Positions 1-37,843 of a stretch of 37,843 nt of DNA are shown here, in pieces. The DNA comes from a virus. A program made the translations under genes and the position numbers. Numbering within the stretch: position 1 is the stretch's first letter; every line of letters begins with the position of its first letter. The notes beneath the pieces are model-generated. The model saw nothing but the letters and a program-made list of their open reading frames with translations. It did no database searches and had not been told where the DNA came from. The DNA lies in the IMG/VR virus record IMGVR_UViG_3300048928_000659, positions 1 through 37,843 of that record, one strand, 5' to 3'.

Positions 1-162
1 ATGAGCAACATCACCGAAACCGAATGGCAGCTGATCCGCTCTGTATTCGGGGACATCGCTTACGAGGAACCGCACAACCACGCGGACATGCTGGCGACCG
101 CGAATGCGATCACCGGCCGTGCTCCCGACGTTCCCTCTGACGCCGCAGACGAACTTAAATGA
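1..162 (+). CDS. Small hypothetical protein (53 aa)
   Basis: ATG at base 1, TGA at 160-162. It encodes an acidic 53-residue protein (begins MSNITETEWQ) that I do not recognise. If the replicon is circular, the gene directly follows the 48-aa gene that ends at 37843 (TGA then ATG with no gap) and would be the last gene of the plus-strand protease/phosphoesterase operon. A strong terminator overlaps its stop codon, which fits an operon end. No domain or membrane segment is visible. Confidence 0.6.
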   Translation: MSNITETEWQLIRSVFGDIAYEEPHNHADMLATANAITGRAPDVPSDAADELK

Positions 163-188
163 AAAGCCCGCCGATTTGGCGGGCTTTT
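162..188. terminator. Bidirectional intrinsic terminator
   Basis: A perfect inverted repeat, AAAAGCCCGCC and GGCGGGCTTTT, separated by the short loop GATTT. It has a T-run in both directions. It lies between the stop of the plus-strand gene 1-162 and the stop of the minus-strand gene 191-751, so it can end both converging transcripts. Confidence 0.9.
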
Positions 189-190
189 CA

Positions 191-751
191 TTATCGGGCG
201 AGTTTAAATTCCTGTCCCTGTTCGGCCTTCAACAGCCGTGACCGGACCTTCCAAAGCACTCTTTCCTCGGCGGACATCCCCGTCGAAGGGACTTCGGGAG
301 GTGCGGCCAGCGCCTCGACAACAGGCACGCCGTGGATGCCGTGCTGCTTGCCCTCAACGAACTTGCGGACGGCCCCAATTCCAGCCTGAGCCAAAGCGCG
401 CAGTTCATGGTCGTCCATGGTGAGCAGCGTCGCCCGAACGTCCTTTGCTAGCCCATCCAGATCGAGCGTCGGGCGCGCCGAAGTCGTGGCCTTGGCGTAT
501 TTGATGACCGTAGAAACACCGTCCCGATCGAGGTCGTGAACCGCCGCCTGACGCTGCCTCGTCTCTTCGAACTCGTCGAGGAGTTGCGTCCCCGAGACGT
601 CCGGCTTGTAATCCGGGTTGGGCATCGCGCCGCCTCCGCCCGAACCAAAGATGACGGAGAACGGCCACCTGAGGAGCTGCTCTCCCCAACGAATTACGCC
701 CAGAGTTCCGCGCCAGAGGCTAGCCAATGCATTTGCGAATGCTTTCAACAT
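191..751 (-). CDS. Hypothetical protein with N-terminal hydrophobic segment (186 aa)
   Basis: Not recognised. The first 35 or so residues are rich in Leu, Trp, Ile and Phe and end in a glycine run (SGGGGAMP), compatible with a membrane-associated N-terminus. The rest is soluble and charged. The start at 751 is fixed by GGGAG eight bases upstream in the shared GGGAGACATCGAC leader. A TCTCCCT arm 759-765 can pair with the ribosome site (AGGGAGA as read on the gene strand), so translation may be controlled. It is the last minus-strand gene before the terminator at 162-188 and is separated from the lysis cassette by a plus-strand gene, so it is probably its own unit. Confidence 0.7.
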   Translation of the reverse strand: MLKAFANALASLWRGTLGVIRWGEQLLRWPFSVIFGSGGGGAMPNPDYKPDVSGTQLLDEFEETRQRQAAVHDLDRDGVSTVIKYAKATTSARPTLDLDGLAKDVRATLLTMDDHELRALAQAGIGAVRKFVEGKQHGIHGVPVVEALAAPPEVPSTGMSAEERVLWKVRSRLLKAEQGQEFKLAR

Positions 752-812
752 GTCGATGTCTCCCTTTCGTGTTGCAGGGAGATCGTGGGGGCGGCCACCG
801 CAAGCAACAAAC
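749..812 (-). promoter_or_regulatory. Leader A: ribosome-site hairpin plus CTTGC element
   Basis: On the gene strand the order is GGTTTGTTGCTTGCGG (complement of about 799-812), then TCTCCCT, a 10-nt loop, AGGGAGA and CATCGACATG. The 7-bp hairpin (759-765 with 776-782) buries the Shine-Dalgarno sequence of the 186-aa gene. The same arrangement recurs upstream of five other genes. Confidence 0.6.
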
Positions 813-881
813 CGTCGGCGAGTTGCGTCAGGCCAGCGCCGGTCACACCATCGTAGTCAGACCAACATTTAGGAGCTGACT

Positions 882-1157
882 ATGGCACTACCTTTCGCCC
901 GCCGCCGCCCATTCGCCGATTTCGAAATCCCACGCACGCCGACTGTGCCGCGGCCGCGCCCTGAGGCGGGCGTGAAGAGCCGAATCGTGGTCCTGAAACG
1001 CCGCGAGGACGGCACGGTATTCGAGGGAGCCGCGCGACCGGCATTCCTCTTTCGAGACCAGACGTCACTTACCGAAAAATACAAGCTGCCGACGGACTAT
1101 TTCTGGCGCGGATCGCCCGAGCATCTGGCTCGTCGTCTGGAACTGGGCCTCGACTAA
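882..1157 (+). CDS. Hypothetical protein (91 aa)
   Basis: Small basic, proline- and arginine-rich protein (begins MALPFARRRP) with no family I recognise. The start is supported by AGGAG six bases upstream. It is one of the few plus-strand genes outside the replication module. It is divergent from the 186-aa gene across about 130 bp that must hold promoters for both, and it ends just before the GC-rich terminator at 1171-1199. Confidence 0.6.
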   Translation: MALPFARRRPFADFEIPRTPTVPRPRPEAGVKSRIVVLKRREDGTVFEGAARPAFLFRDQTSLTEKYKLPTDYFWRGSPEHLARRLELGLD

Positions 1158-1170
1158 TCCAAGAAACAGA

Positions 1171-1199
1171 AAACCCCGGGGAAAGGAAACCCCGGGGTT
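1171..1199. terminator. Bidirectional terminator between convergent genes
   Basis: Inverted repeat AACCCCGGGG / CCCCGGGGTT with a short A-rich loop and A/T flanks on both sides. It ends the plus gene 882-1157, and in the other direction the late lysis transcript after the outer spanin gene. Confidence 0.85.
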
Positions 1200-1307
1200 C
1201 AACCAACATGTTTCAGCGATCGAGGCATTTGTCGGGAAACATCGTGCGGTAGATCGCCTACCTCGATAGTGAGTCCAGCACGCGCCCGGTACAAGTCCGC
1301 CGGCGGA
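1200..1307 (-). ncRNA. Possible pseudoknotted RNA or structured 3' UTR
   Basis: About 110 bases without a gene, between the outer spanin stop and the terminator. Two perfect 7-bp complementarities interleave: 1208-1214 (ATGTTTC) with 1236-1242 (GAAACAT), and 1219-1225 (ATCGAGG) with 1261-1267 (CCTCGAT). That order is an H-type pseudoknot. The palindrome TCCGCCGGCGGA (1296-1307), which precedes several genes elsewhere, stands at its minus-strand 5' side. It could be a small RNA with its own promoter or the structured 3' end of the late mRNA. Confidence 0.3.
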
Positions 1308-1309
1308 AA

Positions 1310-1597
1310 TTATCTGGCGTCCACGAGGCGCTTCACGGCCGACAGCTTGAGGCGGCAGTCTTCTCCGGCCTTGGCGAGCTTCACCATGTACCTGGCGACG
1401 TCCTTTTGGGAAACCCAGACCGTTCCAGCCTCAGGCTCGGGAGAGCAGGACAGCAGACTTTTAGGAACCTCGACACGGCGTTCGACGATCTCCGTCACTG
1501 TAATGGTCTTGGTCGTAGTGCATCCGACGAGGAGCAAGAGCAGGCTGACGAAGACGGCCGCGTTCAAGGCTCTGAAATAGGGATCGGTCGGTCTCAT
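1310..1597 (-). CDS. Outer-membrane spanin-like lipoprotein (Rz1-like, 95 aa)
   Basis: Hydrophobic N-terminus (FVSLLLLLVGC) with a lipobox-type LVGC near residue 25, followed by a threonine-rich linker, as expected for a signal-peptidase-II lipoprotein. It starts inside the end of the preceding coiled-coil membrane gene (ATGA overlap 1594-1597), the usual arrangement of o-spanin with i-spanin. The pair would fuse inner and outer membranes in the last step of lysis. It is larger than the lambda Rz1 and lies after, not embedded in, its partner. Confidence 0.75.
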   Translation of the reverse strand: MRPTDPYFRALNAAVFVSLLLLLVGCTTTKTITVTEIVERRVEVPKSLLSCSPEPEAGTVWVSQKDVARYMVKLAKAGEDCRLKLSAVKRLVDAR

Positions 1598-1962
1598 TTC
1601 GGACCTCCGAACCTCGACGCCCGCAGCCGTTCGAGTACAGCGGCGACAGGACCGTCGTCCACCTCCGGAGCCGCCTCGATATCCGCCTCGGCGACCCGCG
1701 CTTGTTTCGTGATGACTTCCAGACCGGCCTGAAGGTGTTCGAGGGCTTCGATGGCTGCGCGCCGATCCTCATCGGCACGCTTCGCCGCCTCGGCATTCCG
1801 ATTGGAAATGCCCACTAGACGGGCGTTTTCAGCCTCTTGCTGAACAAGAGCGGCCTTAATTTCCAATAGCTCTGATGACATCGAAAAGTAGCGATAGGCG
1901 GCGAGACCGCCCGCGGTGGCGACCACGGTAATCAACCCGGCAATCAGATAGGCCTTAAACAT
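1594..1962 (-). CDS. Inner-membrane spanin-like protein (Rz-like, 122 aa)
   Basis: One N-terminal membrane anchor (about residues 5-24, LIAGLITVVATAGGLAAYRYF) followed by a long Ala/Glu-rich helical stretch likely to form a periplasmic coiled coil. Length, topology and its overlap with the following lipoprotein gene match an i-spanin. It overlaps the upstream holin-like gene by 8 bases, so the three are translationally coupled. Confidence 0.75.
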   Translation of the reverse strand: MFKAYLIAGLITVVATAGGLAAYRYFSMSSELLEIKAALVQQEAENARLVGISNRNAEAAKRADEDRRAAIEALEHLQAGLEVITKQARVAEADIEAAPEVDDGPVAAVLERLRASRFGGPK

Positions 1963-2209
1963 CGGGCTTTTCTCCCTTACGCCGGAGGTCGAGGAGGCCT
2001 TGGGCGATCAGGGATCGCATGTCGAGGTGGCCGACGCCCATATAAAGAACGAGAAGCGCAACGGCGACGCTGCCGACGACAGAGATGAGTTCGGCGAGAC
2101 CGGGATAGCCAACGTAGACCCCGAAAAACGCCAGTGCGTAGACGCCGATCAACGACCAGGCGGTCGCTCGTTTCGAAAATGTCCGTGTTGACTTGGATTT
2201 CTGGCTCAT
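1955..2209 (-). CDS. Putative holin (84 aa, two membrane segments)
   Basis: Short protein with two hydrophobic helices (about residues 18-38 and 41-58), a basic N-terminus and a charged C-terminus. It lies between the endolysin/HTH genes and the spanins. Position and topology support a class II-type holin; the sequence does not identify a specific holin family to me. It overlaps the spanin gene downstream and the 108-aa gene upstream (4-base ATGA type). Confidence 0.65.
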   Translation of the reverse strand: MSQKSKSTRTFSKRATAWSLIGVYALAFFGVYVGYPGLAELISVVGSVAVALLVLYMGVGHLDMRSLIAQGLLDLRRKGEKPDV

Positions 2210-2532
2210 TTCGAGGTCCCTTTGATTTCGACGTCGAAACGGAGGCCAATGGCTTCGCCGATCTGGAAAAGTTTGCGCTCGGCAATCGTGTCGCCGAAGC
2301 CTTCGAGGAACTTGTCGACATCAGATTTTCGAATTGACGGCAGGTATCCGATGATGTCGGCGGCCTTGATGCCCCTAGTTTTGATTTCGTGAGCTATTGC
2401 CTCGGCGACCTGCTCGCGCATGCGTTTGAGGCTCGCGGGAACGTATCGGTCTGGGCTGACGGGGCGGAATTGACCGCCGCGGGCTCGGTGGGAAGCCTGA
2501 GGCGATCCGGGATAGATGAAGCCTGTATCCAT
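2206..2532 (-). CDS. Small HTH-like protein inside the lysis cassette (108 aa)
   Basis: The C-terminal 65 residues (from MREQVAEAIAHE to FDVEIKG) have the helix pattern of a XRE/antitoxin-type helix-turn-helix domain; the N-terminal 40 are probably disordered. Start chosen at 2532: GGAG lies 9 bases upstream, and the ATG comes one base after the endolysin stop. A DNA-binding protein between endolysin and holin is unusual and might regulate late expression or be an orphan antitoxin. The function is unknown. Confidence 0.55.
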   Translation of the reverse strand: MDTGFIYPGSPQASHRARGGQFRPVSPDRYVPASLKRMREQVAEAIAHEIKTRGIKAADIIGYLPSIRKSDVDKFLEGFGDTIAERKLFQIGEAIGLRFDVEIKGTSK

Positions 2533-2533
2533 T

Positions 2534-3184
2534 TCACGCTGCTCCCTGGATGGCGGCGTGGAAGGCCTTGGCGTAGCGGGCAATATCGTCAGCGCGGTCC
2601 GTGGAGTTGATGATGCGGCGGGCATTGACCCAGTCAGTGGACCTCCCGAAGTAGTCGGAGAGCCGGTGGCCGGTGAAAACGCCGTCCCGCATGCCGATCA
2701 CTGCGATCTTGGCGGCGATTTCGGGCTTGAGGGCGTATTCCGGGAGGCGCTCGAGGTCGATCCCGAGCAGTTCCGAGAATTTGCGGTAGTTGTCGCGGCC
2801 GGTGATCTGAACGTAACCACGACCTCGGAACGTCCACCCGTCTCCAGAGGGCTCGGGACCGTTCCCCATGCGGCCGCCATAAGCGCGGTTGGCGATCCGT
2901 GACGGCTGTCGGGCGTAAGCCTTGGCATCGGTCCGCGTGAAATACCGTGGGAACGTCCTCAGCAGGCCCTCGGCGCTGTAACTCAGATTCTCGGAGATCG
3001 GCTCGAACGTCATCCCCGTTTCGATTGTGGGCGTGGCGAGGACATAGGCCACATGGCGAGCGTCGGCGACGCCGTATCGGTCGCAGGCGTCGAGCAGCGC
3101 TTCAATGCCGGAGACCTGTGAGAGTGAAAGTCGCCCGCCAAATACGGTGGTGCGGACGGAAGAGAAGAACTTTGCGCGGTCCAA
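2534..3184 (-). CDS. Endolysin, GH19 chitinase-like (216 aa)
   Basis: Peptidoglycan-degrading lysozyme of the GH19 type. Visible features: N-terminal DRAKFFSSV...LSQSQV-like opening typical of these endolysins, the catalytic-region pattern TPTIETG...ISEN with Glu55 and Glu65, and the GH19 signature FRGRGYVQITGRDNY. No signal peptide, so it needs the holin. I choose the TTG at 3184 because the family starts with M-DRAKFF; no ATG or GTG gives a matching N-terminus. The frame stays open further upstream, so an in-frame start before 3184 is possible. Confidence 0.85.
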   Translation of the reverse strand: MDRAKFFSSVRTTVFGGRLSLSQVSGIEALLDACDRYGVADARHVAYVLATPTIETGMTFEPISENLSYSAEGLLRTFPRYFTRTDAKAYARQPSRIANRAYGGRMGNGPEPSGDGWTFRGRGYVQITGRDNYRKFSELLGIDLERLPEYALKPEIAAKIAVIGMRDGVFTGHRLSDYFGRSTDWVNARRIINSTDRADDIARYAKAFHAAIQGAA

Positions 3185-3271
3185 GACCAGGTACTCTTGT
3201 GAATACCTGATTATTGGACGGCCGGCGAAAATGACATAGTGATTTTGCGAAGAATCATAGGGGTTTGCGGC
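3185..3271. promoter_or_regulatory. Divergent region between endolysin and AbiV-like gene
   Basis: Holds an imperfect 20-bp palindrome (AGGTACTC..GAATACCT, about 3190-3209) and a plausible plus-strand promoter: TTGGAC near 3214, then CATAGT 15 bases later. GGCCGGCGAAAAT near 3221 resembles the GCCGGCGGA elements at other gene junctions. An operator controlling the cargo gene is possible; boxes were judged by eye. Confidence 0.3.
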
Positions 3272-3871
3272 ATGACGGAACACGACAGGATATTTTTCGA
3301 GACAATCGAAAAAGCTATCGCATGGGGAGGCTCCATCGGCGGAACGGATATAGCCGATGCTTTTAACATTGCCGCTGATCATGTCGCCGTCCTACTGGAG
3401 GACGCTTATGCAAGTTATAAGCGCGGGTCATTTGGAACCTGCGTGTTCATTGCCATTTCCGCACTCGAAGAAACGGCCAAAGCGGAGCTTCTCGGGTATC
3501 GGGCACGCGGTGGAGATGGTCAGAAGAAGAAGGGTATCGACCCGATGCGATCCCATGCGGAAAAACACATAATGTCGATCCGTCCCACGACGTTTATGGG
3601 TCGCCTTCCAGGCATTCTCGGAGACGAGACATGTCAAAGGCTGATCGAGGAAGCGATGACCGGGAAGCTCAAGGAATTGCGTGAGATCGCGCTATACGTC
3701 CATGCCGACGAAAATGGCGTGCGCGCTCCGGCGAGCGAAGTCAGCAAGGAGCGAGCGCGGGAGATTTTACTGGTGGCTCTCGAGTCCGCAGATGATGTCC
3801 TCGTGGGCTATACCGCCCTCTCATTCGAGCTGGGCAAGCGGTTCGAAGAGCTTATCAAGGAAATCGCGTGA
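3272..3871 (+). CDS. AbiV-family abortive-infection protein (HEPN-like, 199 aa)
   Basis: Contains the hallmark ISALEETAKAELL (residues 62-74) and a following R..H..KH segment (RSHAEKH, 93-99) resembling the HEPN R-x(4-6)-H RNase motif. The overall helical character and about 200-residue length match AbiV-type proteins, known to block lactococcal phage development. AGGGG lies eight bases before the chosen ATG. It is inserted on the plus strand between two minus-strand phage genes with its own upstream region, the usual setting of a moron. Likely role: exclusion of competing phages or of prophage induction under stress. The family call is fairly sure, the target unknown. Confidence 0.7.
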   Translation: MTEHDRIFFETIEKAIAWGGSIGGTDIADAFNIAADHVAVLLEDAYASYKRGSFGTCVFIAISALEETAKAELLGYRARGGDGQKKKGIDPMRSHAEKHIMSIRPTTFMGRLPGILGDETCQRLIEEAMTGKLKELREIALYVHADENGVRAPASEVSKERAREILLVALESADDVLVGYTALSFELGKRFEELIKEIA

Positions 3872-3877
3872 CGACGA

Positions 3878-5503
3878 TCAACCGAGTGCACAGTACCTTC
3901 CGTCGTCTGACTGGATCAGCATAGCCCTGGTGCCATTGCAGTAACCGATGGAATGTCCAAAGGCCCAAGCCGTGGGTCCTTTGTTGTATCCCTGTTTCTT
4001 CCGTGCTGAGAGACCGCCCGTGTGAACATCCTCGTGGATGCTTGGGGCATGAGTGTGTTCAGTGGTCATCTTCCTGCCCATACGCGTAAATTGCCTGGGC
4101 GTTCCGCGCGCACCGCCGATTCCGATGTCGCCGTGGTGACCATAGTCGACGCCGTAGACGAGGTATGTGCCGCCGGAAGCGACAAATGGAACATCGTCGC
4201 GTAGTCCCGCCTTCCTCATGGCAAACTCGACAAGGTTGAAGTCTCGGTCTTTCTTGCGAATGGCATTGTGCCAAGCGGCGTTCATCTCATGCCAATAATA
4301 GGCATTCGCGGGATCGGTCTGCCCTTCCTTATTCTTGGTCCACCTGCAGATCGCGGCGTCGTGGTTTGATTCGACCACAACTGAAATGCACCAATCCCGA
4401 TGCATTTCGTTGATGAAGTGCGCGGCGTCCCGAACTTCGTCTTCGACGTTGTCCTTTCCGGAAACGTAGACTTCGGCCATTAGGTGCGGATCGTTGATGC
4501 TGTGATGGTTCCGACGCCGAAAATCGAGCGTGTCATGGTAGAAGCAAACCTCCGGCCGCAGTCGCTCGTAGATGCTGTCTGTGGTTACGACCTTCTTCCG
4601 GTCAACGCAGAAGCCGAAAGCGGTCCTGGCGACTACGGGATCGAGCTGTTCGTAGTGGATGTCGCCCCACGCTATCGCGCCGACGCGGCAGCCGTCATAG
4701 ACGATGCCGTCCTTCACGAAATGCGTTAGGTCCTGGAAAGAGCCGTCATCAGCGTTTGCGACCAGGTGACGGAAAAAGACCTCGCCGTCGACGTCGATTT
4801 CGACCAGTAGCGCGGCATATGTGTGTCGAGCGATGCTCTTGCGACCCGACGCACGAGGAGCATAGGAGGGGATTGTGCAGCACCCCGTCGACACCGCGAA
4901 TCGGGCTGGTTCATCTTGAGGTCTGGGGATCGACTGAAGAGCGACTCTTGCATGCGGGACGATGACGTGTTGTCCGCCATACGTCGTCATCCAGCCATTG
5001 AGTGGGTTTGCCGACGTGGGCAAGACGTTCGCATCGCCGATGAACATTATCCTGTCGTTTAGTACGACGCGTAATGGGCAGAGATATTCTCGAAGGGCGG
5101 GGTCGTATACCGCGGTCTGGGCGGCGTGATCCTCGAACAGCCCCTTTTGATACGTGAATGGTCCGACAAAAAATTGGGCTTTTATGGCGTCGCAGTATGC
5201 GAGCAGGTTGTCCACGAAAGGCTTGAAGATCAGGGTGTCGTCCTGTGCCGCACTGACGATGAAGCGATGTACTTTGCCGGGTACGAGATCGGCATCGATG
5301 ATATCAATGCTGGAAATCCGGGGCGGCTTGGGTTTCTCAGGCTTAGGAGGTTCCGCCGGCTGATTTCTGAGATACTCCAGAGCATACCTGGCTTGTTTCT
5401 CAGAACATCCAAGCCGTTCGGCAACTGCTCGACGACCGAGGTCTTGAATTTTCAGGCCCGTAATTTTCGATGCGCGGTCTGCGACCGTAGTGTTTTTATG
5501 CAT
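3878..5503 (-). CDS. T5 A1-like protein (HTH plus metallophosphoesterase-like core, 541 aa)
   Basis: The N-terminus (about 8-48) has a helix-turn-helix look and is followed by a Pro/Lys linker. The core carries the spaced metal-ligand motifs of calcineurin-like phosphoesterases as seen in phage T5 A1 relatives: WGDIHYEQLD (279-288), HDTLDF (323-328), ESNHD (378-382), and a late EHTHAP (482-487). In T5, A1 is a pre-early protein needed for host DNA degradation and completion of DNA entry. Start at 5503: the longer frame lacks a ribosome site, while GGGAGACATCGAAT precedes this ATG. The leader can hide that site in a GTCTCC/GGAGAC hairpin, as expected for a toxic product. The biochemical role is inferred. 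Confidence 0.7.
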   Translation of the reverse strand: MHKNTTVADRASKITGLKIQDLGRRAVAERLGCSEKQARYALEYLRNQPAEPPKPEKPKPPRISSIDIIDADLVPGKVHRFIVSAAQDDTLIFKPFVDNLLAYCDAIKAQFFVGPFTYQKGLFEDHAAQTAVYDPALREYLCPLRVVLNDRIMFIGDANVLPTSANPLNGWMTTYGGQHVIVPHARVALQSIPRPQDEPARFAVSTGCCTIPSYAPRASGRKSIARHTYAALLVEIDVDGEVFFRHLVANADDGSFQDLTHFVKDGIVYDGCRVGAIAWGDIHYEQLDPVVARTAFGFCVDRKKVVTTDSIYERLRPEVCFYHDTLDFRRRNHHSINDPHLMAEVYVSGKDNVEDEVRDAAHFINEMHRDWCISVVVESNHDAAICRWTKNKEGQTDPANAYYWHEMNAAWHNAIRKKDRDFNLVEFAMRKAGLRDDVPFVASGGTYLVYGVDYGHHGDIGIGGARGTPRQFTRMGRKMTTEHTHAPSIHEDVHTGGLSARKKQGYNKGPTAWAFGHSIGYCNGTRAMLIQSDDGRYCALG

Positions 5504-5570
5504 ATTCGATGTCTCCCGTGACATGGAGACCGTGGGTCGGCGATTTCGCCGATGCAAATTCCGCCGGCGA
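5504..5570 (-). promoter_or_regulatory. Leader B of the A1-like gene
   Basis: Gene-strand order: CGCCGGCGGA, TTTGCATCGG, a TCGGCGAAATCGCCGA hairpin, then GTCTCC-8nt-GGAGAC (5511-5516 with 5525-5530), which sequesters the ribosome site, then the ATG. It combines the palindrome element and the GCAT element found separately in other leaders. Confidence 0.6.
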
Positions 5571-5578
5571 GTTTGGCA

Positions 5579-5845
5579 TTAGCTTCCGATGTGCAGGGAT
5601 GATCTGACCCAGGCCCCGAGCACAGTGACAACGATCGCTGAGACTGTTCCGGCAATGGCGGCGATAGCCGACAAGACGCCGCCACGCTTGGCGTCAAGCT
5701 TTTCAAGTGCTTCGACGCGCGTCCGGATATCGGAGTGGATGGCGATATTGGCTTCGATTGTCGCCAACTTCGTCACGATTTCCATCTGGGTCTTCTGGAG
5801 TGCGGAGAGCTGGCTGAGGATGTAGGAATTGTCGGGCGTGGTCAT
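5579..5845 (-). CDS. Small membrane protein, XhlA-like layout (88 aa)
   Basis: N-terminal 50 residues form a coiled coil (heptad-like Leu/Ile pattern), then a charged LDAKRGG turn and one C-terminal membrane helix (about 56-80). This is the layout of XhlA-type phage haemolysin/holin accessory proteins and of tail-tip membrane-associated proteins. It lies directly after the tail hub genes and before the A1-like gene, some distance from the holin. The copy of the CTTGCA element lies 48 bases before its ATG. Confidence 0.55.
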   Translation of the reverse strand: MTTPDNSYILSQLSALQKTQMEIVTKLATIEANIAIHSDIRTRVEALEKLDAKRGGVLSAIAAIAGTVSAIVVTVLGAWVRSSLHIGS

Positions 5846-5892
5846 TGCATTCTCGGTGTCTGAGGGGCGCAGACAATTCGCTCATACGAGGC

Positions 5893-5904
5893 TGCAAGAT
5901 TCGA
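5893..5904 (-). promoter_or_regulatory. Late-type CTTGCA element, copy 1
   Basis: TGCAAGATTCGA on the plus strand, i.e. TCGAATCTTGCA towards the 88-aa gene. It shares this core with copies at 12811, 15891 and 22073, all 45-61 bases upstream of a start codon on the same strand. Confidence 0.45.
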
Positions 5905-5916
5905 ACCGCCGACGAA

Positions 5917-6132
5917 TTAAGGCGCGGGTGTCGGCGGCGTGTAGCTGATCTCCGTCGCTTCGATGCAGTAGGAACAATCAACGGGCGTCTGGCTGCCGAT
6001 GACCAGGCCGTCCGTCGATGCCGAGTGGCGGCCCCGGGCATCGTAGAAGGCACGCGCGGGCTGTCGGGCTGCCCACCGCTGGAGCCTGGCGTTGATCAGT
6101 TTCTGTGTGAGCTGGTATTGCGTGCTCATCAT
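5917..6132 (-). CDS. Hypothetical tail-region protein (71 aa)
   Basis: Not recognised. The start overlaps the stop of the tail hub gene (ATGATGA), with GGAG five bases upstream, so it is coupled to tail translation. Gln-rich N-terminus, two cysteines in the motif CSYC, proline-rich end. Probably a small tail or assembly factor. Confidence 0.55.
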   Translation of the reverse strand: MMSTQYQLTQKLINARLQRWAARQPARAFYDARGRHSASTDGLVIGSQTPVDCSYCIEATEISYTPPTPAP

Positions 6133-8003
6133 GGTTCTCCAAGGTCAGGAGCGATGTCGATGCCCTTCGGAATGTAGGTCGGTCGACACGTCACTGAAAC
6201 ACGACGGCGCAGCAAGTCCTCCTCCCGGAGTGTCGGGAAGCCGATGTGATGCTGCGTGGGCAGGCTGTTGATGGCGGCCATGGGATCGAAACCGCCGAAC
6301 GACGCCATGTTTGCCGCCGCCATTTGTTCGTCGGCGTCGTGGATAACTTCGTCGGCATAAGGGGCAAGGCCGGCGAGAGCGAGGGCGTCGACAGGTTCGG
6401 AGACACGTCCGTAATTGACGGTGTAGACGACGTCGCCTGCCGTCTGTTCGCCCACGCCCGGAACTGGAATGGACGAGCCGTCCCCGATCGGAGCGAGAAT
6501 TGTCACCCGACCGACACGACTATGTCCGTCGATCCGCAGCTCGATCGATGTGATCTTGCCGATCGCTTCGCCTCCGGGGATGAGCCGATGCTCCACGCGC
6601 GCAGTGTCGGCCGTCGTCATCGCCTTTGCCGTCGCCCACGGAATTTCAAAGCTGATCTCCGTCGCCCGTCCGCGCAAGCAGACCTGACGATCAAGGCGGC
6701 GAGTTGCATACCGGATCGCACGGACCCCTCGATCCGGCTCGGCAAATCGCGACGTCCGCATATCCTGGATCGCCGAGCGCTTAGGCGTCACCGCCCAGAG
6801 GACGACTTCGTCGTCACCCTGATCCCGCGAAGAGAACGGCTCCTGGGCATCGTGTTCCGTCACGCACACCCAACAACGGCTGGCGGCCTGCACACGATCG
6901 CCGACCAGATAGTGACGAACTTCCAGCGTGTCCGGGTCTTCGTATTCCCACTCCGGCGTGACGAGGTCCAGATTGAGCTGGCCGAGATTCAGCACTTCGA
7001 CTGTCTCGGTTTTCTCATCGCCGAGGACAGGCTGAACGGCAGCGGGCATGGAGATGTCGATAATCTCCTCGCGTGCCTGCTGATACTGGTATTTGGCCCG
7101 CCAGTTGTAGGACACTACGTGCGGACGGAGGATGAGGTAGCCGCCCGCGGCGTCGCCGTATTCCGACGAGTTGGCCTGTACCTTGAACGTTAGGCTGTGT
7201 GGAACGGAGGTCGCTTCGAAGCTCGCGAAAGACCAACCCGTGTCCGCGCCAATGCCGTCTCCTGGCTTAGGTATCCCCGAGAGAATGTCCTGATACGAAA
7301 AGCTCGTGAAGGTGCCGATGTGGTTGGATGCCTGTACATCCTCGGCTACCTGGGTCCAAGACGCAATCACGCGCAGCTTCGTGATCTTCTTCGGTGGTGT
7401 GGTCACCTTGAGAGACAACGATCCTTCCAAAATGTCGTTGACCTGATGTTCGACGACACCATTCGTCAGATGGACCAACTGCGGCACCAATGTCTTCCGA
7501 TCCCAGCGCCAAAGTTGACGCCGTGCGAGCAGCACAGTGGTCGGGTCTTCGGTGGCATCAGCGTCGAAGAACAGCGGATCATACATTTCCGCCGCCTCGC
7601 GCTCGGCGAGCGGAGCAACGGGATCGTAATCCACTTCCCCGACGCGCAGCACATTGGCCGCCGCCTGAAGGACGTCGTCCTCGTTGGGCGGAACGCACAG
7701 GAATTCCAGCGTCGCGTCCACAGCACCAAGGTTGGTCGGCAGACCTGTGAGCCGGCCGCGCGCTAGCTCTGCGGTTTCCCCGGACTCGGGATCGCGCTCG
7801 ACGAGAGCGGCATATCGACCAGGTTGGGTTGCGATTCCTGCGATGCCTGGATTGCGGATCGTCACAGTCATATACGGGACGATGAGGTCACCTTCTTCCC
7901 GCTCAACCACTGATCCCGAGAACGCTTCGAAAACCTCGGACATGTTGATCGCCCCGAGCTCGAGAACCTCATTCCAGGCCGTCAGCCACTTCAACGCGAT
8001 CAT
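6129..8003 (-). CDS. Tail hub / tip protein (624 aa)
   Basis: The large last gene of the tail block, following the tape measure and distal-tail genes, which in siphophages is the place of the hub/tip protein (analogous to lambda gpJ). Sequence is beta-rich with repeated Tyr/Trp/Val-rich segments; I cannot name a domain. Start at 8003: GGAGG seven bases upstream and a 4-base ATGA overlap with the preceding gene. It may also contribute to host recognition, as no separate long tail fibre is obvious in this block. Confidence 0.65.
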   Translation of the reverse strand: MIALKWLTAWNEVLELGAINMSEVFEAFSGSVVEREEGDLIVPYMTVTIRNPGIAGIATQPGRYAALVERDPESGETAELARGRLTGLPTNLGAVDATLEFLCVPPNEDDVLQAAANVLRVGEVDYDPVAPLAEREAAEMYDPLFFDADATEDPTTVLLARRQLWRWDRKTLVPQLVHLTNGVVEHQVNDILEGSLSLKVTTPPKKITKLRVIASWTQVAEDVQASNHIGTFTSFSYQDILSGIPKPGDGIGADTGWSFASFEATSVPHSLTFKVQANSSEYGDAAGGYLILRPHVVSYNWRAKYQYQQAREEIIDISMPAAVQPVLGDEKTETVEVLNLGQLNLDLVTPEWEYEDPDTLEVRHYLVGDRVQAASRCWVCVTEHDAQEPFSSRDQGDDEVVLWAVTPKRSAIQDMRTSRFAEPDRGVRAIRYATRRLDRQVCLRGRATEISFEIPWATAKAMTTADTARVEHRLIPGGEAIGKITSIELRIDGHSRVGRVTILAPIGDGSSIPVPGVGEQTAGDVVYTVNYGRVSEPVDALALAGLAPYADEVIHDADEQMAAANMASFGGFDPMAAINSLPTQHHIGFPTLREEDLLRRRVSVTCRPTYIPKGIDIAPDLGEP

Positions 8004-8545
8004 GCCGCACCTCCGACTTCTTCGGAGACCAGCTCCCAAGAGACCTCCGCACGGGACGCGCGCGTGTTGACCGACCACGGCTCGGTGACCATGAGTTCAA
8101 GGATCGGTCGGTAGTAGATTCGCACGGCCGTCGCAGCGGGGGCGGCAAGCGTCAGTACCTTGCCCGCAACAGTGAAAGGCACAGCATTGAAGGCCAAGTC
8201 ATAGACCCGGATGCTGCCCACGAACGGTGTCCGCTGAAGCGTGCGAGACGTGCCGCCAACGGCGACCATGTCGCCGAGTTCGGAAGGCGGGACGAGCTGG
8301 AACTCGGTTCCCGGCCACAGCCTCGACAGAGCGGGCGCACGGATTTCTCCTTCGCCAGAAGAGATGCGGACTTCGTATGAGCGGAACGCCGGGTCGGCCA
8401 GATTTAGGAGCCTCCCGTCCCAGGTGCGCCGCATGTCGGACGACATCGGAATTGGTTTCATGTCGACGGACAGGTCGAAGCCCGACTGATACCCGAGCGC
8501 GAGGTCGGTGCAGATGAGCGTCGAGGGCGAAATGTGATGGGTCAT
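8000..8545 (-). CDS. Distal tail-like protein (181 aa)
   Basis: Beta-rich protein encoded immediately after the tape measure and before the hub gene, the standard place of a distal tail protein. GGAGG precedes the ATG and overlaps the tape-measure stop region. Identity comes from position rather than a motif. Confidence 0.55.
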   Translation of the reverse strand: MTHHISPSTLICTDLALGYQSGFDLSVDMKPIPMSSDMRRTWDGRLLNLADPAFRSYEVRISSGEGEIRAPALSRLWPGTEFQLVPPSELGDMVAVGGTSRTLQRTPFVGSIRVYDLAFNAVPFTVAGKVLTLAAPAATAVRIYYRPILELMVTEPWSVNTRASRAEVSWELVSEEVGGAA

Positions 8546-8548
8546 CAG

Positions 8549-10843
8549 TTACCTCCCCATCCGGTCTGCGCGCTCGGCGGAATCAAGGAAACTCTCGGTC
8601 TCTGGACCACCGAAAAAGGTGCCGACCTTGCCGCCGAGAGAGACCTCTAGCCTGGTCGTGCGGCCTTTCCACCTCTGGGCAGACCTGTACTGCTCCTCGA
8701 GCGTGGGTTCCGAGCCATCCGGCTTGATGATGAAGCCCCTCGACGGAGTTTTCGCCGCCCACGCTTCCATTTCGGCGCGCTCCTGAGCCTTTGTCTTCCG
8801 ACCGTAGGTGTTTACGCCCATGTTCTGAAGGATGCCGATACGCTCATCGAGACTGGCCTTGGACAGCCTGTCGCGTAGGTATGCCTGATCCCGCAGCCTC
8901 ATCGTCGCGGCAATGGTTTCCTGAGTTTTTGTGCCTTTCGCTACAATAGGCTCCGCAAGCTTGTTGCCGATCCATTCTCCGAGTTTCCAGGCAGCAAGGA
9001 GAGTCGTAGCAATCAGGGCAACCTTGCCCGCGGCGAGAGCGGCGGCCGCGCCGATACCAGCCAACGCTGGAGTGAAAATTCCGAGCAGGCCTCGGCCCAT
9101 GGCGACGATGCCGCCGAGAATCCCCGAAAACCGCAACATGCCAAGGAAAAGAGCCCCAGTAAGAATGTCGGTGCCGAACATGTTGAGCACGGGTTTGATG
9201 GCTGCATGGATACCATCGAGGACCGTCTTGAAGTAGCCCCACGCCTCCTTCAGGCTCGCGAAGAATGTCCGGGCACCGTCGCGCAGGTCGTTCAGCCAGA
9301 GGAAATCCTTGGCGTCCTTTCCAGTGAGGACGGCGAAAGCGTCGTCGGCAAGGGTCCTGATCCAGACAAACGCGTCGCGCACGCGGTTCAGCCACTCCCA
9401 ATCGGAATCGAGCCCGCTCAAAATCTTGCCGACCTCGCCGATAGTGACGGAGGCAATTTCAGAAACGGCGACAATGACCTTGCGGCTCCAGGCAAGGATC
9501 GCTGCACCCTTTTTGAAGATGGCGCTCTCGTAGTCGGTGTTGCCTTCGATGAACTTCAGGATGTCGTAGAACAGCGTGCGGACGGCTATAAACGTCTCCT
9601 GAACCATCTGCGCGATGGTCATGCGGTTGCGCGACAGCCAGCCTGCCAACTGGTCGTTCGTCTCCTCCATCAACGGGGATAGCCCGCGGTTTACTTCCAG
9701 CTTCACGCCCTGGAGCGCCATGTCACGGCGTCCTTCGGAACGTTTCAGGCTGGTGCCGCGCTCGGCGTCCTCTTTCGTTGGAACCGCACCAAAGCTGTCC
9801 ATTTCCCTACGGTAACGATCGATGGCCGCCGTGCCGCCTTCGAGCAGCGCGAGATTCTTCGCTCCGGCGTCTCCGCCGAAGAGCTGCTGAGCGATGCCGA
9901 GCTTACGATTGGAGTCCGGGATTTTTTCAAGAGCATCAGCAAGCGCGTAGAGTGTGTCGGTGCCGCCCTTCAGCGCGCGGTCCATGTCGAGCCCGACTTC
10001 TTTGAGTTCCTCCAGAGCTTCGCCCGCGGGGCCGAAACCATCGCGGATCGCTTCCTCGGCGGCCATGAGTTCCTTGAACTCGCGAACAAGCGCTAGGCGA
10101 CGGCGGCTCATTGCGACTTCAGTATCGCGGTCGGATAGTCCCGATCTGCGCGCATTCTCGTACAGCCGGCCGCCGCGACCGGTCTGACGGACTAGGGAAT
10201 CGATGGCGGCCTTGCGGTCTTCAATACCCTTGAGCGAGGCCATGCGGGCGGTAACCGCCTCGTCGAGAAGGCTCTGCGCGGTGTCAGCGCTGCCCGTGCG
10301 GAAGGCGGCGAGCATGCCGCGTTTCGACCAACTCGTGGTTTTTTCGTACGCTTCGTCGGCCTCTTCGATCGACTTGCGGATTTCACCGAACGTGTCGGCG
10401 ATGGTGCCGAGCGTCGGTAAGAGTTCGTCGGGATCACCGCCGTTCTGTTCTGCGGCAAAGCGCAGCGTCGCGATGTCCTCGACGTTCTCGCCCGTCTGCT
10501 TCGACAGAGTGTCGAGCTTTCGGAGGTACTCGGCCATCTCGTCCGTGGCTTTTTTCGCGGCGAGCGAGATCAGGCCGATCTTCGCGGCGGATGCGACGGC
10601 GGCGAGCCCAATGCCCTTGAACGCAAGCTGGCTGCCCCTGACAAGCCCCTTGAATGTGAGACCTGCGGCAGCTTTTGCGACAGTACCAATGTGTCGAACC
10701 GAAGCCGAGGCAAAGCCCTTGACCGAATCCCCGGCACGCCTCGCGGCGTCGGCTACCAAGTCACGGATGCGACGAGTCGTGGTCCGGACCTGGGCCAACC
10801 CTTGGAGCGTCCACCGTGTTGCGATTTCGCGAATAGCAGCCAT
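8549..10843 (-). CDS. Tail tape measure protein (764 aa)
   Basis: Long, mostly helical protein with an Ala-rich basic N-terminus, extended charged helices in the middle and a very hydrophobic Gly/Ala/Leu stretch (about residues 560-635), as in tape measure proteins that set siphophage tail length and enter the membrane. Using the usual relation of about 0.15 nm per residue, a tail near 115 nm is expected. Its ATG overlaps the stop of the preceding gene (TAATG). Confidence 0.85.
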   Translation of the reverse strand: MAAIREIATRWTLQGLAQVRTTTRRIRDLVADAARRAGDSVKGFASASVRHIGTVAKAAAGLTFKGLVRGSQLAFKGIGLAAVASAAKIGLISLAAKKATDEMAEYLRKLDTLSKQTGENVEDIATLRFAAEQNGGDPDELLPTLGTIADTFGEIRKSIEEADEAYEKTTSWSKRGMLAAFRTGSADTAQSLLDEAVTARMASLKGIEDRKAAIDSLVRQTGRGGRLYENARRSGLSDRDTEVAMSRRRLALVREFKELMAAEEAIRDGFGPAGEALEELKEVGLDMDRALKGGTDTLYALADALEKIPDSNRKLGIAQQLFGGDAGAKNLALLEGGTAAIDRYRREMDSFGAVPTKEDAERGTSLKRSEGRRDMALQGVKLEVNRGLSPLMEETNDQLAGWLSRNRMTIAQMVQETFIAVRTLFYDILKFIEGNTDYESAIFKKGAAILAWSRKVIVAVSEIASVTIGEVGKILSGLDSDWEWLNRVRDAFVWIRTLADDAFAVLTGKDAKDFLWLNDLRDGARTFFASLKEAWGYFKTVLDGIHAAIKPVLNMFGTDILTGALFLGMLRFSGILGGIVAMGRGLLGIFTPALAGIGAAAALAAGKVALIATTLLAAWKLGEWIGNKLAEPIVAKGTKTQETIAATMRLRDQAYLRDRLSKASLDERIGILQNMGVNTYGRKTKAQERAEMEAWAAKTPSRGFIIKPDGSEPTLEEQYRSAQRWKGRTTRLEVSLGGKVGTFFGGPETESFLDSAERADRMGR

Positions 10844-11478
10844 TAGATGATCTCCTGGAGGAGTTTGGCGGATTCCTCGTTACCCATGGCGGCCGCCACT
10901 GCCTGGGCTGTGAAATTACGTTCGGACCTGTCGATCTCGGCGAAGGTGCGGATCGCGAACGAGAGTTCGAACGGCGAAAGTGCAAAGCCGTCGCGGCCGG
11001 TACGAACGGTGTATTCCGAAGCGTCGCAGACTAGGCGCATCAGAGAGGACGTCGCGGGGACGTTAGTTTCGGAGACCTCGACTACTGGGGCCGAAGTGCC
11101 GTTCTTGCGGCGTTCGGTGAAGAAGTCGTCGATTGGGCGGGTCGGGAAAGTTATCTCCAAGACGCTCAGGAATGCGTGGAGGATTTCCAGATCAGAACGG
11201 CGACGCAGCTCTCCATCGGAGCTATCCATGCCCATCGCCGCGACAGCGACCATTGCTGGACGCCCGACGGCGGTTGCTATCTCATCCGCTGTCGTACGGT
11301 GTGCCGACGGATCAACGATCTCGACGAGCGTGGGATGCCGGACGGTGAGCCGGAGAAACTCGCGGAGCGTGAGGGCGCGGATTTCGACGTCGCCTTTAAT
11401 CCATGGCATGGCATGCCTCGCGGTCGTATCTACGGCCGCGAGGATGCTGCTGAGTGTGATCGGGATTCTATCCGGCAT
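10843..11478 (-). CDS. Tail assembly chaperone-like protein (211 aa)
   Basis: Lies between the tail tube and tape measure genes, where tail assembly chaperones are encoded. Helical, Ala/Arg-rich, no catalytic motif. GGAGGG precedes the ATG. I looked for a frameshift site near its end that would give a longer fusion product and saw no convincing slippery heptamer. Confidence 0.5.
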   Translation of the reverse strand: MPDRIPITLSSILAAVDTTARHAMPWIKGDVEIRALTLREFLRLTVRHPTLVEIVDPSAHRTTADEIATAVGRPAMVAVAAMGMDSSDGELRRRSDLEILHAFLSVLEITFPTRPIDDFFTERRKNGTSAPVVEVSETNVPATSSLMRLVCDASEYTVRTGRDGFALSPFELSFAIRTFAEIDRSERNFTAQAVAAAMGNEESAKLLQEII

Positions 11479-11511
11479 TTGCCCTCCCTAGCGCCGGCCG
11501 AAGCCAGCGCC

Positions 11512-12288
11512 TTAGACCGCTTCCAGGCCGCGCATATGGCCGTAACCGGCGGCGGACGTGGAATACATCGAGGCGGTCAGCGAAGCAGTGTTCAGGTTTG
11601 CCGTGTCACCGACCGAGATCGCGCCGGACGGGATGAACTCGACGTCGTGAAGCACGACTTCGGTTTCCTTGCCGTAACCCGTCGAGATCACGCCGACGAT
11701 GTGCAGCTCGCCGCGGATGCCCGAGGTTTCCATGACAGAGAGATCGAGAAGCTTGTCGGCTTCCGTGATGGCTGGCTTGTCGTAGGTGACGGTGGCGTCC
11801 GTGTCCGCATCGACAGGCAGCTCGATGATCTCGAGCAGACCGGTCTTGGCGTGGTAGGTGAAGTGCGTGTCTTCGACGTAGACGGCAGACCCGGCGTCGC
11901 TCACCGAAATGTTGGTCGCACGGATCGCGGGAACGCGAACGACGTCACCGACGGCGACGTCTGCGATTTCCATCGTCTGTGCGGTCGCGGCAGCCTGCGT
12001 CAGGTACTTTTTGTTCGACATGAACAGCGCCTGGTAGAGAAGCTCGGTCCACATCGACAGGCCGTTCAGCGCGACTGATCCGGACTTCTCGGTCGTAAAG
12101 TTGCCGATCATGCGCCGGTCGCCGAACTCGTTCGTGTAGCTCGGCACCTGGGTGATGTTCGGTGTGATCTCCACGGTTTCGCATGGACCGAACTTGATGA
12201 GCTTTTCGGTGCCTGCGGGCTTGAACATGACCACGCAGCCCATGAGGCGCTGCTTGGTTGTGATCGGGCGGATTGGAAGCTGGGCCAT
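11512..12288 (-). CDS. Major tail tube protein (258 aa)
   Basis: Beta-rich, Thr/Val/Gly-rich protein of the size and position expected for a siphophage tail tube subunit, followed by chaperone and tape measure genes. AGGAGACC lies just before the ATG. The C-terminal 60 residues may be an extra Ig-like or decorating part. Confidence 0.75.
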   Translation of the reverse strand: MAQLPIRPITTKQRLMGCVVMFKPAGTEKLIKFGPCETVEITPNITQVPSYTNEFGDRRMIGNFTTEKSGSVALNGLSMWTELLYQALFMSNKKYLTQAAATAQTMEIADVAVGDVVRVPAIRATNISVSDAGSAVYVEDTHFTYHAKTGLLEIIELPVDADTDATVTYDKPAITEADKLLDLSVMETSGIRGELHIVGVISTGYGKETEVVLHDVEFIPSGAISVGDTANLNTASLTASMYSTSAAGYGHMRGLEAV

Positions 12289-12301
12289 TTAGGTCTCCTG
12301 A

Positions 12302-12766
12302 TTAGCTCTGAAGGTTGGATTCGGGGTCGGCGTCGAGAGTGAACATCGAAGCGGCGAAACTTGTGGTTGACGCGATGAGTATCCCCTCGTCGGTCGGCTG
12401 CAGCTCGGGACCGACTGTGCCGCTGCAACGCCAATTTGCGAGGCGACCGACGTCGAGAACGCCACCGTTGATCAGCGCCAGTTCGATCTTGGTGCTGATC
12501 GCGTCGAGGGTGTCGAGTGCGTCGACGTCGTCTTCATGGACGCATGCGCGGACGGCGACGTCGAAGTCGCGCTGGAGGATTCGCTGCCCCGGAGGATTGT
12601 TGTCCGCGGGTGTGACGCGATCGCCGACAACAACGGCGATGAACGGAAGATCGGCTTTCTGAAAAGGTCGCATAGTACGCACGGCGTCGCCGACGAACTC
12701 GTCTCCGAATTCCCTCTTCAAGCGCGCGATAACCGCGTCCCGTACCTGTTTCCTTACGTGCGCCAT
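12302..12766 (-). CDS. Tail terminator-like protein (154 aa)
   Basis: Between the connector and tail tube genes. The N-terminus (VRDAVIARLKREFG) and the FDVAVRACVHEDD...DTLDAISTKIE segment resemble gpU-type minor tail/terminator proteins that cap the tail tube. The start overlaps the previous stop (TGATG). Confidence 0.6.
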   Translation of the reverse strand: MAHVRKQVRDAVIARLKREFGDEFVGDAVRTMRPFQKADLPFIAVVVGDRVTPADNNPPGQRILQRDFDVAVRACVHEDDVDALDTLDAISTKIELALINGGVLDVGRLANWRCSGTVGPELQPTDEGILIASTTSFAASMFTLDADPESNLQS

Positions 12767-13128
12767 CAGGTCTCCAGCAAAGTCAGCTCGACCTTAGCTA
12801 GCCCGTCGGCTTTGCAAGATTCGACGCGGTAGGCCTGGCCGCCGATGGACAGGCGGTCCGTGCCGTTGGTTCTGAGGATTTCGTTGGGGTCGAGGTCGGC
12901 GCGATCGGGGTCGATGGCGATGATGTCGCGGACGAAGAGCGTAGCCTTTGGCTTGCCCGTCATCATCGAAAAGCCCTCAGCGGATACTTCTTCAGAGACC
13001 TCGGTGAACCACCCTGTGAGAGGGTGTCCTTCCGCCGGTCCGCCAGGGCGCAGCCAGATGATCGCTTCGTGGTGGGCGAAGGCGCGCTGCAAGTGGCGGT
13101 TCATTGCTAGAAAGGGATTGGCGGGCAT
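12766..13128 (-). CDS. Head-tail stopper / connector-like protein (120 aa)
   Basis: Follows the major capsid gene. The C-terminal half (GQAYRVESCKADGLAKVELTL) is a compact beta-rich end like gpFII-type stoppers. Start at 13128 (MPANPF) has GAGG upstream; the frame upstream of it is unlikely protein. Its end contains the 19-base repeat 12811-12829. Confidence 0.55.
   Translation of the reverse strand: MPANPFLAMNRHLQRAFAHHEAIIWLRPGGPAEGHPLTGWFTEVSEEVSAEGFSMMTGKPKATLFVRDIIAIDPDRADLDPNEILRTNGTDRLSIGGQAYRVESCKADGLAKVELTLLET
12811..12829 (-). repeat. 19-base repeat / CTTGCA element, copy 2
   Basis: TTTGCAAGATTCGACGCGG, identical over 19 bases to 15891-15909. Here it is inside the connector gene, 45 bases before the tail-terminator ATG, the same distance as the copy before the protease gene. 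This suggests an internal late promoter or regulator site. Confidence 0.5.
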
Positions 13129-13146
13129 GGCGCACCTCGAATGGAA

Positions 13147-13172
13147 ATCCCGGCGACGAGAGGGAGGCATCG
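13147..13172 (-). terminator. Hairpin after the capsid gene (attenuator-like)
   Basis: Perfect 9-bp inverted repeat ATCCCGGCG / CGCCGGGAT with an 8-nt loop, just after the capsid stop. It lacks a clear U-run, so it may be a partial terminator or RNA-stabilising 3' structure that sets capsid above connector expression. Confidence 0.4.
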
Positions 13173-13195
13173 CCGCCGGGATGGACGTCGGGCGT

Positions 13196-14218
13196 TTAGC
13201 CCTGACGAACTTTGCAGACTGCCAGAAGGCGTTCGATCCACGACGCCACGTTGGTCTGCCCCTTGAACTCGGCACCCTCGTCATGCGGCAGCAGGTGCGT
13301 GGAGACGTATTCGGGCAGACCAGTCGAACCGAGGTCGGACATCCCCGTGCCCGGTGCGAAGCGGGTCTGGAACATACCTTCTGCAATCGGAACGATGAAC
13401 ATGTCGTCGTCACCGATCAGGCTGATTCCACCGACCTTGGCTCGCGTGTACTTCTTGACGGTGATGTCCGAGGAGATCAGGAAGCCGCCCGAAAGGTCAT
13501 CACGAAGCGCCGAGCCGTCATTGTAGCGCTCGAACGCCTTCTCAAACTTCGGATGGTCGGTGATCGAAGCGAACCTGTTCTTGCCGCAGATCGCGACGTA
13601 TCCCGTGGCCGTCAGGTCACCGAGTTGCTCCTCGGCCTTGTCGCGGGCGGCGATCAGTTCCGAACGAATGTTCGTGTTGGACGAGGCAAAGTCCACGTCG
13701 TGCGTCGTTTGGACGAGAGGGACGCCGTCCTTCCCGAACGCGTTGAACCAGTTCTGGCGGATGTTTCCGTTGTGGTCGATCACTAGGCCGGTGATCGCCC
13801 CAATGCGCGAGACTTCCCACATCAGGCGGTTGCGCCTGTTGATGCGAGCAAGGAGCTTGTTACGCTCCATTTCGACGGTCTCATACAGGTCCGATCCGAA
13901 CGCACGAACGCCCTCGAACTGCGTCGCAAGAAGGGTCTCTTGCGTCGGGAAGTGCGGCACGATAACCGGAACACCCGAACGGACGTCGCGCTCAGGAGTG
14001 TGACCGGGTGCGCCGCGGGGAGCCTCGGGCACGAGGCCGAGCGAACCCTCGTTGAACTCGATCACGAGGTTCTTCGAGGTGACGCCTTCGGAGTTCCATG
14101 GGAACCAAGCCGAAGTATGTTCCGGCACATAAGGCTGGGAGTTGACGTGTCCGGTTACGACGGCTTTCTCGAAGAGCTCGTTGCCGGGGGTGAAGATGTT
14201 TGCGATATCAAAGCTCAT
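13196..14218 (-). CDS. Major capsid protein, gpE-type (340 aa)
   Basis: Matches the lambda gpE-type capsid family: the N-terminal IANIFTPGNELFEKAV region, the loop with APRGAPGH and the segment IVPHFPTQETL...EGVRAFGSD. HK97-fold shell protein. Start at 14218 has GGAG nine bases upstream; earlier in-frame codons belong to the decoration gene region. Placed after protease and decoration genes as in lambda C-D-E order. Confidence 0.9.
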   Translation of the reverse strand: MSFDIANIFTPGNELFEKAVVTGHVNSQPYVPEHTSAWFPWNSEGVTSKNLVIEFNEGSLGLVPEAPRGAPGHTPERDVRSGVPVIVPHFPTQETLLATQFEGVRAFGSDLYETVEMERNKLLARINRRNRLMWEVSRIGAITGLVIDHNGNIRQNWFNAFGKDGVPLVQTTHDVDFASSNTNIRSELIAARDKAEEQLGDLTATGYVAICGKNRFASITDHPKFEKAFERYNDGSALRDDLSGGFLISSDITVKKYTRAKVGGISLIGDDDMFIVPIAEGMFQTRFAPGTGMSDLGSTGLPEYVSTHLLPHDEGAEFKGQTNVASWIERLLAVCKVRQG

Positions 14219-14255
14219 GAGAGTCTCCGTCGTGTTGCGTGTTTTTCTCGGCCGC

Positions 14256-14672
14256 TTAGCGAGCGACGATGTGCTTGAGCGCCAGGGCGTCGGCGATCTG
14301 GCTGAGTGTTGCGCTGCCGCCTGCGCCCGCATCGGCCGTCACGAAGATCAGGTCCTTGGCATTGACTACGGCGAGGCGTGTGATCGCGATCGCCGGACCC
14401 GGCTCGGCTCGCCGAGCAACGATCGCGTATGTCAGCGTTTTTGGGTCCACAGGTGCGACTAGGTGCGCACCGACGAGCGGTTCGTATTTGCCATCGAAGG
14501 GCGAATAGACGACGACCGTGCCAGGGGCGTAAGCGACGATCGGATCAAGGCCGAGCGCCTCGTCCCTAGTCCCGTCGGCTGCCCTGAGAGGGACAACGTC
14601 ATAGGAAATGTCACCGTTGCCGACAGAACGGACGAACCCTTCGGCGATCGGCTGCTGATAAACTCTGGTCAT
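14256..14672 (-). CDS. Head decoration protein, gpD-like (138 aa)
   Basis: Small beta-rich protein between protease and major capsid genes. The pattern GTVVVYSPFDGKYEPLVGAH and repeated Val/Ile strands fit gpD-type trimers that stabilise the expanded head. AGGAGATTAAC precedes the chosen ATG at 14672. Confidence 0.8.
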   Translation of the reverse strand: MTRVYQQPIAEGFVRSVGNGDISYDVVPLRAADGTRDEALGLDPIVAYAPGTVVVYSPFDGKYEPLVGAHLVAPVDPKTLTYAIVARRAEPGPAIAITRLAVVNAKDLIFVTADAGAGGSATLSQIADALALKHIVAR

Positions 14673-14712
14673 GTTAATCTCCTGAATTGTAACCGGGGTG
14701 GCCGGCTGCTTG

Positions 14713-15204
14713 TTAACGATTGCCACCACCGCCACTACGGCGAGCGCCAGGATTGACGTTTTCGTAGATGCTTCGGAGGTTCGGTTTGCTGGCGTCATGA
14801 CTTCTCTCCCTGGCTGGCTCGGCGGCGGACTGCGCAGACGGAAGTTCGGCAGAGGCGAGCGCGGCCTTGGTGATGAAGGCCCGGATCACCGAAGGCTTTG
14901 CCTTTGCCGAGCGGAGCGCCTTGACCTTATCGACGAGGCCGAACGCCCGGGCAGACGCCTCCAGCGACGCATTTTCCTTGTCTTCCTCGGCGGTCAGTTC
15001 GTCGCCTTCGGCGCGGGCCTGTTCATCGCCGGCCGGGACTTCTTCCTCCGCCGTCGATTCCTCGCGGAGCTTCCTCAGCTTGCGGGCGCGGGCGACAACC
15101 TCTTCGGTAGCGCCTTCGTCGGTAGCTGCCACAACGGCGTCGAGGGCTGCCTCAAGGTCAGCCTCGGCAGTCTCTGCGGCCACGACAAGTTCTTCGAGTT
15201 CCAT
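14713..15204 (-). CDS. Nested in-frame scaffold protein (163 aa)
   Basis: Internal ATG at codon 215 of the protease gene, with CAGGAG six bases upstream. The product (MELEELVVAAE...) is the coiled-coil C-terminal part only. This is the arrangement of lambda Nu3 inside gene C; the internal ribosome site here is as good as that of any gene in the block. Confidence 0.7.
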   Translation of the reverse strand: MELEELVVAAETAEADLEAALDAVVAATDEGATEEVVARARKLRKLREESTAEEEVPAGDEQARAEGDELTAEEDKENASLEASARAFGLVDKVKALRSAKAKPSVIRAFITKAALASAELPSAQSAAEPARERSHDASKPNLRSIYENVNPGARRSGGGGNR

Positions 15205-15846
15205 GTTTTTCTCCTGTGTCTGGTTGGCAGCGCCATCGTCGGCGGATCGCATTCGGTATTTCGGAATGGGATAGCCAGAGAGGCCGCGACTGCGGACAAC
15301 GGCGTTGGGATCGGCTCCGACCGGGACGGCGGAGGCTTCGTGAAGCGTCCACGAGACCGCGACGGCAAGGGGGACCGCGTCGGGGCGCTCGGTGACCTCA
15401 TACTCGTTGACGACATAACCGGCGGAAATCTGGGGGAAGAGACCGTCCTCAATATCGTCAAGGAGATCGGCATGCCGACGGGAAAGCACCGGCTCTCCGA
15501 CGATTTTCCCGTCCTCGGCGCGGACGTTGTAGACACGACCTAGCGTGGCGGCCAGGCCCCGATAGGTGTCGTGATTGTCCATGAACGGCATATTGTGGGC
15601 GCGGCTGTAGTCCATGCCCGCGGTCAGCAGGACCTCGTCGACTTCGATCCACGACATGTCCGTTGTCTCGAGTTCGGCCACCGACATCCCAGCGCAGGCG
15701 GGATTCGGAATCCATGTGCGCACTGGGGTCTCGGTCGAAATGACGATGGAAAACGAGCGACGCTCTCGGTCGACGGCAATTGGCTGCCCGACGAGCGCGC
15801 GTCGCGACAGTTGAATGCCAGGTCCGGTAGTCTGTTTTCGAGCCAT
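14713..15846 (-). CDS. Prohead protease with fused scaffold (S78-type, 377 aa)
   Basis: Residues about 20-185 form an HK97-type serine protease: PFMDNHD (His92), FPQISAGY (Ser141) and the WTLHEASAVPVGADP segment (166-180). Residues 205-377 are a long acidic Ala/Glu coiled coil ending in a basic Gly-rich tail, the look of a scaffold. A strong ribosome site and in-frame ATG (15204) would also give the scaffold alone. The protease would cut the scaffold and itself during head maturation. Its upstream region carries a CTTGCA element, the palindrome TCCGCCGGCGGA and an RNA hairpin. Confidence 0.85.
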   Translation of the reverse strand: MARKQTTGPGIQLSRRALVGQPIAVDRERRSFSIVISTETPVRTWIPNPACAGMSVAELETTDMSWIEVDEVLLTAGMDYSRAHNMPFMDNHDTYRGLAATLGRVYNVRAEDGKIVGEPVLSRRHADLLDDIEDGLFPQISAGYVVNEYEVTERPDAVPLAVAVSWTLHEASAVPVGADPNAVVRSRGLSGYPIPKYRMRSADDGAANQTQEKNMELEELVVAAETAEADLEAALDAVVAATDEGATEEVVARARKLRKLREESTAEEEVPAGDEQARAEGDELTAEEDKENASLEASARAFGLVDKVKALRSAKAKPSVIRAFITKAALASAELPSAQSAAEPARERSHDASKPNLRSIYENVNPGARRSGGGGNR

Positions 15847-15926
15847 GTGCCGTCTTCAGATTTGATCTGAGGACAAGCCTGAATTGGCGATTTGCAAGAT
15901 TCGACGCGGGCGGCTCCGCCGGCGGA
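15847..15926 (-). promoter_or_regulatory. Leader of the protease gene with three elements
   Basis: From far to near the gene: palindrome TCCGCCGGCGGA (15915-15926), the 19-base element TTTGCAAGATTCGACGCGG (15891-15909; CTTGCA towards the gene) and a TCAGAT/ATCTGA hairpin just before a weak ribosome site. It follows a terminator, so transcription of the capsid block probably restarts here. Confidence 0.5.
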
Positions 15927-15930
15927 AAGA

Positions 15931-15961
15931 AAAGCCCCGGAGGTAATTCTTCCGGGGCTTT
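15931..15961. terminator. Intrinsic terminator after the 152-aa gene
   Basis: An 11-bp stem AAAGCCCCGGA / TCCGGGGCTTT with a 9-nt loop and a T-rich tail on the minus strand. It separates the 152-aa and 148-aa genes from the protease-capsid unit. Confidence 0.9.
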
Positions 15962-15964
15962 GAG

Positions 15965-16423
15965 TTAGTAGCAGTAGAACGATACCAGGAAGGTACTGTG
16001 CCGTTCGTCATTCGTGTCCGTGGCCGCAAGGAGAGCCTTGAATGAGCGCGGGTGGTCTTGAAGCAGACGCAAGAGAACCTCGGCGTCGAACACGCCCATC
16101 GGTTCTCCATCCGCTCCGTCCATGTCCCACATCGGGAAGGTCTCCTCCCAGATCACGTCGTCGTAGCGGCCCCGCCATTCACCTTCCGGCGCGTCCTCGA
16201 ACGTCAGTGATCCGCCTTGGCGCACGGTGATGATGTCGCCGAGGTTATCGGGTTGCCCCGCCAGCCAGTCTACGACTTGATCGTAGATTTCGTCGGGTCC
16301 ACCCTCGAAGCTGATTTGAAAACGGTTCCCGTCTTCATGCACGGCGATAGTACCCACGGCAGCCGAAGCTGCCGTGGGGATTTTCTGAACGCGAAAGTTG
16401 TCCAGGCGAACGATATTGGTCAT
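15965..16423 (-). CDS. Hypothetical protein (152 aa)
   Basis: Soluble acidic protein (MTNIVRLDNFRVQK...), not recognised. Start at 16423 is one base after the stop of the 148-aa gene and uses GAGG within that gene. Codons 15-24 encode an 11-bp RNA hairpin with a UUCG loop. Placed between portal and protease genes, but ended by its own terminator, so probably not structural. Confidence 0.6.
   Translation of the reverse strand: MTNIVRLDNFRVQKIPTAASAAVGTIAVHEDGNRFQISFEGGPDEIYDQVVDWLAGQPDNLGDIITVRQGGSLTFEDAPEGEWRGRYDDVIWEETFPMWDMDGADGEPMGVFDAEVLLRLLQDHPRSFKALLAATDTNDERHSTFLVSFYCY
16353..16378. other. Very stable hairpin with cUUCGg loop inside a gene
   Basis: Perfect 11-bp inverted repeat CCCACGGCAGC / GCTGCCGTGGG. 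On the gene (minus) strand the loop is C(TTCG)G, the exceptionally stable tetraloop. On the plus strand it is followed by GATTTT and could act as an antisense terminator. Confidence 0.6.
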
Positions 16424-16424
16424 G

Positions 16425-16871
16425 TCAGTGAGCCTCAACCGGACGCATCGAGAAGATCGTGTCCATGATCTCCTTGGAGGGTGCGTTGAGCGCATCGTAG
16501 ATCGCTGTCGCGTCGGGATCATTGATCTCGAAACGATCGAGCTGCATGAGGAGGAAGTGCATCAGAGCGACTTCCTGGCCGCAGGCACCCGCGCCGTAGA
16601 GCATCTCCTGCACGTGCGCCGGACGCACCCAGTCAGGGAAGCGCAGTACGACGCCGCTGCCGATGCTCACGTCAGGTGCGATGGGACCGTAGAGGATCGC
16701 GCCAGGACCCGAACGCCCGGAGATGATCAGAGCATACTCTTTGCGGCTACGGTCGTAGATCGCGGTCGGAGATGCGGCTGCATCGACCGATACGCGAAGA
16801 CCGTAGAACACGTCATCGTGGACTGCGAGGTGGCGCTTGAATTCGCTCAGCTTGGGATCGAGATTCGGCAT
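16425..16871 (-). CDS. Hypothetical protein (148 aa)
   Basis: Not recognised. GGAGACCCT precedes the ATG at 16871. Mixed alpha/beta character with hydrophobic VALMHFLLMQLDRFEI near the C-terminus. Forms a two-gene unit with the 152-aa gene (1-base gap). Non-essential cargo between portal and protease is possible. Confidence 0.6.
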   Translation of the reverse strand: MPNLDPKLSEFKRHLAVHDDVFYGLRVSVDAAASPTAIYDRSRKEYALIISGRSGPGAILYGPIAPDVSIGSGVVLRFPDWVRPAHVQEMLYGAGACGQEVALMHFLLMQLDRFEINDPDATAIYDALNAPSKEIMDTIFSMRPVEAH

Positions 16872-17058
16872 AGGGTCTCCTTTGTTGCCGTTGACCATCG
16901 TCGTCTTCGACGACGTATGGGAGCGGCAGAGGAGACTTCGTCTGAGGGACGAACCGACACGATGCGTCCGGCACGGAATGCCACATGGCAGGCTCGGAAC
17001 GCTTGATATGCAACCGACTGGTCAAGCGCCGGGACATGATTTCGATGCTGCTGCACAT
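16813..17058 (-). CDS. Possible small protein (81 aa), frame uncertain
   Basis: AGGAGG at 17075-17080 precedes two possible starts in different frames. The frame given here (MCSSIEIMSRR...) has the GC-rich third positions of real genes in this genome but is 16 bases from the AGGAGG. A 72-aa frame (17065 to 16847) has ideal 9-base spacing but poor codon bias. Only one can be the gene; either overlaps the next start. Confidence 0.3.
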   Translation of the reverse strand: MCSSIEIMSRRLTSRLHIKRSEPAMWHSVPDASCRFVPQTKSPLPLPYVVEDDDGQRQQRRPYAESRSQAERIQAPPRSPR

Positions 17059-17065
17059 ATTGCAT

Positions 17066-17325
17066 AGCTCATGTCCTCCTTTGCTGCGGCGTTGCCCGGT
17101 TGCTACTGTTGAGCTCCTTGGAGCACATCGGGACAGGCCCATCAAGAGAATTTTACCTGAGAGAATATCGTCGTAAGTAATTGTAAGTGTTGACAATGCG
17201 TGTCTCAAAATGGGACTCACTGCAGAATCCGGGAGTTAGAGCGGAGTTTTACCAATCCCTAACCAAAGCCCGGATTTTGAGTGGCTGCCAAGCCGATGAA
17301 GTCCGTTCTTGCTGTGACATAAATA
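17066..17325 (-). other. Non-coding stretch after the portal gene, with structured element
   Basis: About 260 bases without a convincing gene. 17226-17276 is a two-tier inverted repeat: AATCCGGG with CCCGGATT outside, GTTAG with CTAAC inside. Further on, AT-rich sequence with TTGTCA and TTACTTACG-GATATT (about 17160-17195, minus strand) may hold a promoter for the following small genes. Confidence 0.4.
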
Positions 17326-18939
17326 TCACGAACTCGACGGCGTCCGGTCAGCGCTTTCATCGGTCATCTCAGCCTGGGCCATCTTTAAGAGAGCCTCCAG
17401 AACGCTCTTCCGCTCCTGAGCGCGAATAATTTCGACTTCGGGCGTGGTGCCTTCTTCACCCCATCCTTGGTACACTCCATACCCCAGGCCCTCAATCTTG
17501 GCGCGCTGCGCATCGCGCGCGTTCTGCATGTCGATCTCTTCGATGTTGTAGCCGTACTCGGCCGCGACCTTCTGCCGGCTTGTGAAGCCATTCTGCACAG
17601 CGAGCATGAATGCGGTGACCTCTTGGATCGGGTGGATGTGACCCCGCGCCGGGGGCATCCACTCGACGCGCATGTAGTCGGCCTCCGTCAGATCGTCAGG
17701 CGGAGTCCATGCCTTGGACAGGATTGCTGCCGAGACGAACTTACGCCAGGTCGGATTGAGGAACTGCGACACGAGCAGGTGGAACTGGATTGACTGCACG
17801 AACCGAGCTACTTCCAGCATCATAGCCCGATAGACCCGGTCGTTGACCTTCGAGAAGTCCAGCGTGATCTGCTCGACGCACAGACCGATGCACACGGCGA
17901 TCTCCGCGAGGTTGAGCCTCGTGAACATCTCGTAGTTCGAGTCCGTCGCCGGCATCTCAGGGAATTTTACGGCGTAGCCGGTCGGAACCTCAACGGCAGC
18001 GCCTGACGGAGGATTTACGAAATTGGGTTCCACCTCATCGCTACCATCGTACGGGTCGTCCCGCTCGGCATCTATCGGCCGCTCGTAGAATGTGGTGAAC
18101 CTCGACTGTTTCGACTTCTTCTCCAGCTCGTTGACATTGTAGTCGCGAAGGAACTCGAGGTTGGGAAGAATGGGGGCAGCCCATGGCACGCCGCGCTCAG
18201 ATGTCACGCGCTCCGGCAGGAAGATATGGACGATTTCCGAGGCTGGGACGCGTACTGGGATCAGCGACTGTGCAACTCCCCTCCAGTCATGTGGGTGAAC
18301 AGGATAAACCCAATATGCTGCGACCCTGTCGATGGCGTCTCGCTCGACACCGTCAACAATCCAATTGCCGTTCGGAGCTTGCTGGGTGTAGCCGATGGGG
18401 AGGTGGTCGATCTCCATCAACTGGAGCTGTAACGGCACCTTTGAGAGCATATCGTTTTCGAAGCGGTTGCGGTAGCGGACCAAGATCGCGCCGTCGGTAG
18501 GCACCGTTTCCGCGATCTGCCACGTAAGTCCGTAGATATCGAACCGACCGCGAGCGTCCGCTTCTGGTCCCCAGAGGTCCCAAAGCTTCTTGAGGCTCGG
18601 AATATTGATGATCGGGGTGATGCCGTAGCCCGCCGTATTGTTCGCCAGTTGCCGCATGGCCTGCTTGTACCAAGCGTAGTTGGCCTTGGCGTAACGGCTA
18701 CGGGCGATGATGGTCGGAATTTGCCCGTTCGCGCCGTTCGGCCCCATCGTGGTCGGGGCGCGGAGCTTTTCGGATTGCGTTGCGGCGACATAGTATGTTC
18801 GAGCGGCGGAAAACAAACGGTCGAAGGCCGACGTCATGGCGGAGCGAAGGCCGCCTGATCGTGCGGTGCGCCTGTTGGTCGTCGGCGTCATGTCTGGCGC
18901 GGGAGCTTTGGTCGGCATGGTAAGCGTGCGGCGGGCCAT
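17326..18939 (-). CDS. Portal protein, lambda gpB-type (537 aa)
   Basis: Length, position after terminase and gpW-like genes, and segments such as YYVAATQSEK...ANGQI, RVPASEIVHIFLPERV and RGVPWAAPIL match lambda-type portals, the dodecameric DNA gate at the head vertex. The start overlaps the gpW-like stop (TAATG). A long charged C-terminus follows. No separate S49 protease lies downstream; that role is taken by the S78-type gene. Confidence 0.9.
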   Translation of the reverse strand: MARRTLTMPTKAPAPDMTPTTNRRTARSGGLRSAMTSAFDRLFSAARTYYVAATQSEKLRAPTTMGPNGANGQIPTIIARSRYAKANYAWYKQAMRQLANNTAGYGITPIINIPSLKKLWDLWGPEADARGRFDIYGLTWQIAETVPTDGAILVRYRNRFENDMLSKVPLQLQLMEIDHLPIGYTQQAPNGNWIVDGVERDAIDRVAAYWVYPVHPHDWRGVAQSLIPVRVPASEIVHIFLPERVTSERGVPWAAPILPNLEFLRDYNVNELEKKSKQSRFTTFYERPIDAERDDPYDGSDEVEPNFVNPPSGAAVEVPTGYAVKFPEMPATDSNYEMFTRLNLAEIAVCIGLCVEQITLDFSKVNDRVYRAMMLEVARFVQSIQFHLLVSQFLNPTWRKFVSAAILSKAWTPPDDLTEADYMRVEWMPPARGHIHPIQEVTAFMLAVQNGFTSRQKVAAEYGYNIEEIDMQNARDAQRAKIEGLGYGVYQGWGEEGTTPEVEIIRAQERKSVLEALLKMAQAEMTDESADRTPSSS

Positions 18940-19196
18940 TAGAACTCCCTTCCGCCGGTCATCGCGAAGATGCGCATGCCGCCCGAGTGCTGCCGTAGCT
19001 TGTCCGTCTGACCTGTCGCGCGGTAGTAAGCGCGATATAGGTCGGCGAGGATCGCCTCAGCTTCCGTCCGGGTGTTGTAGGCGATGCCGCCCTGTGTTGG
19101 GTTGCTGATCGACGTGATGCCGCCTGCGAGGTTGCGCTCTATGCCGATGATGGCGTCTCTTAGCTCATCGGTCTGCCAAAGTTCGTATCGCGCCAT
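18939..19196 (-). CDS. Head-tail joining protein, gpW-like (85 aa)
   Basis: Small protein between terminase and portal, the lambda W position. Two helices around ELRDAIIGIERNLAGG and TEAEAILADLYRAYYRATG fit gpW. GAGG precedes the ATG; its stop overlaps the portal start. Confidence 0.75.
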   Translation of the reverse strand: MARYELWQTDELRDAIIGIERNLAGGITSISNPTQGGIAYNTRTEAEAILADLYRAYYRATGQTDKLRQHSGGMRIFAMTGGREF

Positions 19197-19205
19197 TCCA
19201 CCTCG

Positions 19206-21389
19206 CTACCAGATCACGCCACCTGGTCGGCGACGTGGCTTCTTCTTGATGACGGTCTGTTCCTGCACCGATCCGGGAATGGGCAGCGCCTTCGCCGCCA
19301 CCGGATTGCCGGAAGCCATCTTGCGTTTCTCTGCCGACGCCCGCTCGGCTTTGCATTCCGAGTGCGCCAGCACCATGTCCGGCACCAGGCCAGGGATTTC
19401 GAACTGCAGGGCGGGGATCGAAAGGTCCTGACCCTCGTAGCCGATCTCCCCAGTTTCGGGATCGTGCATGATGTCGGGTATTCCGGCGTTGCGGGCTGCA
19501 AGATTCAAATCACGCCAACGGGGACGCAGAGCGCGTAGACCTTCGAGGGCGGCATAGGCGTAGACGAGGCACATCCACTCCTCGTCGGCGCGCTCGCCCT
19601 TCTTGGGGTGCCAGTAATAGCCACCATTTGGCTGGAGAGTCCGCTGTTCACAAAGAAGCTTCGGGAAGTAGCTGTCGGGCATGGCGGCCGGAAACATGGC
19701 TGCGTCGTCACCCTCGGCGAGCAGCATCTCGGCGACGCGATCCTTGGCACTCTGAGAATCCACCGTGTACGAGAGCAGCTTCTTCTTCCCCTTGGTCTTC
19801 ACGTTAAAGCCAGACGGCCAGATGCTGACGAGACGCTTGCCCCTGATTTGGCTTGACCCTCGGACGGCGAAGACATTCATCTTGGCTTCGAACTTCCCTG
19901 CGAATATGCGGGTCTCGTCCGGGTGGTGGCCACCCATGTCCATGGCTGTCGCCTGGACGTACATCGCCGTTCCGTCGCGCTTGAGGTACGGCCGACGGAT
20001 GAAAAACTCATAGGCGGCGTCGGCATCGGGATCGCCCACTTCACCAGGTATAACCCAGTGCCCGATGACCCGCGGCTTACGCCGACGATTCCATCCGACG
20101 ACCGCGATTTCACGAGACGCCAGTTGTTCGAGGACGGTACCTTCCTTGTTCGTCTGGTCGTCGCCGCCGATAGTGATAACGACTACGTCGTCCGGGACCT
20201 CCGCCGGATACGGACGTCGCAAGGCTGAGACGCCGCCCTCGGCGATGCTCTGGGAGATGAACTCGTCCCACGGCTCCGCCATTTTGAAGTTGTAGAATTC
20301 CTTGAGCTTTTCGGGATCGTCCTGCGCGTTGAGCCATTCCTGCGCGAGAATCCGCCAAGCAGCTCCGGGTGCGGGAGACAGCCACGAGGGAATGTGGATG
20401 CCGACGTTGCCAGGAACGGTGGCCACCTCGGTCGCCTCATATTCCCCGGCGTCGATCATGTCGTCCTTGACGTCCTCGTCGATGCGGCAATGCTTGGGGC
20501 CGGCACAGCGGTAGTAGGCAGCCTCGACGCGGCCGTCCTTGTCGAGGTCCCAACGGAACCCATACTTCTCGTCGCCGGTAGTCCAGCGCAGTTCCTGACG
20601 GTGATTGCAATGTGGGCAATGGACCTGGAGACGCCTCTTGTCCGAGGTCTGCCATTCCTTCCAGACAATGGACAGGTGGCGCAGACCCGGCGTCGATCCG
20701 ACGTAAGTCTTCGAATCCACGAAGTCGGTGCCACGGTTGCGAAACTGGGCGAGCTTGTCGCCCTGACCGTTCTTCCCGGAGAGCCAACCGGAACGATCGA
20801 CCTCGTCGGCCATGTTCAGCCAGCTCGTGAAAGACTGAAGGTCATCCTCGTTGAAGGCAGCGCGGAAATAGGCACGGACACCATTGAGGAAGCGCTGTTC
20901 ATACCAGGTGTCCTGAGCCTTGCCGCGCTCAACCTCACGGACGATCTTCCTGAAGACCTCCATGTCCGTGTACATGTCGGCGATCTCGTCCTTCCAGAAG
21001 CGAGCGACGTCTCGCTTCGTGGGAAAGGCGACGGCGGCGTTCTTGGATAGATAGGCGACGACGTAGGCGTATATGGCCTTGAGCGCCTTGGAATATCCGA
21101 TCTGCACGCCCTTGAGGACGGTGACCTGTCTGACGGACGGATCGACAACGCACTCGGCCATGAGCCGCTGGTAGACCGTCAGCTTCATGTTGCCGGCACG
21201 GGACGTCTGAGTTTTGGGAATGGCGATGTTGTCGTAAATCCAGGCGACGGGTCCCTTGATCTCCGGCCACGCCAAATATTCGGAGCGATATTTATGGAGG
21301 GTGCGGGCGAACTCGTTCAGACCTTCCTGGAAGGTCATGCCCTCGACATAGGCGGCAACTTCATCGGCCAGGACAGCAGGTGCGATCAT
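19206..21389 (-). CDS. terL: Terminase large subunit, GpA family (727 aa)
   Basis: DNA-packaging ATPase/nuclease. The ATP site LKGVQIGYSKAL is the deviant Walker A of lambda gpA relatives (KSARVGYSK in lambda). A zinc-finger-like CPHCNH and a CAGPKHC pair follow near residue 260-300; the nuclease half has the ITIGGDDQ acidic strand. Lys/Arg-rich C-terminus, where gpA contacts the portal. Start at 21389 (ATG) has AGG seven bases upstream; a GTG two codons earlier is possible. Just after the small subunit stop. Confidence 0.9.
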   Translation of the reverse strand: MIAPAVLADEVAAYVEGMTFQEGLNEFARTLHKYRSEYLAWPEIKGPVAWIYDNIAIPKTQTSRAGNMKLTVYQRLMAECVVDPSVRQVTVLKGVQIGYSKALKAIYAYVVAYLSKNAAVAFPTKRDVARFWKDEIADMYTDMEVFRKIVREVERGKAQDTWYEQRFLNGVRAYFRAAFNEDDLQSFTSWLNMADEVDRSGWLSGKNGQGDKLAQFRNRGTDFVDSKTYVGSTPGLRHLSIVWKEWQTSDKRRLQVHCPHCNHRQELRWTTGDEKYGFRWDLDKDGRVEAAYYRCAGPKHCRIDEDVKDDMIDAGEYEATEVATVPGNVGIHIPSWLSPAPGAAWRILAQEWLNAQDDPEKLKEFYNFKMAEPWDEFISQSIAEGGVSALRRPYPAEVPDDVVVITIGGDDQTNKEGTVLEQLASREIAVVGWNRRRKPRVIGHWVIPGEVGDPDADAAYEFFIRRPYLKRDGTAMYVQATAMDMGGHHPDETRIFAGKFEAKMNVFAVRGSSQIRGKRLVSIWPSGFNVKTKGKKKLLSYTVDSQSAKDRVAEMLLAEGDDAAMFPAAMPDSYFPKLLCEQRTLQPNGGYYWHPKKGERADEEWMCLVYAYAALEGLRALRPRWRDLNLAARNAGIPDIMHDPETGEIGYEGQDLSIPALQFEIPGLVPDMVLAHSECKAERASAEKRKMASGNPVAAKALPIPGSVQEQTVIKKKPRRRPGGVIW

Positions 21390-21391
21390 GG

Positions 21392-22012
21392 TCACCTGCC
21401 TTCGGCAATCTTCTCGATCTCTTGATCAGCGGACAAGGCATTCAGCGTCTGACCGATCAACTCCATGGCAGCCTTGCGCACCTTCTCGGTATGCCTTGAA
21501 TCCACGCGCGCGGCGATGGCGTCAGGGATGCCCTGAAGGCGGAGGGATATTTCCGAATAGTCCTTACGGACCAGGTCGAGCATGTCATGTATACGAGCTA
21601 CCACTTTGGCGTTCTCGGCGAACTCCAGCTCGGAGGTGTACATCTGCGCGACGCCGCGGCGGCGCTTTGCCTCGTCTTCTGTTATGAGACCTTCCTTGGA
21701 AGTCCGCGCACTCACGTTTTCCGCAGCGCGCTCCTCGAGCCATCGCACAACTTCCCCGAGGTCGAGGACCCACGCGACGCCCCGATCCCGATCCGCCCTC
21801 TCGACGACCGGCATTCCCTGATCGAGATATTTCATGATGGTGTTGCGGTCGCGATTGATCAGAACCGCGCACTGTTTTAGCGAAACATGACGTGCTTTCG
21901 CCGCTTCGCGTTTCGACATCAAGGGTGGTGAATCGTCCGGGAGGGGTGTTGAATAATTCGCATCGTCACTGATGTCGTTCAACACGGGTTTCGATTTTGA
22001 TGGTCTCGCCAT
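21392..22012 (-). CDS. terS: Terminase small subunit, Nu1-like (206 aa)
   Basis: N-terminal winged-HTH-type region (SLKQCAVLINRDRNTIMKYL...) followed by a long helical dimerisation part, and directly upstream of the GpA-type large subunit. This is the Nu1 position; it should bind cos DNA nearby. Start at 22012 with GAGG three bases upstream. Confidence 0.75.
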   Translation of the reverse strand: MARPSKSKPVLNDISDDANYSTPLPDDSPPLMSKREAAKARHVSLKQCAVLINRDRNTIMKYLDQGMPVVERADRDRGVAWVLDLGEVVRWLEERAAENVSARTSKEGLITEDEAKRRRGVAQMYTSELEFAENAKVVARIHDMLDLVRKDYSEISLRLQGIPDAIAARVDSRHTEKVRKAAMELIGQTLNALSADQEIEKIAEGR

Positions 22013-22072
22013 TTCCTCGCGTCTCGCTCTGAAATCGTTGATTTCATTGAGCGCGACGGCGCTGCAAGATTC

Positions 22073-22087
22073 GACGCAGCGGTAACC
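22073..22087 (-). promoter_or_regulatory. Late-type CTTGCA element, copy 4
   Basis: TGCAAGATTCGACGC, shared over 15 bases with the copies at 12811 and 15891. It lies 61 bases upstream of the small terminase ATG, at the head of the packaging genes. Confidence 0.45.
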
Positions 22088-22159
22088 GGGAGGCTTAGGT
22101 GCTGATGCTGAATCGAATTTGAAAAATTCCGGTGCAGTTGCGAACTGCGGTCGCCAATA

Positions 22160-22216
22160 CACCGCACTCCACGAGATTTTTCAGGGACCCCGGAAAATTT
22201 TCGATTTTTTGAAAGG
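22160..22216. other. Candidate packaging (cos) region
   Basis: Just upstream of the terminase genes, the lambda cos position. Contains the near-palindrome GGGACCCC (about 22183-22191) followed by phased A/T tracts (GGAAAATTTTCGATTTTTTG) that could bend DNA. No direct evidence of cleavage ends. Confidence 0.3.
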
Positions 22217-22223
22217 ATTTACG

Positions 22224-22294
22224 TGACGGAGACGGGACTCGAACCCCTTCTTCAGGCCTTTAAATCGGCCGTCAGGCTGCCACTTGTCCCCGCC
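22224..22294 (-). tRNA. Degenerate tRNA-like sequence (71 nt)
   Basis: The 5' GGCGGGG pairs with the 3' CTCCGTC in a 7-bp acceptor stem (two G-U), and a T arm with GTTCGAGTCC is at the right place; one T-stem pair is mismatched. The middle folds as GGCC-8nt-GGCC around ATTTAAA, not a normal 5-bp/7-nt anticodon arm. No clear D stem and no CCA. Either a decayed phage tRNA, the remnant of an attachment site, or a tRNA mimic. Anticodon cannot be assigned. Confidence 0.4.
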
Positions 22295-22331
22295 ACGGAG
22301 GATAGACCTCTTCGAGCACAGTCGAGCAAGA

Positions 22332-22595
22332 TCAGGATGCCGCGGTATCCTGCACGGCGCAAGCACCGGCGGCACGGGCTCTTCCAGCCACCTGGCCACC
22401 TCGGAGTGTCTGTTCAGGCCTGACCTTGTAGCTGTAGATCGCGCCTGACGACGGGCCACCAAAGACACCAGTGGTGAACTTACCTTGCAGGAGGCGCTCA
22501 CCGAACGCATGTGGCTCGGCGGCGAGGTCTTCGACAGTGTCGGCGCTCACAGTCGTGACGAGGACGTGGGCGCGTTCGGGTGCTTGCTCGCTCAT
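22332..22595 (-). CDS. Hypothetical protein (87 aa)
   Basis: Not recognised. ATGA overlap with the preceding 211-aa gene shows coupling. Thr/Val/Ala-rich with a Gly/Arg C-terminus, no membrane segment. The two genes form a small unit upstream of the tRNA-like sequence and the terminase. Confidence 0.6.
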   Translation of the reverse strand: MSEQAPERAHVLVTTVSADTVEDLAAEPHAFGERLLQGKFTTGVFGGPSSGAIYSYKVRPEQTLRGGQVAGRARAAGACAVQDTAAS

Positions 22596-23227
22596 GCATC
22601 ACCCCCATTCGGATGACACAGGTCGACGGGCTCCTGCCACCATCCCAAAGCCGCCTCGATCTCGGTGTCTATATCCTCGACGTCCATGCCGAACTCGGCG
22701 GCGACACGGGCGCGGTTCGGGCTGCCGTTGCCGAGAAGGGTGAAAGCGGCTTCGGCTTCAAGCACAGGTGATATTGTGAGAGCGCGCGTCTCCGCCTGAA
22801 TGTAACTCGACAACGCCTGTAGCGATTGCCTCGCTGATTCCGACAGTGCGGGGGACTGGGTGCCGTAGGTGACCATGCCCTCCGTGATTGCCCATGCGGC
22901 CATGTTCAGCATGGTCTGGTGGAAGAATTCGTAATTATGAGGGTAGCGTGACGTCAGAGGCTCGATCGGCTCGATCTCGGGGAAGCTGTAACGCCGCGTT
23001 AGGTTCCACTCGCGATCGCCGAGCTTACACCAGGGTTCACCACGGCTGCCGTCCTCATTAGGATATCCCAGCGGCTCCTTGATGCACTCAACCTCGATCA
23101 TGTCGCCGACATCACCGATATCGATAATCTTCTGACGGTCATCTCCGCCACGAGTGACGATGTCGCCAATCTCGAACTTGGTTCCCGTCATCCAGCAGAC
23201 CGCCTGCTTCTTCTCATTCTTCGACAT
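22592..23227 (-). CDS. Hypothetical protein (211 aa)
   Basis: Not recognised as a family. The N-terminal part has a KOW/SH3-like small beta pattern (FEIGDIVTRGGDDRQKIIDIGDVGDMIEVEC), the C-terminal half is helical. Start at 23227 (MSKNEKK) follows AGGGAGAG. Its leader has the GCCGGCGGA element, like other cargo genes. Confidence 0.65.
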   Translation of the reverse strand: MSKNEKKQAVCWMTGTKFEIGDIVTRGGDDRQKIIDIGDVGDMIEVECIKEPLGYPNEDGSRGEPWCKLGDREWNLTRRYSFPEIEPIEPLTSRYPHNYEFFHQTMLNMAAWAITEGMVTYGTQSPALSESARQSLQALSSYIQAETRALTISPVLEAEAAFTLLGNGSPNRARVAAEFGMDVEDIDTEIEAALGWWQEPVDLCHPNGGDA

Positions 23228-23300
23228 CAAACTCTCCCTGTTGTTGGTGTCTGACATCAATGGTGTGTCCACCGGCCGATCGGCACAAATCCGCCGGCGA
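23228..23300 (-). promoter_or_regulatory. Leader H of the 211-aa gene
   Basis: CGCCGGCGGA (23291-23300), TTTGTGCCGATCGG, an imperfect TTGATGT/ACACCAA hairpin and AGGGAGAG before the ATG. Here the hairpin does not cover the ribosome site. Opposite-strand promoter for 23365 must also lie here. Confidence 0.4.
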
Positions 23301-23364
23301 AAAAGTAGGAGCCGACCCCGTGACCTCGTGCTATGAGCCACGCGCGAGTTAATCGGGGGATGCA

Positions 23365-24060
23365 ATGTCTGGTAAGCCTAAGAAGAGTATCTTTTCGGCA
23401 GCGCATGAGGAGCGGCTCAAATGGAACAAGGAGTCCGACGAGTTCGTGAAAAATGCCAAATGCGTGATCGACCGCAGGCTCGAGGAAGCGCCAGGCTTCG
23501 AGGAGTTCTCGCCTTACGTCCCTCACAGGATCGACATCGACCCAAAGCAGCCCGGCTGGGTGCAAGTGCAGTTCGGAAATAGACCCATGGCAGGGCGGCG
23601 CACGATCACGGGAGGCATACCTGCCGAAACAGGACCGACCCTAGTCTACAGCCGAGGCCCGACGGGCGAGATGGCGGTGATTATGTATCCCATCAAGTCT
23701 GACGTCGCCTCAGTTCCAGAGGATTCCCTGATCCTACGCATAGGCTACTACGACTACTGGGATTTGTACCTTGGCGTTCGCCAAGACATGCGCGATCTCA
23801 TGGCATACGCTTACGTCACCAGCATCGACCTCAAGCCCACGATTTTACAGAGCTTGAGAATTCGGTGGCTTCGTTTTGCGAGCCGTCAGCACGTCGAGGG
23901 AAAGCACCAGTATTCGCCCCTGCGCACCGGCATCTGGACGTTGTTCAAGCTAGCCGGCTCCGGAACGTTCTCGGGCATATTCAGGGTCGCGACGCCACTC
24001 GCGATCGGTTGGTTTGTCGGTCGGTACGGGACCGATTGGCTGACGAGCTGGTTTCGCTGA
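23365..24060 (+). CDS. Hypothetical protein with C-terminal membrane segment (231 aa)
   Basis: Not recognised. The last 40 residues (about 190-215, LAGSGTFSGIFRVATPLAIGWFVG) form a probable membrane helix; the rest is soluble. Plus-strand gene with its own upstream region, between minus-strand units, which is typical of acquired cargo. A membrane-located effector or exclusion protein is possible but not shown. Confidence 0.6.
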   Translation: MSGKPKKSIFSAAHEERLKWNKESDEFVKNAKCVIDRRLEEAPGFEEFSPYVPHRIDIDPKQPGWVQVQFGNRPMAGRRTITGGIPAETGPTLVYSRGPTGEMAVIMYPIKSDVASVPEDSLILRIGYYDYWDLYLGVRQDMRDLMAYAYVTSIDLKPTILQSLRIRWLRFASRQHVEGKHQYSPLRTGIWTLFKLAGSGTFSGIFRVATPLAIGWFVGRYGTDWLTSWFR

Positions 24061-24146
24061 CAGGAGAGAAGGGTGTTCGAAACCCATCCCGCACAGACTA
24101 TGATGTGCTGGCAAAACGCATCTCGCGCTTCGCCGGCAGTAATTAC

Positions 24147-24812
24147 TCAAACATCTGGGAAAGCGAGGTCGTTCGTAATACGGACGGCTTCCGAAATGAT
24201 GGACTTGAACCTTGTAGCAGTGATCTGCTGCTCGACTTCGTTTCTGCTCACGCCAGCGAGGCGATCCACGTTCGAAACTAGCCGCCGCGCTGCGCTCTCG
24301 GTGGGCTTGTAGAGGACATACTGAACTGGTTCGACTTCGGCATGGTAGATAAACGGCCTGTATTCTCCCCAAACACGGACGATCCGGTCTTTGAGAGAGG
24401 GGCCATTAATGTTCCTTCCATTTCGGACCGCACTGTCGACCCAGAGGTCGAGGTAGATGTCCATAACAAAAGGCTTCTCGTCGTCAGGAAGGTTGATTAC
24501 TGAGATCGCCGTGGCGACAATGCAGGCGCAGAAACCATGCACCTCGACTGCGTTGAACTCACCAAGCGGTTCGTACTGGTCGACCACTTGATCGGACACC
24601 TCATAGGTGAGTTCCAGAAGACCCTGGAAGAACGGGAGTTTTACCGACTGAATGAGGTTGACCCTGTCGAGCAATTGCATGCCGCTTGCCATCGCCTCGT
24701 CGCCGAGTTCCGCTCGGAGGTTCTCAATCTCTCGACGCATGTTTTGCCGCATATCTTCGAATATTGGCCCCGCCTTGGGGGTGCTCTGCTTCTTCTTGAA
24801 AAACGAAAACAT
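24147..24812 (-). CDS. Hypothetical protein (221 aa)
   Basis: Basic N-terminus (MFSFFKKKQS), helical, hydrophobic centre (HGFCACIVATAISVINL). Not recognised. AGGACAG lies just upstream of the ATG at 24812. Convergent with 23365-24060 and divergent from the nuclease gene across about 170 bp. Probably cargo. Confidence 0.6.
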   Translation of the reverse strand: MFSFFKKKQSTPKAGPIFEDMRQNMRREIENLRAELGDEAMASGMQLLDRVNLIQSVKLPFFQGLLELTYEVSDQVVDQYEPLGEFNAVEVHGFCACIVATAISVINLPDDEKPFVMDIYLDLWVDSAVRNGRNINGPSLKDRIVRVWGEYRPFIYHAEVEPVQYVLYKPTESAARRLVSNVDRLAGVSRNEVEQQITATRFKSIISEAVRITNDLAFPDV

Positions 24813-24984
24813 GCCGCTCTGTCCTGGTACCGTGACTCCCTAAACTGAAGACTGCATATATCCTGCGGTTGTGCAATTGGAGCGCTGTTCCATCGACAGG
24901 GATTCGGAAGATTGTCTACAACCGTTTCCGCGAACTCAACTTCTCCAGGCCAACGTGATAATCGGCACTCAAGGGGAGACGGGG

Positions 24985-25452
24985 ATGACGTTCGGGCAGC
25001 TAGTAGCGATTTCGATGACGGTGGCGTTGGGTTCAGGCGCGGCGGCGGCGTATCTGATCACGGACCAAGCCATCACGCCGTCGAGCGCCGTAGCCCAAGT
25101 TTCCATCAAACCGTTCTCGCGTTGCATGGGCGCAGTGCGCACGCACTGCGTCGTCGACGGAGACACCTTGTGGCACGGCGGAACCAAAATCCGTATCGCT
25201 GACATCGACACACCCGAAATCTCGGAGCCGAAATGCGCGTCCGAGAAGGCACTCGGTGAGCGGGCGACGTTGCGTCTGATGGAACTCGTCAACGCGGGAC
25301 CTTTCGAGGTGCAGGCCTGGCAAGGCAGGGATGAAGATCAGTACGGGCGCAAGTTGAGGGTTCTCGTTCGGGACGGTCGCTCCCTTGGAGATATTCTGGT
25401 GTCGGAGGGATTGGCGAGAACTTGGACGGGGCGACGGGAACCGTGGTGCTGA
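24985..25452 (+). CDS. Membrane-anchored or secreted thermonuclease-like protein (SNase, 155 aa)
   Basis: N-terminal hydrophobic segment (about 5-26) then a complete staphylococcal-nuclease fold: VVDGDTL (55-61), IRIADIDTPEI (68-78), GERATL with the catalytic Glu, YGRKLRVLV with the second Arg, and a C-terminal LVSEGLARTW. Cleaves DNA/RNA with Ca2+. Start at 24985, with GGGGAGACGGGG before the ATG. The anchor suggests action in the periplasm, e.g. against incoming or released DNA. Confidence 0.85.
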   Translation: MTFGQLVAISMTVALGSGAAAAYLITDQAITPSSAVAQVSIKPFSRCMGAVRTHCVVDGDTLWHGGTKIRIADIDTPEISEPKCASEKALGERATLRLMELVNAGPFEVQAWQGRDEDQYGRKLRVLVRDGRSLGDILVSEGLARTWTGRREPWC

Positions 25453-25570
25453 CCGCCGCATACCTATGTGGACCGCCTGTGAATTAAGGGTGTTTCCCGT
25501 CTGTTCCATTCAAATCCGCAACCGATTGGGTGTAGTTTGAGGGGATCGATTCGCAACGGAGACGTCCCCC

Positions 25571-26350
25571 ATTTTCCTTCCCGCCGAAATCAAGGCTCCC
25601 CCGCAGCCCCGGACCAATCTTGTCTACTTCACCGACGAGTCTTCCCAGACTGCGGATACCTACCTCGCTGTCGGCGGCCTCGCGGTTCCGCGGCCATACA
25701 TCGCTGGGATCGTGGCGGACCTCGAGGCGATTAAGGCGGAGCACGGCAAGACGGGCGAAGTGAAGTGGAAAGGTGCAAAGTTCAGGGGCGGCGTCGTTCA
25801 TCGCGCCTATATCGACAAGCTCTTCGAACTGATCGCCGCGAACCGTGTGCACCTCCATCTGCGATTTTCGCGGATGTCTGACTATGACCACAAGCTTTCG
25901 GGCGAGCGCAGGCGTATCGATACGGTCTCGAAGGCATTCTACCAGTTGCTCCTTCACCGCGCCGTCGGCATGTACAACGAGAAGTGCGAGATCGATATCG
26001 TGGCGGACGACGGCCACTGCACCGCACTTCTGCCTGGAATGGTGAAGGCACTGCAGACCGACGAGAGGCGTAAGTACGATCGAGGATATCAGCCCGCGAT
26101 CAGGTCTATCACGCAACGGTCCTCGTCCGCCGAGCCGATGCTCCAACTGCTGGACGTCACCCTCGGCGCGTTGTCTTCGTTCCGAAACGACAGACACAAC
26201 GACGGCGAGACGGGACCGATCAAGAAGGAACTGGCCGAATACGCATTCGGGAAAACGGGCTGGTCGTCGATCGATGGCAACTGCGCTGCAGGCAATCGAG
26301 AATGCGTCAGGTGGAACGCGCGACCGTTAATCAAGCTGAAGACCGGGTGA
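25571..26350 (+). CDS. DUF3800 protein with apparent ATT start (259 aa)
   Basis: DUF3800 family: VYFTDESSQTADTYLAVGG at the N-terminus (acidic DES motif, Asp22/Glu23 here) and a later LLDVTLGAL motif. The family is linked to mobile elements and has an RNase H-like fold. The reading frame is open from 25541 but has no ATG, GTG or TTG before 25712, which is after the DES motif. ATT at 25571 lies 9 bases after GGAG, the spacing used by other genes here. A lost start codon or truncation is the alternative. Confidence 0.65.
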   Translation: MFLPAEIKAPPQPRTNLVYFTDESSQTADTYLAVGGLAVPRPYIAGIVADLEAIKAEHGKTGEVKWKGAKFRGGVVHRAYIDKLFELIAANRVHLHLRFSRMSDYDHKLSGERRRIDTVSKAFYQLLLHRAVGMYNEKCEIDIVADDGHCTALLPGMVKALQTDERRKYDRGYQPAIRSITQRSSSAEPMLQLLDVTLGALSSFRNDRHNDGETGPIKKELAEYAFGKTGWSSIDGNCAAGNRECVRWNARPLIKLKTG

Positions 26351-26491
26351 TGGCAGCTGGACGAGCTAGCCGATGAAGGCAGGCCGGTTGAACCCAGAAT
26401 TTCGCCTCGCCCAGCATCCCTAAGATAGAATCCGTTGCATGATTCGCAACAAGAAACGGTGCGTTTTGCACCTTCGTGATGAGGCGTGAAA
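26351..26491 (+). other. Gap with small hairpin
   Basis: No gene seen. GGTGC/GCACC hairpin with a TTTT loop at 26458-26472 and TAGAAT near 26425 that could be a -10 box for the next gene. Confidence 0.3.
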
Positions 26492-27151
26492 ATGTGGGAA
26501 TGGCTCACGACCAAGGAAGGCAATATCGCGCTCGGGGCGATCCTCGGTGTCGGCGGTACGATTATCGCTCAAGCCACTTCAGGTTCCATCGGAACGGTGA
26601 AAGAACTTTGGTTCGCTCGAAGGAAGCGCCGTTGGGACGCTCGTCACTTGGCACTGCGTACGATCCTGGTGTTGGACGACTTCGTCGGGCAATGCTATGG
26701 CGCGGCGTTCGATAGTCCGGAATTCAATCCCCGCGACAACACAGAATTCGAGTTCAGAAATCCGACACCGAACCTGGTTATGCCGGATGACGCAGATTGG
26801 CGGTTACTCGAGCCGAAGCTGATGGAAGACGTCATGTGGTTGCCAAGCCGTTTTCAAAACGTGGAAGACGGCCTCAACTCACTCAACCGCTTTCCTCCTG
26901 ATTTCGACAATCTGTTCGAACACCGCGCGGAAGACTATGCCAAGCTCGGGATGCGCTCTCTCGATCTCATAGATCGGCTTTGCCGGGAGTATGGCATTCG
27001 AAAGCCCGAGCGCCCTGACTACTATGACCCCAGGGAGGGATTTCAGCGGAAGATCGATGAGATCGCGCTGTTCTGGAAGAAGAGGCAAGAAGCACATGCT
27101 CGGATTTTCTCCGACGTGCCGCCGCTGCCACCCGCGGTCGTGAAGCAGTGA
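26492..27151 (+). CDS. Hypothetical membrane-anchored protein (219 aa)
   Basis: N-terminal hydrophobic segment (about 11-30, NIALGAILGVGGTIIAQATSG) followed by a charged cytoplasmic helical domain. Not recognised. GAGG lies seven bases before the ATG at 26492. Third plus-strand cargo gene in a row after the nuclease and DUF3800 genes; each has its own ribosome site and gap. Confidence 0.65.
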   Translation: MWEWLTTKEGNIALGAILGVGGTIIAQATSGSIGTVKELWFARRKRRWDARHLALRTILVLDDFVGQCYGAAFDSPEFNPRDNTEFEFRNPTPNLVMPDDADWRLLEPKLMEDVMWLPSRFQNVEDGLNSLNRFPPDFDNLFEHRAEDYAKLGMRSLDLIDRLCREYGIRKPERPDYYDPREGFQRKIDEIALFWKKRQEAHARIFSDVPPLPPAVVKQ

Positions 27152-27155
27152 GCCG

Positions 27156-27338
27156 TCAGCAGCACATCCGGCAGAGGATGGCTTCTATGTCGTCGATCTC
27201 ATCTCGAAGGAACCGCCGCTCTTTCGCCGAGTCCTCATAGTGTAGCTTGGACCTCAGTTCCTTGACCTCCGCCTCGAGTCGATCCGCAAGGCGGGCATCA
27301 TCGAAACGGAAGCCCTCAATCGATATCGTCGCCGGCAT
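27156..27338 (-). CDS. Small coiled-coil protein (60 aa)
   Basis: Mostly one helix rich in Glu, Arg and Leu (LADRLEAEVKELRSKL...), ending CRMCC. GGAG nine bases upstream; the start lies inside the end of the 99-aa gene (23-base overlap), so expression is coupled. Function unknown. Confidence 0.6.
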   Translation of the reverse strand: MPATISIEGFRFDDARLADRLEAEVKELRSKLHYEDSAKERRFLRDEIDDIEAILCRMCC

Positions 27339-27615
27339 ACATAATATCTCCGAATTCGTTCACACCGTAAGGCTGAACGCAATCACGGGCGGCGACAAGC
27401 TGACGTCGGTGATTTTGGGCGATGGCTGTTTTGATCCGGCGTTGGACGAGGCGTTCTTCGAACTGAATGACGTTCGATGGTTCGGTGTCCACCACTGTTG
27501 CCAGGAGCGATTTCAAGCCCCGTAGGTAAGTGAGTGCTTCCTGGCGGTCGGCTTCGTCGGCGACATGCGGAAGGTGTGCCTCAAGTGCGTCGTGAATGGT
27601 GCAGAACAGTTTCAT
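27316..27615 (-). CDS. Hypothetical protein (99 aa)
   Basis: Helical, His/Arg-rich, no recognisable domain. Start at 27615 after AGGGAGAGACACG. Leader G upstream holds TCCGCCGGCGGA and an AGCCG/CGGCT hairpin. Confidence 0.65.
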   Translation of the reverse strand: MKLFCTIHDALEAHLPHVADEADRQEALTYLRGLKSLLATVVDTEPSNVIQFEERLVQRRIKTAIAQNHRRQLVAARDCVQPYGVNEFGDIMYAGDDID

Positions 27616-27674
27616 CGTGTCTCTCCCTGGAGCCGCAACACGGTCGGCTACAGAGATGATGTGTCCGCCGGCGG
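27616..27674 (-). promoter_or_regulatory. Leader G of the 99-aa gene
   Basis: TCCGCCGGCGGA (27663-27674) followed by ACATCATCTCTGT, an AGCCG/CGGCT hairpin flanked by CTCT and AGAG, the latter in the ribosome site GGGAGAG. Partial occlusion of the ribosome site is possible. Confidence 0.4.
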
Positions 27675-27686
27675 AAAGGTGCCAGC

Positions 27687-28568
27687 TCAGCCGCGGCGTC
27701 GCATGGGCGGCAAATCACGAAGAATCACGAGCGCTTCCTCGCCGTAATCTTCGTCTCCCGACGATCGAGGACGATCCCGCCAGTCCCGCCATCCGAATGC
27801 ATCGATCGCAGGCGCGACCAGGTCCTTTATTGCGTCGGTCGGCTCCGCGTTCGTCGGTCCTCGGAACTGCCGCAGAAAACCGTCGCGGATTTCGAGCGTC
27901 GCCTTGGGCTTTCCGTCGCGATCACGAACGGAAAAGAACCCAACGTCGGGATCGTCGAGCAACTCGTCATATGCCCCCTGGCCGACGCAATGATGCATCC
28001 GCAAGCCCTCCTTTCGGAGCGCAGCGCGTGAGAAAAGGCGAACGAGCGTATGTCCGGCACCAAGTTCGAAGGCGAAGCTTTCGTCTTCGGGTCCGAGAAC
28101 GATGTCCCGGATGTCCCGCTGCCTCAGCCCCTTAGTGGCTTCGAAGGCCAAGCGTTCAAGGGTGCCACACTTCATGAGTTTTTTGGGATGGCCGTCGAGT
28201 CCAACATTGGCGATCCACGGATGACCGTCGGAAACCGCCGTCAACAACCAGTCGCAGACGTGCCAGGCGTCGATGGAATGCCATTGCATCCATAGAGCAG
28301 CGCGGCGGCTCCACTTTCGGGACACATGACCGTCGCCGAACTCCGGCCATCCGTCGATGCGATGCCATTCAGGGTCTTCGTGATCGCCAGGCGTAGGCAT
28401 CCATTCCGGGTCCTTGGAATCTTGTCGGAGCCAATCGTTCCAAAAAACTCGAACCAAGGAGCAACCGACCAGATTGCGGATCGGAAGGAAGACCCGATCG
28501 GGAATGTCCAGTTCACCCACGAGGTGAAGGGCGGCTTCGCCATATTCTGGGTGATTGTATCTGCTCAT
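27687..28568 (-). CDS. PcfJ-like domain protein (293 aa)
   Basis: Residues 188-242 match the core of PcfJ-type proteins of plasmids and phages: LRMHHCVGQGAY, then FFSVRDRDGKPKATLEI and QFRGPTN. The Trp-rich N-terminal half is unassigned. The biochemical role of the family is unclear to me. Start at 28568 follows GGGAGACATCAAC in leader C, which can hide the ribosome site. Terminators and a leader isolate it as a single-gene unit. Confidence 0.65.
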   Translation of the reverse strand: MSRYNHPEYGEAALHLVGELDIPDRVFLPIRNLVGCSLVRVFWNDWLRQDSKDPEWMPTPGDHEDPEWHRIDGWPEFGDGHVSRKWSRRAALWMQWHSIDAWHVCDWLLTAVSDGHPWIANVGLDGHPKKLMKCGTLERLAFEATKGLRQRDIRDIVLGPEDESFAFELGAGHTLVRLFSRAALRKEGLRMHHCVGQGAYDELLDDPDVGFFSVRDRDGKPKATLEIRDGFLRQFRGPTNAEPTDAIKDLVAPAIDAFGWRDWRDRPRSSGDEDYGEEALVILRDLPPMRRRG

Positions 28569-28621
28569 GTTGATGTCTCCCTGTTCGGGAGAGCATGAGC
28601 CGTAGGCATGCAAGCAACAAA
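28569..28621 (-). promoter_or_regulatory. Leader C: CTTGCAT element and ribosome-site hairpin
   Basis: TTTGTTGCTTGCAT (complement of 28608-28621) directly after a terminator, then TCTCCC-GAACA-GGGAGA (28576-28592), a 6-bp hairpin with a 5-nt loop that covers the ribosome site of the PcfJ-like gene. Confidence 0.65.
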
Positions 28622-28646
28622 AAGGCGGCTCGGTGGCCGCCTTTTT
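28619..28646. terminator. Intrinsic terminator after the 142-aa gene
   Basis: AAAAAGGCGGC / GCCGCCTTTTT perfect stem with a short loop and T-runs both ways. Its last T-run merges into the CTTGCAT element of leader C. Confidence 0.9.
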
Positions 28647-28664
28647 GGGTCTGATTTCCGTGTC

Positions 28665-29093
28665 TCAGGCCGCCAGTTGGCTGCTCTCGGCACGAGCACG
28701 GAGAAGTGTCTGAAGTTCCAAGGTTTCTTTCTCAATGTCGTCGTCGCCGTAAGCCAAGGCCGCGGCGATATACTTCTCCAGCGCGGCGATCACGTCCCCG
28801 CCGTCTTCCCTGGTTTCTTCGAGATCGTTGTACGTGTCGATGTAGTTCTGAAGCAGCACATGGCGGTCGCCGTGCATCTTCATGAGCGTGCGCACCAATG
28901 TCACGTGGACTGCACTCGAAAAATCGTACCCTTTGCCAATCGACCAGATCATGACGATAGAGTCGAATACACGCTCGCACTGAGCTGCGGTGAGGTCGTT
29001 CGGCACGCAGGTGTTGTTGAGAATTTCGGTGGCCACTTCTTCGAAGATGAAGTCCGGATGTGTGAAGATATGTTGTGCTACTGCAAGTTCCAT
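28665..29093 (-). CDS. Hypothetical protein (142 aa)
   Basis: All-helical soluble protein, acidic, not recognised. Start at 29093; its GGGAGACATCTAA ribosome site is inside the longest leader hairpin of the set (10 bp). Single-gene unit ended by the terminator at 28619-28646. Confidence 0.65.
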   Translation of the reverse strand: MELAVAQHIFTHPDFIFEEVATEILNNTCVPNDLTAAQCERVFDSIVMIWSIGKGYDFSSAVHVTLVRTLMKMHGDRHVLLQNYIDTYNDLEETREDGGDVIAALEKYIAAALAYGDDDIEKETLELQTLLRARAESSQLAA

Positions 29094-29156
29094 TTAGATG
29101 TCTCCCTAGAGCTGTTTTCCTTTTGCTCTAGGGATATGCTGTGACCGCCGGCGGAA
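29094..29156 (-). promoter_or_regulatory. Leader D: 10-bp hairpin covering the ribosome site
   Basis: CCGCCGGCGG element (29145-29155), CACAGCAT, then TCCCTAGAGC / GCTCTAGGGA (29103-29112 with 29125-29134) around an A-rich 12-nt loop. The GGGA of the Shine-Dalgarno is in the stem. The stem sequence is unlike leaders A-C and E, so the structure rather than the sequence is kept. Confidence 0.7.
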
Positions 29157-29181
29157 TGACGCAACGGCGTTTCGCAAAAAA

Positions 29182-29523
29182 TCAGTCGTCGGGGCCAATA
29201 ATTCTGAACGGCCATTCGACGGAGACGCGCCCGGACATTGTTGTGACGGTCGGAAACAGCGGCGTCTCGACTGCCGAGAATGCCAAGACTTCTTCCAGCG
29301 TCAGACCTTTGCCCAGCTGCTCTGCGACGAAGGCCTCGATGGCGGCGTGCCGCTCCCTTAGAAGGCGCTCGACACGAAACCTAACGTCAGCATCCTCCCG
29401 GTTCTTCGGTGAGCGGACGGACAGAAGACCGTCCAGGTCGCGGATGTAGTCGACGTCGGAAACCGTTGTCTTGATTTCCTGCTCTACCGTTTTCGCAGGG
29501 GTGTTCCTCGGGGCCTTTGCCAT
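29182..29523 (-). CDS. Hypothetical protein (113 aa)
   Basis: Charged helical protein (MAKAPRNTPAK...), C-terminal VSVEWPFRI strand. Not recognised and not an AbiEi-type antitoxin as far as I can see. GGAG lies before the ATG, eight bases after the AbiEii-like stop, so the two form an operon. Confidence 0.6.
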   Translation of the reverse strand: MAKAPRNTPAKTVEQEIKTTVSDVDYIRDLDGLLSVRSPKNREDADVRFRVERLLRERHAAIEAFVAEQLGKGLTLEEVLAFSAVETPLFPTVTTMSGRVSVEWPFRIIGPDD

Positions 29524-29531
29524 GCTCGCTC

Positions 29532-30488
29532 CTAGAAAGGTCTGTATGCGGTCTCTTGCCGCTGCCTGGCGGCGATCCTGTCTACGAGAGTAGTCTCGCG
29601 CGTCGGCCGGCGGAAATCTTCGATGACGGCCCGGGTGAGAGCCTGGTGCGTTGCAGACCAATAGGCGTTGATGTCGATCCATGCCTGCGGCAGCGTCATC
29701 GCGAAACCGCGCTCGGCGCGCAATTTTTCCCAGGACGGCTCCCGGGGTTCCATCTTCGACCACGACAGCGCCGCCGGCGACGGCGCACAGACGCCGAGCG
29801 GGATGTTTCGGTGGCGGCATACACGCATGATCTCAAGAGCGACGCGGGCTATATCGATCTCCATGGCGTCGAAGCTGAGAAGGTCCGCAAGGTGTTTGAC
29901 GCGGTAATCCGTATCGGGTTGCTGAAGGACGGCGACCCACTTTTCGGCGGCGGCCGCTTCGATCGGCTGCACGTGGGCGACGATGCCGGGTTGTTTGCTG
30001 ATCATAGACGGCAGTTCCTGGCGTGTGACGTTCTGTGGGAACGCGAACGGTCCCCGGCCGACAGTCATGTCGATGTGAGTGTTGCCTCGGATCGTGCCGC
30101 ACATCGCCTCGATCTTGATGCGGACGACGGGATCGCCGTGACCGACATCGATTTCCTCGATCTTCAGGCGCTTGATCTCGATGCCTTCGTTGCCGAGGAT
30201 GGCGGCAATGCACTGCATACCTTGCCGAAGCTCCGCCTCAGTGTAGTGTCGGACGGCGACGATGTCGGCGTCCTCAGTCGGACGCATGCCCTGCGGGAAA
30301 AGCAAACCGCCTTTGACCATGATCGGCCCTGGGCCGAAGCCGACCGGCCAATGCGCTAGGATGCGCTCGGCAACGTAGCGCGACGCCGCCTTGTTTACGT
30401 CCAGTTTCTGGTTGCGGCAGTTCTGTTTGAGTCGGTCGCCGAGCGCGGCCGCTGTGGCTGTGGCTGTGAATGTCACGAAGTCTTGCAT
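29532..30488 (-). CDS. AbiEii-like nucleotidyltransferase (318 aa)
   Basis: Matches the AbiEii/type IV toxin nucleotidyltransferase layout: MVKGG (57-61), RPTEDAD (69-75; two metal-binding Asp), THIDMTVG, the AEKWVAVLQQ helix and YRVKHLADL near the usual R-x-KD-x-x-D site (His instead of Asp). AbiEii toxins block growth of infected cells, usually with AbiEi upstream; none is visible here. Start at 30488 follows GGGAGACATCGAC, sequestered by GTCTCC. It may be a defence toxin held in check at translation, or a domesticated enzyme. Confidence 0.7.
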   Translation of the reverse strand: MQDFVTFTATATAAALGDRLKQNCRNQKLDVNKAASRYVAERILAHWPVGFGPGPIMVKGGLLFPQGMRPTEDADIVAVRHYTEAELRQGMQCIAAILGNEGIEIKRLKIEEIDVGHGDPVVRIKIEAMCGTIRGNTHIDMTVGRGPFAFPQNVTRQELPSMISKQPGIVAHVQPIEAAAAEKWVAVLQQPDTDYRVKHLADLLSFDAMEIDIARVALEIMRVCRHRNIPLGVCAPSPAALSWSKMEPREPSWEKLRAERGFAMTLPQAWIDINAYWSATHQALTRAVIEDFRRPTRETTLVDRIAARQRQETAYRPF

Positions 30489-30541
30489 GTCGATGTCTCC
30501 CAGTGCGGAGACGGTCGCCTTCGGCGATGCAAGTGACAAAA
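30489..30541 (-). promoter_or_regulatory. Leader E: CTTGCAT element and ribosome-site hairpin
   Basis: TTTGTCACTTGCAT (complement of 30527-30540), then GTCTCC-GCACTG-GGAGAC (30495-30500 with 30507-30512) before CATCGACATG. A TCGCC/GGCGA hairpin lies between. Same plan as leader C. Confidence 0.65.
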
Positions 30542-30548
30542 ACGGCGT

Positions 30549-31373
30549 TTACGGAGATGGCCTGCTCGACTGTACCCGGGCAAGCTCCCGAGCGAACGCC
30601 GCCGACGTCATGTGCGTCTGAGTCACGCGGCTGATGACATCGTTGTACCGGAACAAGGGGCGGTATTCGGCGCGGTCTGCGAACGCCAGTAGCAGTCGGG
30701 GGTTGTTTCGACCCTGCGGGATGACCGTGCGGACGCCGTTCCTTCTCGGGCTGACAGCCGCGGATCGTTCCGGGCGTTGCCAATAGCCACGAACACCGTC
30801 GATGGTGCCGAAAAACGATCCTCCAGCATTCTTCGAGCGCTTCACCCACTTCATCGTCGCTAGACGTCGGGCAATCCGTTGCTTCTCGGTTCGCGTCGAT
30901 GCTGCGGCGAGCTGCGCACGCGCCGCTTTGCGTCTCGCTGCCAATGTCGCGCGTGATTTTTTCTCTTTCCTCGCCGCGCTGGCGGTCCTTTTGAGAGTCC
31001 CTCTCGAAATGCCGCCGAACGCATCCGTGTTCGCGGCCTCCGCGCCGACCGGCACGTCGAAGCGGGTCGCACCAGGGTCTCCCTTCCGCCTGGTTCCTCC
31101 CTCGATCTGATAATGGAGCACGCCAGCCTGCTTTGTCTTTGCCCTGAGTTCGGCGAACATGTTCGCGCCGTCGGATGGCTTGGCCTTTGTGAAAAGCCAG
31201 GCGTCTTTCGTCGACCAGTCGCGCGGACGGTCGAACACCCGGCGCGACTCGGCGATCGTCTCCGCCCTAGCCGCGAACACCGTCGAGTTCAGGGTACCAG
31301 CAGCAGCCTTGATGATGTCGGCCTCGAGTGCCTGAAAAGTCCGGGTCAAATTAGTGAGGACTTCAAAACTCAT
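30549..31373 (-). CDS. Putative virion/tail-completion-like protein (274 aa)
   Basis: Basic protein (long Lys/Arg/Ala helix in the middle) with an N-terminus (EVLTNLTRTFQALEADIIKAAAGTLN) like minor tail or gpZ-like proteins. The pair with the 218-aa gene overlaps as TGATG, with GGAG upstream. Displaced about 8 kb from the virion block. Assignment is tentative. Confidence 0.45.
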   Translation of the reverse strand: MSFEVLTNLTRTFQALEADIIKAAAGTLNSTVFAARAETIAESRRVFDRPRDWSTKDAWLFTKAKPSDGANMFAELRAKTKQAGVLHYQIEGGTRRKGDPGATRFDVPVGAEAANTDAFGGISRGTLKRTASAARKEKKSRATLAARRKAARAQLAAASTRTEKQRIARRLATMKWVKRSKNAGGSFFGTIDGVRGYWQRPERSAAVSPRRNGVRTVIPQGRNNPRLLLAFADRAEYRPLFRYNDVISRVTQTHMTSAAFARELARVQSSRPSP

Positions 31374-32029
31374 CAATGGTTCTCCAACCACTCAACGCGG
31401 CCTTCGAGATCGACGATCCGCGCCTCGAGCTCGCGGATGATGCTCAGTAGCGATTTCGTCGAGGCCTCGGGATCGCCGTCGAAACCAAACGGTCCGTACA
31501 TGGCTCGGAGAATACTCCCGTGCGCATCGATAAAGTCCCGCCAATCCGTGCCTGCGCCTGTATTGAACATCAGTCCTAGTATCGTCTGGCCGCGTGCGCG
31601 GATGTCTACGAGGTTTGCAGGCGTGCTGAAGACCGTGCCGGCAAGAGAATATTCGTCCTGGTTGCCGCCCGGAGGTGCCACGAAGTTCCAGCTAGTCGAG
31701 GTGCCAATCACCTGATGCCAGAAGGGTCGATCTTTGACTTGATCGAGGTAGTCGGCATCGCCGTAGGTCACGGTCAATATGGATTTCGGCTCGGTTGAAC
31801 TGGGCGGCTGTAGGCGGAACCAGAAGTCACCGTCATCCTGGTCTGCGGTGACGTCACCAGGCGTATGGGTGCCGCCGCGCATCGTCATGTCGTACAGACG
31901 GTTCAGCGCCTCGGTGAGAGCTGTGAGGTCCGCGCCTTCCCCGGGGGCGATGTTGCGAACCTTTTCTTCGAGAAGGTTGAGTCGAGCGGCGACGGGCGCA
32001 GGTTCAGCGGACTTATTGTAAATGGCCAT
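31373..32029 (-). CDS. Putative tail fibre/receptor-binding-type protein (218 aa)
   Basis: Short coiled coils at both ends (LNLLEEKVRNI and ELEARIVDLEGRVEWLEN) around a Gly/Thr/Asn-rich centre, the look of a trimeric fibre or fibre-tip protein. No enzyme motif. Gene follows CCGCCGG..GCATGG upstream sequence and precedes the tail-completion-like gene. Location with cargo genes suggests a replaceable adsorption module. Confidence 0.45.
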   Translation of the reverse strand: MAIYNKSAEPAPVAARLNLLEEKVRNIAPGEGADLTALTEALNRLYDMTMRGGTHTPGDVTADQDDGDFWFRLQPPSSTEPKSILTVTYGDADYLDQVKDRPFWHQVIGTSTSWNFVAPPGGNQDEYSLAGTVFSTPANLVDIRARGQTILGLMFNTGAGTDWRDFIDAHGSILRAMYGPFGFDGDPEASTKSLLSIIRELEARIVDLEGRVEWLENH

Positions 32030-32172
32030 TCCGTGGGGTCTCAGGCTAATGACCCATGCTACGTCGACCGGCGGAACGGGAGTAGCCCCACGACTTCATA
32101 CTGAAACGCCGTGTTTTTGTAGAATCCCGATTCAACATTGAGAAGTAATGGGGGGAAACAGGACCAAAACTG
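32030..32172. other. Gap between 218-aa and 104-aa genes
   Basis: No gene. GAAACGCCGTG and CCGGCGGAA resemble elements seen in the leaders. Promoter for the 218-aa gene is expected here; I cannot place boxes with confidence. Confidence 0.3.
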
Positions 32173-32487
32173 TCATCGCGGAGTCTGGGAATAGCGACGT
32201 CGCTTGATCAGGCGAGCGGACAACGCGGACCATGACTGCTGACGGTCGAGACCTCGAACATCGACCAAGTGATCGAGTGCACCATCGAAAATGGCGTTCA
32301 GGATATCGGATGTCTTCGACGGCTTGTCTCCGGCGAGCTTGATCCTGCGGAGTTCGGCTTTCACGGCGGCTGAAAGAGCCTCATCGACTGCCACCGGCTG
32401 TGGCTTACCGACGGCCGCGCGCCGCGTCCGCGTCCGCTGTGCCGAAGACCTCTGGCGCTCTGTCGTCTTGAAATAATCCCTTGTCAT
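32173..32487 (-). CDS. Small basic protein of the replication region (104 aa)
   Basis: Arg/Lys-rich N-terminus then a helical part (VDEALSAAVKAELRRIKL...). Could be DNA-binding, perhaps in partition or copy control; I do not recognise the family. Leader F uses GGGAGACATGCGAC. Confidence 0.55.
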   Translation of the reverse strand: MTRDYFKTTERQRSSAQRTRTRRAAVGKPQPVAVDEALSAAVKAELRRIKLAGDKPSKTSDILNAIFDGALDHLVDVRGLDRQQSWSALSARLIKRRRYSQTPR

Positions 32488-32551
32488 GTCGCATGTCTCC
32501 CGAAACGGCGTTTCCGCACCGATGAAACGGCGTTTCGATGCAAGCGACAAA
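32488..32551 (-). promoter_or_regulatory. Leader F: tandem GAAACGGCGTTTC and CTTGCAT element
   Basis: TTTGTCGCTTGCAT (complement of 32538-32551) and two copies of GAAACGGCGTTTC (32502-32514, 32524-32536). On RNA they form one long stem (7 bp, mismatch, 6 bp) ending directly before GGGAGAC; on DNA they could be paired operators. Confidence 0.6.
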
Positions 32552-32598
32552 GGGTGTGTTTCAAATTGAAAATGGGACGTCGATGTCCCATTCTCAAA

Positions 32599-33030
32599 TC
32601 AACGCGAGTTGCGTGCGACGTGCATGAGCTTCGGCTTGAGCTTTCCGGACCGCGCCCAAGTTTTGATCGTGAGGGGAGCGCCGACCTGGTCGTGGAACAC
32701 CTTCGACAGATAAGCGTCGATAGCGTCGGCACCAGGGCCGCCGGTCGCGAGGATCAACAACGCGGCGTCGGCCAGCGCTTCACGTGTCGAGTTCGCGTCG
32801 AACTTAATGCTCCCCGAAGACTCGCGTGCCTTTAGCTGCGCACGGCGTTCCGCCTGCTTCCGAGCCTTGTATTCGCGGTGTTCGGCGTCGGTCATGTCGG
32901 CAAGTCTAACTGAACTGCGCTTCACTGAGGATTTGATTGGGAGGGCAGGCTCGTCGCCCAGCAGCTCTTTCAGCAGACCCAGCTCGTCGTCGACGTGCGT
33001 TGCCAGTTCCTCGATCTCGGTGTTCGTCAT
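32599..33030 (-). CDS. Hypothetical protein of the replication region (143 aa)
   Basis: Acidic N-terminus, basic centre (KARKQAERRAQLKAR), and a C-terminal helix-rich part (DAYLSKVFHDQV...). Start at 33030; a TTCTACATGTAGAA palindrome lies 12 bases upstream, so it may bind it and repress itself. A partition or copy-control role is a guess from position. Confidence 0.55.
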   Translation of the reverse strand: MTNTEIEELATHVDDELGLLKELLGDEPALPIKSSVKRSSVRLADMTDAEHREYKARKQAERRAQLKARESSGSIKFDANSTREALADAALLILATGGPGADAIDAYLSKVFHDQVGAPLTIKTWARSGKLKPKLMHVARNSR

Positions 33031-33041
33031 TTCACATTCCG

Positions 33042-33152
33042 TTCTACATGTAGAAACATGTGTCCGCTTTCTACATAGAAGTCTGCCTGTCGGCCAAACC
33101 AAGCACCACTCATTTCTACATGTAGAACATGATTATTTTTCTACATGTAGAA
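33042..33152. promoter_or_regulatory. Cluster of TTCTACATGTAGAA palindromes
   Basis: Three perfect 14-bp palindromes (33042-33055, 33114-33127, 33139-33152) and one shorter variant (TTCTACATAGAA, 33069-33080). Spacing 25 between the last two. Likely operators or partition sites between the divergent 143-aa and rep genes. Confidence 0.75.
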
Positions 33153-33647
33153 CGCGATCTAAAAAGGGGCTGGCGCACTAGAAGGCTCCGCCGCTCCGCC
33201 CGAAATGGACAACCGGCTCCAGGGAAAATAGGAATCTTGAAACCCTTTGATTGGACAACCGAACCCCACAAAACGAGACTGCTATCCAAACTGCTCCGCG
33301 CATCTGATGACACGGACGCCTCCCGCTTGCGCCAAGCTTCGCCGACGGGCAGACTTACAAAAGACGAGCGAAGCGACCCGTTTCTTAAAACGGCGAAGCC
33401 CATAGAAACCCGATGATTAAAATCATGAACCCGGTTTCAATATTCGCTATCGACGGCTTCCAGTAAACATACATCAGCGCCCAAGGAATGCAGGGTACAG
33501 TTGACTGACAATATACCACCCATCTCACTTGCCGAAGAATCGTGACAGGGCCGATAAAATCATAGCAATAGTAAAAAATCGACGTTGATAGTCTTGTGCC
33601 AGGCTCCGCCGACACGCACACTTATGACTGTAAGGGAGACATACGTC
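33153..33647 (+). other. Gene-poor, AT-richer region upstream of rep: candidate origin
   Basis: About 500 bases with no convincing gene. Contains a CCGTTT/AAACGG hairpin, a nested GAAACC/GGTTTC plus ATGATT/AATCAT hairpin (33405-33438), TTGACT near 33499 and AT-rich runs (33540-33580). Two related 28-base repeats (33331, 33598). Expected place for a replication origin and rep control. Confidence 0.45.
33331..33625 (+). repeat. Two related 28-base direct repeats flanking the rep promoter region
   Basis: 33331-33358 and 33598-33625 match at 22 of 28 positions (GCCArGCTyCGCCGAC...). They could be iteron-like Rep sites or remnants of a duplication. Confidence 0.4.
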
Positions 33648-35093
33648 GTGCATCAGCCAGCTAATACATCGCTCGAAGAAATGGAAATCGCATCGAAGCG
33701 CAAGCCTCGTCGACACAAGATGCACGGCAAGCGGGGATCGGTGTTCGTCCACGAGCGTGAAGATGGTTCCGAGAAAGGTTACGTTTGGAAGACTACGGGT
33801 GACGATATCATCCGGGGATATCAGCGCGGCGGTCTCAAGTGCGGCAATCTCTCGGCGGAAGCGGTCTATACGAACGAATCCTCGTCGCCGCGGGTCGAAA
33901 TTCCCCGTGTCGTCATCGAAACAATGTCTGTTGAATCAAAGCAGTTGCATGCGGGAGACATCGCGGTGTTCTGGCGGATGTTCGCCGAAGCCCGCAAGCA
34001 AGGCATCTCACGCGACGCGCATACGATCAAGTTGAGCGACGTCATCAGATACCTGGGACTCAACAGCCTTCATCGTGCGAAGCAAGCTATCACGCGCCTA
34101 GCTGGCGCGGCGATGACGCTTCGGCTCAACCAGCCAGGCGCGCGTGGCACGATCCGAATGCCAATGATTGAACTCCTGCACGACACCGACGACTTCGCGG
34201 CACTCCGCGGCTACAACGAAGTGTTTTTCCGTCTGCCTTCGGCCCTCAAGCTGGCCGTAAAGGAGAGCCGAGACTACGCCTGGGTGGACCTCAACGCGCT
34301 GTCCCGGTTCGAATCCAAGTTCACGTTCCCTCTCTATCTCAAGCTCTGCCTGGAAGCGGGCAAACATCGCTTGTATCGCTCCGTGCCGGAGATGACGAAG
34401 TCTGAATTCCGGGCTTTCGTCGGAATGCCCGAGAAGACCCAGACGTCGGTGCTCGACAAGACACTGCAACTCGTCTGCAACGATCTGTCTTCGATCTCCG
34501 GCGTCCGCCGCCGTTTCCCGATTTCCATCGCGTTCGAGGAAGGGAAGCTCCAGATCGTCGTTGGAAGCGCCGCGAAGAAGCTCCGTGATGTGAAGCCCGC
34601 GTGGATCGCGCCGGAGATGGCTGCAAAGCAGACCGAAGAGGTCTACGCGATGCCTGCGGAAAAGCGAAAGCTCTACCCGTCATTGACGCGGTTCCGACAG
34701 GCGGAGACTGCCATCGGAGCGCCTGCGTATCGGATTTTTGGTCTGTGGTCAGCCGACATTCACGGCGCGACGTCTTACCCCGACGACTATATCGTCGGTA
34801 TGACCGGCCGCGACTTCATGAACCTGATCGCGAAGGTCGGTGCGGACGATGTCATGGAGTTCTGGCTCGACAAGCGAGACTTCGAAGTCCTTGGAGCTGC
34901 TGGAAAATGGATGGATGTCGAGGTCGTAGAGCACACCCCGGTCGTGAATATCCCGATCGCCGCATCCAGGCCAAAGGCACCCAAGGTCGCCCTCGACGAG
35001 ATAGTGAGTCGGGCAAGAGCGCGCTACGATGATGAGCGTCTGCCCGAACCCGCTGTATTTGCCTACGTGGACGACGAGGACATTCCGTTCTGA
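33648..35093 (+). CDS. Plasmid-type replication initiator (winged-helix Rep, 481 aa)
   Basis: The central part (about 100-290) has the double winged-helix pattern of theta-plasmid Rep proteins: DIAVFWRMFAEARKQ...IKLSDVIRYLGL, FPLYLKLCLEAGKH and EFRAFVGMPE. Basic N-terminus. Start taken as GTG at 33648: GGGAGACATACGTC precedes it with the spacing used by the phage leaders, while upstream ATGs lack a site. Role: origin opening and plasmid-state maintenance. Exact Rep family not certain. Confidence 0.75.
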   Translation: MHQPANTSLEEMEIASKRKPRRHKMHGKRGSVFVHEREDGSEKGYVWKTTGDDIIRGYQRGGLKCGNLSAEAVYTNESSSPRVEIPRVVIETMSVESKQLHAGDIAVFWRMFAEARKQGISRDAHTIKLSDVIRYLGLNSLHRAKQAITRLAGAAMTLRLNQPGARGTIRMPMIELLHDTDDFAALRGYNEVFFRLPSALKLAVKESRDYAWVDLNALSRFESKFTFPLYLKLCLEAGKHRLYRSVPEMTKSEFRAFVGMPEKTQTSVLDKTLQLVCNDLSSISGVRRRFPISIAFEEGKLQIVVGSAAKKLRDVKPAWIAPEMAAKQTEEVYAMPAEKRKLYPSLTRFRQAETAIGAPAYRIFGLWSADIHGATSYPDDYIVGMTGRDFMNLIAKVGADDVMEFWLDKRDFEVLGAAGKWMDVEVVEHTPVVNIPIAASRPKAPKVALDEIVSRARARYDDERLPEPAVFAYVDDEDIPF

Positions 35094-35122
35094 CGATCGC
35101 ACCTCGTTAACCGTGCGATCGT
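35093..35122 (+). terminator. Hairpin after rep
   Basis: Perfect 10-bp repeat ACGATCGCAC / GTGCGATCGT starting in the stop codon. No T-run, so a weak terminator or RNA-stabilising stem. Confidence 0.5.
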
Positions 35123-35132
35123 TCCGTCCACG

Positions 35133-35168
35133 CATGCCGCGTTGACAATCTCAACTGCACGCGGCATG
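35133..35168 (+). promoter_or_regulatory. Hairpin with possible promoter for the protease operon
   Basis: CATGCCGCG / CGCGGCATG (9 bp) with an inner TTGA/TCAA pair. TTGACA sits in the loop side; CATGGT follows 17 bases later. A -35/-10 pair within a palindrome suggests a repressible promoter. Nothing else is clear up to the AAA gene start at 35294. Confidence 0.4.
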
Positions 35169-35293
35169 GTTGCAAATGCGTTGACCGAAAGATACGAGCC
35201 AAGTCATGACCAAGAGCCTGCGAATAGTCCCGATAGCCGCCTGAACCCCATCCGGGGGATCAATGCCTATCGTCTATTTCGCAGGAGTTCATC

Positions 35294-37150
35294 ATGGCCA
35301 CCGAGCAGCTGTCACTCGAGCGTCGCATCGCCGACCTTCATCTTGCCCGTTATCTTCGCCCATTCGCGCGTGCCAAGGCATGCTTCTTGGTTGTGGCGCT
35401 ACCATCTGACGTCGACAGCCTCGCCTGGAAGGACGCTGCTGTTCGGTGGTCAGGCCGTGGAGAAGAGGACGAGTGGCGCTACAAGGACCCCGCGGTGGTC
35501 GCCACTGTCGATCAGCTCGACGACCTCAAGCTGGCGCGCGGCCGCATCGTTATCCTCGTTGAACATGGCGACCGTGATGAACTCCTGGCGCATCCGACGG
35601 CATCCGCTGCGGACGCGGTGATCGGAATCGACTCCCTCGATCCTGTCCTCGTGCAGAAGGCTTTCCGCGACACGACCGGTGGCGACATTTCGCTTCCGGA
35701 TGCGACCACCCTCGCGGCCTTACCTGCCCCCCGTCGCCGTTCGCTCTCATTCGCCGGCCGTCCGATTTCGGCGGTTGTCGCTCGCCTTGCAGCTGCGCAG
35801 GCGAAAGAAGACCTCAATTCGACGGCGAAGCTTTCAAAGAAGACGTCGGCGACGCGCCTCGAAGAACTCCACGGCTATGGGGATGCCAAGTCTTGGGGAC
35901 TGGAACTTGCGCAGGACATCGCTGACTATCGCGCTGGTTTGATCGACTGGTCGGACGTAGACGGCGGCCTGCTGCTCTCTGGTCCTCCTGGTGTCGGAAA
36001 GACCCGCTTCGCCGCCGCGCTGGCCGAGACCTGCGGTGTACCTCTCATGTCAACCTCATATGCAAAATGGCAGGCGCGTGGTCATCAGGGCGACGCGCTC
36101 AAAGGCATGCAGATCACGTTCGACGCCGCACGTCGCGCAGCGCCTTGCATCGTGTTCCTGGACGAAGTCGACTCGTTCTCGTCTCGCGACGACGACAAGG
36201 CGACAGAATACATGCGCGGCATCGTCAATGGCCTGCTTGAAGCTATGGACGGCTCAGAGGGGTGCGAAGGCATCGTCGTCATCGGCGCATGCAACGACCC
36301 TGAAGTCGTTGACCACGCGATCCGCCGTTCGGGCCGCCTTGATCGCCACATTGCCCTAAAACTCCCTGACGCTGGCGCTCGCCTGGCTATCCTGCGTGAG
36401 TACCTCGGCGTCGATCTCGACCTCTCCACGTATCTCCGTCGCACTGAAGGCATGTCGGGTGCTGACCTGGAACGCGCAGCGCGCGACGCCCGTCGTCTGG
36501 CGCGCCGCCATCGCACTGAAATCTCGCATGACCACATCATCGCGGCGCTTCCCAAACGTGCTTCGCGTCCGGCCGAATACCTCCGCATGGTCGCGCGCCA
36601 TGAGATCGGGCATGCCGTTGTCGGTGCTGTGCTCGGCGGACGCCTGCTGCATGTCTATTTGCAGAAGGAGTACGATCCCGATTCTACGGCCGATGTAGCC
36701 GGTGCGGCTGTGTTCCGTATCGAAAAACACGAGCATCGCACTGCGTCAAAATACAGCGATTTGATCTGTACCAAGCTCGCAGGCATGGCGGCTGAGCTGA
36801 TCTACTATGGCAACCATGGCGACGTCTGTGTTGCCGATCTTGTTGAAGCGTCGGCGACCGCGACGTGCATGCTGTCCAGCCTTGGTATGGGCGACAACCT
36901 GTCATCAACCGGCCATCGCGAACCTGAGACGCTGGCTCAGGAGCGCCTAATGAACCCGGCACTCGCCCGCGACGTCGAAACGCTGCTGCAGGAGCAGGCT
37001 GCGCGCGCTCGCGAAATCCTCGAAATGCACCGCGACGCCGTAGACGAACTCGTCGAGCTTTTGATCCTGCGCGGTCGCTTGATGGGGCCGGAAGTTCGCG
37101 ACACGATCCGTTCTTACGAGGCAGGCCCGAGCCTGCCGAAGGCGGTGTGA
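35294..37150 (+). CDS. Soluble FtsH-like AAA+/M41 protease (618 aa)
   Basis: Walker A GPPGVGKT (about 230-237), Walker B IVFLDEVDSF, sensor/arginine-finger region RRSGRLDRH, then the M41 zinc motif HEIGH (436-440) with the later GMAAELIYYG...ADLVEAS region supplying the third ligand. Unlike cellular FtsH, the 190-residue N-terminus has no membrane helix. AGGAG lies eight bases before the ATG. Unfolds and degrades proteins using ATP and zinc; targets unknown. First gene of an operon with a phosphoesterase (2-base gap). Confidence 0.85.
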   Translation: MATEQLSLERRIADLHLARYLRPFARAKACFLVVALPSDVDSLAWKDAAVRWSGRGEEDEWRYKDPAVVATVDQLDDLKLARGRIVILVEHGDRDELLAHPTASAADAVIGIDSLDPVLVQKAFRDTTGGDISLPDATTLAALPAPRRRSLSFAGRPISAVVARLAAAQAKEDLNSTAKLSKKTSATRLEELHGYGDAKSWGLELAQDIADYRAGLIDWSDVDGGLLLSGPPGVGKTRFAAALAETCGVPLMSTSYAKWQARGHQGDALKGMQITFDAARRAAPCIVFLDEVDSFSSRDDDKATEYMRGIVNGLLEAMDGSEGCEGIVVIGACNDPEVVDHAIRRSGRLDRHIALKLPDAGARLAILREYLGVDLDLSTYLRRTEGMSGADLERAARDARRLARRHRTEISHDHIIAALPKRASRPAEYLRMVARHEIGHAVVGAVLGGRLLHVYLQKEYDPDSTADVAGAAVFRIEKHEHRTASKYSDLICTKLAGMAAELIYYGNHGDVCVADLVEASATATCMLSSLGMGDNLSSTGHREPETLAQERLMNPALARDVETLLQEQAARAREILEMHRDAVDELVELLILRGRLMGPEVRDTIRSYEAGPSLPKAV

Positions 37151-37152
37151 TC

Positions 37153-37713
37153 ATGACCTTCGTCAAAAAATTCTACATCTCCGACACCCACTTCCTTCAC
37201 GAGCGTCTGCTGGGCATGCAGCCGCGTGCTTTCGCTTCGATCGACGAACACGACGACGCGATCGTCGAGCGCTGGAATGGGGTCGTTGGCGACGAGGACA
37301 TCGTATATCACCTTGGGGACTTCGCATTCTCGCTCAAGCAGAATGCGGATCGTGTCCGGGCGATCTTCAACCGACTGAATGGCCGAAAGCACCTGGTTAT
37401 CGGGAATCACGACGTCGATAAGAGGGGTAATCTGCATTCGGCGTTGGCATCGCTCGACTGGGCTGCTCGCCCGGAACACGCGATGCGAACCCGCGATGGC
37501 GGTCACGACGTCTGGCTGGCTCACTATGCCGCTCGGACGTGGCCGTGTAGCGGTTACGGCAGCATCCACTTTTTCGGGCATTCCCACGGCAAGCTTCCCG
37601 GCTACGGCCGCTCGCGCGATGTCGGCGTCGACATGCCGGATGTCGCCTTCACGCCCCGTACTTTTGGGGAACTGACCAAGGATATGGAGCTGAACGATGC
37701 GTTTGGAAAATGA
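37153..37713 (+). CDS. Small metallophosphoesterase (186 aa)
   Basis: Calcineurin-like phosphoesterase motifs in order: ISDTHFLH (D-x-H), YHLGDF (GD), VIGNHD (GNHD), WLAHY and FGHSHG (GHxH). Full-length, single domain, similar in size to small phage phosphodiesterases. Likely hydrolyses a nucleotide or phosphodiester; substrate not predictable. Start at 37153 (ATG) two bases after the protease stop; a GTG at 37147 would overlap. Confidence 0.85.
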   Translation: MTFVKKFYISDTHFLHERLLGMQPRAFASIDEHDDAIVERWNGVVGDEDIVYHLGDFAFSLKQNADRVRAIFNRLNGRKHLVIGNHDVDKRGNLHSALASLDWAARPEHAMRTRDGGHDVWLAHYAARTWPCSGYGSIHFFGHSHGKLPGYGRSRDVGVDMPDVAFTPRTFGELTKDMELNDAFGK

Positions 37714-37843
37714 TATCGCGATCGGTCGAGAGGTCCGCGACATCCTGTCGGACAGCGTCGCACCTGGCGTCGGCGATGGCTGGTACCACCTCGTCGGCAA
37801 GGCGCTGTGCAACGTATTCAGGAGGCTCGATTTTGTCCGATGA
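37697..37843 (+). CDS. Small hypothetical protein (48 aa)
   Basis: Starts inside the end of the phosphoesterase gene with GGAG seven bases upstream and ends at the last base of the window. Begins MRLENDIAIGREVRD. Not recognised. On a circle it would be followed directly by the 53-aa gene at position 1. Confidence 0.6.
   Translation: MRLENDIAIGREVRDILSDSVAPGVGDGWYHLVGKALCNVFRRLDFVR

Follow-up and report, generated by a model that had tools for sequence, protein, structure and literature searches.

Six genes in a 37,843-nt stretch of viral DNA (the window) share the ribosome site GGGAGACAT, and five of them are preceded by sequences able to pair with it. The initial annotation read this as a post-transcriptional regulon in which the site is hidden in a hairpin until a factor or a ribosome state opens it. 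Is such a hairpin present in the messages made from these genes, and what would control it? The window, a fragment of a virus record, encodes a terminase, a portal protein, a tape measure protein and T5 A1-like, PcfJ-like and AbiEii-like proteins. Its cultured kin are distant. The best matches of the A1 protein, Caulobacter phages among them, are about 40% identical, and those of the terminase about 30%. Nearer relatives were found in IMG/VR. Some proteins of G002 (IMGVR 3300028447_000028) are 98-100% identical to those of the window. G001 (2643221558_000003) and G003 (2775507240_000001) are also near, and G004-G008 come next. The group is siphophage-like, and integrase-like genes in G002 and G003 suggest that it is probably temperate.

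All six copies of GGGAGACAT are exact, lie on the minus strand and end 3-5 nt ahead of their start codons (Table 1). The five arm pairs described before were all recovered. In the sixth leader a GAAAC-GCC-GUUUC stem stands immediately beside the ribosome site, as had been said. The protein assignments are also correct (T5 A1-like, phrog_1745, E=8e-150; PcfJ, E=1e-7; AbiEii, E=2e-13). The description as scattered cargo genes had to be abandoned: these are mostly the first genes of transcription units, at positions conserved in related phages. A seventh leader, on the plus strand, had been overlooked. It carries the predicted promoter described below together with GGGAGACAT, and its layout is shared with the homologous gene in G002 (15808, minus strand) and G003 (34591, plus strand). 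The motif is orthologous in G002. Orthologous leaders of gene 191-751 are present in G002, G001, G003 and G008, and the A1-like leader was aligned with those of the A1 orthologs in G001-G008. The AbiEii-like gene retains GGGAGACAT and the promoter in G002, G001 and G003. The hairpin of the 32173-32487 leader is kept at the same place in G002 and G004.

Table 1. Positions in the window of the shared sites, their predicted promoter elements and the predicted small RNA
Feature	Position	Strand	Elements
GGGAGACAT site, gene 191-751	756..764	-	arm TCTCCCT 776-782; predicted -35 810-805; predicted -10 CACGAT 787-782
GGGAGACAT site, A1-like gene 3878-5503	5509..5517	-	arm GTCTCC 5530-5525; TTGCAT 5557; predicted -10 CACGGT 5534-5529
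GGGAGACAT site, PcfJ-like gene 27687-28568	28573..28581	-	arm TCTCCC 28592-28587; TTGTTG 28620; predicted -10 CATGCT 28597-28592
GGGAGACAT site, gene 28665-29093	29098..29106	-	arms TCCCTAGAGC 29134-29125 / GCTCTAGGGA 29112-29103; TTGCGT 29164; predicted -10 CAGCAT 29141-29136
GGGAGACAT site, AbiEii-like gene 29532-30488	30493..30501	-	arm GTCTCC 30512-30507; TTGTCA 30539; predicted -10 GACCGT 30516-30511
GGGAGACAT site, gene 32173-32487	32493..32501	-	hairpin GAAAC-GCC-GTTTC 32514-32502 at predicted +1; TTGTCG 32550; predicted -10 TTTCAT 32527-32522
Seventh leader	33594..33650	+	promoter and site 33594-33642; TTGTGC-17-CACACT; GGGAGACAT 33634-33642; start GTG 33648
Weaker leader, gene 27316-27615	27615..27690	-	CATCAT, GGGAGAGACACG
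Internal negative control, gene 22592-23227	23222..23294	-	TTGTGC 23288, CACCAT; GGGAGAGTTTG; no arm
Small-RNA promoter (predicted)	1266..1294	-	TTGTAC-17-CACTAT, CCGCCGGCGGAC just before
Predicted small RNA, ~90 nt	1161..1259	-	5' hairpin, linker, intrinsic terminator 1200-1171
Antisense segment CGATGTTTCCC (predicted)	1234..1244	-	pairs with GGGAGACATCG: 11 pairs, one G-U

Alignment of the six leaders revealed a second shared element, TTGnnn separated by exactly 17 nt from [C/A]AnnnT. At this spacing NANNNT occurs in five of the six leaders; the other spacings between 12 and 22 gave none, save two register artefacts at 14. The element resembles a sigma-70-type promoter whose -10 box has an unusual first base, and a generic TTGACA/TATAAT scan recovered none of these promoters. 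A weight matrix trained on eight window sites located sites before gene starts in the related records, far above controls run on reversed sequences. In the consensus of 46 sites, information peaks at TTG and at -10 positions A2 and T6, and a CGGCGG box often precedes. When the cassette pattern was searched across the whole collection, two matches in bacterial genomes (Opitutia and Prevotellaceae) were taken as chance. The palindrome CCGCCGGCGG recurs at or in the promoters (window 1296-1307, 5560-5571, 23290-23301, 27664-27675 and 29144-29155), usually just 5' of the -35 element, and is a possible activator site.

The leaders of the gene that precedes the terminase operon serve as a control (window 23288, minus; G002 26782, plus; G001 27670, minus; G003 24798, minus; G006 21571, minus). 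They share the promoter type but have GGGAGAG or GGGAGTG in place of GGGAGACAT, and those that were tested have no arm. Arm and motif therefore mark the gene set and not the promoter itself.

Pairing between arm and site was measured over 41 non-redundant leaders. The mean complementarity is -9.5 kcal/mol, compared with -7.2 ± 0.33 when sites are permuted between leaders (0/20,000 permutations reach the real value) and -5.4 when arms are shuffled. Arms and sites covary in this set of some 40 leaders, which come from ten related phages. The signal is restricted to a segment that begins with the final three bases of the -10 element and reaches nine bases past it. Compensatory arm/site sets include TCCCCTCAG/CTGAGGGGA in G005, GCTCTCCCAAA/TTTGGGAGAGC in G009, CTTCCTCA/TGAGGAGG in G004 and ATCATCTC/GAGATGAT in G001, as well as GTCTCC/GGAGAC. 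The earlier statement that stems differ while pairing is kept holds in these relatives only; the 3' arm does not vary within the window, which by itself shows no compensatory change. Judging from its confinement and covariation, the pairing is under selection and most likely works as RNA.

Two other explanations bear on these repeats. The sites could be ordinary strong Shine-Dalgarno (SD) sequences, favoured at operon heads and complementary to the arms by chance. GGAG-type sites are indeed common, and GGAGAC is also used by internal genes. This reading is very unlikely in view of the permutation test and of the genome-wide test given below, of the control leaders, which have the promoter with neither motif nor arm, and of the ACAT bases, conserved in the window and G002 beyond any 16S pairing. 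The repeats could also be DNA operators bound by a dimeric repressor at the promoter, because they overlap the -10/+1 region. We regard this as highly improbable: the loops between the arms vary from 3 to 27 nt and keep no constant phase, the half-sites differ within one phage, and the ribosome site is always one of them. Constant half-sites at constant spacing were not found, and the repressor operator was rejected as a candidate. A different sequence does resemble an operator cluster. The palindrome TTCTACATGTAGAA occurs in three exact copies (0.02 expected) at 33042-33152, between the divergent genes 32599-33102 (minus) and 33648-35093 (plus), and these look like binding sites of a phage repressor.

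The position of the arm would matter for the fate of the message. In most leaders the arm begins between -5 and +3 nt relative to the end of the predicted -10 element. Because the arm is located at the -10/+1 junction, RNA made from the gene's own promoter should be devoid of it, and therefore only read-through RNA could hide the site. The predicted openness of the SD is 0.27 in read-through RNA, 0.39 when the arm is shuffled and 0.57 in RNA beginning at the predicted +7 start (P=2e-6). These predictions do not support a hairpin within promoter-initiated messages. The model of the initial annotation, with a hairpin in normal messages that a factor or state opens to switch translation on, fits the real and covarying arms and the predicted closure of sites when the RNA includes the arm. 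We consider it unlikely, since in most leaders the arm overlaps the predicted -10 element and ends near +1. At 28581, moreover, a terminator-like stem (28618-28647) directly 5' of the leader of the PcfJ-like gene leaves scant room for another start. With the arm predicted to lie outside promoter-started messages, no factor would be needed to open the hairpin. Nor is the cis layer found throughout: some gene leaders have no arm (the 23288 group, 33594 and 32550). In G009 (L093-L095), the leaders at 36304 and 4189, both on the minus strand, have arm-site hairpins of 11 and 10 bp.

A comparable arrangement is known in phage T4, and reviews of that phage set out just this layout. In genes e, soc, 49 and I-TevI a late promoter lies within the arm of a hairpin that hides the SD; for gene e and I-TevI, the site is hidden in the long early transcripts and exposed in those that begin at the promoter within the arm (PMC3014915, PMC2988022). 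In our leaders an upstream arm complementary to the SD is present, and the position of the predicted promoter would exclude the 5' arm. As in T4, read-through RNA would hide the site and RNA from the nearby promoter is predicted to be free of the 5' arm. In T4 the promoters are the phage's own late promoters, served by a sigma factor of its own, and the stems at a few genes are unrelated, whereas the present non-T4 temperate group repeats one promoter/site cassette at the heads of many transcription units. Another parallel is the SAS of Cluster K mycobacteriophages, a repeated SD-containing start motif with conserved bases unable to pair with 16S rRNA; upstream inverted repeats are frequent, and an unknown RNA or protein partner was suggested (PMC3203893). 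The SAS has a different sequence and host group, and its inverted repeat lies beside it, whereas in our leaders the site itself forms one arm. The motif found here, GGGAGACAT(C), does not match the SAS consensus GGGATAGGAGCCC.

One predicted promoter of the same class, at 1294-1266 on the minus strand, has no gene behind it. It is followed by about 90 nt, at the end of which stand a GC-rich hairpin and a T-rich tail. This unit occupies the same locus in eight phages, between the A1/lysis genes and the homologue of gene 191-751, and in all eight a free-standing small-RNA gene with promoter and terminator is recognisable at the sequence level. A 9-codon ORF inside it (M F P D K C L D R) was set aside for want of an SD. 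The top of the 5' hairpin is a C-rich segment, CGAUGUUUCCC in the window, complementary to GGGAGACAUCG. This match would account for the conservation of ACAT(C), which lies outside the SD core that can pair with 16S rRNA. In the relatives the loop changes together with the leaders: GUCUCCCCAG occurs with CUGGGGAGAC, GUCCCUUCAG with CUGAGGGGAC and UUUCCUCAGGC with GCCUGAGGAGG. Compensatory changes are GTCTCCCCAG/CTGGGGAGAC in G001 and G003, GTCCCTTCAG/CTGAGGGGAC in G005 and G007, and TTTCCTCAGGC/GCCTGAGGAGG in G004. A divergent small ORF (882-1157) with a promoter-like site at 823 (region 823-1157, plus strand) faces the small RNA and shares its terminator region.

The specificity of this loop was evaluated in several ways. 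Among 42 window starts, the six GGGAGACAT genes take the top six ranks for pairing with the loop. In a genome-wide scan for leader pairing, for which the loop was not chosen beforehand, the small RNA falls within the top 0.01-0.2% of windows in eight of eight genomes. When loop classes were swapped, the true assignment ranked 2nd of 120, and only the exchange of two near-identical loops scored better; this test comprises five distinct loop classes and a modest number of independent lineages. Cofolding with the unfolding cost included gives a higher gain at targets than at other starts, with less sharp separation (P=6e-4), and some non-target starts also score well (best -12.3). Any C-rich loop pairs to some degree with any SD. 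The stability of the 5' hairpin is significant only in some phages and not unusual in the window, G005 and G007 (z -0.3, 0.0 and +1.35). The MAFFT alignment of the small RNAs misplaced the 3' side of the stem in three sequences, and stem covariation is to be read as qualitative only. The retrained matrix found leaders in G009, G011 and L051, and no convincing small-RNA gene in these records.

The loop resembles the arm, i.e. an anti-SD, and not the SD; it should therefore close the site, not open it. This also speaks against the hairpin-opening model, for an arm-like RNA would not open a site. A small RNA is credible as the controller, as had been suggested, since one with a matching loop is predicted in the phage, of the sort that would close the site. 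Of the regulon first proposed, the selected pairing and the single gene set are supported and the small RNA is supported in part; the hairpin that needs opening is not supported. It may be asked whether the small RNA alone matters, the arms being a by-product of an anti-SD-like discriminator sequence, since the complementarity of loop and site reaches past the SD (ACATCG) and tracks the individual phage. This is quite unlikely, as the arms match the site of their own leader better than those of others, including the 10-11 bp cases of G009, where no RNA was found.

Phages are known to make RNAs that are antisense to phage mRNAs or ribosome sites: c4 of P1/P7, sar of P22 and OOP of lambda (PMC12197685). 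As in c4, the complementary stretches lie in loops. Each of these RNAs acts on one phage gene, as described in PMC12197685, whereas the single loop predicted here fits no fewer than seven leaders. In the alpha-r14/cuckoo RNAs of Rhizobiales, such as NfeR1, anti-SD motifs in hairpin loops act on many mRNAs (PMC7143759). Our small RNA shares with them a loop complementary to several sites, which here changes together with the sites in relatives. The alpha-r14/cuckoo RNAs are host genes with three anti-SD hairpins; unlike them, the predicted RNA is phage-borne, with a single anti-SD hairpin and a terminator, and its loop is fitted to the extended site of that same phage. A search of Rfam gave no match to the small RNA at E<=1 (window, G002, G001 and G003), and it was assigned to neither the alpha-r14/cuckoo nor the c4 family.

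We propose, with a probability of roughly 0.6, a temperate-phage regulon in which a cis lock acts on read-through and a trans-acting antisense RNA masks ribosome sites. The cassette would combine a sigma-70-like promoter (CGGCGG box, TTGnnn, 17 nt, [C/A]AnnnT) and a start at the heads of transcription units, with a very short 5' leader and, inside a longer conserved motif, a strong SD. In the cis layer, the -10/+1 DNA would also encode the arm able to pair with the site. Transcripts arriving from upstream would hold the arm and have their site hidden, and an own-promoter message would be free of the arm. In the trans layer, the ~90-nt RNA, made from the same promoter class, would mask through its antisense loop the sites of at least seven window genes. 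Promoter-started messages would be held down in this way until, speculatively, message exceeds RNA during induction. We infer promoter activity, start sites, small-RNA production and repression by pairing from sequence. More tentatively, at slightly less than even confidence, these phages may possess an undescribed antisense-RNA family that controls their own operon-leading genes via the shared extended site, which is also locked in cis in read-through messages. The site, its arm in cis and the loop in trans would then evolve together into a translation "password" private to each lineage.

If this is true, a temperate phage silences a gene set at translation too, by locking a single sequence in two independent ways. 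The hairpin device of T4 would thereby be extended to the scale of a regulon in phages unrelated to T4, and a multi-target phage antisense RNA would be added. The scheme also offers a concrete model for repeated start-site motifs whose partner is unknown, such as the mycobacteriophage SAS. The three co-varying sequences yield predictions that simple reporters can test.

Other regions of the related records were observed. In G003, L034:6009-13263 encodes HATPase, Z1-domain and AIPR abortive-infection-type genes, with an integrase in the same record, and is likely a defence cassette of the phage or of its host flank. In G002, L023:12057-14224 encodes a NotI-like restriction endonuclease and a DNA methyltransferase. 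L021:3665-5578 of the same relative encodes an RTX-repeat protein with a metallopeptidase-like region, either unusual phage cargo or host flank.

Follow-up and report, generated by a model that had tools for sequence, protein, structure and literature searches.

The M41 proteases of bacteria are known chiefly as quality-control enzymes bound to the membrane. Among them, FtsH carries N-terminal transmembrane helices and an aromatic pore loop (FVG), and the third metal ligand of M41 peptidases is an aspartate. Calcineurin-like metallophosphoesterases (MPEs) have five metal-site motifs, and the anti-phage system IetAS combines an AAA ATPase with an S8 protease. In phages, gp48 of mycobacteriophage A10ZJ24 is reported to be an MPE with phosphodiesterase activity that counters host defence (PMC12287305). 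Phage-plasmids are reported to exchange defence genes (PMC10879196). The Rhizobium phage-plasmid-like siphophages B1VFA and V1VFA-S, of 118–122 kb, carry repC/parA/parB (PMC12509600). No description of a protease-MPE pair like the one analysed here was found by full-text searches of a library that covers few subscription journals.

In this study, we analysed a DNA stretch of 37,843 bases (the window), which is a complete virus record. Genes for terminase, portal, capsid, tail and endolysin lie on its minus strand, and its right end holds on the plus strand, in this order, rep, a protease gene, an MPE gene and a 48-aa ORF running to the last base. The window resembles B1VFA and V1VFA-S in being a rhizobial phage with plasmid-type replication genes, but a protease-MPE pair was not reported in those phages (PMC12509600). 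Phage structural genes together with a predicted plasmid-type Rep, the combination that serves as the criterion for a phage-plasmid, are both present in the window. No integrase match was found across the record, which is possibly a fragment. Since 11 of the 22 records of this virus group have an integrase-like match (5/12 in the first set and 6/10 in the second), the plasmid state of the group is unproven. Our best reading is that the protease and MPE genes, which overlap, would make up an exchangeable cassette of two genes on the rep side of temperate Rhizobiales viruses. The features of the region are as follows.

32599..33030, minus strand: 143-aa gene, divergent from rep (the longest ORF extends to 33102)
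33041..33158, no strand: three near-perfect palindromes of the TTCTACATGTAGAA type, in the space separating rep from the divergent 143-aa gene
33585..35093, plus strand: Rep_3-like replication initiator, 502 aa, an interchangeable neighbour (hhalign to a Rep_3-positive set)
35294..37150, plus strand: AAA+/M41 metalloprotease, 618 aa, predicted cytosolic (ORF; Pfam AAA and Peptidase_M41 above cut-offs)
35294..35851, plus strand: N-terminal domain of the protease, aa 1–186 (38-row alignment; model pLDDT 89)
35963..36556, plus strand: AAA+ module, predicted to be active, aa 224–421 (Walker A GPPGVGKT, Walker B, sensor 1, two SRH arginines)
36584..37096, plus strand: M41 peptidase domain, aa 431–601 (Pfam M41; HEIGH at 36599–36613; D515)
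37147..37713, plus strand: calcineurin-like MPE, 188 aa (PHROG 547; overlaps the protease stop by 4 nt)
37697..37843, plus strand: 48-aa ORF (both ends match a frame starting at 10695 in the relative L100)

The protease, the phosphoesterase and the neighbouring Rep

The protease matched Pfam AAA with 106.9 bits (E 1.3e-30; cut-off 21.2) and Peptidase_M41 (PF01434) with 51.8 bits (E 1.2e-13; cut-off 29.9), and its ATG is closely preceded by AGGAG. The AAA+ residues K236, D290, E291, N334, R345 and R348 were invariant in all 45 aligned rows. H436, E437 and H440 of the M41 domain were likewise present in 45/45 rows, and D515 was found in 44, the last row having a gap. A score above the cut-off, the HExxH motif and D515 place the protein, by its sequence, in peptidase family M41. 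The highest 19-residue Kyte-Doolittle mean was 1.38, indicating no membrane helix. Within the first 220 residues, the mean stayed at or below 1.9 in 96 of the 98 rows counted as in-family, and many diverged FtsH-type rows reached 2.0–2.9 (L099 2.88, L114 2.54). The initial annotation, which proposed a full AAA+/M41 protease lacking membrane helices, was therefore borne out by the Pfam matches, the intact catalytic residues and this low hydropathy maximum.

The predicted structure of the protease (pLDDT 90) gave FtsH as the top PDB matches (3kds, 2ce7). The window protease shares with FtsH the AAA+ module and the M41 domain, including HExxH and the SRH arginines, but it lacks transmembrane segments and has a probable degenerate AAA+ N-domain. 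It scored 166.8 bits against the FtsH equivalog TIGR01241, below the cut-off of 600. At pore-loop position 264, the 45 rows had H in 35, Y in 5, A in 4 and S in 1, so most rows read H(L/Q)G where FtsH has FVG. A scan of viral contigs with the single protein returned no relative, and a query with the family alignment found 33.

The N-terminus had been described as a unique 190-residue segment possibly selecting targets; instead, it aligned with 37 relatives, which indicates a family-wide domain. The structure prediction proposed for it was carried out, and it gave a model with a probable degenerate AAA+ fold and weak matches. In the PDB, the best Foldseek hit had an E-value of 8e-3 (bcs1 AAA), the VIA comparison reached Z 7.8 (MuB AAA), and almost all the weak matches were AAA+ domains. 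Walker motifs were absent from its sequence by eye. We tentatively propose that the model represents a degenerate AAA+ domain, at the position that the membrane anchor occupies in FtsH; the call is tentative because the VIA Z score is under 8.

The MPE starts with a GTG at 37147 inside the protease stop (an alternative ATG lies at 37153), in agreement with the annotated complete small phosphoesterase directly after the protease. It matched the PHROG 547 phosphoesterase with E 4e-43 and PDB 1xm7 (Aquifex aq_1665) with E 2.9e-12, and it scored 20.1 bits against Pfam Metallophos_2, below the cut-off of 27. The motifs DTH (DxH), GD, GNHD, H and GHSH were invariant in nine aligned rows, and with these five metal-site motifs the protein has the predicted metal site of a calcineurin-like enzyme. 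The window MPE thus resembles the PHROG 547 phosphoesterases and aq_1665 in sequence family and metal motifs, but, unlike them, it is linked with a protease and with viruses that carry Rep; it matched 1,612 phage records, all at less than 60% identity. Gp48 is likewise a phage MPE, and the available part of its report mentions no protease linked to it (PMC12287305).

The AAA part of the protease also matched the PADLOC model IetA (83.8 bits, E 3.8e-24), and PADLOC gave no model for the window protease beyond such AAA-part matches. As in IetAS, an AAA ATPase works with a protease. In the window, however, the protease is fused to it and of the M41 type, and the partner is an MPE instead of an S8 protein. 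IetAS membership was rejected, as only the AAA part matched and the neighbours are Rep and MPE, with no S8 peptidase.

The gene upstream of the protease had no Rep Pfam match at the family cut-off (22.4 bits for Rep3_N). Among 12 records with related Reps, seven had Rep3_N matches (the window none) and five of these were above the cut-off. The alignment of the window Rep with four relatives matched a second Rep set, which includes members above the Rep3_N cut-off, at 99.7% probability (hhalign, E 3.2e-27, 336 columns), and on this alignment the label "rep" is sound as homology; the operon does stand next to rep, as had been noted. A single-protein scan with the window Rep found no relative, and the Rep alignment query returned only two contigs, both already collected.

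Co-inheritance of the pair and exchange of Rep

The initial annotation also called for a co-occurrence search of the two genes, and the pair proved to be conserved elsewhere. We collected 131 loci with the protease or its diverged cousins. An MPE was present within 1.3 kb in 37 of the 98 in-family loci, where family membership was cut at 330 bits, a value fixed only once the score table, with the MPEs marked in it, had been seen (without the cut, 37/131). It was on the same strand in 37/37. The other 61 in-family loci had no such MPE in that range, nor did any of the 33 diverged loci, and 19 stretches of 13.3 kb taken at random from these genomes contained none. The pairing counts are of records and not events, with many near relatives and some near-identical ones (e.g., L106/L110 and L043/L082). 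The paired MPEs belong to two families, a small one of the window type (11 loci) and a long one, and both occur downstream as well as upstream of the protease (upstream: small in L105, L106 and L110; long in L104, L107, L045 and L059). In five loci (L007, L008, L030, L034 and L073), a gene of ~325 aa overlaps the protease stop and sits between the protease and the long MPE; its L008 copy matched no Pfam family.

Rep stands beside the protease and MPE in one family of viruses of Rhizobiales, and likewise in two Shinella plasmids. A Rep of the two sets studied was found in the flanks of 11 of the 98 in-family protease loci and was missing from 87. The protease tree requires 14 changes for the presence of the MPE and two for the link to Rep. 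A reading with two separate origins of that link was dropped, as a single origin was not rejected by the AU test (p-AU 0.238).

Searching from the MPE, we obtained 33 viral loci, of which 17 were close (51–80% identity) and 16 distant. All 17 close loci have Rep upstream and nine have the protease; seven of them were already in the collection, and the ten new ones gave 10/10 for Rep and 2/10 for the protease. The distant loci had neither gene. Of the eight close records with Rep and without the protease nearby, none had a protease anywhere on the record. A scan starting from Rep gave 7/7 loci with both protease and MPE, but six of the seven were seeds and the scan was unused as evidence. In L176, where Rep shares 39% identity with the window Rep, the MPE frame begins ~70 bases after Rep, with no protease. 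This arrangement suggests that the protease is an optional insertion in a region made up of Rep and MPE.

Across the 11 three-gene elements, the identities of protease and MPE were correlated with r = 0.96 (Mantel p 2e-4), and those of protease and Rep with r = 0.20 (p 0.075). Among the window, L100 and L101, the proteases are 67–72% and the MPEs 76–80% identical, and the Reps, of three different types, only 17–22%. L021 and L103 share 88% of the protease, 100% of the MPE and 18% of the Rep. Near-identical protease-MPE pairs thus carry Reps of just 15–25% identity, and within a single Rep clade some members have the protease and others lack it, which requires five changes on the Rep tree. As judged from these identities, the co-inherited unit is the protease with the MPE, and Rep is exchanged beside the pair. 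Gene order next to rep can therefore mislead, and identity covariation distinguishes the co-inherited MPE from the neighbouring Rep.

Genomic surroundings of relatives and possible role

Most relatives of the protease lie on chromosomes or megaplasmids, often with many defence genes around them. In 136 ORFs flanking 20 loci away from Rep, 139 PADLOC models matched at E<=1e-15, compared with five models in the 109 ORFs of 13 random stretches at the same threshold (49,077 vs 47,097 residues; the control comprised 13 of the 19 stretches and 109 of their 162 ORFs), the model counts being redundant per ORF. When matches were resolved singly in 20 of the 136 target ORFs, 4/10 (L041 partly) and 3/10 were matched. 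Named systems could be placed in six loci, namely a DISARM-like DrmD (L034), Dsr1 (L039), PDC-S06 (L028), PDC-S26 (L025), a TIR/Pycsar effector (L040) and a type II methyltransferase (L044). According to the depositors' annotation, plasmid relatives are located near KwaB-like genes, genes for an S8 peptidase with an ATP-binding protein, a CBASS locus and a TIR gene.

Genes like TnsA, TnsB or TniB, as in Tn7-like transposition, were found in the fetched flanks of 15/98 in-family loci. A conserved gene of ~204 aa lies upstream of the protease in 25 loci outside the Rep group (L005, L020–L044 and others), at a distance of 806 bases in L082. It matched one Bosea TnsA-domain protein by hhalign (51%, E 1.5e-4), it had no Pfam match, and the usual catalytic Lys was absent by eye. 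TnsA proper was dropped as an identification, given an hhalign probability of only 51% and no Pfam match.

Small MPEs without the protease occur on conjugative plasmids of Agrobacterium and Rhizobium. Four of these loci (L135–L137 and L139) have a run of MPE, in some cases a hypothetical gene, and thermonuclease beside genes for an ArdC-like protein or a zincin, a Y-family polymerase and ligD.

The reading we favour, still tentatively, is that of an accessory cassette serving in conflicts of mobile elements with the cell, leaning to defence. The catalytic residues are invariant, the protease is predicted to be soluble, the two genes are co-inherited, and pairs recur elsewhere in Alphaproteobacteria, all of which support such a cassette. 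The protease would be a free cytosolic hexamer. Its probably degenerate N-domain would build an initial ring taking in the targets, so that a D1-D2 arrangement like that of p97 is joined to M41; the targets may then be unfolded and degraded. The MPE might hydrolyse a nucleotide signal or nucleic acid within the same response. The cassette could defend a lysogen against other phages, or remove host defence proteins and signals. For the protease, defence is the role we prefer, since those of its relatives that are not near Rep are often found within defence islands, a location that can also reflect mere riding in mobile islands. On the other hand, the MPE can probably work without the protease, since close MPEs lack it in 8 of the 17 loci beside Rep and on conjugative plasmids.

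A second role within the same conflict would be counter-defence, in which the cassette would shield the incoming phage genome, the protease destroying host defence proteins and the MPE removing nucleotide signals or acting on DNA. It agrees with the protease-less MPE relatives beside ArdC-like or zincin genes on conjugative plasmids and with the activity reported for gp48 (PMC12287305), and the rep-side position would suggest early expression. However, the window MPE is below 60% identity to every phage match, and the idea makes less sense for protease relatives that are mostly chromosomal or megaplasmid-borne and often in defence-rich surroundings; we regard it as rather unlikely. The pair could also be ordinary cargo, a protease for quality-control or stress proteolysis with an unrelated phage phosphoesterase adjoining it. 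The 22 genomes searched, which were selected for holding a protease homolog, contain 1–5 homologs each, and MPEs are common in phages, as the large number of matching records indicates. Chance adjacency nevertheless fits poorly with the overlap of the two genes, their tight co-inheritance, the recurrence of two MPE families in both gene orders and the lack of any MPE in the random stretches, and we judge this account unlikely.

Control of Rep was the role first proposed for the locus, with the protease degrading Rep or a repressor and thereby setting copy number or the switch between plasmid and lytic states. Of the 99 in-family rows in the tree, 12 have Rep upstream, divided over two groups, and a single origin of this link is compatible with the tree. 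FtsH reportedly degrades lambda CII, which is a known precedent. Nevertheless, a Rep-specific protease is disfavoured because the protease and MPE are co-inherited while Rep is swapped beside them, and most in-family loci have no such Rep in their flanks. Same-clade Reps also occur with and without the protease, the eight protease-less Rep-MPE records contain no copy of it at any position, the MPE is left unexplained, and the plasmid state is unproven. A target feature common to all Reps would be compatible with the co-inheritance data; as a whole, we consider control of Rep improbable.

Returning to the conflict cassette, a more specific and doubtful proposal is immunity of Alphaproteobacteria against mobile elements, in which a cytosolic tandem-AAA+ M41 protease would act with one of at least two MPE families. 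The MPE would make or remove a licensing signal, viruses and megaplasmids would carry the cassette in portable form, and the TnsA-like 204-aa protein would replace or add to the MPE in many chromosomal forms. The M41 branch described here, large, alphaproteobacterial and predicted to be cytosolic, probably carries a degenerate AAA+ domain instead of the membrane anchor. Together with its coupling to phosphoesterases and its occurrence in viruses and defence islands, this would represent a different way of using such proteases, and the branch provides a list of candidate protease-phosphoesterase conflict loci.

Right end and remaining parts of the record

The operon is truncated, since the window is the whole virus record and ends there. 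A tiny gene had been annotated at this end; its ORF exists, but it appears to be an internally deleted remnant. In the nearest relative, L100, a frame of ~207 aa begins with ~37 residues and ends with ~8 residues that the 48-aa ORF has kept, a pattern that looks like the result of an in-frame internal deletion. L100, L101 and L176 have a gene of ~97 aa behind the MPE that is absent from the window. The gene following it starts at 10695 in L100 and corresponds to frame 10402 in L101, and its window counterpart has only 48 codons.

The TTCTACATGTAGAA palindromes are putatively operator- or centromere-like. The divergent 143-aa gene matched no Pfam family above the cut-off, and tblastn placed its relatives beside Rep in L100, L002, L102, L107 and L003. 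Promoter and terminator scans gave matches at chance level, a tRNA scan of the window found none, and megablast of the right 20 kb of the window against phages gave no match.

Positions 27432–29664 of the window are 98.3% identical in DNA to positions 1–2233 of L100, over 2.2 kb, and the proteases of the two viruses are only 70% identical. Because of this difference, we interpret the shared segment as a recent mosaic exchange between both viruses. An AbiEii-like nucleotidyltransferase gene at 29532–30539 on the minus strand (PADLOC E 3.8e-25) is conserved in L100–L103 and L002.
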